From Chitinophagaceae bacterium (GTDB taxonomy: Bacteria; Bacteroidota; Bacteroidia; Chitinophagales; Chitinophagaceae): a stretch of DNA of 64,000 nucleotides. The stretch's first letter is position 1. Each line of letters opens with the position of its first letter. Shown here piece by piece: positions 1 through 64,000 of this stretch. Location of the stretch: the NCBI GenBank assembly GCA_023957125.1, contig JAMLHL010000001.1, forward strand, positions 186,001 to 250,000, written 5' to 3'. The position numbers were made by a program, and so were the translations under genes. The notes under the pieces are model-generated. The model worked only from the letters and a program-made list of their open reading frames with translations, searched no databases and was not told the DNA's origin.

Positions 1-51
1 ATCGCTAAAAAAGAGGCGACCGGAAAGAACCTTGTTGCTGAAACGCTTCAC
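1..51 (-). CDS. Possible start of a gene running off the left edge
   Basis: Reading leftward, a GTG at 51-49 overlaps the TGA stop of the DUF92 gene (GTGA arrangement) and opens a frame of 17 codons (begins VKRFSNKVLSG) without a stop to the window edge. The translational-coupling geometry is suggestive, but the piece is too short to recognise a family. It could also be non-coding. Confidence 0.25.
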   Translation of the reverse strand, partial: MKRFSNKVLSGRLFFSD

Positions 52-773
52 AACACGGCATTCAATGCCCATGCCGTTATGGCGCCCACTGCCGTGTTCA
101 ACAAATTCACCCGGTTATTGGTAAGCAGTCCCCTGTTCTCAAGCGTGAGGCCCAAAACAGAATCCGCCATATTCCCAAGCGTTCCGGCTATAACAATGAT
201 CAGCATATTTCGGGTACTCCATCCTGTTAGTGAAACATATATCAGCGAGAGAGTCAGGCTTCCGGCTATTCCCGCAAGTGTACCTTCCGGGCTAACAGCC
301 CCGTTATCGCCGCGCCTCATTCTTTGAAACGAGAGCAGATGGATATATCTTTTACCATACAGGTTCCCTAATTCAGACGACAGGGTATCTGCGGTAGCTG
401 CCGAAAAGCCGGCAGCCAGCATCAGTTGCAGCAAACCGGCATCCCCGTTAAGCAGCTTTGCCGATATCGCCAGCAAGCCTGCCACGCCAGCATTACCCAA
501 CACCTGCCCTGTATTTCTTCTCCCGTTTTGTGCTTCGGCCACTCCCGCTTGTTTTTTAACGCTTAGCTTCCAGGTGGTGGCCCCGATACCTAAAACGGAA
601 AAAACCACTATCATCGAAAGCCCGGGGAGACCCGTACCCCAAAAAATAATGCCGCTTAGAACAACGCCGGTAATGGTAGCTTCCAGGGTGAGTTTTCGAT
701 TGAGCCAGCTAAACAGAGCGCCAGCCGAAATGATGATGAAAGCAATCCAGTAATCCTTGCTCATTATATTCAA
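48..773 (-). CDS. DUF92 family integral membrane protein
   Basis: A 241-residue polytopic membrane protein with about six hydrophobic segments. The Gly-rich stretch AAGFSAATADTLSSELG (about residues 120-137), followed by RRGDNGAVSPEGT (about 153-165), is the hallmark of the DUF92/TMEM19 family. Members are related to CTP-dependent prenol kinases (phytyl-phosphate kinase in plants and cyanobacteria). The substrate here is unknown and a lipid or prenyl-phosphate role is inference only. Length is normal for the family. The gene is divergent from the oxidase operon at 1041, sharing a 267-bp intergenic region. Confidence 0.85.
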   Translation of the reverse strand: MNIMSKDYWIAFIIISAGALFSWLNRKLTLEATITGVVLSGIIFWGTGLPGLSMIVVFSVLGIGATTWKLSVKKQAGVAEAQNGRRNTGQVLGNAGVAGLLAISAKLLNGDAGLLQLMLAAGFSAATADTLSSELGNLYGKRYIHLLSFQRMRRGDNGAVSPEGTLAGIAGSLTLSLIYVSLTGWSTRNMLIIVIAGTLGNMADSVLGLTLENRGLLTNNRVNLLNTAVGAITAWALNAVL

Positions 774-1040
774 AATGTAAGTTGGTAAATTAAAAACAAT
801 TTGTGCTTTTTCGCAATTTCCGGACTTAATGTTTTTAAGATCGAAGCAAAACTGGGAATTTGAATTAAATTAGCCCCTATAAGGCGTTGAGATCTCCTTG
901 TTTTATTTTTATTGCTGATCATTACTTCGGGTTAATGCCATCGGGCTGCACTAAAGAGATATAGACATTCAATGCGGCCACATCGTTGTGTACTGAAAAA
1001 ACAGCTTTTTATATAAAGTAAATTACAATAACAAACAGAC
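774..1040. promoter_or_regulatory. Divergent intergenic region (DUF92 / oxidase operon)
   Basis: A 267-bp AT-rich region between two divergent genes, so it must hold both promoters. I found no clear TAnnTTTG element or Fnr/Crp-like palindrome; the best AT-rich stretch on the plus strand is around 1008-1020, about 20 bp before the coxB-like start. No RNA gene or repeat is seen. Confidence 0.35.
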
Positions 1041-1598
1041 ATGAGTTATTACAATTTTCTATTGACTTTATTTATAGTCATTGCGCTGCTTATTATGTTG
1101 GTATTTTATGGGGTTTATCGCTCCTCGATGCGGAAAGGAACGGACACGGAAGGAATGGCCTCGCCTACAAAAAAGAGGTTCATATTTTTTCTGTCGCTGA
1201 CGGTAGTCGTGATCGTTCTGTTGTCGGTTACGATACCCAAATCTCCATATTATAGGTATGCAGACGCTGTGCCTTCCAAAGTGATCTATGCCACTGCGTC
1301 CCAGTTCAGCTTTAATTTATCATCGCAGCCACCCGGGCAAAAGAGAAGCGGGCCCAAAGAAAAGATCGAACTGGCTGCAAATGAATTGGTGGAATTCCGC
1401 GTTGGCAGCGCTGATGTCAATCATGGCTTTGCGATATACAATGATAAGGCCGAACTCATAGCGCAAACGCAGGCTATGCCGGGGTATATCAACAAATTGA
1501 GATGGAAATTCAATCAACCCGGAACGTATAATATTTTATGTATAGAGTATTGCGGTATGTTTCATGAAATCATGAGAACTTCCTTCAATGTAAAATAA
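1041..1598 (+). CDS. CuA-containing heme-copper oxidase-type subunit II
   Basis: A 185-residue membrane-anchored electron-entry subunit. Two hydrophobic helices (about residues 5-26 and 47-66) precede a periplasmic cupredoxin domain. The binuclear CuA site looks complete: H128, then C167, E169, C171, H175 and M178 in the pattern CxExCxxxHxxM. It should pass electrons from a soluble cytochrome c or cupredoxin to the heme protein encoded 13 bp downstream. It is shorter than canonical CoxB and has no fused cytochrome c domain, as in B-type (ba3-like) and CuA-type NO reductase complexes. First gene of an operon with subunit I and Sco. No subunit III or heme O/A synthase gene is nearby. Confidence 0.85.
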   Translation: MSYYNFLLTLFIVIALLIMLVFYGVYRSSMRKGTDTEGMASPTKKRFIFFLSLTVVVIVLLSVTIPKSPYYRYADAVPSKVIYATASQFSFNLSSQPPGQKRSGPKEKIELAANELVEFRVGSADVNHGFAIYNDKAELIAQTQAMPGYINKLRWKFNQPGTYNILCIEYCGMFHEIMRTSFNVK

Positions 1599-1611
1599 CA
1601 AATTATTAAAA

Positions 1612-3054
1612 ATGGCTACATCATCACTAAAAAAGACGACTGCAGTTTGGATCATTCTTATTCTGGCATTATTTGTAATTGCCATTATTTTTGGTATAAT
1701 CATGCGTTTCAACCAGGGTAATAACATTACCATGAACTCCGTTACCTTTTATTCCATCATGACCACGCATGGACTCACAATGGTTGGAATATGGTTTGCA
1801 GCGGGAATGGTCAGTACCAACTATTTGCTTTCCCGCTATGTAAAAGTTTCTACCCGGATCAATATTTTTGCCATGATACTAACTGTGATTGGCGTACTTC
1901 TTTTATGGGGCAGCACTTTTATCGGAAAGTTTCATGCCGCATGGACGTTCTTATATCCCTTGCCCTTCAAGCTTCCCGGAAACACTAATTGGTCCACACC
2001 GCTTTTCTTTCTGGCTTTGACCATCCTTACCATAGGATGGTTGGTGTGGACCATTGATCTTCTTGCACGGATCCTTAAAAATTATTCTGTTAAGCAGGCG
2101 TTTGGCTGGCAGCATCTGAAAAAGAATCCTGCTTCGGAAACGCCTCCGTTTATTATGATTTCAATGGTAACGCTGATTGGGATCCTTGCCTGTTTGATTT
2201 CTGCTGTCATCCTGGTCGTTCTGTTTTTTGCAGAATATTTTTCGGGAGGTAGTTTTAAGAATGATCCCCTGCTTGTTAAAAATATTACGTATTTCTTCGG
2301 CCATACTATAATTAATGAAGCGTTATATCTGGGCTTAGCGGCTTTATATGAATTGTTTCCGGAGATCAGCGGCCGCCCCCGGTTTAAAAATACATGGTAT
2401 GTGGCGCTGGCCTGGAATTGTACCATGGTGTTTGTGTTGACCGCTTTCTTCCATCATTTGTACATGGATTTTGTGCAGCCGCAAGGGTTTCAATTAGTAG
2501 GACAGTTGGCCTCTTACTTTTCAAGTCTTCCTGCTGCTGCGGTCAGCGCCTTTAGTGTTATCGTGGTGGTGTATCGAAACCGGATCCAATGGTCTATGCC
2601 CAACCTGTTGTTTTTCCTTGGGGTGATGGGTTGGCTGATCGGAGGCATAGGAGCTGTTATAGACGCTACGATTTCCAATAACTTTATTTTACATAATACG
2701 CTTTGGGTTCCCGCACATTTCCACACCTACAATGCTTTGGGAAATGTTTTCTTCAGTTTAGCCTTTTTTATATGGGTTGCCAATGAGTTTTCCAATCAAC
2801 ACGGGAAAGGTAAAGCCGATGCTATTAAACTGCTGTTATTGCTGTTGGGCGGTTTGGGTTTGGTGATGATGTTTTATATTGCAGGCGCCGACTCGGTGCC
2901 CAGAAGATTTGCGGTGTATCCGAAAGAGTTTACTTCGGCAGCCGTATTGGCTTCGGCAGGCGCCTGGTTTGCAATTGTGTATCTTTTAGGCGTATTGTGG
3001 TTATTGATCAATATCGTAAAAAAATGTACAAAAGCATTTTCACCGGCGTCTTAG
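1612..3054 (+). CDS. Heme-copper oxidase superfamily subunit I, ba3-like, lacking the active-site Tyr (candidate NO reductase)
   Basis: A 480-residue protein with about 12 hydrophobic helices. Low-spin heme ligands are H53 (TTHGLTM) and H371. The high-spin heme ligand is H369 (WVPAHFH). CuB-type ligands are H231 and H281/H282 (FFHHLYMDF). Motifs GGIGAVID, HNTLWVPAHFH and DSVPRRF resemble B-type (Thermus ba3) oxidases. In O2-reducing A- and B-type enzymes the first CuB His is followed at +4 by the cross-linked Tyr (HPxVY). Here the sequence is HTIINEALY, with Asn at 235 and Glu at 236. The alternative Tyr of cbb3 oxidases, seven residues before the second His of the HH pair, is also missing (V275). 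Loss of this Tyr is typical of nitric oxide reductases. The activity is therefore uncertain: an NO reductase is as plausible as an oxidase. Encoded between its CuA subunit and a Sco chaperone. Confidence 0.85.
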   Translation: MATSSLKKTTAVWIILILALFVIAIIFGIIMRFNQGNNITMNSVTFYSIMTTHGLTMVGIWFAAGMVSTNYLLSRYVKVSTRINIFAMILTVIGVLLLWGSTFIGKFHAAWTFLYPLPFKLPGNTNWSTPLFFLALTILTIGWLVWTIDLLARILKNYSVKQAFGWQHLKKNPASETPPFIMISMVTLIGILACLISAVILVVLFFAEYFSGGSFKNDPLLVKNITYFFGHTIINEALYLGLAALYELFPEISGRPRFKNTWYVALAWNCTMVFVLTAFFHHLYMDFVQPQGFQLVGQLASYFSSLPAAAVSAFSVIVVVYRNRIQWSMPNLLFFLGVMGWLIGGIGAVIDATISNNFILHNTLWVPAHFHTYNALGNVFFSLAFFIWVANEFSNQHGKGKADAIKLLLLLLGGLGLVMMFYIAGADSVPRRFAVYPKEFTSAAVLASAGAWFAIVYLLGVLWLLINIVKKCTKAFSPAS

Positions 3055-3779
3055 TTTTACTGGTGAACGGCGCTTTTGCGCAGTCCGGAACAGGGGATTA
3101 TAATTTGTCGGAAGAAACCGCTTTGTACAGGAAGGTCGCTCCGGTTAAAATCATCACGCGGGAGGGGGAGCGGCAACTTCCGGATCTTTACCGGGAATCG
3201 CCACTCATCCTGGCGATGATCTACACCCGGTGTACCGGTATATGCAGCCCCTTGTTGTTGAAACTGGCCGAAAACACCAGGGATGTTTCCGAAAAGGAAA
3301 ACTACAGGATTGCGGTGGTCAGTTTTGACCCGGTTGACAGTTTGCAGGATATGCTCCGTTTGGAAAAATATTTTGGAGACGAGAAAAACAACCGCTGGAC
3401 TTTCGCCGTCACCCCGCAAATTGATTCCCTTATTCAATCAATAGCATTTACTGCCGCCTGGGACAGTATTACCCGGCAGTTTGATCACGAAGCTCTCCTG
3501 GTGGGCATCAACCAGGAGGGCTATGTAGTGAAGAAGCTGACCGGCTTACGGGATAAAAAGGAAGTGGTCTCTTTGATCAGAGAGATCAACGGCGCTTTCG
3601 TTCCCTCGTATCCTTTGCCGGGCAGTGAAACGTTTTTCTCTTGTTTCACTTACAATCCTGCAACTCAGAAAAGACAACCCGCCTGGGGATTGCTGATCCT
3701 GGTAGCGCCGGCGGTACTTACCTTTTTCGTAATAGGCGCCGTGGCGCTGAAATACCGCCGGAAACGGCAGGTTGGCTAA
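3024..3779 (+). CDS. SCO1/SenC-type copper chaperone, membrane-anchored
   Basis: A thioredoxin-fold protein that loads copper into CuA centres. The ATG at 3024 overlaps the end of subunit I by 31 bp and gives a clean signal peptide (MYKSIFTGVLVLLVNGAFAQ); the longer frame from 2997 adds an implausible charged N-terminus. Copper ligands are visible: CTGICSP (CxxxC) in the first third and a His in QFDHEALL later. Unusually for the family, a C-terminal hydrophobic segment (WGLLILVAPAVLTFFVIG) followed by RRKRQ forms a second anchor. Its place directly after the CuA subunit and subunit I fits a dedicated CuA maturation role. Confidence 0.85.
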   Translation: MYKSIFTGVLVLLVNGAFAQSGTGDYNLSEETALYRKVAPVKIITREGERQLPDLYRESPLILAMIYTRCTGICSPLLLKLAENTRDVSEKENYRIAVVSFDPVDSLQDMLRLEKYFGDEKNNRWTFAVTPQIDSLIQSIAFTAAWDSITRQFDHEALLVGINQEGYVVKKLTGLRDKKEVVSLIREINGAFVPSYPLPGSETFFSCFTYNPATQKRQPAWGLLILVAPAVLTFFVIGAVALKYRRKRQVG

Positions 3780-3989
3780 GGTATAAACGCCGTTTGAGAG
3801 CGATATCCCCGGCGTATGCACCTGTAAACTAAAGGTATAGGACGGACCTTCTGTAAAACAAAATGTTCACAAAGTGTAAAATGAATATTGAATTTGCATT
3901 CAAAAAAGTCACCGAATGCCATATAAACAACGAATCACAGACTCGGAATCAGGTAGGAAATTAAACGCTTCCGGCGCAGTTCTTGTTTA

Positions 3990-4256
3990 CCGATGGCTGT
4001 TTTGGGCTTAGATGAAAAAGCCTTATTAAATGACTTAAACTATACCGGGTTTGTTTTTGAATCGCAGGTTATTCACGACCCGCGTATTTATGCCCGGGCC
4101 AATGATGCCAAAGTATTTCATTATCGTGATTCAAATAACCTGGAAATAGATGCTATTGTTCAGAAATACAATGGTGAATGGATGGCTTTTGAAGTAAAAT
4201 TGGGAACCGGACAGATAGAAGAAGCATCTCCCTTTTTGGTGATTTGTGAAAATTGA
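3990..4256 (+). pseudogene. Relic of a DUF4143 (AAA-type) ATPase, C-terminal part
   Basis: An open stretch of about 87 codons matches the C-terminal nuclease-like part of DUF4143 ATPases: DEKALLNDLNYTGFVFES, then YRDSNNLEIDAIVQ and EWMAFEVKLG (the E/D..EVK residues of a PD-(D/E)XK-like fold). These proteins normally run to about 400 residues with an N-terminal P-loop. Here no P-loop part exists upstream and the tail ends abruptly (EEASPFLVICEN) where family members continue. Flanking bases 3780-3989 show no coding signal. It is a fragment left by deletion; a translated short protein cannot be excluded. Confidence 0.75.
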
Positions 4257-4270
4257 ATTAATTTATACCC

Positions 4271-6364
4271 GTGTTGCTACCTATGGTTCCGATATGGAAA
4301 CAAGCGCCGTTCATACGTTTGCTCATCCCCCTGATAGCGGGGATCGTGTTGCAATGGTATTTCCCGCTCCCGGTAAAGACGATCATCGCAATTTCCTGTC
4401 TGGGCTGTTTTCTTTTTCTACTGACCGCGCTTCTGCGGGGCTATTCATTTTTCCGGTATAAATGGCTTCTGGGTGTTATCATTATGACCTGGACCCTCCT
4501 ATTGGGAATGGCGCTCACCCATTTTAAAAACATTACTCATCAGCAGGATTGGGTTGGACATTATGATGATGACAGCACCATAGTGGCAGCCGTTTTGACC
4601 GAATCGCTAATGGAGAAAAACAAATCCTATAAAGCCAATGCCCGGCTTCATACGCTTATCAGCAACAACAACAGGACACCGGTCCGGGGTAATATCATCA
4701 TCTATTTTGAAAAGGCAGGCGACTGGATCAACCGGTTGGATGTGGGATCAATTCTCGTTTTCAGAAAACCATTGCAGATCATCAAAAACCCGGGTAACCC
4801 CGGCGCATTCGATTACCGGCGCTATTGTTTGTTCCGGGGCATTACCCACCAGGTATATCTGAAGGAAGCTGATTGCGCGGTACACCCTTCTGTATCCGGT
4901 TCCCGCTATGAAAGATGGGTGCAAGGTTCCCGCCGCGAAATAATGAATATACTGCAGACTTATATACAGGGGCGCTCCGAAGCGGCTGTTGCGGAGGCTT
5001 TACTTATCGGCTACCGGGGAGACCTGGATCAGGAACAGCTCCAGTCTTTTGCCAACGCCGGGGTGATCCATGTGATTGCTATTTCCGGTATGCATTTGGG
5101 CATTATTTACGGGCTGCTGGTTGTATTATTGAAACCATTGCAACGAAAAGCCGGAACCAAATGGCTGCGGGGACTTATCCTATTAATGACCATGTGGCTC
5201 TTTGCGGTGCTCACCGGGTCGGGGGCTTCGATTTTAAGAAGCGCGGTTATGTTTTCTTTTATTGTGGTCGGGGAAAGCATGCGAAAGAAAGTGTCGGTAT
5301 ATCATACGCTGAGCGCTTCCGCGTTCTTTCTTTTATGTTGGGATCCTTTTCTTCTCTGGGATGTTGGCTTCCAATTATCGTATATGGCGGTATTAAGCAT
5401 TGTGATCTTTTCCAGGGCTATCACCTGCTGGTTTTACTTCAAGTCGGGGATAATGAATTATATCTGGAAACTGATGGCTGTAACCCTGGCCGCCCAGATA
5501 CTGACTACGCCGCTGAGCATTTATTATTTTCATCAAATGTCTAATTTGTTTCTTCCCGCCAACCTGGTTATTGTTCCGCTTTCCGGTATTATTCTGTATG
5601 GAGAGATCCTGTTGTGCCTGTGCTCCCCCTTTCCCCTGGCGGCGGCCATTTTAGGAAAGCTGCTGAGCTTTATGCTGGCAGCGATGAACGGTTACGTTAT
5701 GCTAATAGACAGCGTTCCTTTTGCCGTTAGTAATAATTTTTCGGTCACTGTTTTTCAAACCGGCTTGTTTTTCCTGTTGATCATAACAGCCGGTAGCTGG
5801 CTGATGAAAAAGAAAGCAAGGATGCTGATATGGACGCTTGGGGTATTGATAGCGCTTGAGGTTTGCCGGATGGACAATAGGTTATCCGGTCAGGCGCAAC
5901 AAAAATTGGTGGTGTATAATACCCCGGGCTATAAAGCGGTTGATTTCGTTCAGGGACGAAGTTGCCGTTTTGCGGGAGACAGCCGGTTGTTGAACGACCC
6001 CGCTCAATACAACTATCATCTGCGGCCTGCCCGGCTTGCCCTGGGTGTAGAAGCGGTTGACAGCATCAATGGACTGAGAGCGGCGCCACCTTTTTATTAT
6101 TTCCAAACCGGGTCGGTACTGCTGCTGGATTCGGCTTTAGTATTGCCACCCGCACCGGGAAGTTTGCGCATAGACGTGGTGGTGCTTTCCCGTGGCGCCG
6201 ATATCAGTATCAGCCGTTTGTACCGGGCGTCCGGTTGCCGGCAATATGTTTTCGATGCTTCCTGCCCGTTGTGGAAAATCCGTCAATGGAAAAATGAATG
6301 TGATAGTTTACATTTGCGGCGCCATTCCGTAGTGGAAGAAGGCGCTTATGTATTAGATTTTTAA
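4271..6364 (+). CDS. comEC: ComEC/Rec2 family DNA-uptake channel protein
   Basis: A 697-residue polytopic inner-membrane protein of the competence family. An N-terminal DUF4131-like region with two helices and a periplasmic part is followed by the Competence domain with hallmark HVIAISGMHLG (about residue 270) and DVGFQLSYMAVLSI (about 365). The family transports single-stranded DNA across the inner membrane. The C-terminal about 150 residues sit where many orthologues have a metallo-beta-lactamase domain, but no HxHxDH motif is visible, so that domain is degenerate or absent. The start is GTG 4271 or ATG 4283. The end lies 57 bp before purH. Confidence 0.88.
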   Translation: MLLPMVPIWKQAPFIRLLIPLIAGIVLQWYFPLPVKTIIAISCLGCFLFLLTALLRGYSFFRYKWLLGVIIMTWTLLLGMALTHFKNITHQQDWVGHYDDDSTIVAAVLTESLMEKNKSYKANARLHTLISNNNRTPVRGNIIIYFEKAGDWINRLDVGSILVFRKPLQIIKNPGNPGAFDYRRYCLFRGITHQVYLKEADCAVHPSVSGSRYERWVQGSRREIMNILQTYIQGRSEAAVAEALLIGYRGDLDQEQLQSFANAGVIHVIAISGMHLGIIYGLLVVLLKPLQRKAGTKWLRGLILLMTMWLFAVLTGSGASILRSAVMFSFIVVGESMRKKVSVYHTLSASAFFLLCWDPFLLWDVGFQLSYMAVLSIVIFSRAITCWFYFKSGIMNYIWKLMAVTLAAQILTTPLSIYYFHQMSNLFLPANLVIVPLSGIILYGEILLCLCSPFPLAAAILGKLLSFMLAAMNGYVMLIDSVPFAVSNNFSVTVFQTGLFFLLIITAGSWLMKKKARMLIWTLGVLIALEVCRMDNRLSGQAQQKLVVYNTPGYKAVDFVQGRSCRFAGDSRLLNDPAQYNYHLRPARLALGVEAVDSINGLRAAPPFYYFQTGSVLLLDSALVLPPAPGSLRIDVVVLSRGADISISRLYRASGCRQYVFDASCPLWKIRQWKNECDSLHLRRHSVVEEGAYVLDF

Positions 6365-6421
6365 CTTCACTCCCCGGGGTAGCCGAAATACCTGTAGAGG
6401 GTGCATACCAATAAATATATC

Positions 6422-7981
6422 ATGCAAAAGAAGATCCGTTCTGCGCTTGTTTCCGTTTACTATAAAGACGGACTTGAGCCCGTAGTTAAAGAACTCCATC
6501 GTCTTGGAGTAACGCTTTATTCCACCGGGGGCACACAGCAATTTATTGAAAAACTGCAGATCCCCTGCGTGCCGGTAGAAAAGCTGACTTCTTATCCTTC
6601 TATTTTAGGAGGCAGGGTGAAAACGCTTCACCCCGGCGTTTTCGGAGGCCTACTCGCCCGGCGCGATGTACCTCAGGATATGACCGAGATGAAGCAATAC
6701 AATATCCCGGAAATAGACCTGGTGATCGTGGATCTTTATCCTTTTGAAGAAACCCTGGCACAGGCACAATCCGGTACTTTTAAAGGCAGTCCCGGAGAAG
6801 CTGAGAAAATGATCATCGAAAAAATAGACATCGGCGGCCCTTCCATGATCCGCGCGGCGGCGAAAAATTTCAGGGATTTACTGGTGATAGCCGCGAAAGA
6901 GGATTATGAGCCCCTGGTAAAGCTTCTTTCAGACCAGAACGGGGAAACAGATCACGACCAGCGCCGCGCGTTTGCCGCAAAGGCATTTGAAGTGGTAACG
7001 CTTTATGACATCGCAATCAACAATTATTTCAATCCTTCCCGGAGTATGCCAGATTACGGAGGACAGGAACAGGTATTGAGGTATGGCGAAAATCCACACC
7101 AAAAAGGGATTTTCTATGGTGATTTAAATAACGTGGTTGAAAAGCTCCACGGTAAAGAACTTTCTTACAACAACCTGGTGGACGTGGACGCGGCTGTTCA
7201 GCTTATCGGGGAATTTCCTTCTTTTAACAGCGACGCCTCCGGAGATGCGGTGTTTGCCATTATCAAACACACCAATGTATGCGGCATTGCCGGGAGGAAA
7301 AGTATTAAAGAAGCCTGGGAAGCCGCATTGGCGGGCGACCCCGAAAGCGCTTTTGGCGGAGTGCTGATATGTAATGGAACAATAGATAAATCCACGGCCG
7401 AAGCTATCCGGGAAATATTTTTTGAAGTGCTGATCGCCGAAGATTTTGACGCCGATGCGCGGACTGTTTTAGAAAGTAAAAAGAACCGGATACTGCTGAA
7501 GCTGAAGAGCCGGCAACCGGCATCCCGTCAATATAAAACCGTTTTGAATGGTGTGTTGTCGCAGGATACCGACCAGGGCAATTACACCGAATGGAAAGAA
7601 ACCGGAGGCAGAACCACTACCGCTGCAGAAAAAGAAGACCTGGTTTTTGCAAATATTGTGTGCAAGCATTTGAAATCCAATGCCATTGCTTTGGTAAAAA
7701 ACAAGCAATTATTAGGCAAGGGTTGCGGACAAACCAGCCGGATTGACGCTCTGCGGCAGGCGGTGGAAAAAGCGGGGCAATTTAAATTTGACCTGCATGG
7801 CGCTGTGCTTGCATCGGATGCTTTCTTCCCCTTCAACGATTGTGTGCAATTGGGTCATGAAGCGGGGATCACTGCATTTATTCAACCGGGTGGCTCAATA
7901 CGGGACAAAGATTCGATTGACTATTGTGTACAGAAGGGGCTGGCCATGGTCATTACCGGTTTAAGGCATTTCAGGCATTGA
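6422..7981 (+). CDS. purH: Bifunctional AICAR transformylase / IMP cyclohydrolase
   Basis: This enzyme catalyses the last two steps of de novo purine synthesis: formylation of AICAR with 10-formyl-THF, then ring closure to IMP. The N-terminal MGS-like cyclohydrolase domain starts with IRSALVSVYYKDGL and contains STGGT and GGRVKTLHPGVFGG. The transformylase domain has RYGENPHQ (about residue 219), IKHTNVCG (about 279) and FFPFNDCV near the end. The ATG at 6422 was chosen over an upstream in-frame GTG (6401) because family homology begins right after it. About 519 residues, normal length. Followed by a TAnnTTTG promoter for the next gene. Confidence 0.96.
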   Translation: MQKKIRSALVSVYYKDGLEPVVKELHRLGVTLYSTGGTQQFIEKLQIPCVPVEKLTSYPSILGGRVKTLHPGVFGGLLARRDVPQDMTEMKQYNIPEIDLVIVDLYPFEETLAQAQSGTFKGSPGEAEKMIIEKIDIGGPSMIRAAAKNFRDLLVIAAKEDYEPLVKLLSDQNGETDHDQRRAFAAKAFEVVTLYDIAINNYFNPSRSMPDYGGQEQVLRYGENPHQKGIFYGDLNNVVEKLHGKELSYNNLVDVDAAVQLIGEFPSFNSDASGDAVFAIIKHTNVCGIAGRKSIKEAWEAALAGDPESAFGGVLICNGTIDKSTAEAIREIFFEVLIAEDFDADARTVLESKKNRILLKLKSRQPASRQYKTVLNGVLSQDTDQGNYTEWKETGGRTTTAAEKEDLVFANIVCKHLKSNAIALVKNKQLLGKGCGQTSRIDALRQAVEKAGQFKFDLHGAVLASDAFFPFNDCVQLGHEAGITAFIQPGGSIRDKDSIDYCVQKGLAMVITGLRHFRH

Positions 7982-7984
7982 TAG

Positions 7985-7992
7985 TACCTTTG
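7985..7992 (+). promoter_or_regulatory. Bacteroidota -7 promoter element
   Basis: The sequence TACCTTTG matches the TAnnTTTG consensus of the Bacteroidota primary sigma factor. It lies just past the purH stop and about 95 bp before the EamA gene. No good -33 TTG was found at the usual spacing. Confidence 0.5.
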
Positions 7993-8085
7993 CAGCCGGT
8001 TAGAGAATTCTCTGACCTGTAATGATAAGCCTGCCATTGAACTACCTCATAAAAATTTGAATGCGCTACAGGGATAGCGTTGTAT

Positions 8086-9054
8086 ATGAAGCATTATATT
8101 TATGATGTTTACGGCAGGGCAAAAAGCCTGATAGAGCCGGTTTACCTGCGTAATCAAAGCGACAGGACCAAGGCTATCCTTGCGGTGATAGTCGTATGCT
8201 TTTTCTGGGGCACTACCTGGCTGGCTTCAAAAAAGGGTGTTCAGTATATGCCTGCGCTGCAACTGGCAGGCCTGCGCCAGTTTATGGCGGGAACTTTATT
8301 CCTGGGATATTTTTTTATTAAAGGATTTAAGCTGCCTACCCGGCAGCAGTTTATCCAGTTCGGATGGATGAGTTTGCTGATGATTGTCATCAACAACGGG
8401 TTCAGCACCTGGTCAATGAAATACATACCCAGTGGATTAGGGGCGGTGATTGGCGCGGCTTCCCCTCTTTGGATAGCAGTGATCAGCACTTTTGTTTTCA
8501 AGGAAACCAGGCTCAATACCATGACTATAATAGGATTATTGCTGGGTATCGGCGGTATCCTGATCATTTTCTCAGACTATCTTCATGATCTCCTTAACGC
8601 CTCGTTTTCCATTGGATTATTACTGAACCTTATAGCATCCATTGTTTGGGCCTTTGGTACCATTTTTACGGTGAAGCAGGCCACCCGGGTAAATCCCTAT
8701 TTCAGCATCGGCTGGCAGATGTTCCTGGGAGGCGCGGTATTATTAACGGTAGCGCGTTTCAGCGGGCAGTACACGCCCCTGTCGGGTACGGGAAGCCAGG
8801 TTTGGTACGCCATTCTCTACCTGGTATTTGTAGGCAGCCTGATCACTTATTCTGCTTTTGTGTATGCTTTAAAAAGACTGCCTGCACAACAGGTGTCCAT
8901 ATATGCTTATGTTAACCCCATCGTAGCCGTCATCATCGGCGCTTTACTGAATCATGAAAAACTGACCCTGGTCATTGCTATGGGAACAGCAGTGACCCTG
9001 CTCGGAATCTATTTGGTGAACACGGGATTTAAGAGAAAAGCAGGGCTGGGGTAA
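8086..9054 (+). CDS. EamA/DMT-superfamily transporter
   Basis: A 322-residue drug/metabolite transporter with ten predicted helices in two EamA repeats. Typical features are FFWGTTWLASKKG near the start of repeat 1, PLWIAVIS in the middle, and YVNPIVAVIIGALLNHEKL near the end of repeat 2. It probably exports a small metabolite or amino acid, but the substrate cannot be inferred. The ATG at 8086 is preferred to an in-frame TTG at 8080. The N-terminal about 30 residues before helix 1 are longer than usual. A single-gene unit. Confidence 0.88.
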   Translation: MKHYIYDVYGRAKSLIEPVYLRNQSDRTKAILAVIVVCFFWGTTWLASKKGVQYMPALQLAGLRQFMAGTLFLGYFFIKGFKLPTRQQFIQFGWMSLLMIVINNGFSTWSMKYIPSGLGAVIGAASPLWIAVISTFVFKETRLNTMTIIGLLLGIGGILIIFSDYLHDLLNASFSIGLLLNLIASIVWAFGTIFTVKQATRVNPYFSIGWQMFLGGAVLLTVARFSGQYTPLSGTGSQVWYAILYLVFVGSLITYSAFVYALKRLPAQQVSIYAYVNPIVAVIIGALLNHEKLTLVIAMGTAVTLLGIYLVNTGFKRKAGLG

Positions 9055-9199
9055 TGCAAAGCGGGTTGATCTTTTTAGAATATATTTTTAATACTGAATT
9101 AAGAATCAACACATTGCAGCAATATAGGAATACGCCTGTATAAGTTGTTAATTCTTTTTGCTTTTTAGAGAATACCTTGTCCCTGCTAAATATCTGAAA

Positions 9200-9673
9200 A
9201 TGTATATCACTCATACGATGTTAACAACGGCCAGCCCGGAAAATATCTGGGAAATTTGGACCGATGTCAAAAACTGGAATCAGTGGGATGTTAGATTAAG
9301 AGGTTCCCGGTTGAAGGGAGATTTTCAGAAAAATGTTCATGGCGTCTTCTTTCCCGAAAAAGGTCCGAGGGCAGGATTTACGGTTACTTCCTGCGATCCT
9401 AATTTTTCCTATACGGTTACTACCCGCCTCCCGTTAGCACAAATTCATATCCGGCGTTTCTTAGGATATAACAACATGAAAACCACCTTTACGCACGAAT
9501 TATGGGTGGAAGGTCCCCTGAGCTGGATGTGGCGGGGATTCATCGGGCGGAATGCGTCAAACGCCCTTTCGCAGGCTATGCGAAACGTTAAACAACTCGC
9601 CGAGGGCAAAGAAGTTGTCCCGCAGATTTCGCAGAAAACCGCAGAAAATATTCTACCTCGTCTGCGTGGATAA
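9200..9673 (+). CDS. SRPBCC (START-like) family protein
   Basis: A small ligand-binding fold protein of about 157 residues. The pattern PENIWEIWTDVKNWNQWD near the N-terminus is typical of SRPBCC/polyketide cyclase-like proteins, whose function is usually hydrophobic ligand binding. The ATG at 9200 gives the normal start (MYITHTML). The last about 21 residues (from KEVVPQISQ) and the stop codon are encoded by the first unit of a 103-bp tandem repeat, so the native C-terminus has been replaced or extended. Ligand unknown. Confidence 0.78.
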   Translation: MYITHTMLTTASPENIWEIWTDVKNWNQWDVRLRGSRLKGDFQKNVHGVFFPEKGPRAGFTVTSCDPNFSYTVTTRLPLAQIHIRRFLGYNNMKTTFTHELWVEGPLSWMWRGFIGRNASNALSQAMRNVKQLAEGKEVVPQISQKTAENILPRLRG

Positions 9674-9900
9674 ACGCCATCAGCGGGAGAAATCCTGTTG
9701 TTTGCTGAGCAAAGAAGTTGTCCCGCAGATTTCGCAGATGACCGCAGAAAATATGCTACCTCCTCTGCGTGGATAAACGCCATCAGCGAGAGAAATCCTG
9801 TTGTTTGCTGCGCAAAGAAGTTGTCCCGCAGATTTCGCAGATGACCGCAGAAAATATGCTACCTCGTCTGCGTGGATCAGCGCCATCAGCGGGAGAAATT
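9606..9900. repeat. 103-bp tandem repeat, 2.9 units
   Basis: Three head-to-tail units begin at 9606, 9709 and 9812, each opening with GCAAAGAAGTTGTCCCGCAG; the third is truncated near 9900. The core (CGCAGATTTCGCAG, ACCGCAGAAAATA, TCTGCGTGGAT, CATCAGCG) resembles the cgcagatttcgcaga-type intergenic repeats I recall in Bacteroidota. The units differ from each other by only a few bases, implying recent duplication. The array fills the space between two convergent genes and supplies both of their 3' ends. Confidence 0.9.
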
Positions 9901-11199
9901 CCTTTCTTCCAGGAATAATTCATAAACTTCTCTCCAGCCTTTAAACTTCTCATCCTTGCCGAGTACATGGTTGTGCCAGATGCCGATCATGGTACCGTTG
10001 ACCTTCCTGATCGTATCGTGGTAAGTTCGCATCTCCCTGAACGCCTCTGCAGGAGACAGGTTTTGTTTAAAAAAAGCGGTGGTATCCATAAAGCAAAAAG
10101 GATGTATCCGTAAGGAGGTCATTTCTTCCCGGGGCAGATCATACCAGTAAAAAGAAGAGGCTATAGAAGCCCGAAAGCCGTTAATGGCGCCATAGCCCAT
10201 AGAAAATTCATTGAGGATACCCAGGCTGATCAACTGCCGGTAGGTATTGGGCAGGCTGAACCGGAGATAATGCTGCCGGCTGTGAATCACCTTTTGCCCG
10301 GTAATATCTTCCAGCGTTTGGATTTCCTGCTGCAGTAATTGGTGTTTATCACCGCTTTGCCAGGAGGGATGGACCCCCACCTGATATCCCATAGCATGAT
10401 GCCGGATCAATTGTTTCAATACCTTGTGGCGGGGATGGATATGTTTGTCGTACTTTCCGGAAGTAGCACCCACCGGGAAAAAATAATAGGGCTTCAGACC
10501 GTACTTCAAATGGAGGGCATGCAACCATTCGTAGATGTCGAACGGATCGTTTTTTCTTGTGGCAAGCACGGCAATTCGTTCTTTAACAGCGGTAAAATTT
10601 CTTTTTACAAGAGAACGTGCCATTCCTCCGGCATTCCTTCTCCATCCTTTGCAGAGATAGGAGAATGCGATGTCAATATCATAGGTAGGAACAAACCTGA
10701 ATTCCTGATTTGAAAACAGGAGCGCCGGAAACCTGGAGCGAAGTATGTTTTGAAAATCAGTCAGCCAGTAATTGATCAGCGGTTCCTGCAGGAAGCCTTC
10801 TTTATAAGCAATACTTCCGGTGAAGGGAAAGCGCTCATATTCGTCGGGCTGGTGGGGCAAATATTCTTCATACCTGCTCAACAAATAAAAGGAAGCTGCA
10901 AACAGGTCAAAGGGCAGGTCGCCTTCTTCCGTTGTAAAGAAAATTTTGTATTTGCGCGTTTCTTCGCAGGATATTTCCTTTGGGGTAATACCGGTTTCAA
11001 ATAGTAAAGAAACCGGCTGGATCCTCAGCTCTCCGAAGGTTAACGATTGCCCGGAATAATTGATTTTGGGTCCTTCGAACCGGGTAAATTCGTCCGGATC
11101 GGTAGTAAAAGCCAGGTGCAGTCCGCTCAGGTCCGACAGCAAAACCCGGGCGATGTATTGCAGCCTCGGGGTTATATTTGATGAATAGATCAGGAGCAT
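9886..11199 (-). CDS. Polysaccharide deacetylase-like protein (NodB-related, DUF7033-type N-terminus)
   Basis: A 437-residue protein. The N-terminal about 130 residues form a family-specific domain. The deacetylase-like barrel begins with FVPTYDIDIAF (about residue 168), where the D pair matches the metal-binding start of NodB domains, and continues with YQVGVHPSWQSG (His of the second motif) and a late IGIWHNHVLG. Such genes are common in Bacteroidota surface-polysaccharide regions, and the enzyme presumably acts on an N-acetylated glycan. No signal peptide is evident. The last codons (NFSR and stop) lie in the third repeat unit, so the C-terminus may be altered. Confidence 0.8.
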   Translation of the reverse strand: MLLIYSSNITPRLQYIARVLLSDLSGLHLAFTTDPDEFTRFEGPKINYSGQSLTFGELRIQPVSLLFETGITPKEISCEETRKYKIFFTTEEGDLPFDLFAASFYLLSRYEEYLPHQPDEYERFPFTGSIAYKEGFLQEPLINYWLTDFQNILRSRFPALLFSNQEFRFVPTYDIDIAFSYLCKGWRRNAGGMARSLVKRNFTAVKERIAVLATRKNDPFDIYEWLHALHLKYGLKPYYFFPVGATSGKYDKHIHPRHKVLKQLIRHHAMGYQVGVHPSWQSGDKHQLLQQEIQTLEDITGQKVIHSRQHYLRFSLPNTYRQLISLGILNEFSMGYGAINGFRASIASSFYWYDLPREEMTSLRIHPFCFMDTTAFFKQNLSPAEAFREMRTYHDTIRKVNGTMIGIWHNHVLGKDEKFKGWREVYELFLEERNFSR

Positions 11200-11285
11200 A
11201 CTTGTTGCTTAATTCGATTTTGGATGGACCGCGAGGTACCGGGCGGGAAAGCCGTCTGTAAAGCCCAAAACTGACATGTACCCCG

Positions 11286-11867
11286 TTATCCCGGCTGGTG
11301 GTAATATTTCTTTGCAATCTCATCCAGTGCCTTATAAAAAGGCTCCCCGAATTTCCGGATCAGCGCCTCCTTTAAAAAAACATACACCGGCACCTTTAAT
11401 TTTTCTCCGAGACGGCAGGCAGGTTTGCACAGCAATTCCCGGGGTTCGTAGTTCACCAGTTCATAGGTTGCCGTTTTCCTGGTTTTAATCGGAAAGAGAT
11501 GGCAACTGACAGGTTTTCTCCATGATATTTTCCCATCAAGATAAGCCTGCTCAATCCCGCATTTTATGATCCCTTTACTATCGCGATGTCCATACGCGCA
11601 CATCTTCCCGTTGATGGTCGGCGTTACCCATCCAAAATCTTTGTTATAGTAATAGCGTCCTGTTTTCTCAATCTCTTTTTTCCCTTCGGGAGTGAGGTAG
11701 GGCTTCACCTCCTCAAAAACTTCATTCAACCGGTCTGTTTCTTCACCGGTCAGGGGAGCGCCGGCATCCCCGTCTTCGCAACATCCTCCTTTACATTTAA
11801 TAAGATCACATACAAACCGGGCGGCTACCACCTCATCGCTGATCAGCACGTTATCAATTTCTATCAC
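11286..11867 (-). CDS. DUF3109 family cysteine-rich protein
   Basis: A 193-residue protein conserved in Bacteroidota. Cysteines are grouped as CDLIKCKGGCCEDGDAGAP (residues 20-38), CAYG, IIKCGIEQAY, PVSCHLFPI and LLCKPACRLG. This arrangement is typical of DUF3109 and of proteins binding a metal or Fe-S cluster. Function is not known. It lies 86 bp upstream, in transcription order, of the polysaccharide deacetylase, and a shared transcript is possible. Confidence 0.85.
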   Translation of the reverse strand: MIEIDNVLISDEVVAARFVCDLIKCKGGCCEDGDAGAPLTGEETDRLNEVFEEVKPYLTPEGKKEIEKTGRYYYNKDFGWVTPTINGKMCAYGHRDSKGIIKCGIEQAYLDGKISWRKPVSCHLFPIKTRKTATYELVNYEPRELLCKPACRLGEKLKVPVYVFLKEALIRKFGEPFYKALDEIAKKYYHQPG

Positions 11868-11922
11868 CTTTTTTTTGTAAAAATAAAAATATTTCGAATA
11901 GGTAAACTAACTGTAATTTTAT

Positions 11923-12058
11923 CGGCCGGGCAGGAGGGTGCAGCCCAAATTTTCGCTGGCGGGTGGGGACACCCGCCAGTAGAACTCGCTACCGGTCGGT
12001 GTCACCACCGACCGGAATCTCACAGGAAAGCGAAAATTTGGAATGCGGCCGGGCAGGA
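11923..12058. repeat. Cruciform repeat with two inner hairpins, flanked by 13-bp direct repeats
   Basis: A 13-bp outer inverted repeat (CCAAATTTTCGCT 11945-11957, complement 12029-12041) encloses two perfect 10-bp hairpins, 11956-11979 and 11992-12015, each with a 4-base loop. Direct repeats CGGCCGGGCAGGA at 11923-11935 and 12046-12058 flank the whole. The shape (three-way junction with terminal repeats) suggests a REPIN or small non-autonomous mobile element. A relative of the left half occurs at 28753-28793. Confidence 0.8.
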
Positions 12059-12102
12059 AGAGATTTATTGTTAGAATGCCTGATTAGATTTGAGAACAGA
12101 GT

Positions 12103-13065
12103 ATGAAATTAGACCGATTTGTACTGGCCCTGTTTGTTGCAGTCGCTATTGCCTGGTTTTTTCCGCAGTTGGGTACGCCCGGGAGTGCAATTCCGCTTAA
12201 AACGATTACCAGCATTGGGATAGCGTTGATCTTCTTTTTTTACGGGTTAAAATTAAGTCCCGAAAAAATAAAAGCAGGCGTAAGTAACTGGAGACTACAC
12301 CTGGTGATCCAGGCTACTTCCTTCGTCATTTGCCCGCTGATAGTGCTCATTTTTTACCCTTTCATACAAAACGAGCACCAGGAAATGGTTTGGTTGTCGG
12401 TGTTTTTTATGGCCGTTTTGCCGTCCACCGTTTCGTCTTCCGTGATAATGGTATCCCTGGCAAAGGGTAACCTGCCGGCCGCTATATTCAATGCCAGCAT
12501 TTCAGGGCTCATCGGGATCGTATTAACGCCCTTATGGATGGGTTTTTTCTTACAGCAGCAGCAGAGCGACTTTGATTTCTTACCGGTTTATACAAAATTA
12601 CTGTTGGAAATAGTGCTCCCGGTAATTGTAGGACTGTTGTTGCAGCGGGTACTCGGTCGCTGGGCCGCGAAGCACAGCCGCCAATTATCTTTTTTCGACA
12701 AAAGCGTGATCGTGCTAATCGTATATAAGAGTTTTGCAGAGTCTTTTTCCAACGGCACTTTCCTGGGCCTGGGCTGGGAAGGATTCGCCTGGTTGTGTTT
12801 GATAATAGCAGCTTTGTTTTTAGCCTTATATGGTATTGTTTATGTGATCAGCCTGTTGCTTGGGTTCAACAGGGAGGATAAGATCACGGCGTTGTTCTGT
12901 GGTTCCAAAAAGTCGCTGATCCACGGAACGGTTTTTTCAAAAGTATTGTTCAGCAATGCCGCGTTTGCCGGGTTTATGCTTTTGCCGCTGATGCTTTTTC
13001 ACGCCTTTCAGTTGTTTGTGGTGAGCTATATTGCTACGTATTTTGCCAGACAACATCCGGAATAA
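12103..13065 (+). CDS. Bile acid:sodium symporter-like transporter (SBF-like, YfeH type)
   Basis: A 320-residue inner-membrane protein with nine to ten hydrophobic segments, beginning MKLDRFVLALFVAVAIAWFFP. Motifs FYGLKLSPEKIKAG, MAVLPSTVSSSVIMVSLAKGN and ALFCGSKKSLIHG match the SBF-like family (PF13593), a branch of the BASS superfamily. The substrate is unknown; bile acid transport is not implied. It is transcribed alone, downstream of the cruciform repeat and convergent with the next gene (13 bp between stops). Confidence 0.87.
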   Translation: MKLDRFVLALFVAVAIAWFFPQLGTPGSAIPLKTITSIGIALIFFFYGLKLSPEKIKAGVSNWRLHLVIQATSFVICPLIVLIFYPFIQNEHQEMVWLSVFFMAVLPSTVSSSVIMVSLAKGNLPAAIFNASISGLIGIVLTPLWMGFFLQQQQSDFDFLPVYTKLLLEIVLPVIVGLLLQRVLGRWAAKHSRQLSFFDKSVIVLIVYKSFAESFSNGTFLGLGWEGFAWLCLIIAALFLALYGIVYVISLLLGFNREDKITALFCGSKKSLIHGTVFSKVLFSNAAFAGFMLLPLMLFHAFQLFVVSYIATYFARQHPE

Positions 13066-13078
13066 CCGAAACGTTTAA

Positions 13079-13843
13079 CTATCCTCTTCCGGTTACCCGG
13101 TACATCAGGCTCCCGATGATCTCCCTCAAATACATTTCCCATTCCCTAAGCGCCTTTGCCGATGGAAGTATATAATCTGTAGGCACTTTACTGTCGGAAG
13201 GCGTTACAAAAAAAGCTGCGGGGTAAGCCGTGGTTTCCACGCCTGCCCTTGTAAAAGTTCGCTGAGCACGTGGCATATGAATGGCCGAGGTGATCAACAG
13301 GCAGGGGGGTAGAAGCTGCAGGGAATCTATGATCTTTCTTGCGTTTGCGGCATTTTCCGCGGTATTGCGGGAGTTGCGGTCCAGCAGCACGTCCTCTGCC
13401 GGAACGCCGAGCGCCAGCAATTGTTCCCGGATAAAATCCCCTTCACGAAAAGTATCGTCTTTGAAAACAAATCCTGATCCGGCAGCTACGATGATCTTTT
13501 TGATATGACCGGTTTTGTATAAAAGCGCCGTTTGTATAAACCGGTCGCTCTGATCATAAAAATAGGTTTGTTTGTCTGCCTCATTTTTTCCTGCAAAGCC
13601 CCCCAACAAAATGCCGGCGCTGAAGTTTTGATCTGCGCCCAGGGTTATTTTCTTTGGCTGATAGCCGAGGATCAGCTGGTTGATGATAAAAGGATTGGAA
13701 AAGAACAGCAGCATGATGATGCCTGCCATAAAGCGTCTTTTCTTCCGAACTGCATTCTTACTCAGCCAGCCGAATATGAAAATCGCGGCGATCCATATAA
13801 CGGGATTCAACAGCTCAATGACCAGTTTTGAAATAACAAACAT
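13079..13843 (-). CDS. YdcF/ElyC family protein (DUF218)
   Basis: A 254-residue protein. Two N-terminal membrane helices (about 5-25 and 36-58) are followed by a DUF218 domain with AGILLGGF, KKIIVAAGSG, DVLLDRNSRNTAENA (about residues 155-169) and LLITSAIHMPRAQRTF. The RNTxEN motif and the SAxHMPRA segment are the family signature. E. coli ElyC affects envelope biogenesis; the activity in this organism is unknown. Confidence 0.87.
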   Translation of the reverse strand: MFVISKLVIELLNPVIWIAAIFIFGWLSKNAVRKKRRFMAGIIMLLFFSNPFIINQLILGYQPKKITLGADQNFSAGILLGGFAGKNEADKQTYFYDQSDRFIQTALLYKTGHIKKIIVAAGSGFVFKDDTFREGDFIREQLLALGVPAEDVLLDRNSRNTAENAANARKIIDSLQLLPPCLLITSAIHMPRAQRTFTRAGVETTAYPAAFFVTPSDSKVPTDYILPSAKALREWEMYLREIIGSLMYRVTGRG

Positions 13844-13943
13844 TCCAACAAAATTATACGACCCTCACCGAATATCAACATATGGTTTTCTGACCTTTCA
13901 TTCCACCGCGGTCTGACCCTCCTTCGTCGGGTACTGACCGCTC

Positions 13944-13979
13944 CATCAGGGCAGGCCTCTTCTATGCATCAGGGCAGGC
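13944..13979. repeat. Short direct repeat, 2 x 13 bp
   Basis: CATCAGGGCAGGC occurs at 13944-13956 and 13967-13979 (period 23) between the YdcF-like gene and the end of the dehydrogenase gene. Origin unknown. Confidence 0.6.
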
Positions 13980-13983
13980 ATTT

Positions 13984-14877
13984 TTACATTTTAAATCTCT
14001 CCGCCGGGATCATCTGTTTATTTCCCCCGGTGTAGCGGTAAAATCCTTCCCCGCTTTTTACCCCGGTTTTACCCGCAGCCACCATATTTACCAGCAGCGG
14101 GCAGGGCGCATATTTGGGATTACCGAATCCTTCGTGCATTACTTTTAAGATACTCAAACAAACATCCAGCCCGATGAAGTCGGCTAATTGCAACGGTCCC
14201 ATGGGATGGGCCATACCTGTTTTCATGATGGTATCAATTGCTTCAACGCCCGCCACTCCTTCCTGCAAACTGTAAATAGCTTCGTTGATCATCGGCATCA
14301 GGATCCGGTTGGCAATAAAGCCGGGATAGTCATTTACGATACAGGGAATCTTTTGCAGTTCTTTACTGATCCGTACGATTTCATGGGTAACTTCCGGCGC
14401 CGTGTCGTAGCCGTTGATCACTTCCACCAGTTTCATTACCGGTACCGGATTCATAAAATGCATGCCGATCACTTTTTCGGCGCGCCGTGTTGCGGAAGCG
14501 ATAGCGGTTATGGAAATAGACGAGGTGTTGGAAGCTAAAATAGCCGAAGGAGGGGTCCACTGATCCAACTGACTGAATATTTTTGACTTCAGCTCCTTGT
14601 TTTCTGTAACGGCCTCTATTACCAGGTCTGCATGGGCCACGCCTTTTTCCATGCTCGTGGTGGTTTGCAGCAGGGAAAGCATCTCGTCTTTTTTTGCAGG
14701 AGTTATTGTGCCTTTATTGATTTGCCGGTCGGCATTTTGAGAGATCGTTTGAATGGCTTTTTCAAGTGTAGCCGGGTGGATATCTGTCAGGGTTACGTTA
14801 TATCCGAATTGGGCAAATACATGTGCAATACCATTCCCCATGGCGCCGGCGCCTATGACTGCAATATTTTTTACCAT
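13984..14877 (-). CDS. 3-hydroxyacyl-CoA / 3-hydroxybutyryl-CoA dehydrogenase
   Basis: A 297-residue NAD-dependent enzyme oxidising (S)-3-hydroxyacyl-CoA to 3-ketoacyl-CoA. The Rossmann motif is IAVIGAGAMGNGIAHVFAQ at the N-terminus with D36-like acceptor (TLTDIHPATLE). Catalytic features are the SNTSSISITAI segment, HFMNPVPVMKLVEVI with the catalytic His, and NRILMPMINEAI. The C-terminal 3HCDH domain has HPMGPLQLADFIGLD. The length is that of stand-alone short forms (Hbd). It could serve butyrate/polyhydroxybutyrate metabolism or beta-oxidation. Its stop and the neighbouring start are immediately adjacent (14877/14878). Confidence 0.93.
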   Translation of the reverse strand: MVKNIAVIGAGAMGNGIAHVFAQFGYNVTLTDIHPATLEKAIQTISQNADRQINKGTITPAKKDEMLSLLQTTTSMEKGVAHADLVIEAVTENKELKSKIFSQLDQWTPPSAILASNTSSISITAIASATRRAEKVIGMHFMNPVPVMKLVEVINGYDTAPEVTHEIVRISKELQKIPCIVNDYPGFIANRILMPMINEAIYSLQEGVAGVEAIDTIMKTGMAHPMGPLQLADFIGLDVCLSILKVMHEGFGNPKYAPCPLLVNMVAAGKTGVKSGEGFYRYTGGNKQMIPAERFKM

Positions 14878-15519
14878 TTAATTTTTCTTCTTAAAATCCC
14901 CGCGTTTCCAGGCTTTTATGAATTCACTCCAGGCGAAGGGGTTAAAGATATTCATTGGCGGCGCCTGCCCGTTGTAATAGTATCCCTGGGCGTTTTTGCT
15001 CAGGGCATAATTGGTGGCTTCGCCGCCATCATAAGGGAGGGAACGGGCCAGTATCCTTCTTTTTGCTTCACTGGTGTTTTGGCGGGCTATTTCAATATCG
15101 TCCGTAGGCACTTCATTGTTAACAAAATCCCGTTCAAACTGCTCCCGGGTGGGTCGGGCTTTGATGATAGCAACAGGCAGATATACCGTGTCTTCAGACA
15201 TCAGCTTCACCATGTTGAATTGATTTCCCGGCAGATTGGTAGGGATCCTGGCAGATTCCGGCCGGTAGGATACGTGTGTAAACTGCACCTCATCTCCTTT
15301 TAACACCACGATTGAAAAAACACCCTGCTCGTTGGTAATGGTTCCCCGGTTTTGACCCTTCACCATTACGGTTACTCCCGGTATGCCTTTCAGGCTGTCG
15401 TGCGTCATAACGATGCCGTACAGTTGAACAACAGAGTCTTTGAGGGCTTCAAACTGCGCTTTGACTGCAGACGGAACGAATAACAATAAAACTAATAAGT
15501 ATCGTAAAAAATATTTCAT
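14878..15519 (-). CDS. Secreted protein with CarboxypepD_reg-like domain
   Basis: A 213-residue protein with a signal peptide (MKYFLRYLLVLLLFVPSAVKAQ). Residues about 35-110 form the beta-sandwich carboxypeptidase-regulatory-like domain also found at the N-terminus of SusC proteins: LYGIVMTHDSLKGIPGVTVMV, RGTITNEQGVFSIVV, VQFTHVSYRPES. The C-terminal half is of unknown function. It probably acts in the periplasm or outer membrane. Directly abuts the hydroxyacyl-CoA dehydrogenase gene without an obvious functional link. Confidence 0.8.
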   Translation of the reverse strand: MKYFLRYLLVLLLFVPSAVKAQFEALKDSVVQLYGIVMTHDSLKGIPGVTVMVKGQNRGTITNEQGVFSIVVLKGDEVQFTHVSYRPESARIPTNLPGNQFNMVKLMSEDTVYLPVAIIKARPTREQFERDFVNNEVPTDDIEIARQNTSEAKRRILARSLPYDGGEATNYALSKNAQGYYYNGQAPPMNIFNPFAWSEFIKAWKRGDFKKKN

Positions 15520-15628
15520 TTACGCTGGTTATAACAAACTGCAATAATACCTCAAAATCATTACTTCAAAACCAAAACTGTAATTTAAAGTAAACCCATC
15601 AAAAAAACAAAGTAAGCATATATGGGCT

Positions 15629-15636
15629 TACCTTTG
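15629..15636 (+). promoter_or_regulatory. Bacteroidota -7 promoter element for the Mrp gene
   Basis: TACCTTTG matches TAnnTTTG and is followed by G/C-rich bases and a leader of about 30 nt to the ATG at 15671. Confidence 0.55.
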
Positions 15637-15670
15637 CGGGATATTATTTTTTTAACAAAAAGTTCGGTTC

Positions 15671-16765
15671 ATGAAAGAAGAAGATATTCTAAAAGCGCTG
15701 GGGAACGTAATTGAGCCTGATTTAGGAAGAGATATAGTAACCCTTAATATGGTAAAAGATATTGTAATAGAAGGAAACCGGGTTTCTTTTACCGTAGTGC
15801 TCACCACCCCTGCCTGCCCCCTGAAGGATGTTATAAAAAACGGCTGCGTTAATGCGATCCACATATTTGTGGGCAAGGATGTGGAGGTGGATATAAAACT
15901 TACCGCTAATACCATGAGCAGCAGGAGAGACAATAAGAAATTGCTGCCGGGGGTAAAAAACATTATCGCTGTGGTGAGTGGAAAGGGCGGTGTGGGAAAA
16001 TCCACCGTGGCCGCCAACCTGGCGCTGGCGCTGGCGGAAGACGGGGCAAAAGTGGGGTTAATGGATGCGGATATATACGGCCCCAGCGTACCCATCATGT
16101 TTGGCGTACGCGGAGAACGTCCCCGGATAAAAAAAGTGGGAGAAAAAGGGATCATCATCCCCCTGGAAAAGTATGGGATAAAGTTGATAAGTATCGGTAT
16201 GCTGGTGGAGGAAAGGCAGGCTATCGTGTGGCGCGGCCCTATGGCCAGCAGCGCCATCCGGCAGTTTATCGCCGATGTGGATTGGGGCGAGCTGGATTAC
16301 CTGGTGATTGACATGCCTCCCGGAACAGGCGATATACATCTTACCCTGGTACAAACAGTGCCTGTAACCGGGGCGGTGATCGTAACTACTCCCCAGCCGG
16401 TGGCCCTGGCAGATGCGCAAAAGGCCATCGCCATGTTTGCCCAGGCGCAGATAAAAGTTCCGGTTTTAGGCTTAGTGGAAAATATGAGTTGGTTCACCCC
16501 CGCCGAATTACCCGAAAACAAATACTACATCTTTGGGAAAGACGGCGGTAAACGACTGGCTGAGGAATTTGAGGTGCTGTTCTTAGGCCAGGTACCGTTG
16601 GTGCAGAGTATAAGAGAAGGAGGCGATTTAGGGATTCCGGCCATGGTCAGCGATGATGAAATTACGCGGAATGCGTTCATGGAACTGGCGGGAAGCACGG
16701 CGAGAAGCGTCTCCATGCGAAATGCCAACATAGAAGCCACAAAAATCGTGGAAATCGTGGTATAA
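15671..16765 (+). CDS. Mrp/NBP35 (ApbC) family Fe-S cluster carrier ATPase
   Basis: A 364-residue protein. The N-terminal MIP18/DUF59 domain (LKALGNVIEPDLGRDIV, TTPACPLKD) is followed by a deviant Walker A, VSGKGGVGKSTVAANLA (about residues 102-118), then DADIYGPSVP and DYLVIDMPPGTGD. It carries Fe-S clusters to apoproteins in the cytoplasm. The usual C-terminal CxxC is not visible: the segment after ENMSWF reads TPAELPENKYYIFG. Bacteroidota homologues commonly have this form as I recall, so cluster binding may differ. Monocistronic, with promoter and terminator visible. Confidence 0.92.
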   Translation: MKEEDILKALGNVIEPDLGRDIVTLNMVKDIVIEGNRVSFTVVLTTPACPLKDVIKNGCVNAIHIFVGKDVEVDIKLTANTMSSRRDNKKLLPGVKNIIAVVSGKGGVGKSTVAANLALALAEDGAKVGLMDADIYGPSVPIMFGVRGERPRIKKVGEKGIIIPLEKYGIKLISIGMLVEERQAIVWRGPMASSAIRQFIADVDWGELDYLVIDMPPGTGDIHLTLVQTVPVTGAVIVTTPQPVALADAQKAIAMFAQAQIKVPVLGLVENMSWFTPAELPENKYYIFGKDGGKRLAEEFEVLFLGQVPLVQSIREGGDLGIPAMVSDDEITRNAFMELAGSTARSVSMRNANIEATKIVEIVV

Positions 16766-16792
16766 AAATAAGACGTCTGTTACTCAAAGACC

Positions 16793-16868
16793 GGGCGCAT
16801 TTTCAGGTCCATTCGCTTACCATGATGTGTGATGAATGATTTGAGATGCGCCCTTAAATTTTTTGTTT
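16793..16868 (+). terminator. Stem-loop with T-run after the Mrp gene
   Basis: GGGCGCAT (16793-16800) pairs with ATGCGCCC (16846-16853), followed by TTAAATTTTTTG. The 45-base loop is long for a simple terminator, so confidence is moderate. Confidence 0.45.
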
Positions 16869-16906
16869 GATCCCAAAAATATATCTTCGGAGATACAACA
16901 ACAAAG

Positions 16907-17110
16907 ATGATCATGAAAAAAACCATCATTCTCAGCTATGCCGGTGGCTTTATGATCGGCTGGCCTATAGGAACAGCCATTGGCGGTGGTAAACCTGCAT
17001 GGGCGCTTGCGGGAATTGGGGGCGGTCTGGTGGCTGTTGCTATTCCCCTTTCAATAAGTTCGAATAAGAAAATGAAAACCGCCGTTCGTCAATATAACGC
17101 CGGACTTTAA
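16907..17110 (+). CDS. Small two-helix membrane protein
   Basis: A 67-residue protein with two hydrophobic Gly-rich segments (ILSYAGGFMIGWPIGTAIGGG and WALAGIGGGLVAVAIPLSIS) and a basic tail. I recall similar short proteins in Bacteroidota, but no function is known. ATG 16907 or ATG 16913 may be the start. The codon pattern and position between two clear transcription units support a real gene. Confidence 0.65.
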   Translation: MIMKKTIILSYAGGFMIGWPIGTAIGGGKPAWALAGIGGGLVAVAIPLSISSNKKMKTAVRQYNAGL

Positions 17111-17144
17111 TAAGTTTATAGTTATGGTGATAATACTTCTCCCG

Positions 17145-17840
17145 TTATTCAGCCATACCCAATCTTTCAAGGTATTTATCAATATAGTCCTGCATAAACT
17201 TTGATTTGTACTGCATGATAAAGCGGGGGTGTTCGAGTGGAATTATCTTTTTAAAAAACCTATGTTTTTCATTCAACGCACGTAGTATTTTTTCATTTTT
17301 CCCGCTGCCGAGACAAAAGCAAACTTCTGTATCAACGCCAAAGCCGATTTGTTTTTTTATACTACGGACCATAAAATCGTATGCCGCCTCGAAGAGTGCT
17401 TTATCGTCGTAAAAGTTGTAATTCACATCTTTGCCCAGCTTATTTTTAATAGTAAAGCCGAGGGGACAGATGGAGTTGATATAGAACTTTCCGTAAAACC
17501 GGTCTGTCCCTCCGTAGGCTTCTATCATATTGTAAACAAATACGGAGGATGGTTCGTGGGCTAAAGCCCCCGGATAAGGGATACCGCATTTTTCCCTTAG
17601 CCGTTTCGGATCGGTAAAAGGTACGCCCGTAAGACCTGCGCCGAAGCGGCCGGGGTTAATGCCCAAAATGATATGCCGGTGATTGGCATCATTGTAATAT
17701 TTTTTGTAGAAGACGGATGAAACCCGGAGGCTCTCCTTATTTTCCCTGAACGGGTTCATTACACTAACGCCCTCTGGTAGCTGGGCGTTGAACCGAAGCG
17801 ACTTATTAAAAGCAATTACCTTATCTGCAAAAGTGGTCAT
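17145..17840 (-). CDS. SMUG2-like uracil-DNA glycosylase family protein (DUF4918)
   Basis: A 231-residue protein of the uracil-DNA glycosylase superfamily. The first active-site block is HIILGINPGRFGAGLTGVPF (about residues 56-75), in which GINPG replaces the GxDPG of other UDGs, and the late block EHPRFIMQY provides the His loop. This matches the SMUG2/DUF4918 group, expected to excise damaged pyrimidines during base excision repair. Length is typical. It is transcribed alone, between a small membrane-protein gene and a quinone oxidoreductase gene. Confidence 0.82.
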   Translation of the reverse strand: MTTFADKVIAFNKSLRFNAQLPEGVSVMNPFRENKESLRVSSVFYKKYYNDANHRHIILGINPGRFGAGLTGVPFTDPKRLREKCGIPYPGALAHEPSSVFVYNMIEAYGGTDRFYGKFYINSICPLGFTIKNKLGKDVNYNFYDDKALFEAAYDFMVRSIKKQIGFGVDTEVCFCLGSGKNEKILRALNEKHRFFKKIIPLEHPRFIMQYKSKFMQDYIDKYLERLGMAE

Positions 17841-17883
17841 TCGATATTATACTGTAAAATCGTTTAATTCAGGTTTGGTACAC

Positions 17884-18828
17884 CTATGCTGGCGTTGCCA
17901 CTATCTTCCCTACGGTGTGCCCGGTTTCTATTTGTGCGTGAGCCGCAGCGATATGGGCAAAATCGTAAATCCTTGAAATATGGGAACGGATCATTCCCTG
18001 TTCCAGCAGGGAGGCGAGAATTTTCATATCCTTTCCGTCGGACTGTACTTTGAAGGTATGCCCCAGCATTCCGGCCGCTTCGGCTTTTCGGGCAACTGCT
18101 TCATTTCGCCCCGAAGGGATACTTACGATAATCGCTCCTTTTTTCATCACTTTCAGCGAATGGTCAATCGTATCGCCGCCAATGGTGTCCAGCACAATAT
18201 CTATATCAGCAATTTGATCTTCCAGTGTACCGGCAGTGTAATCAATAAACTGATGGGCGCCGGTTTCCAGTACAAATCCGCGATTTGCTGTTGAAGCCGT
18301 GCCTGCCACCCAGGCTCCAGCACGCCGCGCTATCTGCACCGCAAAATGTCCTACACCGCCGGCAGCCGCGTGAATCAAGACCCGCTGCCCCTTTTTTAGC
18401 GTGGTGAATGCATGCAATGACTGCCATGCCGTTAATGCGGCCAGGGAGGCGGCAGCAGCCTCATGGTGCGAGATGTTTGCCGGCTTCCCGGTAAGATGGG
18501 CGGCAGGCGCCGCCACGTATTCCGCATAGGCTTTTCCGTGGCCCGGAAAATTAATCATGCCGAAAACTTCATCATCTTTTTTGAAGGCAGATACCTTGCT
18601 GCCAGCCTCCACTACCCGGCCCGAAATGTCCCAGCCGGGGATCAACGGGTCTTCATATTTCAAAACAGGATACAATCCTTTACCGGAGCGGGTTTTTGCA
18701 TCAATAGGATTGATACTCACAGATTGTACTGCTACTAATACCTCCTCCGGCCCGACGGCCGGAACCGGTAATTCCTCCAAAACCAGGTTTTCCGGACCTC
18801 CTGCCTCCTTTAACACTATTGCTTTCAT
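17884..18828 (-). CDS. Zinc-independent quinone oxidoreductase-like NADP-dependent alcohol dehydrogenase (MDR)
   Basis: A 314-residue medium-chain dehydrogenase/reductase. The GroES-like N-terminal domain starts MKAIVLKEAGGPENLVLEE, and the Rossmann motif is HAAAGGVGHFAVQIARRAGA (about residues 147-166), typical of quinone oxidoreductase/zeta-crystallin forms that use NADPH. Cysteines of the zinc-binding class are absent. The start at 18828 was chosen because family homology begins there; an upstream open frame to 18933 overlaps the neighbouring gene's end. Substrate unknown. Confidence 0.9.
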   Translation of the reverse strand: MKAIVLKEAGGPENLVLEELPVPAVGPEEVLVAVQSVSINPIDAKTRSGKGLYPVLKYEDPLIPGWDISGRVVEAGSKVSAFKKDDEVFGMINFPGHGKAYAEYVAAPAAHLTGKPANISHHEAAAASLAALTAWQSLHAFTTLKKGQRVLIHAAAGGVGHFAVQIARRAGAWVAGTASTANRGFVLETGAHQFIDYTAGTLEDQIADIDIVLDTIGGDTIDHSLKVMKKGAIIVSIPSGRNEAVARKAEAAGMLGHTFKVQSDGKDMKILASLLEQGMIRSHISRIYDFAHIAAAHAQIETGHTVGKIVATPA

Positions 18829-18850
18829 TAATAAAATATACTTCTTATTC

Positions 18851-19054
18851 TTATTCGGGTAATACCGGTCCGTAATGCAATTTTTTCCCTGTCTGCGTTC
18901 TGTCGGGGAAAAGAACATCATGTGCCGTCTCATACCCTTCGGCTGCTATCCTGTCGAGTACCCGTTGTTCTTCCGATTTCTTCAGCATATATACTACCAG
19001 TCCGGCCACCACCCCGGCTGCGAGGGCAATTAGAATTTTATCTGTGGATTTCAT
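18851..19054 (-). CDS. Small YtxH-like membrane protein
   Basis: A 67-residue protein starting at ATG 19054 (MKSTDKILIALAAGVVAGL...). It has one Gly/Ala-rich membrane helix (about residues 6-23) followed by a charged helix, a layout like the YtxH family often linked to envelope stress. A TATCTTTG element at 19070-19077 supports this start. A longer open frame upstream to 19279 overlaps the GT9 gene and is not supported. Function unknown. Confidence 0.7.
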   Translation of the reverse strand: MKSTDKILIALAAGVVAGLVVYMLKKSEEQRVLDRIAAEGYETAHDVLFPDRTQTGKKLHYGPVLPE

Positions 19055-19069
19055 TCGCGTGTCTTTTTG

Positions 19070-19077
19070 CAAAGATA
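19070..19077 (-). promoter_or_regulatory. Bacteroidota -7 element for the small membrane protein
   Basis: On the minus strand the sequence is TATCTTTG (TAnnTTTG), with a leader of about 10 nt to the ATG at 19054. Confidence 0.5.
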
Positions 19078-19142
19078 ACCTTGTAAAAGTATATCCTATG
19101 AAAGCGCTGCTGTTGAAAACGATGATTTTACTATTTTTTACA

Positions 19143-20159
19143 CTATTGCCCGGTTTCCTGCAGCGGCACCAGCAGTTGCTCATCCCGGATATGGTGCGCG
19201 CATTTGAAATGTCCCATAGGACATTTTTTGTGTCCGTGCAGCCCGCAGGGACGGCAATCGAGGGCCTCCTCTGTTTCAACTATGAAGCGCCTGTCGGATA
19301 AAGGCCCGTAACCATATACCGGGGCTGTGGAGCAAAAAATCACCGTTACGGGGGCGTTCATGGCAGATGCGAAATGCATGGGGCCGGAATCATTCACATA
19401 ATTCATAGCCGCGCCCTTCATGAGTGAGGCGGATTGTAAGAAACTCAGCTTTCCCGCAAGAGAGATCACTTCCCGGTTGGTTTTTTGCCGGATGCGCTCG
19501 CACAGTGCCGCATCACCTGCAGCCCCCAGGAGATAGATGGTAAATGGGTAGGGTATCTTATTGATAAAACTGATCCATTTATAAGCGGGGTATTGTTTTG
19601 TAAACCAAACGGAAGCCGGCGCGATGCAGAGATAGGGGGAGGATTTTAGCGACCGTACGGCGTTATCGTCTTGTTGCGAAGGATACAGCCGGGGCTTATA
19701 TATGGAAGCGTCGGTAAACGATTGTACCAGGTTCAGATTGCGTTCAATTTCATGCGTTATCCCTTTTGCTTTATGAAGATCGTGTTTTACAGCAATGTCA
19801 AACAAAGGGCTGAGCGGGTTTTTATCAAATCCTATTCTTTTCCGTGCTCCCGAGAAGGCAGTGAGCAAACCGGTAGCGCTGTATCGCTGAACATTGATAA
19901 CTGTATCGTATTTATTTTTCCTGATCTGCCGCAGCAGTTGCCAGAGGTTCCGGTATTTTCCGTTTTTTTTATCCCAGACCAGTACCTCGTTTAAATGTGG
20001 ATGAGACTTCAGCAGGTCTTCGTTGCCTTTGCGCAGCAGAAAATCTATTCGCGCATCGGGAAAAAACGCCTGCAATTTCTCAATCAGACAGGTGGATAGT
20101 ACCACATCCCCGATGAAAGCGGTTTGTATAATCAGTATTTTTTCCATTTCGCCGCTCAT
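19143..20159 (-). CDS. Glycosyltransferase family 9 (heptosyltransferase-like)
   Basis: A 338-residue protein of the ADP-heptose:LPS heptosyltransferase family. It opens with ILIIQTAFIGDVVLSTCLIEKL and has PDARIDFLLRKG, IAPASVWFTKQYPAYKW in the acceptor/donor cleft, and FVNDSGPMHF-like NDSGPMHFASAM (about residues 257-268), the conserved D/GP/H motif. It probably adds a sugar to the LPS core at the cytoplasmic face. Its start lies one base from the end of the Sua5 gene, so the two are cotranscribed. Confidence 0.9.
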   Translation of the reverse strand: MSGEMEKILIIQTAFIGDVVLSTCLIEKLQAFFPDARIDFLLRKGNEDLLKSHPHLNEVLVWDKKNGKYRNLWQLLRQIRKNKYDTVINVQRYSATGLLTAFSGARKRIGFDKNPLSPLFDIAVKHDLHKAKGITHEIERNLNLVQSFTDASIYKPRLYPSQQDDNAVRSLKSSPYLCIAPASVWFTKQYPAYKWISFINKIPYPFTIYLLGAAGDAALCERIRQKTNREVISLAGKLSFLQSASLMKGAAMNYVNDSGPMHFASAMNAPVTVIFCSTAPVYGYGPLSDRRFIVETEEALDCRPCGLHGHKKCPMGHFKCAHHIRDEQLLVPLQETGQ

Positions 20160-20729
20160 TTATTTTCTCAGAGTAGTGATTGATCCATCCTTATTCCAAC
20201 GGATGATTACGGAGGGTTGTGCGGGAGTAATGTCATTCTGCCTGTACTGCACGATATAATCTACCCCCCCGGAGATGTATGGGTCAATGGCCTGGAAATT
20301 GGGGGGCGCCGGCTGTCCCGAAATATTTGCCGAGGTGGATACCAAAGGCTTTTTCAGCCTTTTGATGAGGTTCCTGCAAAATTCATCCTGCACGATCCTT
20401 ATGGCGATACTGCCATCGGGGGCGATCAAATTATCAGCCATTCCGAGAGCGCCGTTATAAATGACGGTAGTAGGACGGGTGGTGTTTGCCAGGTAATTAA
20501 AAACGCTCAGATCGGCTTCAGCCACATATTTAAGGATTTCCCTTTCCTCCGCCAGCAGTACGATCATGGATTTGGACTCCTGCCGTTGTTTCAGCATATA
20601 TATTTTTTGCACCGCCTGCGGGTTGGTAGCGTCGCAGCCCAGCCCCCAAACGGTATCGGTAGGATAGAGGATGATACCGCCGGATAGCAATACCGCCAGG
20701 CAATTCCCGATGTCTTTTTGAAAATCCAT
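20160..20729 (-). CDS. tsaC: L-threonylcarbamoyladenylate synthase, Sua5/YciO/YrdC family
   Basis: A 189-residue enzyme making threonylcarbamoyl-AMP from Thr, bicarbonate and ATP, the first step of t6A formation at tRNA position 37. Signatures are GGIILYPTDTVWGLGCDA (about residues 15-32), KRQESKSMIVLL (the KxR..K-M pattern), TRPTTVIYNG and STSANISGQPAP. This is the short form without the Sua5 C-terminal domain. It is first in a two-gene unit with the GT9 gene and has a TATTTTTG promoter element at its start. Confidence 0.9.
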   Translation of the reverse strand: MDFQKDIGNCLAVLLSGGIILYPTDTVWGLGCDATNPQAVQKIYMLKQRQESKSMIVLLAEEREILKYVAEADLSVFNYLANTTRPTTVIYNGALGMADNLIAPDGSIAIRIVQDEFCRNLIKRLKKPLVSTSANISGQPAPPNFQAIDPYISGGVDYIVQYRQNDITPAQPSVIIRWNKDGSITTLRK

Positions 20730-20733
20730 GCTG

Positions 20734-20741
20734 CAAAAATA
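20734..20741 (-). promoter_or_regulatory. Bacteroidota -7 element for the tsaC-GT9 unit
   Basis: On the minus strand the sequence is TATTTTTG, ending 5 bp before the ATG at 20729. The spacing would give a leader of at most a few bases, so the site could instead be chance. Confidence 0.35.
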
Positions 20742-20817
20742 ACGAGGCTTTGTAAAGCAGATGGAAATTGTTTCAAAAACGGGAGAGGGTTTGTAGAATT
20801 GGAATCATTATTCCCCT

Positions 20818-20825
20818 TATATTTG
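20818..20825 (+). promoter_or_regulatory. Bacteroidota -7 element for tRNA-Leu
   Basis: TATATTTG matches TAnnTTTG and lies 17 bp before the tRNA 5' end. Confidence 0.6.
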
Positions 20826-20841
20826 CACCCCGTAGATTTTT

Positions 20842-20925
20842 GCCCGGGTGGCGAAACTGGTAGACGCACTGTCTTCAGGTGGCAGCGTTCGCAAGGACGT
20901 GCTGGTTCGAATCCAGTCCCGGGCA
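20842..20925 (+). tRNA. tRNA-Leu (anticodon CAG)
   Basis: An 84-base class II tRNA. The acceptor stem GCCCGGG pairs with CCCGGGC and A is the discriminator. The D arm carries GGTAGACGC. The anticodon stem CTGTC/GGCAG holds loop TTCAGGT with anticodon CAG. The long variable arm and T arm (GGTTCGAATCC) are present. CCA is not encoded. Flanked by a promoter element and a terminator. Its last 13 bases are duplicated at 21846-21859. Confidence 0.97.
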
Positions 20926-20928
20926 CTT

Positions 20929-20954
20929 AACCACATTTTTAATGTGGTTTTTTT
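20929..20954 (+). terminator. Rho-independent terminator of tRNA-Leu
   Basis: A perfect 9-bp stem (AACCACATT / AATGTGGTT) with a 3-base loop is followed by a T run at 20950-20954. Confidence 0.85.
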
Positions 20955-21079
20955 ATGCTTTAAAACCGATGCCAATAAAGGGTTACATCGTTTCGCCTTT
21001 TCTATGTAATTAAATTTAAAGATTGCCGTTAAATAGTAACCCATGACAAGACGGCAAAAAACACAATACTTCTCTGCTA

Positions 21080-21469
21080 CTATACGAACTGAACGGCAGC
21101 CAGTTCCCTGCCAACCTGCTGAACACCCTTTAAAATGCGTTTAGTTTGTGCTGGTGAAGGTTTTTTAACTCCCTTAATGTATTGTGCCAAAAGACTTTGA
21201 TTAATGCCTATGCGTTCAGAAAGGGCCTTTGCATTAATTACTTTATAAAATTCAAAGAAGCTGGGCAATTCCAGTTCAAACTGTATTTCATCAATAGTGT
21301 ATGACAGCCCTTTATCTCCTGCATACAGATTTACAGCATCCAGAACATTGATTTTAAGTTCTTCAAAATTGTTACCCTGTGTACCTATAAAATCTGCCCC
21401 AATATTTACAAAAGCGGAATACCCTTTATCCTCTTTCAGTATCTGCATTTTTATTTTAGGTTTTCTCAT
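21080..21469 (-). CDS. hicB: HicB-family antitoxin
   Basis: A 129-residue antitoxin. The N-terminal degenerate RNase H-like HicB domain (about residues 8-65, with GYSAFVNIGADFIGTQGNNFEEL) binds the toxin, and the C-terminal helix-turn-helix (AKALSERIGINQSLLAQYIKG, about 82-102) would bind the operator and autoregulate. The start overlaps the hicA stop by 4 bp. The toxin-first order is typical of hicAB. The pair lies between tRNA-Leu and a copy of its 3' end. Confidence 0.88.
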   Translation of the reverse strand: MRKPKIKMQILKEDKGYSAFVNIGADFIGTQGNNFEELKINVLDAVNLYAGDKGLSYTIDEIQFELELPSFFEFYKVINAKALSERIGINQSLLAQYIKGVKKPSPAQTKRILKGVQQVGRELAAVQFV

Positions 21470-21663
21470 CTTTTTGTTGTTTTAATTTTTGCCTGTTTTA
21501 AAATTGCGATAAGCAACCCTTTTTTTACTTCACTTGAAGCATGGTAAGGAACAATAAGTTTACCTTCCTTGCTTTGATGTTCCATAATCATGTGACTGCC
21601 TGTTTGCCTCACCACAAACCACCCGTCTTTCTTAAGCAGTCGTACCAGTTCACTGGATTTCAT
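21466..21663 (-). CDS. hicA: HicA-family mRNA interferase toxin
   Basis: A 65-residue dsRBD-like toxin expected to cleave mRNA. The hallmark is KDGWFVVRQTGSHMIMEH (residues 11-28) with the catalytic His in GSH, followed by IVPYHASSEVKKGLLIAILKQA. Length is standard. A minus-strand TACATTTG element at 21670-21677 sits only 7 bp before the ATG, which would give a nearly leaderless mRNA. Confidence 0.9.
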   Translation of the reverse strand: MKSSELVRLLKKDGWFVVRQTGSHMIMEHQSKEGKLIVPYHASSEVKKGLLIAILKQAKIKTTKR

Positions 21664-21669
21664 CTAATA

Positions 21670-21677
21670 CAAATGTA
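21670..21677 (-). promoter_or_regulatory. Bacteroidota -7 element for hicAB
   Basis: On the minus strand the sequence is TACATTTG (TAnnTTTG) immediately upstream of hicA. The operator for HicB would be expected around it, but no clear palindrome was identified. Confidence 0.45.
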
Positions 21678-21845
21678 GCATTTTAACCATAAAGGTAATA
21701 AATATATTACTTTCAAGTATTAAGTTCTTTTCAGAATAAAACCAAACGTAATAACAAGATCATGTACCTCTAATGTTGTACCCCAAAATCTTATAAATAA
21801 GGATAATTAATTGATAATCATATTATAATACAAAATAATTTTGTC

Positions 21846-21859
21846 CCAGCCCCGGGCAC
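21846..21859 (+). repeat. Copy of the tRNA-Leu 3' end (possible attachment-site remnant)
   Basis: CCAGCCCCGGGCAC matches 13 of 14 bases of the tRNA-Leu 3' end plus one flanking base (20913-20926, CCAGTCCCGGGCAC) in the same orientation. The 920 bp between them hold the tRNA terminator and hicBA. This is the footprint expected of integration at a tRNA 3' end, although no integrase is present. Confidence 0.55.
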
Positions 21860-21860
21860 G

Positions 21861-21898
21861 AAAAAAGCCTGTAAATCAATAAATTGCAGGCTTTTTTT
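21861..21898 (-). terminator. Bidirectional terminator downstream of fbp
   Basis: An 11-bp stem AAAAAAGCCTG / CAGGCTTTTTT, extended by three more pairs, with a 9-base loop. It has a T run on either strand. It serves the fbp transcript reading leftward. Confidence 0.85.
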
Positions 21899-21945
21899 AA
21901 TTGACAATACATTCGAACAACTTGCATTCCCGGGATTAAAAATTT

Positions 21946-22944
21946 TTAAGCCAGGGCATCCATCAATTCCTCCATCATCTCCCGCGACCCCACAAAAAAT
22001 GGGCTGCGCTGGTGAATATGGGCCGGCGACAATTCCAGTATCCTTTTCTTTCCGTTGGTGGCGGCGCCGCCGGCAGCTTCGGCTATAAAAGCCATGGGAT
22101 TACATTCATAACAAAGCCGCAACTTTCCATTGGGCTTCCCTTCCACCTGCGAATAAAAATAAATGCCGCCTTTCAGCAAATTGCGGTGCATATCCGCCAC
22201 TAAACATCCATAATACCGGTTGGAATAAGGCCCGTTTTTGTTGTCCTTAACCGACATACAAAAATCTACATAGCGCTTCAGCCCGGGATCCACCCGGTTG
22301 TAATAACTGTTGTCAAAAGAATAATACCGCCCCCGCGGAGGAATCCGTATTTGGGGATGGGTCAGAAAAAAATCATTTGCAGAACGATCCAGCGTAAAAC
22401 CATTGACGCCGGCCCCGGTTGCATACACCAACATCGTGGAGGTACTGTAAATGATATAGCCGGCAACGACCAGGTTTGCACCCGGTTGCAGAAAATCTTC
22501 AGGTTTGGCCGGTTTCCCTCTGCCCGAAACACGTGGATAGACGCTGAAAATACTGCCGATAGACATGTTCAGATCAATATTTTCCGAACCGTCTATCGGA
22601 TCTATCAGCACCACATACCCCGAATTATTATTTGCTTCATCATTAAAAATAACCGCCTGTTCCGTTTCCTCCGACACCAGGCCCGCGCAGTGGCCACCGG
22701 TACGCAACGCATTTATAAAAATTTCGTTCGCATACTGATCCATCTTCTGCACCTCTTCCCCCTGCACATTAACCCGTCCTTCTGCACCCAATTTTCCGTC
22801 TAAGGCCGCCCTGCCTGCTTCATCGGCTATCCTTTTGGCTACCCCGCCGATATCCTGTATCAGCGCCGGCAGACCGCTGTTGCCATCCCGAAACTGCCGC
22901 CTTGTAAAATCACCTAATGAAATGTTGCCCTCTTCTTTTGCCAT
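21946..22944 (-). CDS. fbp: Class I fructose-1,6-bisphosphatase
   Basis: A 332-residue gluconeogenic enzyme hydrolysing fructose-1,6-bisphosphate to fructose-6-phosphate. The metal-binding motif VLIDPIDGSENIDLN (about residues 113-127), preceded by the acidic VSEETE, and the substrate loop around YYGCLVADMHRNLLKGGIYFY are class I features. PNGKLRLCYECNPMAFIAEAAGG near the C-terminus is also conserved. It starts 16 bp after the epimerase stop, so the two are probably cotranscribed with the sugar locus on its right. Confidence 0.95.
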   Translation of the reverse strand: MAKEEGNISLGDFTRRQFRDGNSGLPALIQDIGGVAKRIADEAGRAALDGKLGAEGRVNVQGEEVQKMDQYANEIFINALRTGGHCAGLVSEETEQAVIFNDEANNNSGYVVLIDPIDGSENIDLNMSIGSIFSVYPRVSGRGKPAKPEDFLQPGANLVVAGYIIYSTSTMLVYATGAGVNGFTLDRSANDFFLTHPQIRIPPRGRYYSFDNSYYNRVDPGLKRYVDFCMSVKDNKNGPYSNRYYGCLVADMHRNLLKGGIYFYSQVEGKPNGKLRLCYECNPMAFIAEAAGGAATNGKKRILELSPAHIHQRSPFFVGSREMMEELMDALA

Positions 22945-22960
22945 ATTCCCGCTCCTTATA

Positions 22961-23809
22961 TTATTTAGCTGCAGCCTGTTTCAAAAATTTCACTCCTTCA
23001 ATAGCTATGCTCTCGCGGGAAGGTTCCGTTTCTCTCCATATACAGGCGGCACGGGCAATGATCTCTATAGCTGGAGTAAACGATTCAATCACCACATCGG
23101 CATTATAACCCACCTGCTTTAAGGCCGCGAATATCGCCGTCCAGTTTATATGATCGTTTCCCGGTGTTCCCCGGTCGCAGCCACAGGCATGGAAATGAGC
23201 GAGCTTATCGCCTGCCTTTATTATCGCCTTCGCGGAATCTTTTTCTTCAATATTCATGTGAAAAGAATCGAGGTGCACATATAATGCGGATTCGTTTACA
23301 TCATTTACCATCTTTAATGCCTGGTCGCAGGTGTTGATGAAATCCGTTTCGAAGCGGTTCAGCGGCTCAATTGCCAGTTTAACGCCCAGGCTGCCGGCAT
23401 GTGCCGCCAGGGTACGCAGGTGCCCAACAACGGTATCCCATTGTTTTTTGTATTCTTCCTCAGGAACCAGTTCCGCTCTTCCTACGGCCGAATACAGGGG
23501 ACCGATCAATGCAGGATGCCCCAATACCGGAGAAAGATCCACGATGGCTTTCAGATAGTCCATAGCCCCTTTCTGCTCTTCCGCCGTTCCCCTGAAATCA
23601 CGGCCTCCCCCCATTGCCGCACAAATAGAACCACAAATCAGCCCGTTGTCATCAAGGGCTTTCTTTACCGTCACCGGATCAATATGGGAAGCGTCTTCCA
23701 AAGCTATTTCAACGGTGTCGAAACCCCATTTTTTAAACTGCGGGAACAATGAAATGCTCTCAGTAGTAAAAGGAGAAGTAAATAAAAATGTGTTGATACC
23801 AAATCTCAT
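22961..23809 (-). CDS. TIM-barrel sugar isomerase/epimerase (tagatose/psicose 3-epimerase-like)
   Basis: A 282-residue xylose isomerase-like TIM-barrel protein. The four metal ligands of ketose 3-epimerases can be placed: E in AIEPLNRFETDF (about residue 147), D in YVHLDSFHMNIEE (about 180), H in KLAHFHACGCDRG (about 206) and E in VVIESF (about 241). It would interconvert keto-sugars at C3 or act on a keto-glycoside. No signal peptide, hence cytoplasmic. Downstream of the SusCD redox locus and just upstream of fbp, which would fit feeding a released sugar into central metabolism. Confidence 0.85.
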   Translation of the reverse strand: MRFGINTFLFTSPFTTESISLFPQFKKWGFDTVEIALEDASHIDPVTVKKALDDNGLICGSICAAMGGGRDFRGTAEEQKGAMDYLKAIVDLSPVLGHPALIGPLYSAVGRAELVPEEEYKKQWDTVVGHLRTLAAHAGSLGVKLAIEPLNRFETDFINTCDQALKMVNDVNESALYVHLDSFHMNIEEKDSAKAIIKAGDKLAHFHACGCDRGTPGNDHINWTAIFAALKQVGYNADVVIESFTPAIEIIARAACIWRETEPSRESIAIEGVKFLKQAAAK

Positions 23810-23861
23810 GAATCAGATATTTTATAGTTTAAAATTGAAAGATCACTCCCGACGCCGGTAC

Positions 23862-23945
23862 GTGAGACACCCGCCAGGGCAACCATATTGTTGCTCCGTC
23901 TGCCTGGTTCAGTGGATACCAACCGGTAGCGGGTATGCGCCTCAC
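23862..23945. other. Nested inverted-repeat element between two genes of the sugar locus
   Basis: Paired arms nest inside each other: GTGAG/CTCAC, ACCCGC/GCGGGT, CCAGG/CCTGG and a central GCAAC/GTTGC hairpin (23879-23894). In the leftward mRNA it would form a long branched hairpin between the azurin-fusion gene and the epimerase gene. It may be an mRNA-processing or stability element, or a REP-type repeat. Confidence 0.6.
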
Positions 23946-23984
23946 ATAAACGAATGTAGGATATTCAGCCATACTTTTCTAATC

Positions 23985-26900
23985 CTATTTTATCACTTTC
24001 ATTACACCTCTCATCGTTTGCCAGTGACCGGGAAAACTGCAGAGGAAAGGGTATGTGCCTTCGCGTTCGGGCACCTTCATATCGAGGCTGAAATCTTTCC
24101 CTGCATTAATTAAAGGGGTAGCAAACAAAACTTCGGGAATATCAGGAACAAAGTTCTTTTGATATCCGTCGGGCAAAGCCGCCATACCATCCGCGTATTT
24201 ACCTACCTTTTCAAGCGTGCCGGGTTTACTGATGACCAGATTATGCGGCATATTATCATTATTTTGAAAGATCAGCGTTATGTTGCTGCCTGCCTTTACC
24301 GTGATCTCCGGCCGATCAAATTGCATCTTGCCCGGAAGTGCCGATAACCTAAGGATCACCTTTTCGGAAAGACGGCTGGTTGCTTCTAAATCCTTTTCTC
24401 CATTTTTTTCAGCAAGCGTTTTTCTGAATCGCGCCACCGCTGGCGCCTCATTAAATGCTTCATAGAACAACGAATCCAGCGCCGGGTAACTATATTTTCC
24501 TTTTTCGGGATCACCGGAAAAGAAGCCCGGCATTTTCAACTCCTCCGGATCTGAAAGCGAGCCTAACAACCAGGCAGCCTTTGCGGCATCATCCGCCAGG
24601 AAACTTTTATTTTTTCTGAACATAGACAACCAAACCGGTTGTAAATGACGAAAAGATGCTTTCAATGCATAACGGGTATAATAATCCACCGGTAAAGAAG
24701 TTGTTGCCAGCAACGCTATCACCGAACGCTCCGTATTAAAATGGCTCAACGCAATAATGGCCTGCAAACGAACTTTGGGAGACGAGTCAAGGGATAAGGC
24801 GATCAGTTTTTCTTCGGCTCCTTTGATATACGCGCTCCAATAAAACAACACCCGGGTTGCCGCAGTGCGAACATACTCATCTTCGCTTTGCAATAACGAT
24901 TCGAGCAATTCCTCATCGGGATGGTTAAACTGCTGATAAACCCATAAACCTTCCAAACGGTACTGATCAAAATCCGGGTCATTGCGGTCCAGGGAAGCGA
25001 TCCATTTCTTCAAGGCGGGGATAACTGTTTTTTCGTCTGATTGTCTCAACCGGGTTCTTACCCGGTAATGAAGTCGCGCTTCCTTTTCCTTCAACTGATC
25101 CAGCAATGCTTCCATGGAAAGCGTTGTGAGATCAATCCTTTTCAGCAACTCTTTATTTTTGCAGGTTATCCGCCATATTCGTCCGTGTACATGATCTCTT
25201 AACGGGTCCCGTAAAGCCCGCTCTCCGTGATTGATGATGGGATTATACCAGTCAACAACATATAAGGCGCCGTCCGGACCAAACTGCAAATCAACCGGTC
25301 TGAAATTGGGGTCTTTTGACTGCAGCAGGGGCGTGGTTTCCTGCGCGGTGATTCCGCTGCCCTCTTCCTGCAACCGATGCTGTCTTATACCCTGGAACCC
25401 GATGAAAGTGTTGAATAAAATATTGCCCTGCATACTATCGGGAAACTGCCTGCTGGAAATAATTTCGAGGCCGCAGGTCTTGGGTTTCACCTGCGAGGTT
25501 AGAAAATCCTTCATTTCGGTAAGCTTCCGGGGGTAACTAACGGCTACGGTCAGGGGCGGAGCAAAATAATTCATCCCGGTGGAAACATCACCGATAATTT
25601 CAGTTCCGTTTTTCAGGAAAACATGCCCCCAGGGATTCGCGTAAGGATAAGAAACATAAGGCTCCAGTTTTTGTGTAGCCGGTTCAAAACGCCAGGTAAT
25701 GCCATAGTCTCCCCGTTGCGGACCAAAGGGCGTTTCAATCTGCGAATGCAAAAAAGTCCCGGTATGCCAGTACAAAGCCCCATCTGGGCCCCAGGTATAA
25801 GTGTCCAGGGTATGATGCACATCTTCCGTTCCAAAACCATGCAGGACGATCTCTTTTTCATCCGCTTTATCATCTCCATCCGTATCTTTCATAAACCAGA
25901 CATTGGGTGGCTGAGATACATAAATACCTCCCTTACCCAATTCAAAACCTGTTGGCAGGTACAAACTATCGGCGAAGATGGTTTCTTTGTCGGCACTGCC
26001 ATCCCCATCCGTATCTTCTAATATTATTATTTTATCATTGGGCTGCGCCCCTGGAAGATACTGCGGGTACGATTCCATATTTGCCACCCAAAGCCTGCCT
26101 TTAGGATCAAAGGTGATCTTTACAGGATTACTGATGGAAAAATCCACCTCCGAAGCAAAGAGATTGATCTCAAAACCTTCGGGCAAAATAAACTGATCAA
26201 CAGACGGCGGGTCCAGTAAATCTTTCTTTAAGGGAAGATACTGGATCGTATCATTCAGAATTTTACCGGCGGCTTCAAAATTTTCAACGCTATTTTTCCT
26301 GCTTTCTTTCCATACCACACTATCCATGCGGACAACCATATCACTCAGTTTAGCCAATTCGGACGGGAAGGACACCGGTCCTCCGGGCGGTTGCACCCAG
26401 GGCTCCTTTCTTCGCCCCCTGATGTATTCACTGTTTACCGCACGGTATAAATAATAAAACTGTTGGTTCTTCTGATCAATGATCTTTTTTAAGTTGAGGA
26501 AGGATTCGTCCTGCTCCCGGTTTGCTACCGGTAAGCCCAAAGATCCGGCCATCCATTCACTCACCAGCCTGTAGCCTTTTTCATTGAGGTGGATCCCATT
26601 GATGGTGATAGGACTTTCCGTGTTTTGCAGTTTTTTAGTAAAAGCAAAAAGATCCAGGAAAGGGATCTTCAGCTCTTTGGCAACATCGCGCATGGTGCGG
26701 GTATAAAGCGCGATATTTTTATTATTCGTATCCGCTTCGGGCAAAGCGCCATCCAGCGCCTCATAAGCAACCGGGGAAACCAGGATAATTTCAGGATGGT
26801 TTTTCCCGTTATATTTTTGCTGCCGGATATGCTGCAGGTGCGCGGAAAGGTTTTCTTTAAACGAAGCAAGACTGTCAGTGCCCTTAAAAGATTCGTTTAA

Positions 26901-27242
26901 ACCATAGCAGGCGAAAATAATATCCGCTTTCTGTTCCCGCAGGAGACTGTCCTGCGAAGGAAAATTGAGCGGGCGGGAGCGAAGATTAATCTCGTCCGCA
27001 CTCCATCCCAGGTTTCGGATCACCAGGTTTTTTCCCGGATAGCTTTTATATATAAGCGGCTCAAAATAATTGTAAAACTGTAATCTTTCCGCAAAAGTAT
27101 TTCCAATAAAAACAAGATGGCTCTGTGGTTCGGGGTTAAGGCGGTATTCAATTTTGTTACTGCCCGAACATGAAAATAATATTAGGGGAAGCGCCAAAGC
27201 AGCACAAACAGGCTGCCGCAGGACCACAGGGATCCACGTCAT
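23985..27242 (-). CDS. SGNH / beta-propeller dehydrogenase (PVC type) / HEAT / azurin fusion lipoprotein
   Basis: A predicted 1085-residue exported lipoprotein (lipobox LFSC after a hydrophobic stretch). Domains in order: an SGNH-hydrolase-like fold (about 25-240) with degraded catalytic motifs (IGNTFAER, where the GDS Ser is Thr; GLNES; NGIHLNEKGY); a membrane-bound-dehydrogenase beta-propeller (about 345-690: LPEGFEINLFAS, DTDGDGSADKETIF, GPDGALYVVDWYNP); HEAT-like helical repeats (about 700-920); and a C-terminal cupredoxin (about 960-1085). The cupredoxin has a complete type 1 copper site: H1000, C1068, H1073, M1077 in CSFPGHWQTM, almost identical to azurin CTFPGH...M. No CxxCH heme motif is present, although related PVC-type proteins usually end in cytochrome c. 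The ATG at 27242 follows an AAGGAG site; it begins 4 bp after the upstream stop. Substrate unknown. Confidence 0.85.
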   Translation of the reverse strand: MTWIPVVLRQPVCAALALPLILFSCSGSNKIEYRLNPEPQSHLVFIGNTFAERLQFYNYFEPLIYKSYPGKNLVIRNLGWSADEINLRSRPLNFPSQDSLLREQKADIIFACYGLNESFKGTDSLASFKENLSAHLQHIRQQKYNGKNHPEIILVSPVAYEALDGALPEADTNNKNIALYTRTMRDVAKELKIPFLDLFAFTKKLQNTESPITINGIHLNEKGYRLVSEWMAGSLGLPVANREQDESFLNLKKIIDQKNQQFYYLYRAVNSEYIRGRRKEPWVQPPGGPVSFPSELAKLSDMVVRMDSVVWKESRKNSVENFEAAGKILNDTIQYLPLKKDLLDPPSVDQFILPEGFEINLFASEVDFSISNPVKITFDPKGRLWVANMESYPQYLPGAQPNDKIIILEDTDGDGSADKETIFADSLYLPTGFELGKGGIYVSQPPNVWFMKDTDGDDKADEKEIVLHGFGTEDVHHTLDTYTWGPDGALYWHTGTFLHSQIETPFGPQRGDYGITWRFEPATQKLEPYVSYPYANPWGHVFLKNGTEIIGDVSTGMNYFAPPLTVAVSYPRKLTEMKDFLTSQVKPKTCGLEIISSRQFPDSMQGNILFNTFIGFQGIRQHRLQEEGSGITAQETTPLLQSKDPNFRPVDLQFGPDGALYVVDWYNPIINHGERALRDPLRDHVHGRIWRITCKNKELLKRIDLTTLSMEALLDQLKEKEARLHYRVRTRLRQSDEKTVIPALKKWIASLDRNDPDFDQYRLEGLWVYQQFNHPDEELLESLLQSEDEYVRTAATRVLFYWSAYIKGAEEKLIALSLDSSPKVRLQAIIALSHFNTERSVIALLATTSLPVDYYTRYALKASFRHLQPVWLSMFRKNKSFLADDAAKAAWLLGSLSDPEELKMPGFFSGDPEKGKYSYPALDSLFYEAFNEAPAVARFRKTLAEKNGEKDLEATSRLSEKVILRLSALPGKMQFDRPEITVKAGSNITLIFQNNDNMPHNLVISKPGTLEKVGKYADGMAALPDGYQKNFVPDIPEVLFATPLINAGKDFSLDMKVPEREGTYPFLCSFPGHWQTMRGVMKVIK

Positions 27243-27246
27243 AACC

Positions 27247-28434
27247 TTACTCCTTCTCATCTTTCTCCTGTAAAAAAACATGCAGTCCTTTCTTGTTCGA
27301 CACCACGATGTCGGGCAGGCTGTCACCATTGATATCTTCTACCACCAGGTTCAACCCCGAGCCGGAATCATTATCCACCTCGTGTTTTATCCACGACGGC
27401 GTTTTACCCGGCTTGTATTCAAACCAGTACAATACTGCCGGTTCGTGTGCCCCGGGGTCTCCTCCATTATGTGCGAAATAACGCTTCCCGGTGATGAAAT
27501 CGGGGTAGCCGTCGCCGTTTATATCTGCCAGCGCCAGGCTATGACTTTGCGAAAAGCTCGAATCAATCAAATGGTGAACAAATAAAATCTCACCATTGGC
27601 GTCTTTTTTCTGTTCATGCCACCAGATACCATAATGATGCGCTGAAGAACTGAGAACATCCACCAGTCCGTCCGCATTTAAATCCATCACATACATTTGA
27701 GCGCATTCTTCTCCCAGATCCACCGGGTGAAATTTCCAATTGGGTTGTGCGGGATCAGCGGGACCTTCCCACCAGCCTTTGGTGATCAATACATCTTTCT
27801 TACCGTCGCCATTGATATCCGCGTATCCCAATCCATGCGTATATTGATGGGTGCCGGGAATTCCTTCTGCACCATCTATCACCGTTACCGTCCAGGCGGT
27901 ATCGCCTTTTACTGAAGGGGATTTTAACCAGATGATCTGCTTCTTTTCAGAATCGTTGCACAAAATATCATTTCTGCCATCGCCGTCTATATCTACAAAA
28001 AGGGGCGCTTCATTGCCTACCGACTGATGAATAACATGAACCGGCCAATGCCCCGCCTGATTCTGCGGGTTTTCATGCCAAACGGCTGTCTTCCCAGGCC
28101 AGTCAATACGCACCTGGTCAATCCAGCCATCCTGGTTTACATCCATACTGAAATTCAGGAACGAATTGCTGTAACCCTCTCCCACCACATATTTCACCGG
28201 CCTGGCGATTTCATGCTTTTCCCAGTCCGGCGCCTCAAACCAGAAAGCGCCGGCAATGATATCCAGCTTCCCGTCGTGGTTTACGTCCCCCACGGCCACA
28301 CCTTCGCTGATAAAATCTTTGGTGATCGCCTGTTTGCTGAAGGTTACATTGCGGGCAGGTTTCTGTTGGCTCTGTACATTGCACCCTGCAAATACGAGTA
28401 ACGATACCGCGCAATAAAAAACAACTTTATTCAT
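27247..28434 (-). CDS. FG-GAP/VCBS-repeat beta-propeller lipoprotein
   Basis: A 395-residue lipoprotein (lipobox VFAGC). It carries about six repeats of the pattern DxNxDGxxD: GDVNHDGKLDIIAG, DVNQDGWID, DIDGDGRNDILC, DINGDGKKDVLIT, DLNADGLVDVL, DINGDGYPDFITG and DINGDSLPDIVVS. These form a calcium-binding beta-propeller like those of FG-GAP/VCBS proteins. It probably binds ligand or partner proteins at the cell surface or periplasm. Its stop overlaps the Shine-Dalgarno of the fusion gene downstream, so they are translationally linked. Confidence 0.87.
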   Translation of the reverse strand: MNKVVFYCAVSLLVFAGCNVQSQQKPARNVTFSKQAITKDFISEGVAVGDVNHDGKLDIIAGAFWFEAPDWEKHEIARPVKYVVGEGYSNSFLNFSMDVNQDGWIDQVRIDWPGKTAVWHENPQNQAGHWPVHVIHQSVGNEAPLFVDIDGDGRNDILCNDSEKKQIIWLKSPSVKGDTAWTVTVIDGAEGIPGTHQYTHGLGYADINGDGKKDVLITKGWWEGPADPAQPNWKFHPVDLGEECAQMYVMDLNADGLVDVLSSSAHHYGIWWHEQKKDANGEILFVHHLIDSSFSQSHSLALADINGDGYPDFITGKRYFAHNGGDPGAHEPAVLYWFEYKPGKTPSWIKHEVDNDSGSGLNLVVEDINGDSLPDIVVSNKKGLHVFLQEKDEKE

Positions 28435-28516
28435 AATTTATCCTTTTAAATAATATAAATTTAATGTAAGTTGCTTTCCGGCCCAAAACGGATTGGGCTA
28501 TTCGAATATTCCGGCT

Positions 28517-28680
28517 TTATGGTATCAGCAGTGCGCTTACTACCTGCGCATACCTGCGGGCAAGATAGTCGTTGGGGTGAAGAACAGTTCATCATTTGTA
28601 AAATAAGGAATGGCAGAGGCGGCGGTAAGCACAATCTTCCCGTTCCTGTATTTCCAGTCCCGCCCCTATACACATTACGA
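28517..28680 (-). pseudogene. Remnant of an SGNH/GDSL hydrolase gene
   Basis: On the minus strand, a fragment reading GRDWKYRNGKIVL (about 28630-28670) and, after a deletion and frame changes, HPNDYLARRYAQVVSALLIP with a stop at 28517-28519. These match two distant parts of the intact SGNH gene at 40715-41848 (KDWKYRDGKIILT and HPNDYLARWYAQVISALLIP). The middle, with the catalytic motifs, is missing. It is a decayed paralogue sitting between the VCBS gene and the rest of the locus. Confidence 0.8.
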
Positions 28681-28752
28681 ACGAAATTATAAAACAATAT
28701 AAACAATTGTCGAATGGTATTGTCTCTTCCCGGCTATCATTTGGGTGTATTT

Positions 28753-28793
28753 CAAATTTTCGCAGGTGGGTGGTGACACCCACCGGTAGAACA
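28753..28793. repeat. Half-copy of the cruciform repeat
   Basis: CAAATTTTCGC, then hairpin GGTGGGTG-GTGA-CACCCACC and GGTAGAAC. This matches the left half of the element at 11945-11988 (AAATTTTCGC, GGCGGGTG-GGGA-CACCCGCC, AGTAGAAC) with compensatory changes in the stem. The right half is missing or highly divergent. Confidence 0.7.
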
Positions 28794-28817
28794 GGTTTGC
28801 CTCGATTCCTGTCAGTG

Positions 28818-29804
28818 TTATTTTTTTGCCGGCACGTATCCCAGGTCGAAACCTTTGAATTCAAATCCCGCGTCAAAAGTACCCGGAACCTCCCAGCCGA
28901 GGTTCATACCACTGATACGGATATCATCTATATAAGCACCTTTTAAATATCCACGCTCTTTTGCAATATCAAACGCCTTTACCATCAATGGCTTCAAATC
29001 CTTCTCAATCTTTATCCAGTTGCCATCGTGAAAGCTACCCTGCATATAATCGGTGGTGCCAATACTGTATATGAACATACCTGTAGCATCGTCTTTCCCT
29101 ATATCCTTCGCTGCGTACACTTCCTGCTGGCGGTGGCGGTAGTCGTAAAAAGGTACGCCAAACCATACCAGCTCGCCATAGCTGGGTGATTGCGGATTGA
29201 GATTCTGCAGGGTGATGAATAACTGAAACTGTGCGGTATGCAATCCGCCATCAAAACTGCCGTCCGGCATTTTAGAAACACAATCCACCAGGCGCCCTTC
29301 AAAGTGCAGTATCAGTTCATCTATATATTTAAGAAAAGGCTTTGTTACGAATTCCTGCTCTATTAATAAATGCGGCCAGTCTTCCCCGCTTTTACGGGGG
29401 TGATCATATTCTGCCGAGGCTTTCACATCCATACGTACCTTCGTTGTGTTATCTTCATGAACAAACGAAACCAACTTACCCCTGTTCTCATACAGCTTAG
29501 CCCCGTCTTTTTCTACCATATCGCTTTGATGCAATAAATATTTACTGGCCCATTCAGCTAAATGCCAGGCAGGTTTATCGTTCTTTTTACCAAAGGGGTA
29601 CAACACTTCTCCTGCTGACGGTGCGCCGCTTACATCCCCTTTTAAATACAGCCCTGCTTCAAAATTATTATCACCCAATAAAGAAACCAGAGTCACTACA
29701 GGGTCATCTGTATCGGGATCAATCGGCTGAGTAGTTGAATTTATTTTCTTACAGCAGGCCGCCAGTATTATACAACTGGCAAGTATAGAAGCAAAAGATT
29801 TCAT
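28818..29804 (-). CDS. Lipoprotein of unknown function in the SusCD locus
   Basis: A 328-residue lipoprotein (MKSFASILASCIILAACCK, lipobox LAAC). The mature part is a soluble, aromatic-rich, probably beta-rich domain (for example DDATGMFIYSIGTTDYMQG and GAYIDDIRISGMNLGWEVPG). I do not recognise the family; the C-terminal GWEV..DAGFEFKGFDLGYVP could be part of a jelly-roll. Located directly downstream of the IPT-domain lipoprotein and SusD, it may bind the imported ligand at the cell surface, but this is only position-based. Confidence 0.7.
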   Translation of the reverse strand: MKSFASILASCIILAACCKKINSTTQPIDPDTDDPVVTLVSLLGDNNFEAGLYLKGDVSGAPSAGEVLYPFGKKNDKPAWHLAEWASKYLLHQSDMVEKDGAKLYENRGKLVSFVHEDNTTKVRMDVKASAEYDHPRKSGEDWPHLLIEQEFVTKPFLKYIDELILHFEGRLVDCVSKMPDGSFDGGLHTAQFQLFITLQNLNPQSPSYGELVWFGVPFYDYRHRQQEVYAAKDIGKDDATGMFIYSIGTTDYMQGSFHDGNWIKIEKDLKPLMVKAFDIAKERGYLKGAYIDDIRISGMNLGWEVPGTFDAGFEFKGFDLGYVPAKK

Positions 29805-29870
29805 ACCGATATTTTAAAATAACAACAGCGCCTGTAAGTGAAGCAGGCGTTGTTGATGTTTATAAAAAAA

Positions 29871-30839
29871 TTATTGCAGTTCAAGCGAAAAATTATCAAA
29901 ATAAATATTGGTAGGGTTGGCAAGCCCAAAATAATATAAGCCGGGAACCCCGCCAACATAAGGGTCACTATCAGTAAAGCTGCGATCCATAATGGTACCG
30001 TTGCTATCCGGGTCTGTAATTTTAATGGTAAATTTCCCGACAGCAGAAGATATAATTTCCACATGATATTTTTTATCATCGCTAAGCCCCGCAAAATTTT
30101 CGCTCATCATCACAGCAGCCCAATCGCCCAGCCCGTTAGCACCTGTTTTCAACATCTGCACTAAGCTGCCTGCTGTTCTTAACAGATAAAATCTTTTATT
30201 GTCCTCCTGGGCGTTGAATATTATGCCGCCAAAAGAACCGCCACCGGAAACCATTATATCTCCGCCAAGTTTAAAATAATTATCATTTCCGGCTTTCATA
30301 TCCACCTCTGGTGCACGATATAGCATGTAACTCTCCAGGCCACCCACGTGCGTGGCCAACCGGTTATCTTCCAAAGCAAATTTTCCTGCCACAATTTCCC
30401 AGTCATCGCCAATTGGATTAGGCACAACGGATTGATCAACCAAATCTATATCTGCACGATCAAAATCGTCCCGGAACTTTTTTATCCTAACCAGGCTGAG
30501 ATTCTTCTTGTTGGAAATCTTACCGTTGCTTCTTACTGTTACGCCTGCAGATTTTACAGCGAGGTCAGGAACGATTACAAGAATCGCCGTATCGCTCACT
30601 GATTCGGCGACAACAACAGTCTGATTAAATTTGATAATATTCTTTTCTGGGTCGGGAGAAAAATTCATGCCTTTAATCGTGAGAGGATCCCCCGGACCCG
30701 CATTTTCAGGGACAAATGCCAATATTCTTGGAATTGGTGCATTGTTAACAGGCAGGCTATTATCATCTTTATTACAGCCGCCCACACCTGCAGTTACGAC
30801 CGCCAGCAATGCAATAATTATATATTTTTTGACAGACAT
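29871..30839 (-). CDS. IPT/TIG-domain surface lipoprotein with concanavalin-like C-terminal domain
   Basis: A 322-residue lipoprotein starting at ATG 30839 (lipobox VGGCN). Residues about 35-115 form an IPT/TIG Ig-like domain (ILAFVPENAGPGDPLTIKGMNF, the standard opening). Residues about 125-322 form a laminin-G/concanavalin-like jelly-roll (RDDFDRADIDLVDQ, WEIVAGKFALEDNRL, KKYHVEIISSAVGKFTIKI, NIYFDNFSLELQ). This is typical of surface glycan-binding proteins encoded after SusD. The fold also resembles DUF1080-type 3-keto-glycoside hydrolases, but no specific catalytic residue could be assigned. Confidence 0.82.
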   Translation of the reverse strand: MSVKKYIIIALLAVVTAGVGGCNKDDNSLPVNNAPIPRILAFVPENAGPGDPLTIKGMNFSPDPEKNIIKFNQTVVVAESVSDTAILVIVPDLAVKSAGVTVRSNGKISNKKNLSLVRIKKFRDDFDRADIDLVDQSVVPNPIGDDWEIVAGKFALEDNRLATHVGGLESYMLYRAPEVDMKAGNDNYFKLGGDIMVSGGGSFGGIIFNAQEDNKRFYLLRTAGSLVQMLKTGANGLGDWAAVMMSENFAGLSDDKKYHVEIISSAVGKFTIKITDPDSNGTIMDRSFTDSDPYVGGVPGLYYFGLANPTNIYFDNFSLELQ

Positions 30840-30889
30840 ATGTTTTTGTTTCAAAAAAATGAACAATAAATAATACCACCATGCTATAT

Positions 30890-32650
30890 TTACCAACCCG
30901 GGTTTTGTTGCCATAAGGGCATCAGGGTGAGTTCACTCAGCGGAATGGGGATGATCAAATAATTATCTGTTGCCGTTTTTCTTCTGGCGGTAACAATTCT
31001 TTTGCCGGTAAACTGTCCTTCGCCGGTTTTTGTCCATTCAATACCGGTAGTCAGCTTATCGGTTTGCCCGATAATTTTCCAGCGTCTCACATCCCAGATC
31101 CTATGCTCTTCAAAAGCGAGTTCCACCCTGCGCTCCCTGTGGATGCGTTCTCTCATCTCGTCTTTGCTTAACCCTGTGGGCAACTGTGGCATATTTACGC
31201 GGGCCCGCACTGTATTGACAGCGTTGTAAACATCAGCCGTAGGTCCGTAGGCTTCATTAGCGGCTTCGGCATAGTTCAGGTATAGCTCACCCAGCCTGTA
31301 TTTTTTAAATAAAGCTGTGCCGGTATTGGGATCCAATTGCTTTGGATCCCGGAACTTACGGAGGTAATACCCGTTATGCGTTCTTTGCATGAGGTTTGAA
31401 ATACCATCTGCTCCGCCTACATAAGACTGAATGTAGTATGGATTGCCATTAATTTCCCCATAATAGGCATTATTATACCAAACCGTTGCGTAAAAGCGGG
31501 GATCACGGTTTAAATAAGGGTGGGCATCGTCATAACCGGAAGCTGCGTTGATAATGGGCTGAAGATGATCTTCATCCTGGTAACCGAGAACAGGTATTTC
31601 ACCATCGGCCATGTCATAAGCATCTACCAGCTCCTGTGAAGGGCTGCACCCTGCTTTATCGCCGCCTAATGTGGGAATGGCATGCATCCTGAACATAAGG
31701 TGACTGAATTCCGGCGTACCGTTAAAAGTTTTAATCTCATAAATGGTTTCCTTATCACCAGGATTGGGACTGAGATCAGATCGTCCAAAAAAGTACGCCT
31801 CGTATTGTGGATATAACTGGTAACCGGCTCCTGTAAGGGCTTCCAGCGACTGTTTGGAATAATCAGCAGCCAGTGTCCAGCGGTTTTCGTCTCCCTCCGG
31901 GTTCCATAAAGGGCTTGCACTGAACAGCAGCGCCTGAGAGCGAACAGCATGCGCAACAGCTTTGGTAAATCGTCCTCTTTCGGGCTCCGTTACAATTCGC
32001 CAGGGAAATTGGGCTTCCGCTATTGCTTCATCACAATCCTGTTTTATAAAATCAACACATTCTTTGAACGATTGACGGGGTAGTTCCTCAAATTTAAACT
32101 GCTCAGTAAACGGCTTGTCCACCACAGGCATGCCGCCATACATTTTTATCAGCTCCAGGTAAAAAAAGGCACGCAACGTTTTAACTTCTGCAATCAGCCG
32201 CAGCCTGGTATTGGGGTTGGCGTACACTGTTTTTTCAATATTTGCCAGAAAGACATTAGCCAAACGAATGGCTTTCCATGCATTACGATAATAATAGCCA
32301 TTGGAAGCCGCGTCGTTTCTACCTACTGTTCCGGGTATATCCATAGGGTTCCAGTTGGGCCTCAGCTCACCGGCATACCAGCGCGACGGAGCACGACCCA
32401 TATCCTGCGGGTAGTCATTATCGTGAGCCTCATCCGAATAGCCGGCCAGCAGGGTCCAATAATCGTAAGCCGTACCATAATGCTGCATATTGGAATAAAT
32501 GGAATTCACATATTCCGATGCCATCATTTCATCTTTAAAAACCTGGTCTATGGTGATGCGTCCATCAGGCATAAGGTCCAGCGGATCTCTTTTGCAGGCG
32601 CCGATCAACAATACCGCCATCAGCCATATATAAAGCGTTATATTTCTCAT
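30890..32650 (-). CDS. RagB/SusD family nutrient-binding lipoprotein
   Basis: A 586-residue outer-membrane lipoprotein (start MRNITLYIWLMAVLLIGACK, lipobox IGAC). It has the SusD helical scaffold with TPR-like repeats: NAWKAIRLANVFLANIEK, RLIAEVKTLRAFFYLELIKMYGG (the usual RaxY/FyL region), LYLNYAEAANEAYGPT and MRERIHRERRVELAFEEHRIWDVRRW near the C-terminus. It caps the SusC barrel and delivers ligand. The start 32650 was chosen over 32677 because the signal sequence begins there. Ligand unknown. Confidence 0.94.
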   Translation of the reverse strand: MRNITLYIWLMAVLLIGACKRDPLDLMPDGRITIDQVFKDEMMASEYVNSIYSNMQHYGTAYDYWTLLAGYSDEAHDNDYPQDMGRAPSRWYAGELRPNWNPMDIPGTVGRNDAASNGYYYRNAWKAIRLANVFLANIEKTVYANPNTRLRLIAEVKTLRAFFYLELIKMYGGMPVVDKPFTEQFKFEELPRQSFKECVDFIKQDCDEAIAEAQFPWRIVTEPERGRFTKAVAHAVRSQALLFSASPLWNPEGDENRWTLAADYSKQSLEALTGAGYQLYPQYEAYFFGRSDLSPNPGDKETIYEIKTFNGTPEFSHLMFRMHAIPTLGGDKAGCSPSQELVDAYDMADGEIPVLGYQDEDHLQPIINAASGYDDAHPYLNRDPRFYATVWYNNAYYGEINGNPYYIQSYVGGADGISNLMQRTHNGYYLRKFRDPKQLDPNTGTALFKKYRLGELYLNYAEAANEAYGPTADVYNAVNTVRARVNMPQLPTGLSKDEMRERIHRERRVELAFEEHRIWDVRRWKIIGQTDKLTTGIEWTKTGEGQFTGKRIVTARRKTATDNYLIIPIPLSELTLMPLWQQNPGW

Positions 32651-32673
32651 TCTTGTGTTTGTAAGAGGGTTAA

Positions 32674-35600
32674 TCAAAATGTTATGTTCACTCCGGTGTT
32701 AAATACCCGGTAAACCGGGTAGCTGAGCGAGTTATTTATTTCGGGGTCGAAATCTTTTGTACGCATCTTATCCCAGGTGATCAGGTTAAAGCCGTTGGCA
32801 TAAAAACGCACTTCATTGCTACCGATCTTACGCACCCATTTTGCCGGTAAACGATACCCTATTTCAGCATTCTTTAAACGTACAAAACCACGGTTTTCTA
32901 TAAAAAATTCGTTGAAGTCGTTCTCGCTTGAGCTACCTCCTGTTGTTAACCGGGGATACAGTATCTTTTCACCTTTTGCAGCCCGTTCCGCCGTCCAGGC
33001 ATATAAATGCCGTTGCCTGAAATCGGAAGTGCTCATCGTGCCATAACCCGACAGGGGCTGAGATACATTGAAGTTGCCCTGGAATAAAAAGGAAACATCA
33101 AAGTTTTTATATGTTATACTGAAGGCCGCGCCCAGTGTATATTCAGGAATGGCAGAATACCCTACGGGAACCATATCGCGCTCGTCAATCACCTTATCGC
33201 CGTTGGTATCCACATATTTAAAATCACCGGGCCTTACCGTATATCCTACATAGTTTAAACCCTCTGCGGCAATTTCGTCGTAACTTGAATAATACCCATC
33301 GCGCAGCTTATAGCCAAATACCTGCCCCAGGCGGAAACCGGTTTGGCGATGCCTGTACGCATAGTCTTCGGGATATTGAAGTTCATCGGAAAACAATACT
33401 TTATTACGGGCAAAATTAAAATTGAGCTTCGAAAGCACCGACCAGTCCCTGTTAATGGACTTACGATAGTTCAGCTCTATCTCGTATCCTTTGTTTTCCA
33501 CTATGCCCATATTTACGGGCGCCATGCGGCCGGGCTCAATACCATATACCATAGGAATGGTTTGGCGGCTGATCAGAATATTATCCCTTCTTTCTTTAAA
33601 GAGATCAACCATCAGGCTAAGGTCGTTTTGCAGAAAGCCAAGTTCGATACCGAGGTTTGCTTTTTTAGCAACTTCCCATTGAATATAAGGGTTACCTATA
33701 TAGTTTTCTGCTATATAACCACCTCGCCCTAATGATGAGCTGAAGCCGCCGCCGCCGATACGTTGTATATCATCTAAATATAAAAAGCGTCTGCCACCCA
33801 GGCGGTCGCTTCCCACTTTCCCATAAGAGGCCCTGATCTTGAGCAATGAAATGATATTGCTGTTTTTTAAGAAATCTTCATTAGATATCACCCAGCCACC
33901 GGATATAGTAGGGAAGAAACCATAACGCCTGCCTTTGGCAAATTGCTCCGACCCGTTATAACCTGCATTAAATTCCAGCAAATATTTACTATCATAAGCA
34001 TAAGCTGCTCTTGCAGAGATACCTCTGAGGTTATAAGGCAACCTGTCGTTGGGTAATACCCTTGTTTCCTGCTGCGCCAGCAATAGCCCGGTAAACGAAT
34101 GCTTTTGCCTGAATACCCTGTTGTAGTCAACAGACATCTGGAAATTGAAGAAAGACTGGAAGTTAGACCCGCTGCCGATACTTAGGGGTGTGTTTTCTGT
34201 TTCCAGAAATACCCGCTGGTACTGCACACTGTCCATGCCTTCGTGGTTGGGGGTGTTGGGATCTATGATCTGTATCCAGCGCTGGTAGTTTTTGGCGGCT
34301 GTTAAGCTGTATATCGTCCTCGTATCAAAGGAAGCCATAAATTTGGCGGAAAGTCCTTCGGTGATAAAGCTGAAATCCTGCTTTAACCCCCATGATGCAG
34401 TGATATTATTCCGCGTTTCCTGGCGGTAGCCGCTCCTGTTGATCATTGCCCAGGGCGATTCGTTGTAATTACCGGCACCGATCAATACTTCACCGGAGGG
34501 AGTAAGCGGGCCGGGCAATACTACCGGGAAAAAAGCGTATGTTCTGCGGAATATCTCATCCGTATTGGCATTGGGCGAGTTTACCCTTTCAAAATAACCT
34601 GCTGCATTTAAAAAGGTGCTCAATGTACCCGCCCTATTTAATCTGGCGTCAATATTTGAACGGAAATTATACCTTCTTAAAAAACTGGAAGGATCATAAT
34701 CTGTAACACCGGGGTCAACCTTCCATTGCCCACCCTGGTCTAAAAAGCCTACGTTCACAAAATACTGCACATATTCACTCCCGCCCGACAGATTAAGATT
34801 GTAACGTTTCTGCGCTACATAATCATTGATCAGCATTTTTTGCCAATTATTATTGGGGTAGGCTTCAGGATACTCCTGATACATAAAACGGTCTAATGCA
34901 TATTCCGAATAGGGCGGCTGATTCACCGGATCGTCAGGATCAACACCCGGATTATCATTAGCCCAGGCTTCATTCTTCAATCGCGCCCAATCGTAAGAAT
35001 TAAGCATGGATGGAGTGCGTGTGAATCCCTGCAGTCCATATTCATATGTTAACCCAATAGACGGCTTGCCGCTCGCCCCTCTTTTTGTGGTAACCAATAT
35101 TACTCCGTTAGCACCACGCACGCCAAACAGGGCTGTTGACGAAGCATCTTTTAAAATAGTTACATTTTCTACTTCATTAGGGTCTATGTAAGTCATTTCA
35201 CGTTCCACGCCATCCACAAGAATAATGGGCGCGGTTCCGTTGAGAGTGCCGATTCCTCTTAAAAATAATGCTGTAGCGTCCCGTCCCGGTTCACCGCTTC
35301 TTTGCAATGCTGTCAACCCCGGTAAACGACCGGCTAAAGTAACTGCAAGATTAGCGGCAGGGCTTTGCTTGATCTCCCTGGTTGAAATAGAGGCGATAGC
35401 ACCCGTAACCGTTATCTTCTTTTGCGAACCGTAAGCCACCACCACCACATCATCCATCGCGTTAACAACGGGGTTTAATACGACGTCTATCGTTCCGCTT
35501 TCTGGTATGACAACTTCTTTTACTTCCATCCCCACATAAGAAAATACCAGCACCCCGTTCCGGCTGGGTACGCTGATGCTAAAAGTGCCATCCGCTGAAG

Positions 35601-36105
35601 AAGAAACTCCTTTTGTTGAACCTTTTATCACAATGCTCACATTTGCAAGCGGATTGCCGTTATCATCAAATACCCTTCCGACAACGATAATATCCTGCTG
35701 TTCAATCACTGGCAGGGACCGCGGGGGAGTCTCAATTTTTTTGATAACAATTGTCTTACTGATCAACTCATACGTAAGCGGCTGATCTTTAAAACAGGCG
35801 TCAAGCGCTTCGGTTACAGATACATTGGTAAGCGTCAGGCTCACTTTCTCCGCCAGACGTATCCATTCCTCCCGGTATACGAGATGGTATCCTGTCTGCT
35901 TCGTAATCTTCCTTAAAACACGCTCAAGTGATACATTTTGTACGGAGAGGCTGATATCTTGCCCGTACCCTTTGGCCTGCACCTGCAGGCATAACGCAAT
36001 CAATAAAACAATGGTCAATTTCATAACCAGCCATGTTTTGGAGTGAAAAAGCTTGGCTTCCTGAATAATACAGGATAATGCTTTGCGAAAAGCAATCAAT
36101 CGCAT
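32674..36105 (-). CDS. SusC/RagA family TonB-linked outer-membrane transporter with STN domain
   Basis: A 1143-residue TonB-dependent barrel. The signal peptide is near residues 28-48. The STN domain (about 50-130: QNVSLERVLRKITKQTGYHLVY...) receives the FecR signal. The CarboxypepD-like domain (about 140-215) is followed by the TonB-box/plug region (VVVVAYGSQKKITVTGAI, about 222-239). The plug signature RGIGTLNGTAPIILVDGVERE and VTTKRGASG are standard, and the barrel ends with the aromatic residue NITF. The STN domain couples transport to the FecR/sigma pair upstream. SusD starts 23 bp later in the same unit. Confidence 0.95.
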   Translation of the reverse strand: MRLIAFRKALSCIIQEAKLFHSKTWLVMKLTIVLLIALCLQVQAKGYGQDISLSVQNVSLERVLRKITKQTGYHLVYREEWIRLAEKVSLTLTNVSVTEALDACFKDQPLTYELISKTIVIKKIETPPRSLPVIEQQDIIVVGRVFDDNGNPLANVSIVIKGSTKGVSSSADGTFSISVPSRNGVLVFSYVGMEVKEVVIPESGTIDVVLNPVVNAMDDVVVVAYGSQKKITVTGAIASISTREIKQSPAANLAVTLAGRLPGLTALQRSGEPGRDATALFLRGIGTLNGTAPIILVDGVEREMTYIDPNEVENVTILKDASSTALFGVRGANGVILVTTKRGASGKPSIGLTYEYGLQGFTRTPSMLNSYDWARLKNEAWANDNPGVDPDDPVNQPPYSEYALDRFMYQEYPEAYPNNNWQKMLINDYVAQKRYNLNLSGGSEYVQYFVNVGFLDQGGQWKVDPGVTDYDPSSFLRRYNFRSNIDARLNRAGTLSTFLNAAGYFERVNSPNANTDEIFRRTYAFFPVVLPGPLTPSGEVLIGAGNYNESPWAMINRSGYRQETRNNITASWGLKQDFSFITEGLSAKFMASFDTRTIYSLTAAKNYQRWIQIIDPNTPNHEGMDSVQYQRVFLETENTPLSIGSGSNFQSFFNFQMSVDYNRVFRQKHSFTGLLLAQQETRVLPNDRLPYNLRGISARAAYAYDSKYLLEFNAGYNGSEQFAKGRRYGFFPTISGGWVISNEDFLKNSNIISLLKIRASYGKVGSDRLGGRRFLYLDDIQRIGGGGFSSSLGRGGYIAENYIGNPYIQWEVAKKANLGIELGFLQNDLSLMVDLFKERRDNILISRQTIPMVYGIEPGRMAPVNMGIVENKGYEIELNYRKSINRDWSVLSKLNFNFARNKVLFSDELQYPEDYAYRHRQTGFRLGQVFGYKLRDGYYSSYDEIAAEGLNYVGYTVRPGDFKYVDTNGDKVIDERDMVPVGYSAIPEYTLGAAFSITYKNFDVSFLFQGNFNVSQPLSGYGTMSTSDFRQRHLYAWTAERAAKGEKILYPRLTTGGSSSENDFNEFFIENRGFVRLKNAEIGYRLPAKWVRKIGSNEVRFYANGFNLITWDKMRTKDFDPEINNSLSYPVYRVFNTGVNITF

Positions 36106-36183
36106 AGTTTTGCTTGGTTTAGGTTAAAAAATAAAATGATCCGTCACGATTATTATTATGAGGTTAACCTGAATCTTTGCCGG

Positions 36184-36203
36184 AGTTCCGTTACCGCGGA
36201 ACT
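36184..36203 (-). other. Short hairpin between fecR and susC
   Basis: AGTTCCG/CGGAACT with a 6-base loop, in the 140-bp gap. No T run follows in the leftward transcript, so an attenuator or regulatory hairpin is more likely than a terminator. Confidence 0.35.
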
Positions 36204-36245
36204 TTGGCTTTTTAGGCTAACCTGTTGTCCTAAAACGAGGGCCTT

Positions 36246-37490
36246 TCATGGGTTAACAATTATTTTCCTGTTGTCAATTTTAAAATGAACGCCGCTCAGC
36301 TCCATTATCTTCAAGGCCTCCGATAAATGTATCTCCCTGGGAATATCTCCCGTAATACGTCCTTCGGGGATGCCTTTTCCATATATAATATCCACGTCGT
36401 ACCAACGCGCCAGTTGCCGTAGCACGGCAGCAACAGGCGTACTATTCATCAGAAATAACCCGTTTTTCCAGGCTACAGCCTCCTCCAGGTCAACCTCCTT
36501 CATCACCCGGAGCGAACCATCTCTTTCCAACCTCACCTGCTGCCCCGCCTTCATTTGCACGGCTTCTGCCCCCGCTGCCCCATACCGACCGGGCCATAAC
36601 TTTATACTTCCTTCCAGCAAGGTGGTGCTCACCACCTCTTCATCGGTATAAGCGTTAATGTTGAAATGAGTGCCCAGCACTTCCACCTCGCCACCGGACG
36701 GCATTATCTTTACAGTAAAGGGTACTTTCTTTGCCGGAACGCTTCCTGAAGGTTCCGCCGTCATTCGATTTATTTCAAAATATACCTCCCCTGTTATTTC
36801 CACGGTTCGTTCATTTCCGGCAAATGAAGAAGGGTAACGGATAGAGGAAGAGGCATTGAGCCACACTTTACTCCCATCCGATAAAACCAATTTATATTGC
36901 CCGCCGCGAGGGGTGGACAGCGTGTTGTAAACCACCGGCGCATGCTTTCCACTACTATGAGCGGTATTGTAAACGACTCCTTCCCCTTGCTTGCTGATCT
37001 CCGCTCCTCCTTGCTTTGTCAGTATACCTTCCTGCGAATCATCAAGCAATATTCGATCACCATTGCCCAGCGTGAGCACCGCTTTATTGGTACCCGGCAA
37101 TACATCTTCTTCCTGTTGTTCCGTGCTAACACTCACCGGTACATCTGCACTTTGCCGGGGAAGTAAAAAATAAAATAAACTTACGCCTACCGCTACAACA
37201 AACATCGCTGCCACTGAAAGTCCGAACCTGCCGTACCACCACCTATGCGACGACACAGTTACATTTACATTGTCATTCTCTTTCTCAACACGTTTATCAC
37301 TAATACTATGTTCAATGGACTTATAAAGCTCGGCCATCCAGGCTGCACGCTCCCTGCTATCCATACGATGCCACTCCGTGTTTTGCTGATCATTTTCTTC
37401 CAGCCACTGCTCCACAAGCCGCTGTTCGCGCGGAGTAGCGCTTCCTGCCAGATAACGGTCCAATAAACTTTTAATCTCCGAAGTGTACAT
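36246..37490 (-). CDS. FecR-family anti-sigma factor
   Basis: A 414-residue single-pass inner-membrane regulator. The N-terminal cytoplasmic part (about 1-85) binds sigma, a membrane helix lies at about 87-108 (GLSVAAMFVVAVGVSLFYFLL), and the periplasmic FecR domain has YNTLSTPRGGQYKLVLSDGSKVWLNASSSIRYP (the family signature, here in two adjacent pieces). The C-terminus carries the DUF4974/STN-like end (ILRQLARWYDVDIIYG, IHLSEALKIMELSGVHFKID). It transmits the SusC signal to the ECF sigma factor. Confidence 0.94.
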   Translation of the reverse strand: MYTSEIKSLLDRYLAGSATPREQRLVEQWLEENDQQNTEWHRMDSRERAAWMAELYKSIEHSISDKRVEKENDNVNVTVSSHRWWYGRFGLSVAAMFVVAVGVSLFYFLLPRQSADVPVSVSTEQQEEDVLPGTNKAVLTLGNGDRILLDDSQEGILTKQGGAEISKQGEGVVYNTAHSSGKHAPVVYNTLSTPRGGQYKLVLSDGSKVWLNASSSIRYPSSFAGNERTVEITGEVYFEINRMTAEPSGSVPAKKVPFTVKIMPSGGEVEVLGTHFNINAYTDEEVVSTTLLEGSIKLWPGRYGAAGAEAVQMKAGQQVRLERDGSLRVMKEVDLEEAVAWKNGLFLMNSTPVAAVLRQLARWYDVDIIYGKGIPEGRITGDIPREIHLSEALKIMELSGVHFKIDNRKIIVNP

Positions 37491-37582
37491 CAGTTTAATA
37501 ATATTGTAAGCATGAACCGGACTTCTTTCTGAAAGGAAGTCGGATCAAAAAGGGAATGGTACTATAAAAAATAAAAAATTAT

Positions 37583-38167
37583 TTATGAGAGGATCGGCCA
37601 TATTAATAACAACACGGCAATTCTTTCTATAGAAATTCGAAGATAACTTAACGCGGTAGTAAGCTGATTCTTTACCGTTTGTTCGGAAAGATGGAGCAGG
37701 GAGGCGATTTCTTTCACCGCAAGCTGCCGGTGCCGGCTTAAACGGTATATTTCTTTTGTGCGGGAAGGAAGATCATTGACCGCCAGCTCCAGCATTCGGC
37801 TGATATCTTTGGCCACCAGCTCATCCTCGGCGCTGGCCATATAATCGGCAACAAGACGCAGCGTCATCTCCGCATATTTGCGGCGCGTAATATTCTTACG
37901 GATATGATCAATAATACGATATCGCAACGCCGCAAAAAGGAATGACTTAAGGGAGGTGGTTATTACTATATTTTCCCGCTCCTCCCACAGATAGACAAAA
38001 AGATCCTGGATAATGTCTTTCGCTTCATCTAATGAAGACAACCTGGAAACGGCATAACCTGTCAGGGAAGCTGCATGCAACTCATACAACTCGCTGAATG
38101 CAGACTGGTCGCCGTCTTTCAGGGATTGCAGCAGCTTTGTTTCGATTTGTACATTATGGGCAGGCAT
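37583..38167 (-). CDS. ECF RNA polymerase sigma factor (Bacteroidota FecI-like)
   Basis: A 194-residue group IV sigma. Region 2 includes FSELYELHAASLTGYAVSRL, DEAKDIIQDLFVYLWE and LKSFLFAALRYRIIDHIRK; region 4 includes LPSRTKEIYRLSRHRQLAVKEIASLLHLSEQTVKNQLTTALSYLR. No region 3 or 1.1. It would switch on the SusCD genes when FecR senses uptake. It is the first gene of the leftward unit, 92 bp before fecR. Confidence 0.93.
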   Translation of the reverse strand: MPAHNVQIETKLLQSLKDGDQSAFSELYELHAASLTGYAVSRLSSLDEAKDIIQDLFVYLWEERENIVITTSLKSFLFAALRYRIIDHIRKNITRRKYAEMTLRLVADYMASAEDELVAKDISRMLELAVNDLPSRTKEIYRLSRHRQLAVKEIASLLHLSEQTVKNQLTTALSYLRISIERIAVLLLIWPILS

Positions 38168-38339
38168 AATAACCCGACAGATTGGTAATAATATTATAAA
38201 TTAATAATGTTATAAAGATAAATAACTTCTTATGTACCACCATCCTGCACTGTAGCGGCACAGTAAGCCATCGCTTTGATGATGTGGAAATCCATCACCT
38301 GTGATAATGGAAGTAATTGCAGGATACTTCAATCGTCGG

Positions 38340-40055
38340 CTATATATTCCCCTTCTTCATTTCTTTCACCGCATAGTCGGCTGCCCGCGCGGAGAAAGCC
38401 ATATAGGTAAGCGAGGGATTTTGTGTAGACGTTGAAGTCATGCAGGCGCCGTCGGTTACAAACACATTTTTACAGGCATGTATCTGGTTCCATTTGTTGA
38501 GCATGGAAGTTTTGGGATCATGGCCCATACGAACGCCACCCATTTCATGGATATCCAGTCCCGGCGCTCCTTCGCGCTTACTCGCCATAATATCCTTAAA
38601 TCCTGCCGCTGAAAACATCTCGCTGTACTGCTCGAAATAATCTTCCAGCATTCTTCTATCATTCTCATCGAAATCTACGGATATTCTTAACTGTGGAATT
38701 CCCCAGTCGTCTTTCATTTCTTTGTCAAGTGTAACCTGACTTTCTTTTTTGGGAATGGTTTCCCCCATCATAAAAGAGTTCACATTCCAGGGGCTCAATT
38801 TCCGGTGGACCAAATTCTCTTTCAGCGGTTCGCCAATATCGCCGGTGTCGCTATAAAAATTACGACTGGCCACAAACCCGGCGGCATATCCGCGGAGAAA
38901 ATTCATCTCCTGCTTATGCAGATTCCGAAATCTGGGTACATAACCATAACCCGGTTTTCTGCCGTCCGTACGGTATTTGTCTAAAGGTCCCTCATACCTC
39001 GCTTTCACTTCCCCGCCGTAATGATGAAATGCGATATACCTTCCCAACACCCCGCTGTCATTTCCTAACCCTTCAGGGAATCTATTGGATTGGGAGTTGA
39101 GCAAGATCAGATTCGTATTAATCGCCGAAGCATTAACGAAAATAATCTTTGCAAAAAACTCTATTTCTTCTTTAGAATTCGTATCAATCACCTTTACGCC
39201 GGTGGCTCTTCCTTTTTGTTCATCATAAAGAATGGAATGCACTACGGAAAAAGGGCGCAGCGTGAGATTACCGGTTTTTTGAGCCCAGGGGATCGTGGAT
39301 GCATTGCTGCTGAAATAACCCCCGTAAGGGCATCCCCGCTGGCACAAGGTTCTCATCTGGCACTGCCCGCGCCCTTGTTCTAAATGAATCGGCTGAGGTT
39401 GCGACAAATGCGCCATCCGGGTACTGATGACGTGGCGTCCGGGGTATTTAAGTTTTACCTGCTCCCTAAAGTAATCTTCGACGGCATTTAACGGGAAAGC
39501 CGGAAGAAATTCTCCATCAGGTAGTTCAGGAAGACCGTCCCTATTTCCAACAATACCCGCAAACTTCTCCACATGACTGTACCAGGGTGCAAGATCATCA
39601 TACCGGATGGGCCAATCTACGGCAAACCCGTCTCTTTTAGGACCTTCAAAATCAAAATCACTCCAGCGCTGGGTCTGACGGGCCCAGGTTAAAGATTTTC
39701 CGCCAACCTGATAACCTCTGATCCAGTCAAATGGTTTTTCCTGGATATAGGGGTGTTCCTTATCTTTTACAAAAAAGTGCATGGTGTCTTCCCGGAAGGC
39801 ATAACACTTACTGACTATAGGCGCCTCTTCTTTAATAGCCAAAGGCACCTCCATCCGGTGATCAAACTCATACGGCATCTTGCTGGTTGTAGGGTAATCC
39901 CTGATGTGCTGAACATCCCGTCCCCGCTCCAACAATAATGTTTTCAATCCTCTTTCGGTCAATTCCTTGGCAGACCACCCGCCACTGATTCCGGAGCCGA
40001 TAACAATGGCGTCAAACGTGCGGTCTTTAATACTATCCGTATTTAAATTGGGCAT
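38340..40055 (-). CDS. GMC-family sugar/glycoside dehydrogenase, FAD catalytic subunit with [3Fe-4S] motif
   Basis: A 571-residue flavoprotein. The N-terminal FAD site is DAIVIGSGISGGWSAKELTERG (split here: Gly-rich loop GSGISGG at about 20-26). GYQVGGKSLTWARQTQRW and HEMGGVRMGHDPKTS are GMC signatures. C232, C238 and C242 (QCQMRTLCQRGCPYG) have the exact C-x5-C-x3-C spacing of the [3Fe-4S] cluster in the alpha subunit of FAD-glucose and glucoside dehydrogenases. The C-terminus holds NPSLTYMAFSARAADYA. It likely oxidises a sugar or glycoside, possibly at C3, in the periplasm. It pairs with the small subunit immediately upstream. No cytochrome c subunit is encoded beside it. Confidence 0.9.
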   Translation of the reverse strand: MPNLNTDSIKDRTFDAIVIGSGISGGWSAKELTERGLKTLLLERGRDVQHIRDYPTTSKMPYEFDHRMEVPLAIKEEAPIVSKCYAFREDTMHFFVKDKEHPYIQEKPFDWIRGYQVGGKSLTWARQTQRWSDFDFEGPKRDGFAVDWPIRYDDLAPWYSHVEKFAGIVGNRDGLPELPDGEFLPAFPLNAVEDYFREQVKLKYPGRHVISTRMAHLSQPQPIHLEQGRGQCQMRTLCQRGCPYGGYFSSNASTIPWAQKTGNLTLRPFSVVHSILYDEQKGRATGVKVIDTNSKEEIEFFAKIIFVNASAINTNLILLNSQSNRFPEGLGNDSGVLGRYIAFHHYGGEVKARYEGPLDKYRTDGRKPGYGYVPRFRNLHKQEMNFLRGYAAGFVASRNFYSDTGDIGEPLKENLVHRKLSPWNVNSFMMGETIPKKESQVTLDKEMKDDWGIPQLRISVDFDENDRRMLEDYFEQYSEMFSAAGFKDIMASKREGAPGLDIHEMGGVRMGHDPKTSMLNKWNQIHACKNVFVTDGACMTSTSTQNPSLTYMAFSARAADYAVKEMKKGNI

Positions 40056-40073
40056 AATAAATTAAAATAGGCG

Positions 40074-40589
40074 TTAAACATTTTCAACCGGGAAATATCC
40101 GTTGTATCTTCCCGGAACTAATTCGTATTGTTTCAGATCGGTCATTGCGAATTTTGAGTTTGTAAATCCCTGGATCACCCGCTGTTTGGTTATTTTCATC
40201 ATTATTCGCAATTCTTCGGGGGCCTTTTTATCTTCCAATAATTCCTCAATGAATTCCTTCCGTTGGGCACTCTCTAATCCTATAAACAATTTCTCTTTCT
40301 CCATTACACGCAGGGCAGCAACAAACTTCTGCTGCTCGTCTCCGGAATGACAATCGTCCACCATTTTCATCGTAAACAGATGAAGATTCATCTCTTTGGC
40401 GCCGGGCGCACCGTTCGTCCGGGGGATAATGGTTTCGGCTATTTCCGCCAGGAGCGACTCCTGCCCGGAGGAAACATCTATATTAGTAAGTTCTATGGAG
40501 GCCTTTGCCGGATCCCCGGAACAGGAAGGAAGCAGGTATATTCCTCCCGCAAAGATCATCATGTTTTTAATGGCAGTGCGTCGTTTCAT
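40074..40589 (-). CDS. Gluconate 2-dehydrogenase subunit 3 family (small exported subunit of GMC dehydrogenase)
   Basis: A 171-residue protein. The N-terminus has a twin-arginine-like MKRRTAIKNMMIFAGGIYLLPSC, ending in a possible lipobox, so it may both export its partner by the Tat route and anchor it. The remaining helical domain contains the conserved LLAEIAETIIPRT (about residues 46-58) and KFAMTDLKQYELVPGRYNG at the C-terminus. It starts first in transcription order, 18 bp before the GMC gene. In such complexes this small subunit carries the export signal for the signal-less flavoprotein. Confidence 0.9.
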   Translation of the reverse strand: MKRRTAIKNMMIFAGGIYLLPSCSGDPAKASIELTNIDVSSGQESLLAEIAETIIPRTNGAPGAKEMNLHLFTMKMVDDCHSGDEQQKFVAALRVMEKEKLFIGLESAQRKEFIEELLEDKKAPEELRIMMKITKQRVIQGFTNSKFAMTDLKQYELVPGRYNGYFPVENV

Positions 40590-40714
40590 TATTCGTGTAT
40601 TTAAAAATACCGGAGATCTTTTTGTAAATGTCGAATTTAAAGAATAAAGAGGTCTTTGATTGAAATTTTTATTTTTTGTTGGGGCATGTCTGCAACCGGT
40701 AAATCGGTATCACA

Positions 40715-41848
40715 TCACGGGATCAGCAACGCACTGATCACCTGGGCATACCAGCGGGCCAGGTAATCATTGGGGTGATTGATATTATTGCCGGTCATGT
40801 CCTGGTAGGCTTTATGACGCAACAGTTCTTCGTGTATTGAAGTCATATCTGCAACCGCCACTCCTTCCGTTTTCAAATTCAAAACAGGTTGCCGATATTC
40901 TTTTTGTATCCCGCTATGCACGGCATCCGCGTTGGCCAACATCGTGGCAATTACAATGAATTCACAGGAAGGGTTTGCTTGTTTTACGGTTCGCATGATC
41001 CCTTTTATTTGTTCAATAAAGATATCGGGAGTCACTTTTGCAGTACCATCGTTCATTCCAAAACCAATGATCACCAGGTCCGGGTTCCCGGGATTCACCA
41101 GAGCCGCGGTATTTTCCATTCCCCATTTGGCAGACATTCCTCCCTTAGAAACATTTTTATACGCAATGGCGCGGGTATAATGGCGCTTTAAATTATAAAC
41201 GATCATCTCCGGCCAGGTAGGCAAGAAAGGCGGCTGATTGAGCGTAATACTTGAGTTGGCGCCGGTTTCAATACTGTTGCCGTAAAACACGATTTTCAGG
41301 GGTTGACCCGATTTCAACCTATCCACGGTAGCCGGTAATAATTTTTCATCAAAGACAGGTAAAGGTCCGCTCCAGTTACTCCCTTTCTCTTTCACATAGG
41401 TAACCGCCAGTTGCCGGGATTGCAGCAAGCCTGCTTCACTGAACAACACATAGTACCCTTCTTTTTTAGCCCGCAGAGAAGTACCCTCTTTTTTTCCCTC
41501 AAACAATAACTCTTCTGCTGTAAAACAAGGTATAGCGCTTCTTTTTGTCAATATTATTTTACCATCGCGGTATTTCCAGTCTTTGCCCTTTCTGTACACT
41601 TTCTTGAGATAAGTATCCTTAACCGACAGTATCCTTTGGGCCTTAAATAATAATTTTCCTTCCGGAACACCGTCATTATTTTTTATGGGCTGAACGGCCT
41701 CCTGGTATATCGTATCCGCTTTCCAAAATGGCAGGAGAGAGGAATCTAAATCCACATAGGCGCTCCAGGCGGGAGTCAATTCCTGTCCGAAACAGCATTG
41801 AACTGAAAACATAAAAAGCAATCCGAATGAAAAAACAAAACGAAACAT
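40715..41848 (-). CDS. Secreted SGNH/GDSL hydrolase (two-domain esterase-like)
   Basis: A 377-residue exported protein (signal MFRFVFSFGLLFMFSVQCCFGQ). An N-terminal beta-sandwich (about 25-185) precedes an SGNH domain. Block I is VFYGNSIETGA (GNS as GDS equivalent), block III is IIGFGMNDG, and block V is NHPNDYLARWYAQ with the catalytic D/H pair. It could remove acyl groups from a glycan. It is probably monocistronic and ends 126 bp before the GMC gene pair. A decayed paralogue is present at 28517-28680. Confidence 0.88.
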   Translation of the reverse strand: MFRFVFSFGLLFMFSVQCCFGQELTPAWSAYVDLDSSLLPFWKADTIYQEAVQPIKNNDGVPEGKLLFKAQRILSVKDTYLKKVYRKGKDWKYRDGKIILTKRSAIPCFTAEELLFEGKKEGTSLRAKKEGYYVLFSEAGLLQSRQLAVTYVKEKGSNWSGPLPVFDEKLLPATVDRLKSGQPLKIVFYGNSIETGANSSITLNQPPFLPTWPEMIVYNLKRHYTRAIAYKNVSKGGMSAKWGMENTAALVNPGNPDLVIIGFGMNDGTAKVTPDIFIEQIKGIMRTVKQANPSCEFIVIATMLANADAVHSGIQKEYRQPVLNLKTEGVAVADMTSIHEELLRHKAYQDMTGNNINHPNDYLARWYAQVISALLIP

Positions 41849-42104
41849 AAATTTGTTTTATATAGTAAGAACGATTTTACTCCTGATTGGCTTAAAAACC
41901 GTTTTCATTCATCCATTTCACACGGAGGTCCATTCACTCGCCCACAGGTGTTTCAATTCCGAAGCCGTGATCACTCTTAGGATCAATGACCATTTTCCAC
42001 CGGATGTACGGAATTGTTGTAAAATAAGACCGAAAATAACACAAACCTATTTTTAACAGGAAATAAACCGGAATTAACCGGTATTTGCGTTATTATTACA
42101 TTGC

Positions 42105-43013
42105 ATGGGAGAAAACAGAAACACTGATTTTTTTGCAAGAAGCCTTGTTCTGAATACCATCGGATTATTGACCATACTTCCTTTGGCGCCTTTGATCAAC
42201 CGCTTTATTCCCCCGGTTATCGTAGGTTACTGGAACATAGATTTATTACTTTCCATCATAGCGGCTTTCGCTATAATAAGATTTGTATTATGGATATTCC
42301 GGCCGCTTATCATCCCGGCTTTCCTGTTGGTTGCCGGGTTTGTGCTCTATAACCAGTTTACCGATGGATATAATCTCGGCAATATGATCCTCGATTATAA
42401 AAACATGGTGGTGAAAAGCTGGGATGTGAGAGACAATAAGGAAAAAGATCTGTACCTGATCAAACCGGATATTTTTGACAGCGGGGTGGAAAAAGCGGTG
42501 AAAGGGTTAAAGTCAAAGATCAATCCCAAAGATTCCGTCACCCGGAATTTTGCCGTTACCCACGCTATTGAATTTTTTGACGATTATCATAAAAAATACG
42601 GCCCCAAAGTGCGGTATCTGTCTTTGTTCAAATACATCAACAACAATTTCAAATACGTTGCCGATCCTGACCGCGATGAATATTTTGCTTCTCCCAGAGA
42701 AACCATCGAAAACGGATTAGGCGGAGATTGTGACGATCATACTATTTTAATGATCTCCGCCTTAAAAGCTATTGGCGCCAGATGCAGAATGGTACTCACA
42801 GAAAATCACGTATATCCCGAACTTTTCTGTGGTAATGAGAAAAGCTTTGTTGAATACCAGGAAGCGGTCACCCATTTATTTGCTTCAGAAAATTTTTCGG
42901 GATTGTACTACCGGGAAGAATCGGGACTCTACTGGCTTAACCTGGACTACACAGCCCGGTATCCCGGCGGCCCTTATGTTGACAATAAAGCTTATGCGGT
43001 GGTAGAATTCTAA
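42105..43013 (+). CDS. Membrane-anchored transglutaminase-like protein
   Basis: A 302-residue protein. Three hydrophobic helices lie in the N-terminal about 90 residues, followed by an extracytoplasmic transglutaminase-like (papain-fold) domain. The catalytic Cys sits in LGGDCDDHTILMISALKAIG (about residues 205-224) and the His in ENHVYPE (about 241-247). Members are proteases or peptide-bond-modifying enzymes, and the activity is undefined. Probably monocistronic and divergent from the SGNH gene (256 bp apart). Confidence 0.83.
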   Translation: MGENRNTDFFARSLVLNTIGLLTILPLAPLINRFIPPVIVGYWNIDLLLSIIAAFAIIRFVLWIFRPLIIPAFLLVAGFVLYNQFTDGYNLGNMILDYKNMVVKSWDVRDNKEKDLYLIKPDIFDSGVEKAVKGLKSKINPKDSVTRNFAVTHAIEFFDDYHKKYGPKVRYLSLFKYINNNFKYVADPDRDEYFASPRETIENGLGGDCDDHTILMISALKAIGARCRMVLTENHVYPELFCGNEKSFVEYQEAVTHLFASENFSGLYYREESGLYWLNLDYTARYPGGPYVDNKAYAVVEF

Positions 43014-43029
43014 TCTCCTGACAGCACGA

Positions 43030-43899
43030 TCAGCTATCCTGGCGTTCCAGTTTCCGGATGGCCTTTTCTGCCCTGTTATGCGCTTCTTTAACTTTGTAGT
43101 TGTACCACTTGTCTTTCAACAATTTTCTCATAGCATTGTCAAAGTTGCGGGTAATAACAAGATTGCTGAACCCTTTCACCCTGTCCATAGCAGATGATAA
43201 AGCGCGAACACTTACCGAATAGCCACCGGTGAGGTACTGAATGTAATGCCAGTAGCCGGCCGGCATGAAAATAGTCTCCCCAAAACGGATGGTGCCCTCC
43301 CAGCCGCTGGCATACTGAAGCGCCGGGAATTTATCAAAATCCATATTCTTCATATCCCCGATACCATGAAAATTATAGGGTAACTTGTATAACAGCGGAG
43401 CGCTGCTGTTGGGAAATATCGTCACTTTCTTCTCCCCATGAAACTGGGTAAGAAACACATGCGACATATCAATATCAAAATGATTGCGTGTGCTGGAACC
43501 TCCGCCTCCAAAAAACATAAGCGGAAGCCAGGAAAGTAAATTGTCCACGATCTTGTTGAAGACCAGTTGCTTCCTGATCTCCGGCTTCTCAAGCAGGAGA
43601 TTAAAAAGGAACAAACGCGACTCAGTGGGTTCCCGTTGAATCAGGTCGAGGTATTCGGCAAACTTCATTTTTGCAATAGGCGCACTATGTACCATATCGG
43701 GATGGGCATCCTCACTCCCATGCACCGGTACCATAAGATCGCCCGCTACCGACTTGAAATAATCATAGTTCCACAAATCCAGGGCAGGACTGTCTTTCAC
43801 AAAATCTGTGAGAATGACAGGCGTTCTGGTTTTTACGAATTCCTCAGTAAACTCCTTTTTGGTTAAACCTTGTACTCGTTGAATGGACTTTAAATTCAT
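43030..43899 (-). CDS. JmjC/cupin-like Fe(II)/2-oxoglutarate-dependent hydroxylase family protein
   Basis: A 289-residue cupin_8-type protein. The iron facial triad can be placed: H and D in RNHFDIDMSHVF (HxD, about residues 142-146) and a distal His in AGYWHYIQYL (about 220). KKVTIFP, the strand after HxD, is typical of the family. Eukaryotic and bacterial relatives hydroxylate ribosomal or other proteins. The substrate is unknown. It ends 17 bp from the convergent transglutaminase gene. Confidence 0.86.
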   Translation of the reverse strand: MNLKSIQRVQGLTKKEFTEEFVKTRTPVILTDFVKDSPALDLWNYDYFKSVAGDLMVPVHGSEDAHPDMVHSAPIAKMKFAEYLDLIQREPTESRLFLFNLLLEKPEIRKQLVFNKIVDNLLSWLPLMFFGGGGSSTRNHFDIDMSHVFLTQFHGEKKVTIFPNSSAPLLYKLPYNFHGIGDMKNMDFDKFPALQYASGWEGTIRFGETIFMPAGYWHYIQYLTGGYSVSVRALSSAMDRVKGFSNLVITRNFDNAMRKLLKDKWYNYKVKEAHNRAEKAIRKLERQDS

Positions 43900-44120
43900 A
43901 TAATAGAGTTGAGTTTATCTTACTAAAGCAGGCAATGATAAAAAAAAAATTTTGAAAAAATGTTTTCCATTCCGGATGTATCCCATATTTTCACTTCCTC
44001 CACAACTGACCGGAGCAGTATATCATGCGCGGTGCCTCACCGCCCGCAAACGGTATCAATGCAAAAACCTGGCCTGCGTCTCTCTTTTAGGTGAAAATTA
44101 CAAAAAATAAATATAAATAC

Positions 44121-44128
44121 TAATTTTG
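44121..44128 (+). promoter_or_regulatory. Bacteroidota -7 element for clpS
   Basis: TAATTTTG matches TAnnTTTG. Because it covers the in-frame TTG at 44126, it argues for the ATG at 44147 as the true clpS start. Confidence 0.55.
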
Positions 44129-44146
44129 GAAAGAAAAGAGTCAACT

Positions 44147-44437
44147 ATGCCGGAAGGGGGAACATCAACTGCTGAAGAACGTGAAACTCTTGTGATAACT
44201 GAAAAGCCGTTCCATCTGATCGTCTGGAATGATGAAGTAAATACTTTTGAATGGGTGATCGAAACACTGCAGCAGGTCTGCGGGCATTCTTATGAACAGG
44301 CAGAGCAATGTGCTTATATCATCCATTTTAAGGGGAAATATGCCGTGAAACAGGGTGAATACGAAGCATTGAAACCTCAATGTGATGCTATTACCGAACG
44401 GGGAATAGGAGCAACGATTGAGATAATAGCCGGTTAA
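44147..44437 (+). CDS. clpS: ATP-dependent Clp protease adaptor ClpS
   Basis: A 96-residue N-end-rule adaptor delivering substrates to ClpAP. Signatures are HLIVWNDEVNTFEWVIETLQQV (about residues 24-45, with the N-degron-binding Asp/Asn-Asp pair) and AEQCAYIIHFKGKYAVKQGEYEAL. The N-terminal about 20 residues are flexible. The ATG at 44147 is preferred to the upstream TTG. Terminates 67 bp from the convergent priA. Confidence 0.93.
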   Translation: MPEGGTSTAEERETLVITEKPFHLIVWNDEVNTFEWVIETLQQVCGHSYEQAEQCAYIIHFKGKYAVKQGEYEALKPQCDAITERGIGATIEIIAG

Positions 44438-44504
44438 GTCCTGCTTTCGGGACTCCGGCCGCAATTAAAGCCTATCCCGATGTGTAAGTTCTTGTTTTTC
44501 AGTG

Positions 44505-46994
44505 TCATAACGCGTCCACGTTGGAGATAACAACCACACTGCGCAGCGTCTTTACCTGGTGGAGTTCCGCAATACATTGATTTATGAAGGTCTTGCAGCG
44601 ATTGATCAGCGTCATGTCTTTAGGCAGCTTCAGCAACAGTTCCATGAGGTACTGGTTACGGATCCTGTTGATGACGGGCTCTGCCGGACCTATCACATAT
44701 TCTCCAAAACCCGGCTGTAATTTCCGGGCTAAAAATTGTGCGGCTTCTGCAGCCCGTTCCTTCATTTTATGCCGGAAGGTAACGAGGATGATCCGCGAAA
44801 AGGGAGGATAAAAGAACCGCTCCCGGCTTTCTATTTCAAACCTGAAAAAAGCCGGATAGTCGTGCTGCTGTACAAAGTGAAGCACAGGATGTTTGGTATT
44901 GGACACCTGTATCATCACCAATCCCCTTTCACCTTTCCTTCCGGCTCTTCCACTAACCTGTTCCATCAACTGAAACGCTCTTTCATTGACCCTGAAATCT
45001 GCAAAGCTCAATAGGCTGTCTGCATCCAGTATTCCCACTACACTAACGTACTCAAAGTCCAATCCTTTCACCACCATCTGTGTGCCCACCAAAATATCAA
45101 TCCGCTTCTGCTCGAAGAGTTGAATCAAACTGTCATGCGCGTGTTTTCCCCTTATGCTGTCAATATCCATTCGTGCAACTTTCGCGGAAGGAAAGGTCTC
45201 GTCCAGCAACTCTTCAATTTTTTCGGTTCCAAAATTGCGTTGCTCAAAAACATGACTTCCACAGGCAGCACAGGTGGTAGCATAGGGATAACTGGCGCCG
45301 CAATAGTGACAAACGAGCCGGTTGCTGAGCTTATGATAGGTAAGGTTAACGGCACAATGCTCACACTGCGGTATCCAACCACAGGCTGCACATACCTGGT
45401 AAGGAGAATAACCTCTCCGGTTTTGAAACAATATCGCCTGGGCTCCTCTCTCCAGAGCCCTTTCAACAGCAGCTTTCAGTTGAGGAGACAGGATCACCCT
45501 GGATTTATCTTTCCGGACAATCTGTTTTGTGTCAATAATTTCAATGGCCGGCAATTGAATGCCGCCATAGCGTTCCCCAATTTCCACCAGGCCGTACTTA
45601 CCCTGCAATGCGTTATAATAACTTTCGAGGGAAGGTGTTGCACTACCCAACAGCACCTTCGCTTCAAAAAGTGTTGCATAATAAACAGCGCTGTCCCTGG
45701 CATGGTATCTTGGTGCAGGATCATATTGCTTGTAAGAGGTGTCGTGCTCTTCATCTACTACGATCAGGCCCAGGTTATTGAAAGGAAGGAAAAGCGAAGA
45801 CCGGGCGCCTAAAATAATTTTCATTTCGCCGGTTTTGATCTTATTCCAGATTTCTATCCGTTCATTTTGATTAAACTTACTGTGATAGATGCCAATATAT
45901 CCGCCAAAATGTTTTTGCAAACGACGGATTATCTGGGAGGTCAGAGCAATTTCGGGTAAAAGATAGAGCACTTGTTTTCCCTGGTTGATATACAGTTCGA
46001 TCAGCTTGATATATACCTGCGTTTTTCCGCTGGAGGTAATTCCGTTTAACAGGCAAACCGATTTTTCCTTAAAAAGTTCGTTAATTCCTGCAAAGGCGTC
46101 CTGTTGGGCAGGGGTTAAATCAAAATCCACGTTTACATACCGTGGAAGATAATGAAGCCGGTCAATACTCCGCCTTTCAAGCCAAAGGATATCCTTTTCC
46201 ACCAGTCCTTTTAACTGGGCTTCGGATGCCCCGGACTTTTTTAGGAGTGATGGTTTGGTTACTTCTCCTTCTGTTTTCATCAGGTGCAGATAGCCAAGCA
46301 GCAGTTCCAACTGCCTGGGTGCCCTTTGCCAGTTGTTCATCAAGGTAGCCAGTTCGGCTTCATTTGCATATTGGGGATTAAGTACGACATAGGTCTGCTT
46401 CTTCGCCCGATAAGTTTCTTTGAGCTTTTCCCATACAAAACATACCTTTTTTTCTATCAATCTTTTTATAACCGGATATACGTTAGAGGAATCCGTCAAC
46501 TGCTGGATTTCCGTGAGTTTCAATTCCTTCTTTATATGAAGCGCCTCAGCAATAATATATTCATTATCATCAAGGGATGCAAAATCATCGCCATACTCCC
46601 CATTGAATATCAAAATAGTTTCGCTGCTCAATTTAAAATGAGCGGGCAGTGCCGCAGCCATTACTTCTCCCTCGCTGCACATATAATACCGGGCTATCCA
46701 TTCCCATAGTTTCATTTGTCGCTCAAACACGATGGGTTCCGCATCCAGCACATTCAGGATGTCTTTGGGTTCGAAGGCAGCGGGCTTACTTTGATGCAAA
46801 CGTTTAATAATCCCGGCATATTTCTTATTCTTCCCCAACACCACTTCCACCCTGCAACCGGGCACCACTTTTCCCTGGAAATGAGGCGGTATCCTCCAGG
46901 TATAGTTTTTAGGGAGCGCCAGGGGGATGATGATCTCCGCAAAAAGCGGCGACAAAGTTTCTGCAACACGCTTACCGGCATCAAAGTCAGACAT
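44505..46994 (-). CDS. priA: Primosomal protein N' (replication restart helicase)
   Basis: An 829-residue 3'-5' superfamily 2 helicase. The N-terminal 3'-DNA-binding region is followed by Walker A (GITSSGKTQVYIKL, about residue 320), Walker B DEEH (VVDEEHDTSYKQYDP), then the zinc-binding Cys cluster (CAACGWIPQCEHCAVNL and VCHYCGASYPYATTCAACGS, eight Cys) and the C-terminal helicase motif GRAGRKGERG (about 680). It reloads the replisome at stalled forks. Length is normal, with a family-typical Cys cluster. Confidence 0.96.
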   Translation of the reverse strand: MSDFDAGKRVAETLSPLFAEIIIPLALPKNYTWRIPPHFQGKVVPGCRVEVVLGKNKKYAGIIKRLHQSKPAAFEPKDILNVLDAEPIVFERQMKLWEWIARYYMCSEGEVMAAALPAHFKLSSETILIFNGEYGDDFASLDDNEYIIAEALHIKKELKLTEIQQLTDSSNVYPVIKRLIEKKVCFVWEKLKETYRAKKQTYVVLNPQYANEAELATLMNNWQRAPRQLELLLGYLHLMKTEGEVTKPSLLKKSGASEAQLKGLVEKDILWLERRSIDRLHYLPRYVNVDFDLTPAQQDAFAGINELFKEKSVCLLNGITSSGKTQVYIKLIELYINQGKQVLYLLPEIALTSQIIRRLQKHFGGYIGIYHSKFNQNERIEIWNKIKTGEMKIILGARSSLFLPFNNLGLIVVDEEHDTSYKQYDPAPRYHARDSAVYYATLFEAKVLLGSATPSLESYYNALQGKYGLVEIGERYGGIQLPAIEIIDTKQIVRKDKSRVILSPQLKAAVERALERGAQAILFQNRRGYSPYQVCAACGWIPQCEHCAVNLTYHKLSNRLVCHYCGASYPYATTCAACGSHVFEQRNFGTEKIEELLDETFPSAKVARMDIDSIRGKHAHDSLIQLFEQKRIDILVGTQMVVKGLDFEYVSVVGILDADSLLSFADFRVNERAFQLMEQVSGRAGRKGERGLVMIQVSNTKHPVLHFVQQHDYPAFFRFEIESRERFFYPPFSRIILVTFRHKMKERAAEAAQFLARKLQPGFGEYVIGPAEPVINRIRNQYLMELLLKLPKDMTLINRCKTFINQCIAELHQVKTLRSVVVISNVDAL

Positions 46995-47112
46995 AAGGAT
47001 AAAGGTAGGGCGGAAAGAGCATCGTATAAAATATGGAGCGGAAAATTGTGAAAAGGAATTGCAATACGTTCTGTTTTCTTCCGGCCCCCTTGTATGCCAA
47101 TATTTCTACCTG

Positions 47113-47904
47113 CTACCTAATTTCAGCCGGAGATAGTTCTTTTGCCAGCTCGTTAATAATTACCCGGCCAAGTTTAATACTCCCTGTCTTATTTAAATGA
47201 GCAGTATTTGCATAATAATCAGGGCATTTATGATAATCGCTGCAAACCTTGTCAAAGTCAACAAGGATAATACTGTCCTTTAAATTTTCAGCATCCAATT
47301 CGTCAGACAACATTCTCCTGTAGTCCTGGATATTATAAATTTCTCCGTGGTTATTAAAATAGGCGGAAACAATATTCCTGTACTTACTGAAAACATTCAT
47401 ATCCTCAATGGTTTCCCTAACACCAAATTCGGGGCAGGTAACAATTACCGGTTTGATTCCGTAATGCAATAAAGTTCTGATGATCAAGATCATGTGATAT
47501 GAATAGAAACGGCTCCCCATTTGGGATGCAGCGTCATTAACGCCTGCCAGCACAATACAATAATCCGGATCCTTCTCAACAATAAATTTTGACGAACGAT
47601 CTTCTCCGTCTTCTTTAAATATGTTTTGGTATATCAATCTACTTTTTGCCCCCGGAGAGCCGGAGGATAAAACCTTGTTTTCAAATCCTTTCTCCAAAAG
47701 CTCAAAATGTAAGATCGAATCTAACTTCCCGCCTGCCACCCAGCTATCTCCAATGACTCCAATTGTCAAAGTATCATGATTGCCAGCCTCAACTGAATAA
47801 AAAGGCAATTCTTTTGAATAAGAAAACCTGTTTGTAAAATACCAGGACAGCGTCAAAACCGCAATGGCAATCATTCCTATACCTATAATTCTGTTTTTTT
47901 TCAT
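47113..47904 (-). CDS. SGNH/GDSL hydrolase with N-terminal anchor
   Basis: A 263-residue protein with a membrane helix at residues 7-25 (IIGIGMIAIAVLTLSWYF) and an SGNH fold. Block I is IGVIGDSWVAGGK (about 47-59), block III is VLAGVNDAASQMG, and block V contains the late NTAHLNKTGSIKLG with the catalytic His. It starts one base after the acyltransferase stop. An acyltransferase next to an SGNH protein suggests a pair that adds and removes, or jointly adds, acyl groups on a surface glycan. Confidence 0.85.
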   Translation of the reverse strand: MKKNRIIGIGMIAIAVLTLSWYFTNRFSYSKELPFYSVEAGNHDTLTIGVIGDSWVAGGKLDSILHFELLEKGFENKVLSSGSPGAKSRLIYQNIFKEDGEDRSSKFIVEKDPDYCIVLAGVNDAASQMGSRFYSYHMILIIRTLLHYGIKPVIVTCPEFGVRETIEDMNVFSKYRNIVSAYFNNHGEIYNIQDYRRMLSDELDAENLKDSIILVDFDKVCSDYHKCPDYYANTAHLNKTGSIKLGRVIINELAKELSPAEIR

Positions 47905-49017
47905 TTAATTTTTTTGTATCAATTCTTTTTCTTTGTTCGCAAAGAATTTTTTTAACCGAAGAAAGGGACTCTCTAGATATTTATAACTTAATACACTGAT
48001 TGGTATAGAGATCACAAATGTCAGCATCCCGCTAAGGAACAAAGCTATGTTTTTCCCCCCTACCGCGGCTGAGAATTCCGGCACAATACTGTATTTAAAA
48101 AAATTATAGATCAAATAATGGTATATATACAATCCGTAAGAATATTTACCTAAAAAAGAAAATACCGGATGGTAAAAAGGTCGCAAAAGCATGAATCTTT
48201 CCCGATTCAACATAAACAATAAAAGACACCCAAATATTATATCAATAAATGTAAATGCAGGCGCCAGGTGAGTGAACAGAAAGGATTTTTTAAGGAATAC
48301 AAAAAACAAAAGAATGAACGATGAAACTAAAAATACAGGGTAAGTAAACTTTTCAAGCCAGGCTATTCTTTTCCTGATCAGAATCGCAATGACAGCTCCC
48401 ACAATCAGTGCATCCATCCTCGACAAGGTAGCCATATAATCATACGGATGAACAAGCCCCAATTGTGCTCCCCAGGAAAGCCGGAAAGCGTTACTGAACA
48501 AAACGATAATTAAGCAAAAAATGAATAATCTTTTTTCATTAAAAAGCCGTACGATCAAAGGCCAGAAAATATAAAACTGTTCTTCAACCGCCAATGACCA
48601 CAAATGCACCAAAGAATGATTTTCCGGAAAGCCGGTCCTGGAGTACAGCCAATTTTGTATATAGAACCAAAACCATAGCTGGTTATCCCTATAATATTCA
48701 AATCCGGCACCAAAAAAAGATGTCGGCACCACTACAAAACAAATCAAAAGAACAAAATAATACAGCGGAAATATTCTCAACAGCCTGCGGGCAATGAAGT
48801 TTTTATAGTAATACGGCGCAGTCCTTGAATCTAATAGAATACCCGTGATTAAAAAGCCGGATAATACGAAGAACATATCAACTCCGGCCCAACCAAACTT
48901 AAAAACATCATAGTAAAAACAGTGAAAGAGCATTACCAACAAAACAGCAAGACCTCTGAGGTTATCTAACGGTGGAATGTGACTTTTGGATGAATACTCG
49001 ATTCTTAATCTTAGCAT
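47905..49017 (-). CDS. Acyltransferase 3 family (OafA/YrhL type)
   Basis: A 370-residue inner-membrane protein with about ten helices. The hallmark opening PPLDNLRGLAVLLVMLFHC (the R/H motif, split as DNLRGLAVL and LFHCF) and FAGVDMFFVLSGFLITGIL-like segment WAGVDMFFVLSGFLITGIL are present, as is SLVHLWSLAVEEQFYIFWP. This family transfers acetyl or other acyl groups to O-antigen, capsule or other glycans. Cotranscribed with the downstream SGNH protein and upstream of the secreted 2100-residue protein with a terminator between. Confidence 0.9.
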   Translation of the reverse strand: MLRLRIEYSSKSHIPPLDNLRGLAVLLVMLFHCFYYDVFKFGWAGVDMFFVLSGFLITGILLDSRTAPYYYKNFIARRLLRIFPLYYFVLLICFVVVPTSFFGAGFEYYRDNQLWFWFYIQNWLYSRTGFPENHSLVHLWSLAVEEQFYIFWPLIVRLFNEKRLFIFCLIIVLFSNAFRLSWGAQLGLVHPYDYMATLSRMDALIVGAVIAILIRKRIAWLEKFTYPVFLVSSFILLFFVFLKKSFLFTHLAPAFTFIDIIFGCLLLFMLNRERFMLLRPFYHPVFSFLGKYSYGLYIYHYLIYNFFKYSIVPEFSAAVGGKNIALFLSGMLTFVISIPISVLSYKYLESPFLRLKKFFANKEKELIQKN

Positions 49018-49031
49018 AATAAAAAATGTTG

Positions 49032-49065
49032 AAAAGGCTGGTTTACCAGAGTAAATCAGCCTTTT
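49032..49065 (-). terminator. Strong hairpin between the secreted esterase and acyltransferase genes
   Basis: AAAAGGCTGGTTTA pairs with TAAATCAGCCTTTT (one G-T) around a 6-base loop. The stem is A/T-rich at its base. It lies between the 2100-residue protein's end and the acyltransferase start and would terminate leftward transcription. Confidence 0.8.
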
Positions 49066-49088
49066 CTTAAATGTAAAACAGTAGTAAA

Positions 49089-52000
49089 TTATTTTATGAT
49101 CTTAACAACTCTTAAATTTCCGTCTCTCCATCCAGAAACCCGTATAAAGTAAATTCCGGACACCAATTTATTCCCGTTAAAATTGAGTTTCCGATCATTT
49201 CTTCCGGAACGTAAATCCCTCAATTCCTGTGAATATACCGGGCGACCATTGTTATCAAGTATCGAAACATTTAACTTGTCCGCCGGTTTGTCCAACGAAA
49301 ATCTCAGCACTATTTCATTATCAACCGGAACAGGATATGCCGTGATATCAATTTTGCCCTCAGTTTTTGCTGCTTCCGGGTAATTGCTGGCTACCATTTG
49401 ACCAACCGAAGTACCGGCTTCTCGCATTGACCCTTGTTGACCGGCATTTGAGGTCATTGGAATAGCCTGAATACTTATGCTGTTTACAAAGCCATAGCCA
49501 AAAGATTGTGCTTCAATTGAAATATGCACACGTCCAAAAGCATCAGGGGATACATCATTGATCTGGACAGTGTTTTGAATATTATTTTTTGCATCTAATT
49601 GTACCGTCACTCCATTGATTGTATAAAGGCCGACTAACGACCCCAATGCCCTGTTGTCACAATTTCCATAGAATACAAAGTTATAGTGGTAACCTAGGTT
49701 TAATCCATCTATCATCAACCGGGTCGTTTCTCCATACTGAACATAGTAAAACTCCTGCATTACATTGTCTGAAACAAAGCCTGAATTATTACCCGTAGTC
49801 TTCCCCCAATTGTTAAAGCCACTAAAGTTATCTACTACCGTGAGATTGATTCCCGTATATTGGTTTTTATCATCCACCATGTTAGATAGTTTATAACCAT
49901 TATACAACAGATCAGTGTTATTCCATGGAAGAGGTTCCTGCCCAATTCCATCATTGAAATTAATATTAACGGAGTATTGAATCGTAGCTCCGGATGCGTA
50001 ATCACTATAATCGGAATAGCTGCTTCCCGAAACCGCCCGTATCTTGTAATAATAAATAGTACTGGCAGCTAATCCCTCATCGGTATAGTTGAATACATTC
50101 CCGGGAATGACCGCCGGTAGTTTGGAATAGGTGCCTTCAGGCGTGTCTGACCTCCATATTTCAAATCCGGTAACATTTGCAGCACTACTTTTCCAGGAAA
50201 GGGTAATGCTGTTTTTCGTACTTTTTGACATCACGAAATTATAAGGAGGAAGAACAATGGCATCATCGAATTCCTGAATGACCATGGCATTGATGACAGC
50301 ATATTTATTTACATCAGCTTTAACAATCACATCAATAACACCATTCACAGGCTGTAATGCATCAAGCTCCACTGTTGTAGAACTGTTACCAGTTGCATCC
50401 AATAAAACAGTTTGATCTCCAACCGTAAAATAAGTTTTTTGTGCAGATGCATATGCCCTGCTGCCAAAAAAAATAAGATTGTATTTTTTACTGCCGCTTA
50501 GCCCCGAGATCCTTATTGTTTTTTGAGGGGCTGAAGCCTGCGTGTAAAAATAATATCCGCTCATCATTATGCTGTCCGGGTATATGCCCGAATTATTACC
50601 GGTAACGACCCCCCCATAATGCTGTGGCCATGGTTCCAACAACTCAACACTGATGGTGGTGGCTTCCCCGGTTTCCTTCTTAAGATCAGAAACTTTAGTA
50701 TTCTTAACTACGGCCGTACTTCCTGTCTGAGCTGCATTAAAACTATTCCAGGGTTCAAAACTAACCGGATAGTCTTTGTTATTGAAGTTTATATAAACAG
50801 AAGATATATACTTATCCGTAACCGTAATCTTAACCGTTTTAGAACTCACTGCCCCATAATTATCGGTTGCTTTAACCGTAAAATTATAGTTACCAATATG
50901 TGTACCGGTCGGAGTTAGATGAATAACACCTTGTCCGTTTCCATTATCGGTAAATTTGGCAAAAGAAGGAAGTCCGGAGATATTCAATGAAATAATATTC
51001 CCCGGATCATCCGTAGCAGAGACAGTCAGATCTGCTACACTCCCTCCTTTCATCACCGCGTCTTCCGCAGCGATAACCGGCGCCTTATTAGGTACATCCA
51101 CTTTTATAATTACCGAGTTGGATCCTCCATTGACATTCACGGCACGAACCAGGTAATAGGTTTTGGTATTTCCCGTAACTGTATAATCCACATAAGAGGT
51201 TTCTGTACTACCAGCGGTATCTAACAAAGTATAGCCGCCGGAGATACTGAAAGAACGATATATTTCGTTCTTTTGCGCATTATAAGCCGCATTGGTCCAG
51301 GTAAGCTTCACACCGTTTAACTCATTCACAAATACTCCTGTTGCATTTTTCGGATTCAAGGGAATAGTGCCGTCATTGGGATCCGGGGCACTCCCACCGG
51401 TTACTGATAGTGTAAAAGAGGTAGTGTCTTTACCATTTTTTCCGTCACTCACTATAACCTTAATATGATATTCTCCAACATCTTTGTTTTGGGGCTGGAA
51501 TGTCAAAACTGCAGTCTGGTTTGAAGCAGCGGCACTGGTAAATCCCGGAAGTCCCGCATAAGACCAAATCAACTGGTCAGCCACATCATTATCCGTTGCC
51601 GATAAACTAACTTGTCCAGTTCCCCCTGCCGGAACACTTATATCCGATACCGGATTAATCGAGGGTACATAATTATCGTTTACAACCAGGTTAAACTGTC
51701 GTCCGGTAAAATCTCCCTGGGGATTAGTGGCGGTGATTGTGATCTTATATGTTCCGGCATCACTAACCGTTGGCGTGAACGTGATTAACCCCTGCCCATT
51801 GCCTGTTTGACTGAATGTGGCAAATGCCGGCAAATCGGTAACCTGCAAATTTATAACGACGGGAGAGCCGGAGGTGGCCTCCACAGGCAGAATTACCGTG
51901 CTACCGTACCTGATGTAAATGTCTTCAATTGGCGTTACAACAGGAACAACACTTAGCGTTCGTGCGTCTTTCTCATTACTGTAATCTGAACTTCCACCCT

Positions 52001-55000
52001 CGCCTATGGCCCGCACCTTATAATAAAACAATGAACTGGGATATAATTCCTTGTCTTCATACAAAGTTGTGTTAGGCGGCAATTCTGTCACAAGCAAATA
52101 GTCCGCGTTATCTTCATACGAACGATATAATTCAATTCCTGTCGCATCACTGGCATGGTTCTCCCATTGTATCCTGATGGCCGATCTGCTGATTCCGACA
52201 GCAGTAAGGGCCCCCGGAGCAGCGGGAGCAGGAGGAGCCGCGAGCGTGGTAGCGTTGGCCAGTACATCTCCCAGCACATTACCGGGAATTTCCTGTTTAG
52301 CTATACCCGGCCCCTGGTATCTGGCTATGAGAGCTTCGTTTCCTCCAATTTCGAAATAAGTTACACGAATGGCATGCGCGCCGATGCTTAGATATATTGG
52401 GTTACCCGGCTTTTCGGTGCTGCCGTGTGCGCCATCGTGATCCACAACCAGTTGATCATCAATATAAAGTTGTGATCCATCGTCTGATTGCAAATAAAAC
52501 GTATAATCGCCCGCCTGCGTTATATTGATAAATCCATCAAATTTAAGCGCAAAATAATTTTCCCGCATCTGCATCCCAAGTCCGAAACCGGCAACCCTAC
52601 CAGTTTTCACCGGTGTCATATTATTAAAATTGGGCAAATATTGCAGATTATTGGGTGTTTCGTAATAGGCATAGTTCACCCCCGGGCCAACTTTATCAAA
52701 ATCAGATTCTCCAAATTGATTAATCGCCCGGATCTTATAGTAATAGGTAGTAGCAGGCTCCAGCAGGGTATCCGCAAAACCTGTGGTGTTGGCGGGTACT
52801 ATTCCAATAGTATTAAAGTGGTCCAGTGGATCGGTGGAACGGTATAACTCAAAAGATTTTTCATTATTACTGTTATCCGTCCAACTCAAATTAATCCTCT
52901 TATAAGAAATTGCTGTAGCCGTAAGATCAGTTGGCTTTGCAGGAGCCGTACCGGCAGGAGGCGCAGGAGCATCCACAAAGGCAGAATCCGGAATGGCCCC
53001 CGACCAGTAAGTGGTACTTCCATTTTGATTTACTCTTTTCCAGGCTATACTCATCTCTGCGCCACCCCCTTGTTGAAAGAAAGTGATGGCTATCGGATAA
53101 ACGCCCTCATTTAGGTTTATCCTTGAACTCTCCACCGTTTTTGTACCATGTAATCCATCATTACTCACCGCGGGGGTAGCAGTATGATTATAGGGAGAGG
53201 TTCTATGATTGAAATCGGTGTCAAGGTATAACTTACTACCGTCATCTGAGGTTGTTGAAAATACGTAGTAACCATTTTGTGGAATATGAATAAATCCCTC
53301 CCACAAAAAACCATAGTTTTCCGACTGGCTTGCATTACCAAGCGTAACATTGGGCACTGTACCTGTGGAAATCGGCGAAAGCAGATTAAAATCAGGCAGG
53401 AAATCCCAGGTACCGGTATAATGCTTAAAGGTTAAGCCTTTTGCAAGGGGTTGCGCAGTTACCTGATTGCTTGGCGCAGATTTATTACCGGCAATATCCA
53501 CCGCTTCAATACTAAAATTATATGTCTTACCAAATTCTAAACCATATATTGTATATTCAATGTCAGAAGTAACATAGGACTTAACGCCATTGACGTAAAT
53601 TTCATAATAGTCCATACCCACATCATCGGTTGACTCTTCCCAGGTCAAACTGACTGCATTTCTGGTAGTGCCGGTTATCTGAAGGTTACCTGGAGCTGTC
53701 GGAGGATTGACATCTTTTTGCGTAGCGGCGGTTGCTTCATTGGAAACAGGGGCAGCCGCAGTATTATTGACAGCCCTGACAATGTAATAGTACTTAACTC
53801 CCGGAGTCAATCCTTCTTTTATAAAAGAAAATATATCCCCATTCACCAGGCTTACAAACTGGTACGGTCCGCCGGAACGGGTAGCCTGGTATATTTCAAA
53901 GTGTGTTTGAGGATAAACCGGGTTGGGATTAGCGCTCCAATTCAATTTTATGGAAGTAAAAGAGAGCGGAATGGCGATCAACCCGCTTGCCGCATCCGGC
54001 TTGTTGGGCCCGTTGGCATCAATAACCGTAAATGGATCTGTAAACATACTGGTGCACCCAAACTGTTCTTTCACTTGTACCTTGTATTGCCCTACAGTAG
54101 CTCCATTTACCTTATTATTTGTACTCAGTGGAGGAGCATTAGGAGGATCTCCAACTTTCTGCCAGTTATATTCACTATACCCGGCAGGCACCTCAAGGGC
54201 TACCGTTGTTTTTCCATCCGGCGCAGGTAAAACCCTGCTTGATAATCCGCTTACTTTTATATCGGGAGGCGTAGCTTCAGTTTCATACGCAATAACAACC
54301 GGTATTGGAGACCATTCCGACCATTCGGAAGATGGCCCGATTCTGATACGGCAGGAGTAGGTACCAATATCTGTAACCGTAAGTGTATTGGCCGTGGTTC
54401 CGTTCGGATTAAGAATTTCATCGTTTTTTCGCCACTGGTAAGCGCTGAATCCAGCCGTAACCCCGATCGTGGTGCTAATTGATCCGGGGCCCGTGTTGCA
54501 AAATTGAGTTCGTCCATTTAACGGCCATGGATTCGCTTTGTGGGCTCTGGTCAAAAACGGGAAATAATCCGGCTCCCCCCAGGCAGAGTACCAGCAACCA
54601 TGTCCCAGGTTCGGGTATTCTGTATATCTGAAGTTGGCTCCTGCATTATCCGCAACTCCCTGCAAATACCGGGAGGACGATGGACTGGGGCTTTGATCCA
54701 GTGCACCCTGGAAAAGCCAGATTGGAGTAAATTTATTATTTACAATGATACTATTATAAGCAGAACTGGCATTGCTGATGGGCAGGCAGCCCGCCACTAA
54801 TTTTGGATAGGATTCAAAGAATCTCCAGCTACTAAGCCCACCCGCAGAAAGTCCATCAACTGTTATTCGCAAAGGATTGACATTAGTCTGTGGGACAAGA
54901 AAATTATTAATCAATTCCATCATATATTGCCTTTGCTGACCAGTCCAATTGCCATCTGCATCCGAAGTCTGCGGATACAGGAGGAAGCCATTAAAATCCC

Positions 55001-55391
55001 CATTATCTACAGCATTTTTGTGCAATTCTCCGCCATGGTACAACTGGTATTCGTTGTCATAAATACTACCTCTTTCCCCTTTTCCATGGAAAAAGAGAAA
55101 CAACGGGTACTTGGTCTGGCCCGTTGCATCGTAATTCTTGGGCCATTTAAGCCGAAAAGCTATGCCTTTATATATATAGGCTTTATAAGAATCCGTATTC
55201 CAGGAAACCCGCCTCGTTCTCACCCATTTACCAACCTGCCCGAAAGCAGGCTCCGCCGGGGGATTATTTCTATTATAGGTGGTAATCCCGTCATTCGGAT
55301 CAAACACTTGAGCTTTTGCTGAGGTGAGGCCAACGATTACAAAAAACGCGGGTAACGACAACCAGATCAAATTGCGTACAAATCGGTTCAT
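49089..55391 (-). CDS. Giant secreted multidomain esterase-like protein with type A T9SS sorting domain
   Basis: A 2100-residue protein with a signal peptide (MNRFVRNLIWLSLPAFFVIV...AKA). The first about 290 residues form an esterase/PHB-depolymerase-like alpha/beta-hydrolase: FLFFHGKGERG, nucleophile S182 in DGLSAGGLS, and likely D232 (GALDQS) and H264 (NLGHGCW). Ig-like and fibronectin III domains follow, with PA14 domains at about 650-790 and 900-1040 (SDDGSKLYLD, SDDGSQLYIDD). Cadherin-like domains are then interleaved with two related malectin-like domains near 1600 and 1920. The last about 80 residues are a T9SS type A sorting tail (GIYFIRVSGWRDGNLRVVKI). It is likely a cell-surface or secreted carbohydrate- or polyester-active protein; the substrate is not known. 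Confidence 0.9.
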   Translation of the reverse strand: MNRFVRNLIWLSLPAFFVIVGLTSAKAQVFDPNDGITTYNRNNPPAEPAFGQVGKWVRTRRVSWNTDSYKAYIYKGIAFRLKWPKNYDATGQTKYPLFLFFHGKGERGSIYDNEYQLYHGGELHKNAVDNGDFNGFLLYPQTSDADGNWTGQQRQYMMELINNFLVPQTNVNPLRITVDGLSAGGLSSWRFFESYPKLVAGCLPISNASSAYNSIIVNNKFTPIWLFQGALDQSPSPSSSRYLQGVADNAGANFRYTEYPNLGHGCWYSAWGEPDYFPFLTRAHKANPWPLNGRTQFCNTGPGSISTTIGVTAGFSAYQWRKNDEILNPNGTTANTLTVTDIGTYSCRIRIGPSSEWSEWSPIPVVIAYETEATPPDIKVSGLSSRVLPAPDGKTTVALEVPAGYSEYNWQKVGDPPNAPPLSTNNKVNGATVGQYKVQVKEQFGCTSMFTDPFTVIDANGPNKPDAASGLIAIPLSFTSIKLNWSANPNPVYPQTHFEIYQATRSGGPYQFVSLVNGDIFSFIKEGLTPGVKYYYIVRAVNNTAAAPVSNEATAATQKDVNPPTAPGNLQITGTTRNAVSLTWEESTDDVGMDYYEIYVNGVKSYVTSDIEYTIYGLEFGKTYNFSIEAVDIAGNKSAPSNQVTAQPLAKGLTFKHYTGTWDFLPDFNLLSPISTGTVPNVTLGNASQSENYGFLWEGFIHIPQNGYYVFSTTSDDGSKLYLDTDFNHRTSPYNHTATPAVSNDGLHGTKTVESSRINLNEGVYPIAITFFQQGGGAEMSIAWKRVNQNGSTTYWSGAIPDSAFVDAPAPPAGTAPAKPTDLTATAISYKRINLSWTDNSNNEKSFELYRSTDPLDHFNTIGIVPANTTGFADTLLEPATTYYYKIRAINQFGESDFDKVGPGVNYAYYETPNNLQYLPNFNNMTPVKTGRVAGFGLGMQMRENYFALKFDGFINITQAGDYTFYLQSDDGSQLYIDDQLVVDHDGAHGSTEKPGNPIYLSIGAHAIRVTYFEIGGNEALIARYQGPGIAKQEIPGNVLGDVLANATTLAAPPAPAAPGALTAVGISRSAIRIQWENHASDATGIELYRSYEDNADYLLVTELPPNTTLYEDKELYPSSLFYYKVRAIGEGGSSDYSNEKDARTLSVVPVVTPIEDIYIRYGSTVILPVEATSGSPVVINLQVTDLPAFATFSQTGNGQGLITFTPTVSDAGTYKITITATNPQGDFTGRQFNLVVNDNYVPSINPVSDISVPAGGTGQVSLSATDNDVADQLIWSYAGLPGFTSAAASNQTAVLTFQPQNKDVGEYHIKVIVSDGKNGKDTTSFTLSVTGGSAPDPNDGTIPLNPKNATGVFVNELNGVKLTWTNAAYNAQKNEIYRSFSISGGYTLLDTAGSTETSYVDYTVTGNTKTYYLVRAVNVNGGSNSVIIKVDVPNKAPVIAAEDAVMKGGSVADLTVSATDDPGNIISLNISGLPSFAKFTDNGNGQGVIHLTPTGTHIGNYNFTVKATDNYGAVSSKTVKITVTDKYISSVYINFNNKDYPVSFEPWNSFNAAQTGSTAVVKNTKVSDLKKETGEATTISVELLEPWPQHYGGVVTGNNSGIYPDSIMMSGYYFYTQASAPQKTIRISGLSGSKKYNLIFFGSRAYASAQKTYFTVGDQTVLLDATGNSSTTVELDALQPVNGVIDVIVKADVNKYAVINAMVIQEFDDAIVLPPYNFVMSKSTKNSITLSWKSSAANVTGFEIWRSDTPEGTYSKLPAVIPGNVFNYTDEGLAASTIYYYKIRAVSGSSYSDYSDYASGATIQYSVNINFNDGIGQEPLPWNNTDLLYNGYKLSNMVDDKNQYTGINLTVVDNFSGFNNWGKTTGNNSGFVSDNVMQEFYYVQYGETTRLMIDGLNLGYHYNFVFYGNCDNRALGSLVGLYTINGVTVQLDAKNNIQNTVQINDVSPDAFGRVHISIEAQSFGYGFVNSISIQAIPMTSNAGQQGSMREAGTSVGQMVASNYPEAAKTEGKIDITAYPVPVDNEIVLRFSLDKPADKLNVSILDNNGRPVYSQELRDLRSGRNDRKLNFNGNKLVSGIYFIRVSGWRDGNLRVVKIIK

Positions 55392-55861
55392 ATTTGTTTT
55401 TTTCTGAAATAATAATAACCGTTTCAGGAAGGAGATTGGCTTTGAACATCTGACAGGCTTCCTGTCAAGGGATAAGTATTTCCTAATCTATTATAATATA
55501 TATCTACGATCTAAAACTTCTGGAGGTTTGTCAAAAGACAATTGGAAGGAAAGTTGGATATCAGGACACAAGTTCCTAATAATCATAAGGGAGTGCAAGT
55601 TATAAAAGTATTTTTGATTACACAACAGTATTAACCAAAGAAAAACACTAAAAAACAAATACGATTGATAACCAATACATCCGGGCAATCATAATTTATC
55701 ATTTATCAACCCCATCCAACTCCTCTACCCTGATGAACAATGCCGGCTTACCCCAACCTTTGCTCTTACCGTATAGTATATGAACCCTATAACAGGGGAT
55801 TTGTTACCCCAATTTGAAACATAAATATTACGCTATGTAATAAACTTGTTATTTTTCGCTC
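55392..55861. other. Intergenic region between two divergent secreted-protein genes
   Basis: A 470-bp AT-rich region. It must contain the promoters of both genes. I saw no RNA gene, repeat family or convincing ORF. A GGGG...CCCC mini-hairpin occurs around 55795-55812, and an imperfect TAnnTTTG-like site (TATTTTTC) precedes the 55862 gene. Confidence 0.5.
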
Positions 55862-57880
55862 ATGAGCTGGAAGCCTGTCCTGATTTTTTATTTTTCTCTT
55901 TTCTCACTCCCCGGTGTCTATGCGCAATCCTGCTCCAGCCTGGGGCAGACTCCGGCAACGGCCTTTCCCGTTTGTGGCACTTCCTCATTTACCCAACAAA
56001 CCGTTCCTGCCTGCGGGGGGCGTTCCATTCCCGTTCCGGGCTGCGGAAATGACGGAGCGGCTTATGGCGACCTTAATCCCTTCTGGTATAAATTCACCTG
56101 CTTTGCCGGCGGCACCCTCGGATTTACCATCACCCCGCTTACTTACTCCGATGATTACGACTGGCAGTTATTTGATATTACGGGGCATGAACCAGCCGAA
56201 GTGTACACCAACCATGCGCTGTACGTTACCAGCAACTGGTCGGCTAACCCGGGCGCAACAGGCACCGCTTCAAATGCCACATCATTTACCAATTGCGCCG
56301 GCTACAATTACCCCAATAAGAGTAAAATGCCAACCTTAGTGGAAGGGCACCAATACCTCCTTTTAATCAGCCATTTCACCTCCACCAACCAGAGCGGATA
56401 TACGCTGAATTTTGGAGGTGGCACAGCAGATATTACCGATCCTAAGGAACCTCATCTCCAAAAAGTAAGAGCCTTCTGTGATGGAAAATCTATAGTTGTA
56501 AAACTGAACAAAAAGATGAGGTGCGGCTCTCTTGCACCGGACGGAAGCGATTTTGTGATTTCTGATCCCGCAAATTCAGTTATCGGCGCTACTGCCCAAG
56601 CCTGCCTTTCCGGTTTTGATATGGATTCCGTAACGGTTACCCTAAAGAACGCCCTCCCTCCGGGAAACTACACACTTGCCATGGCAAAAGGTTCAGATGG
56701 GAATACCCTGCTGGATTACTGCGACCGGAATATCCAGGAGGGCGAGTTGCTTCCCTTTGAGGTGCTGCCCGTTGCCCCCACGCCGATGGATAGCCTGGTT
56801 ACTCCCGGCTGTATGCCGCAATCACTCCAACTGGTGTTTAAAAGGCCCGTCCGATGCGGTTCAATCGCCCCGGATGGAAGCGATTTTATGTTGACGGGAC
56901 AGCCGGGCATTACGATCGTGTCGGCCGCAGGCAGTTGTAATGACGGTAATACCAGCGAGGTAATCAATCTTCAACTGAATCAACCCATCGTTCAAAAAGG
57001 GGCTTTCACCATCACCCTTCGCAGCGGAAATGACGGTAATACCATCATTGACGAATGTGGAGCAGAAACCCCACCAGGAGCCGTATTGAATTTTGTCTCA
57101 AAGGATACGGTCTCGGCAAGATTTGATTTTACGATCCGTTACGGATGCAAATCGGATACCGTTTTTTATACCCATCCGGGAGACAATGAAGTAAATGAAT
57201 GGGTCTGGACGTTTGACGACCATAGTCTTGCATACAGCAGCAACCCCGAAAAAATTTATACCGAATTTGGATTGAAAAATACCCGGCTCAAAGTCTCAAA
57301 TGGATTATGTTCGGATTCGATAACCACTGATGTCTTTCTGGATAACGTGCTGGAGGCAGGTTTTGAAGCGCCTGATTTTATTTGCCCACAAGACCGGGTC
57401 CATTTTATAAACACAAGCAAGGGAAATATTATCAGCTGGAACTGGTTCTTAGGCGATGGAACGGAAAGTACACTTGAATCTCCGCCACTTCAATTATATG
57501 CCACCCCATTAACAGACCGGGAACTCAATATCCGTTTAAGCGTTACCAACAACCTGCATTGCTCAGACACAGCAGAAAAACAAATAAAGCTGGTCAGCAG
57601 TTGCTATATTGATATCCCTTCGGCTTTTACGCCCAACGGAGACCAGATCAACGATTACCTTTACCCTTTAAACGCTTATAAAGCCCGTAATTTGATATTC
57701 AGGGTATATAACATTTATGGTCAGAAACTATTTGAAACCACCGGTTCCTCAAAAAAATGGGACGGCACATATAAAGGAAAGCCACAGGGCACGGGCACGT
57801 ATATCTGGACGCTGGAATATACGCATACCGATACGGGAAGAAAATTTGAGCTCAGGGGCACCACCACGCTTATCCGCTAA
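55862..57880 (+). CDS. Secreted protein with type B (gliding motility-associated) T9SS tail
   Basis: A 672-residue exported protein (signal MSWKPVLIFYFSLFSLPGVYAQ). The N-terminal region is Cys-rich (ACGGRSIPVPGCGNDG). Two tandem repeats of about 110 residues follow (SLAPDGSDFVI.../SIAPDGSDFMLT..., each ending near GNDGNT or GSDGNTLLDYC). PKD-like domains follow (WVWTFDDHSLAYSS, WNWFLGDGTESTLES). The C-terminus is the CHU_C/type B domain: IDIPSAFTPNGDQINDYLYPL and FRVYNIYGQKLFET, ending GTYIWTLEYT. Type B substrates are secreted by T9SS and often remain on the surface. Function unknown. Confidence 0.92.
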   Translation: MSWKPVLIFYFSLFSLPGVYAQSCSSLGQTPATAFPVCGTSSFTQQTVPACGGRSIPVPGCGNDGAAYGDLNPFWYKFTCFAGGTLGFTITPLTYSDDYDWQLFDITGHEPAEVYTNHALYVTSNWSANPGATGTASNATSFTNCAGYNYPNKSKMPTLVEGHQYLLLISHFTSTNQSGYTLNFGGGTADITDPKEPHLQKVRAFCDGKSIVVKLNKKMRCGSLAPDGSDFVISDPANSVIGATAQACLSGFDMDSVTVTLKNALPPGNYTLAMAKGSDGNTLLDYCDRNIQEGELLPFEVLPVAPTPMDSLVTPGCMPQSLQLVFKRPVRCGSIAPDGSDFMLTGQPGITIVSAAGSCNDGNTSEVINLQLNQPIVQKGAFTITLRSGNDGNTIIDECGAETPPGAVLNFVSKDTVSARFDFTIRYGCKSDTVFYTHPGDNEVNEWVWTFDDHSLAYSSNPEKIYTEFGLKNTRLKVSNGLCSDSITTDVFLDNVLEAGFEAPDFICPQDRVHFINTSKGNIISWNWFLGDGTESTLESPPLQLYATPLTDRELNIRLSVTNNLHCSDTAEKQIKLVSSCYIDIPSAFTPNGDQINDYLYPLNAYKARNLIFRVYNIYGQKLFETTGSSKKWDGTYKGKPQGTGTYIWTLEYTHTDTGRKFELRGTTTLIR

Positions 57881-58248
57881 ACTCCTGCCTCGTGGAATTC
57901 TGTTAATCCCGGTGTCCCTGTCATCTTTGGCATGAAATATGAATACCTAATAAACGAATGTAAATTTTATCCTCCGACACGGGTAAAAAATTAAACCTTG
58001 TACAACATCCCGGCAAACATGCCGTTTGTTTCTATTATAAAATAAACCAATAAATATATCCTATTGTAAACCTCAAAACAGAATGGTATGAAAAATGCAG
58101 ATAAAATTTTTTTTATCTTTGTTGCGCTAAGTTACTTTGTTCTTTATGGAACGATCGCTCTTTTGAGTTAGCCCCCGGGTACGCCACCGGTATTTCCTTC
58201 TCCAGCGATCTGGAATGATTATTCACTTCACTTAAAACCTATTTGTAT
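57881..58248 (+). promoter_or_regulatory. Intergenic region with -7 element at 58114-58121
   Basis: A 368-bp gap holding no recognisable gene. TATCTTTG (58114-58121, TAnnTTTG) lies about 130 bp before the lipocalin start, so the mRNA would have a fairly long leader. Upstream is AT-rich and unstructured. No RNA gene was recognised. Confidence 0.45.
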
Positions 58249-58731
58249 ATGAAAAAGAATATTTTATTCGGAAAATTCATGCTCCTTTTTCTTTTACTGT
58301 CAACATTTACCGCCTGTAAAAAAGACAAAGCTGATGAAGAACAGAATCCGCCCACAAAAACAGAATTGTTATCCAATACCTGGAGGGTATCCGATGTAAA
58401 AGATCAATCCGGAAACAGTATTATTGCGCTCCCCATTCCAATGATCGTGTGCCTTAAAGACAATGTTTTTACCATGGAAACGGATAACACTTATACCATT
58501 GACGAAGGAGAGGTGGAATGCGATCCTTCCACGGCAGGCTCGGGCAATTGGGAGTTGACGGACGATGACACTAAAATAAAATTCACACCCGAATCGGGTG
58601 AACCCCTGATCTTTAATCTGATCAGCGTAAATACCACCACGTTGGAGATCGGCTACGAAATCACCGGCACCGGCAATCCCGATTACGACGGTGTGTACAC
58701 CATCGTGCTGACGAAAAATCAGGAGGTTTAA
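58249..58731 (+). CDS. Lipocalin-like lipoprotein
   Basis: A 160-residue lipoprotein (MKKNILFGKFMLLFLLLSTFTACK, lipobox FTAC). The mature part has the lipocalin-like pattern LSNTWRVSDVKDQSGN at the start and strand-rich repeats (NVFTMETDNTYTIDEGEVEC, GNWELTDDDTKIKFT, GYEITGTGNPDYDGVYTIVLTK). ATG 58249 is preferred to the TTG 6 bp upstream. It may bind a small hydrophobic ligand in the periplasm. Function not known. Confidence 0.82.
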   Translation: MKKNILFGKFMLLFLLLSTFTACKKDKADEEQNPPTKTELLSNTWRVSDVKDQSGNSIIALPIPMIVCLKDNVFTMETDNTYTIDEGEVECDPSTAGSGNWELTDDDTKIKFTPESGEPLIFNLISVNTTTLEIGYEITGTGNPDYDGVYTIVLTKNQEV

Positions 58732-58741
58732 TAAACTCTCT

Positions 58742-58788
58742 AAAAAATCTGTTCAGCCCGGTATTACCTCATACACCGGGCTGAACAG
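58742..58788 (-). terminator. Terminator overlapping the SprT-like stop codon
   Basis: A perfect 14-bp inverted repeat (CTGTTCAGCCCGGT 58749-58762 / ACCGGGCTGAACAG 58775-58788) with a 12-base loop. On the minus strand it is followed by a T run (58747-58742). The left arm contains the stop codon of the SprT-like gene (58753-58755), so the terminator is part of the coding end. Confidence 0.8.
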
Positions 58789-59373
58789 ATAGATCTTATT
58801 GGTTTTCATTTCTATACACCGAATGCGCTTGCGCAATTGATTCCCCCGTTTGAAAACCCGGCCGTCATCCGTTCTGAATAACTGGTTAATTTCAAGTTCC
58901 TCCACCAATTTTTTATGTCCTTCTCCCGGATCGTATCTCCTGAGTACCCTCATCAACCCATCTTCAGCGCAACTGCCTGCAGCGGGGCGGTGCATAGTGG
59001 ATTTTATTTCGGCGGCAATATCTTCCGGGAAAATGCCCGCCAGGAGGAACCGGTGTAAAATCTCGCCATATACCGCCTTCCACTCTTTACCATGCGCGGC
59101 CACCCGGTTTCCGAATCTGACAAAAGTTACCAAATGCGCCAATTCATGTAACAGGGTAATGAGAAAAGCGAAGGGGTTCAGATTTCCATTCACGCTTATC
59201 CGGTGATTTTTTTCATGGATACCAAACCGGTAATCACCCAGGATGCTCTTTCTTTCCCGGGTGATGGTGAGGTGCACTTTGTATTGCTGAAGGTACTCCA
59301 TTACCATTTGCTCCGTCCCTTCGGGTATATAAGCCTGCAAAGCGGAAAGAGGCGCCTCCTGTTTTTTATGCAT
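58753..59373 (-). CDS. SprT-like zinc metalloprotease-fold protein
   Basis: A 206-residue protein. The catalytic zinc site is LITLLHELAHLVTFVRFG (HExxH, about residues 72-76), followed by HGKEWKAVYGEI with the third His. That is the SprT-like signature. Mammalian relatives (SPRTN) cleave DNA-protein crosslinks, but the bacterial role is unknown. It overlaps the upstream membrane-protein gene by 8 bp (stop of the latter within its start region), so the two are cotranscribed. Confidence 0.86.
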   Translation of the reverse strand: MHKKQEAPLSALQAYIPEGTEQMVMEYLQQYKVHLTITRERKSILGDYRFGIHEKNHRISVNGNLNPFAFLITLLHELAHLVTFVRFGNRVAAHGKEWKAVYGEILHRFLLAGIFPEDIAAEIKSTMHRPAAGSCAEDGLMRVLRRYDPGEGHKKLVEELEINQLFRTDDGRVFKRGNQLRKRIRCIEMKTNKIYLFSPVYEVIPG

Positions 59374-59755
59374 TTTTTTGCTTCCCTGCTTTTAAGAGTA
59401 TGCCTAATTCGATAAAAGTATAAATCAAATAAATAAGCATGCAGCCTATTACAGATATCCTGTTGACGCCGGAGGCAACCTTAACATATATTAAAGCCAC
59501 CACAGCCACCAAAACGAGCTTTACCAGAAGGGAAATATAGAAATAACGCACAAACACCTGCGATGAAGCCGAGCCCAGCGCTCTTTGATGCAGCAACAAT
59601 GACACCAGGCTTAAACCAAACAAAAACAAATTGCCGATCACCAGCACCTGCATACTGAAACCCCAACCCACCCATATTTTCTGCAATGATAAGAACAAGC
59701 CATTGAGGATCAGGAACAAAAGAACCGTTGGCAGAAAAGTTCTAAAACCGCGCAT
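59366..59755 (-). CDS. Small four-helix membrane protein
   Basis: A 129-residue hydrophobic protein with about four membrane helices and a basic C-terminus (KAGKQKNA). Spacing of the helices loosely recalls ATP-synthase-I-like or flagellin-type small membrane proteins, but I cannot assign a family. Its end overlaps the SprT-like start by 8 bp, the strongest evidence that it is a translated gene. Confidence 0.65.
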   Translation of the reverse strand: MRGFRTFLPTVLLFLILNGLFLSLQKIWVGWGFSMQVLVIGNLFLFGLSLVSLLLHQRALGSASSQVFVRYFYISLLVKLVLVAVVALIYVKVASGVNRISVIGCMLIYLIYTFIELGILLKAGKQKNA

Positions 59756-59810
59756 AAGGTATATTGAACAGCAAATTTACAATAAATCATGGGCATTTCA
59801 TTCCGTTTCA

Positions 59811-59818
59811 TTACCTTT
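59811..59818 (+). promoter_or_regulatory. Bacteroidota -7 element for the DUF177-rpmF unit
   Basis: TACCTTTG matches TAnnTTTG, with a 20-nt leader to the ATG at 59839. Confidence 0.55.
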
Positions 59819-59838
59819 GCAACCCTTAAACAAAAGGC

Positions 59839-60378
59839 ATGGCAAACCGGCATGAATATGAGATTGCTTTTGTAGGACTGAAACCGGGCAGGCATGAATA
59901 TGTTTATGAAATTGATAGCCGGTTTTTTGAAGATCGCCAACCGCAGGATTTTACCAATCCCCGGGTTACCGTGAAGGTTGTCCTGGATAAAAAAAACTCC
60001 TTTCTCATGCTTACCTTTGAGATCGGAGGAACGGTTGAACTGGTTTGTGACCTGTGTGGCAACACGCTCGAAAAGAGCCTGTGGGACGATTTTGAAATGC
60101 TGGTAAAAATGGTGGATAACCCGGACGAGATGAACGCATCAGAAGAAGATCCGGATATTTACTATATTTCAAGGACAGAAAGTCATATCCATATTGCAGA
60201 CTGGATTTATGAATTTATAAACCTGAGCATCCCTTTGCAGCGAACCTGTGGTGAAAACCCCGATGGCGGTTCAAAATGCAACCAGGAAGCTTTGGAGATG
60301 CTCCGGAAACTTAACGAGCGCAATTCAGAAAATGAAAATCCAATCTGGAGGGATCTGGATAAATTCAGAAACAATTAA
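59839..60378 (+). CDS. DUF177/YceD family protein
   Basis: A 179-residue protein usually encoded before rpmF. The conserved Cys pair is VCDLCGNTL (about residues 72-80). A final Cys pair is in RTCGENPDGGSKCNQEALEML. In E. coli YceD affects 23S rRNA accumulation; exact action is unclear. Followed by rpmF after 11 bp and forms the conserved DUF177-rpmF-plsX order. Confidence 0.9.
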   Translation: MANRHEYEIAFVGLKPGRHEYVYEIDSRFFEDRQPQDFTNPRVTVKVVLDKKNSFLMLTFEIGGTVELVCDLCGNTLEKSLWDDFEMLVKMVDNPDEMNASEEDPDIYYISRTESHIHIADWIYEFINLSIPLQRTCGENPDGGSKCNQEALEMLRKLNERNSENENPIWRDLDKFRNN

Positions 60379-60389
60379 AATTTGGTGTT

Positions 60390-60581
60390 ATGCCCAATCC
60401 AAAAAGAAGGCACTCTCAGCAGCGCAGCGCAAAAAGAAGGACCCATTATACGGCAGAGCCTGTAACACTGAGCAAAGACAGTGTTACGGGTGAGTTGCAT
60501 GTACGTCACCGTGCTCATGTAAGCGAAGGAAAACTCTATTACAAAGGAAAAGTAGTGGCTGAAAAGTCGCCCGTCAAATAG
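60390..60581 (+). CDS. rpmF: 50S ribosomal protein L32
   Basis: A 63-residue ribosomal protein: NPKRRHSQQRSAKRRTHYTA at the N-terminus and GELHVRHRAHVSEGKLYYKGK after it. The zinc-binding Cys residues of C+ L32 forms are absent, as in other C- forms. Gene order DUF177-rpmF-plsX supports the call. Confidence 0.96.
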   Translation: MPNPKRRHSQQRSAKRRTHYTAEPVTLSKDSVTGELHVRHRAHVSEGKLYYKGKVVAEKSPVK

Positions 60582-60679
60582 TGCTTCCTTCCCTGCTTAA
60601 AACGATATTCCCAACTCCGGATAATTAATATTATTTGGATTGGGGATTTGTATTTTCCGGATTTTTTCAATTTTGCTGC

Positions 60680-61630
60680 ATGAACATCGCCTTAGACATG
60701 ATGGGTGGCGACTATGCGCCAGCGGAAGCCGTTAACGGAGTGGCTTCCTATTTAGCCGAAACGCCTGATCCCGCTCACCTCTTCCTGATCGGAGATGAAG
60801 CTCAGTTACAACCCCTGTTACTGCAACTTCCCTTAAAGCCCAACAGCTATTCTCTCGTACATGCTTCCCAGGAAATTGATATGCATGAGCACCCAACAAA
60901 GGCGTTGAAGGAAAAACAGGATTCCTCTATTAACAAAGGTTTTAATTTACTGTCTGAAGACAAAGTGGATGCCTTCATCAGCGCCGGAAATACAGGAGCG
61001 ATGCTCGTAGGCGCGCTTTACAGCATCAAACCCATAGAAGGCGTTAGCCGGCCTACCATAGGCGCTTATATGCCGAGGGAAGACGGCTCACTAGGACTTT
61101 TGCTGGATGCCGGTATCAATGCGGACTGTAAACCCGAAAACCTGTCGCAGTTTGCCGTTTTGGGTTCCCTGTTCGTACAGCAGGTATGGAACGTAAAAAC
61201 GCCCTCCGTTGGTCTGCTGAATATAGGGGAGGAAGAAGGGAAAGGCAACCTGCTTGCACAGGCCGCTTATCCCCTGCTAAAAAACAACCCGCTCATTCAT
61301 TTTGTTGGAAACATTGAAGGCCGAGATGTGTTCCTCAATAAAGCGGACGTAATTGTTTGTGAAGGCTTCACGGGGAATGTAATGCTTAAAATGGCCGAAA
61401 GCTTTTTTGACATTATCAAACGTCGCCGTATCAAAGATGAATATTTTGAACGTTTTGATTTTGAACAATACGGCGGAGTACCTGTTTTGGGAGTAAACAA
61501 ACCGGTTGTGATCGGGCACGGCATTTCCCACGGTCCGTCTTTTAAGAATATGATCCTGCTGGCTCAGAAAATGGTGCATACAGATCTCACGGAAAAAATC
61601 AAACAGAGTTTTAAACTCCCGGTTACCTAA
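60680..61630 (+). CDS. plsX: Phosphate acyltransferase PlsX
   Basis: A 316-residue enzyme making acyl-phosphate from acyl-ACP for phospholipid synthesis. Signatures are IALDMMGGDYAPAEAV (start), FISAGNTGAMLVGAL (about residue 102), LLDAGINADCKPENL and VCEGFTGNVMLKMAE (about 227). The ATG at 60680 begins the homologous sequence; a longer frame from 60635 is not supported. It ends 13 bp from the convergent fabH. Confidence 0.95.
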   Translation: MNIALDMMGGDYAPAEAVNGVASYLAETPDPAHLFLIGDEAQLQPLLLQLPLKPNSYSLVHASQEIDMHEHPTKALKEKQDSSINKGFNLLSEDKVDAFISAGNTGAMLVGALYSIKPIEGVSRPTIGAYMPREDGSLGLLLDAGINADCKPENLSQFAVLGSLFVQQVWNVKTPSVGLLNIGEEEGKGNLLAQAAYPLLKNNPLIHFVGNIEGRDVFLNKADVIVCEGFTGNVMLKMAESFFDIIKRRRIKDEYFERFDFEQYGGVPVLGVNKPVVIGHGISHGPSFKNMILLAQKMVHTDLTEKIKQSFKLPVT

Positions 61631-61643
61631 TATATTCCTTCGC

Positions 61644-62636
61644 TCAGAAAGCCCACTTAACCAGTGTAGCACCCCAGGTGAAGCCGCCCCCAAACGCAGA
61701 TATTACTATATTATCTCCCTTTTTTAGCCGGTCCTGCCACTCCCACAGGCAAAGAGGAATTGTACCTGCCGTGGTATTTCCGAATTTCTGGATATTCAGC
61801 ATTACCTTTTCATGAGGAAGCCCCATCCTGTTGGCGGTGGCATCAATGATGCGCTTGTTGGCCTGGTGGGGAACCAGCCAGGCTATATCATCCGCGCTCA
61901 GGTGATTTCGTTGCATCAGTTCATAGCTGACATCAGCCATGTCCCTGACCGCATGTTTAAAAACAGGTTGTCCTTCCTGATAAATATAATGCTCTTTGTT
62001 GGCAACCGTTTCTACGGAAGCCGGTCTTAAAGACCCTCCCGCTTTCATGTGCAAATGATGAGCGCCGGATCCGTCGCTCCTCAAAATACTATCCAGCACC
62101 CCGTACCCCTGGTTATCCGGCTCAAGCAATACTGCCCCGGCGCCATCTCCAAAAATAATACAGGTCGTGCGGTCGCTGTAATCCACTATGGCGCTCATTT
62201 TATCCCCTCCGGCTACAATCACTTTTTTACATCTCCCGCTTTCTATCAGGGCCGCTCCGGTGGTTAAGGCATACAAAAAGCCCGAACAGGCGGCTGCCAG
62301 ATCAAATCCCCAGGCATTCACCGCTCCAAGCTTATGACAGGCCAGGTTAGCCGTAGAAGGGAAGATCATATCCGGCGTAACGGTGCCCACTACCAAACAG
62401 TCTATTTCCTCGGCGCCTATATTCCGTTTTTCCAATATTTGTTTTACTGCAGGCACTATCATGTCGGAAGTGGCAAGATCCTTACCTTTTAATATCCTTC
62501 TTTCGGTTATCCCGGTACGCGTACGGATCCATTCGTCATTCGTGTCCACCATCTTTTCCAGCTCGCTATTGGTCAAACGATACTCGGGTACATACCCGCC
62601 AACAGCAGTGATAGCGGCAGTGATCTTTGAACTCAT
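61644..62636 (-). CDS. fabH: Beta-ketoacyl-ACP synthase III
   Basis: A 330-residue enzyme starting fatty acid elongation from acetyl-CoA and malonyl-ACP. Catalytic Cys is in FDLAAACSGFLYALTTGAAL (about residue 114), His in VPHQANKRIIDA (about 252) and Asn in KFGNTTAGTIPLCL (about 283). It often lies after plsX on the same strand; here it is on the opposite strand, facing plsX. Confidence 0.96.
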   Translation of the reverse strand: MSSKITAAITAVGGYVPEYRLTNSELEKMVDTNDEWIRTRTGITERRILKGKDLATSDMIVPAVKQILEKRNIGAEEIDCLVVGTVTPDMIFPSTANLACHKLGAVNAWGFDLAAACSGFLYALTTGAALIESGRCKKVIVAGGDKMSAIVDYSDRTTCIIFGDGAGAVLLEPDNQGYGVLDSILRSDGSGAHHLHMKAGGSLRPASVETVANKEHYIYQEGQPVFKHAVRDMADVSYELMQRNHLSADDIAWLVPHQANKRIIDATANRMGLPHEKVMLNIQKFGNTTAGTIPLCLWEWQDRLKKGDNIVISAFGGGFTWGATLVKWAF

Positions 62637-62846
62637 ATATTAGTTAACTTTCAAAATTGGGCACGAAAATACAATTATCATCATAAACCCATTACAGGGG
62701 ATGCGTTTTTCAGGTAAATAAACCTTTTTGGGCTTTCGGGAAAAACGGCTTGATAATTGATGGGGCTTAGCGGTAGGGTTGAAAAGTTTTTATTAATAAC
62801 ACACAAGACTCAATAAGAGGTAAATTTTTCCGAAAGGACAATCCAT

Positions 62847-62854
62847 TATCTTTG
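62847..62854 (+). promoter_or_regulatory. Bacteroidota -7 element for ruvA
   Basis: TATCTTTG matches TAnnTTTG, 17 bp before the ruvA ATG at 62872. Confidence 0.55.
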
Positions 62855-62871
62855 CCTCCTTTAAACACGAG

Positions 62872-63456
62872 ATGATAGCTTTTCTTTCAGGCAGATATGT
62901 ATATAAATCTCCTGCAGTAGTGCATGTAGAAGTAAACGGGGTGGGCTACGAGGTGCAGGTCAGTTTAAATACCTATTCAAAAATCCAGTCGCTCGAAAAA
63001 GGTACATTGTACACCTGGCTCCATATTAAGGAAGATGCGCATACTTTATACGGCTTTTTTGATATTGCGGAAAAAAATATCTTCCTTCAGCTCATCAGCG
63101 TAAACGGGGTAGGTACATCCACGGCAAGGATGATGCTTTCTGCCATGCAACCCAACGAACTGGCTCAGTGCATAGCCAACGGCAATGCCATCCAACTGGA
63201 GAAGATCAAGGGCATCGGCAAGAAAACCGCGGAAAGGATCATTCTTGAGCTCAGGGAAAAAATGAGTAAAACCTTCGTTGGCGCTTCCGGTTCTTCCTTA
63301 ATAAACAATACTTTGGAGCAAGATGCGTTAAATGCATTGGTAGCTTTGGGCATCGCCCGCAACCTGGCGGAAAATGCCATAAAGAAAGCCGCCTCATCCG
63401 CTTCCCCCGTCGAAAATCTGGAATCTTTAATTAAAAAAGCATTACAGCTTATTTGA
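62872..63456 (+). CDS. ruvA: Holliday junction branch migration protein RuvA
   Basis: A 194-residue DNA-binding subunit of RuvAB. Domain I starts MIAFLSGRYVYKSPAVVHVEVNGVGYEVQV (the usual N-terminal strand in two parts); domain II has two helix-hairpin-helix motifs (ISVNGVGTSTARMML and IKGIGKKTAERIILELREK); the C-terminal three-helix domain interacts with RuvB (DALNALVALGIARNLAENAI). Neighbours sprA, as in other Bacteroidota. Confidence 0.96.
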   Translation: MIAFLSGRYVYKSPAVVHVEVNGVGYEVQVSLNTYSKIQSLEKGTLYTWLHIKEDAHTLYGFFDIAEKNIFLQLISVNGVGTSTARMMLSAMQPNELAQCIANGNAIQLEKIKGIGKKTAERIILELREKMSKTFVGASGSSLINNTLEQDALNALVALGIARNLAENAIKKAASSASPVENLESLIKKALQLI

Positions 63457-63489
63457 AAAAAATTCTACCTATAAAACAAGAAGGGAAAA

Positions 63490-64000
63490 TTGGCTTTAAG
63501 AATCCGCTACATACTTTGGATGGTAGGATGTGCCGCCGCGTTATCCGTAACCGGTATAACCGCGCGCGCTATGCCCATGCATGCCGGAACTACCTTCCAG
63601 ATCCGGGATACCCTGCCGGTATCTTCCGATTCGCTGTCTTTCCGGGATTCATTGAAATATCCCATAACAGACAGGCGCAACGACCCGTTCAGCTCCTTAC
63701 ACTACCGGGGATTCGATCTTAAGGACCCGGCGAACCTCACCGATTCCATTATTTACGATCCTAAAGAAAAAAAATATTATATCATCGAAAAAATCGGCGA
63801 CCGTTACTTTCGGAAACCTACCTCGCTGACCTTCGAAGAATTTAACCGCATTCAATCCAGGAAACAGGAGAACGACTATTTCCGCAAGCGGGCAAACACC
63901 ATCAGCCTGTTAAACCAGAGCTTGTTAAGGCCGGAACTGAAAGCTACCGATGATCTTTTTAACCGCCTTTTCGGAAACGGGAAAATAGACATCCGCCCCC
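63490..64000 (+). CDS. sprA: Start of SprA/Sov, the outer-membrane translocon of type IX secretion (runs off window)
   Basis: An open frame with no stop to the window end (170 codons; full proteins exceed 2000 residues). A TTG start at 63490 follows an AAGAAGG site and opens a signal-like sequence (MALRIRYILWMVG...); ATG 63520 is an in-frame alternative. Family landmarks: DPFSSLHYRGFDLKDPAN, SIIYDPKEKKYYIIEKIG, FRKPTSLTFEEF and LFNRLFGNGKIDIRP. Together with two T9SS substrates in the window it shows a working type IX system. Position directly after ruvA is characteristic. Confidence 0.88.
   Translation, partial: MALRIRYILWMVGCAAALSVTGITARAMPMHAGTTFQIRDTLPVSSDSLSFRDSLKYPITDRRNDPFSSLHYRGFDLKDPANLTDSIIYDPKEKKYYIIEKIGDRYFRKPTSLTFEEFNRIQSRKQENDYFRKRANTISLLNQSLLRPELKATDDLFNRLFGNGKIDIRP

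Follow-up and report, generated by a model that had tools for sequence, protein, structure and literature searches.

Layout of the operon

The window analysed here is a stretch of 64,000 nucleotides from a Chitinophagaceae bacterium (contig JAMLHL010000001.1, positions 186,001 to 250,000). Close to its start, three genes follow one another on the forward strand. The first (1041–1598) encodes a CuA-bearing, NorS/CoxB-like subunit II of 185 aa (PF00116, 3.6e-7), in which an N-terminal membrane part precedes a periplasmic cupredoxin. Its CuA ligand motif, CIEYCGMFHEIM (residues 167–178, window 1539–1574, forward strand), is complete, and the motif is kept in 71 of 72 clustered subunit II homologues. 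The second gene (1612–3054) encodes the catalytic heme-copper subunit I, a NorY-like protein of 480 aa identified by PF00115 (COX1, 6.6e-52) and by the trees described below. Its frame is open throughout and the gene is intact; the reverse complement of the same interval contains many stops. The third gene (3024–3779; a longer GTG start is possible at 2997) specifies an SCO1/SenC-like CuA assembly protein (PF02630, 4.3e-5) with a C-terminal membrane helix and a CTGIC motif; CxxxC is present in 70 of 72 SCO homologues from the loci of relatives. A preliminary description of this DNA had placed a CuA subunit and Sco alongside subunit I, which the domain and motif matches bear out for both proteins.

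The window order of CuA subunit, subunit I and SCO is the norSY-senC order, which has been reported for ammonia oxidisers. We recognised no orf1 equivalent 3' of the operon in the window, no NO-related neighbours beside it and no FNR/DNR-like TTGA-N6-TCAA site 5' of it; nor were FNR/DNR-like palindromes in excess across 71 upstream regions. Further along the window, a short ORF (3993–4256) resembles by eye the C-terminal portion of a DUF4143-type ATPase and is probably a remnant.

An AlphaFold model of subunit I (pLDDT 87.7, pTM 0.91) has the heme-copper fold. Its best structural matches by Z are A-type oxidases (up to 35.3); slightly lower values were obtained for cbb3 and for a cNOR (4xyd, Z 31.3). 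Matches to a predicted model of this kind speak to the fold and not to the substrate.

Active-site residues of subunit I

Relatives were collected by a contig scan with YFHHLYQD-like and MHNTLWVP-like patterns, leaving out the 231–236 motif. The best 80 of 442 relatives were kept, and searches of relatives and plasmids added further ones. From these we aligned 90 members of one clade with A- and B-type oxidases. Among the matches listed, Bacteroidota account for most of the close relatives (up to 68% identity), and the farther ones come from Ignavibacteriota, Acidobacteriota, Pseudomonadota, Methylomirabilota, Calditrichota, Myxococcota and others.

All six histidine ligands named in the preliminary description are present in subunit I. 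H53 (codon 1768–1770, forward strand, as for all codons below) is the low-spin heme ligand and is His in 89/89 clade rows with a residue at that place. The first CuB ligand H231 (2302–2304), the remaining CuB ligands H281 and H282 (2452–2457), and the high- and low-spin heme ligands H369 and H371 (2716–2724) are invariant in the clade. The motif following the first CuB ligand reads H231-T-I-I-N235-E236, so that Asn does stand at +4 as had been claimed. N235 (2314–2316) stands where oxidases have their cross-linked Tyr: this column is Tyr in 20/20 aligned A- and B-type oxidase rows and in 0/90 clade members, all of which carry Asn. Since the residue is conserved down to ∼ 32% identity, in relatives most of which were found with other peptide stretches, the pattern is not due to chance. 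E236 (2317–2319) is Glu in 67 rows and Leu, Ile or Ala in the other 23. Y239 (2326–2328), at +8 from H231, is Tyr in all 90 clade rows and Leu in the aligned A- and B-type oxidases.

An A- or B-type oxygen reductase was rejected as an assignment on account of the Asn, rather than Tyr, four residues past the first CuB His. A C-type (cbb3) enzyme was rejected because of Val275 on the next helix. This residue stands six positions before H281. At the same distance from the first His of HH, the two cbb3 proteins of the host carry Tyr, and the cbb3-style Tyr is thus missing here as initially described. The eNOR assignment was discarded as well, the Tyr position being Asn and not Gln.

On helix VI, the pattern is HxxxY for oxidases, HxxxExxxE for cNOR and HxxxNxxxY for the window clade. 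The Glu expected at +4 in cNOR is seen in the host NorB (HYWVE), where the stretch after the first FeB His, HYWVEAVWE, has Glu at both +4 and +8. A profile comparison of the clade with this NorB gave no credible alignment across helix VI, so that the correspondence of the +4 and +8 positions is one of motif register, counted from the conserved His alone. Compared with ba3 in the alignment, the clade has lost Tyr at +11, retains the one at +15 (Y246) and has gained another at +8; we take the ba3 residues at +11 and +15 to be K-path residues. Two details are new: Tyr239, which does not vary in the clade and stands where cNOR has its second Glu, and the residues that mark the Glu236 subclade.

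Phylogeny and genomic context

For a careful tree, a subset of 26 members from the Asn clade was combined with A-, B- and C-type oxidases and the host cNOR; reference sequences from Nitrosomonas and Bacillus (bNOR) were left out of the trees. In this subset, the Asn clade is split from the A-, B- and C-type oxidases and from cNOR by a branch with 100/100 support. The phylogeny suggested in the preliminary description thus places the window protein outside all of these groups, and the accompanying conservation check found N235 invariant in the closest clade. A sister relationship to the B-type oxidases is weakly supported (88/64). The idea that the HxxxNE combination could define a subgroup also held: the 67 Glu236 rows form a single clade (SH-aLRT 100), mainly of Bacteroidota, which Glu236, Asn356, Asn374, Asn378, Trp388 and His168 mark off from the remaining rows (∼ 32–48% identical to the window protein). 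A limited literature search found no published description of this Bacteroidota-centred subclade.

The protein of Ruegeria (formerly Silicibacter) pomeroyi lies inside the clade and has the Asn, and a Candidatus Methylomirabilis member falls within the Glu236 subclade. Three relatives from the host genus (L094, L096 and L097) belong to a different subclade with Ile236, which suggests that the gene was moved or replaced within the genus. Two damaged copies were seen. On a Parasedimentitalea marina plasmid (L001:7875-9331), subunit I is frameshifted into two ORFs and unannotated. In a genome that also has nosZ, an sNOR-like gene (G262 C13:86600-87397) is truncated and interrupted by two in-frame stops, and is likely a decayed copy.

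Subunit I is accompanied by a CuA homologue in 72 of 83 loci and by an SCO homologue in 72 of 83, and the order of the three genes is repeated in most of these loci. Within these 83 loci, Rrf2-family regulators lie near the operon in 16, RIC Fe-S cluster repair proteins in 10 (two tested members exceed the TIGR03652 cut-off), formate/nitrite transporters in seven and a nirK-like gene in one (L023). In a Ferruginibacter genome, a nirK-like gene and then three other genes precede those for the CuA subunit, subunit I and SCO, after which come Rrf2, two more genes and RIC. In a sample of 395 genomes of the class, full-length nosZ was found in 9/10 carriers vs 119/385 others (p=2e-4) and nirK in 5/10 vs 24/385 (p=3e-4), both by a test that ignores kinship between genomes; the association may stem from a common lifestyle or from kinship. 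Some sNOR operons have CcoN/NorB-like heme-copper proteins nearby (L039:3731-5074, L048:3730-5076, L011:11282-12664, L060:3-1076, L063:1-1113). These keep HH and the heme His, but the stretch that is QWWYGHNAV in cbb3 reads QWKVNGSLVGAWN or similar in them, so that they seem to lack one CuB His. At three loci (L010:1191-2471, L066:3109-4395, L051:3203-4495), a polytopic, His-rich membrane protein of 430 aa, NnrS-like by appearance, precedes first an Fe-S assembly protein (PF01883) and then an Rrf2 regulator, all 5' of the operon; the L066 copy of the NnrS-like protein had no Pfam or NCBIfam match.

The host genome encodes an A-type caa3 oxidase, two cbb3-type proteins, cNOR (NorB, locus L008) and NosZ. 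NirK was not found in it, and NirS and NrfA gave no convincing match, only weak or partial ones at most. Next to its NO/N2O-reducing genes (cNOR, sNOR-like and NosZ), the host thus has no recognised nitrite reductase. One cbb3-type gene lies ∼ 4 kb from nosZ (C23:71834-73072 and 77186-78997).

Probable assignment to sNOR and the likely reaction

The Asn of the window protein is also reported for sNOR and for a CuA-type NOR of Bacillus azotoformans. Table A4 of PMC8756737, which follows Hemp and Gennis 2008, lists Asn as the active-site residue of sNOR and names Betaproteobacteria, Silicibacter, Deinococcus and Geobacillus as holders, and a norSY sNOR has been reported for the genus Candidatus Methylomirabilis (PMC8906906). 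Members of this family (NorSY-SenC; Nitrosomonas, Silicibacter/Ruegeria, Geobacillus, Methylomirabilis) resemble the window in the CuA subunit, the Asn in place of Tyr, the adjoining SCO gene and a short subunit I (∼ 475 aa; 480 aa in the window). The window protein differs in belonging to the Glu236 subclade and is 34% identical to the Ruegeria protein. The purified CuA-type NOR of Bacillus azotoformans (bNOR, qCuANOR type I) likewise combines a CuA subunit, a Tyr-to-Asn change and a nearby SCO gene (PMC3475470). Its subunit I is reported to be longer (1707-base gene, 13 helices) and ba3-related; the window protein has 480 aa. A second CuA-type NOR of the same organism also has the Tyr-to-Asn change; its subunit I is short, with twelve helices, and its CuA subunit carries two helices at the N-terminus (PMC3475470).

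eNOR is, like the proposed window enzyme, an oxidase-related NOR with a cupredoxin-type second subunit, but in it Gln takes the position of the Tyr (PMC8756737 Table A4). cNOR, represented by the host NorB, shares the NO reductase role proposed here and special residues at +4 and +8 from the first CuB/FeB His, but these are Glu/Glu instead of Asn/Tyr, the partner is a cytochrome c rather than a CuA protein, and it is distant in the tree. More generally, cNOR and qNOR have Glu at +4, whereas the window has Asn at +4 and Glu at +5. The ba3-type (B) oxygen reductases are the nearest oxidase group (weak support) and have a short CuA subunit like that of the window, but they carry Tyr at 235, Leu at 239 and a further Tyr at +11 that is lost in the window clade.

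We therefore propose, with a probability of approximately 0.78, that these three genes specify a CuA-containing nitric oxide reductase of the sNOR type. Membership is indicated by the presence of Ruegeria (Silicibacter) in the clade, the listing of Silicibacter as a holder of sNOR with Asn, and the norSY-senC order. The preliminary description had proposed a CuA-type NOR such as eNOR, sNOR or nNOR; clade, Asn and gene order support sNOR among these, eNOR having Gln. The window protein is thus probably a new member of a family that has been named already. NO reduction would be its likeliest function, because of the neighbours in relatives (Rrf2, RIC, one nirK-like gene), the enrichment of nosZ and nirK among carriers, and the cNOR and NosZ of the host. 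Counterpoints to this role are that the host has a cNOR already and that the window operon itself shows neither NO-related neighbours nor an FNR/DNR-like site 5' of it.

The Tyr of oxidases provides an extra electron and a proton for splitting O2; as it is absent here, the site is not equipped to reduce O2 by the ordinary four-electron route. In the proposed enzyme, a periplasmic donor would pass electrons in via CuA, from where they would reach the low-spin heme (H53/H371) and then the high-spin heme (H369) and CuB (H231/H281/H282). At this heme/CuB pair, two NO would be converted to N2O and water. Since Asn235 and Tyr239 occupy both helix VI places of cNOR's active-site Glu pair, they probably do a similar job in water positioning and proton passage. 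In the host, the enzyme would clear NO made elsewhere or supply N2O to NosZ. sNOR is given no proton channel in one account (PMC8756737) and, contrary to this, is called electrogenic in another (PMC8906906). The Glu236 subclade, which has extra Asn residues (N356, N374 and N378) close to the heme ligands, may tentatively be seen as a CuA-NOR group with a function of its own. Its residues Asn235, Glu236, Tyr239, N356, N374 and N378 would then form a new proton route, which might make NO reduction energy-conserving; we regard this as conceivable but doubtful.

The main competing explanation is a high-affinity O2 reductase without the canonical Tyr, in which Tyr239, one helix turn away, would act as a redox-active substitute. 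The invariance of Tyr239 in the clade, opposite Leu in A- and B-type oxidases, is consistent with this, as are the possible sister relationship to B-type oxidases (88/64, weak) and the induction of Nitrosomonas sNOR under O2 limitation. The latter enzyme may be a high-affinity oxidase, and the choice between the two functions has been left open for sNOR (PMC6967387). However, the +8 residue is also functional in cNOR (Glu) and need not be a Tyr substitute, the genomic context of relatives favours NO, and the host already owns caa3 and two cbb3 oxidases. The CuA-NOR of Bacillus, which also carries this Asn, has been purified as an NO reductase (PMC3475470), and we consider an O2 reductase unlikely.

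It is less likely still that the window enzyme is not sNOR proper but belongs either to the proposed nNOR or to a CuA-NOR subfamily of its own that is as yet undescribed, with the Glu236 subclade as the core. The six marker residues and the identities of only ∼ 32–48% to the remaining rows do set this subclade apart, but it includes Candidatus Methylomirabilis, whose genus has the reported norSY sNOR, and shares N235/Y239 and the gene order with Ruegeria. That the protein is an ordinary oxidase subunit, either with Asn as a one-off substitution or from a decaying gene, is favoured by the general oxidase fold and nothing more. Because N235 is invariant in 90 sequences, the frame is intact and all ligands are kept, we regard this explanation as refuted and a pseudogene as ruled out.

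sNOR is a known but biochemically little-tested family that is thought to make N2O from NO and looks like an oxidase without its Tyr. The N235/Y239 pair and the Glu236 subclade offer clear residues for testing the NO versus O2 question. The Ruegeria and Thermomicrobium members of the clade are annotated as cbb3-type cytochrome c oxidase subunit I; with sNOR genes annotated as oxidases, genome surveys can miss N2O-producing capacity. The same name, 'cbb3-type cytochrome c oxidase subunit I', is given in plasmid records to the Asn-type proteins at L002:7905-9335 and L003:7860-9344, whose sequences do not support it.
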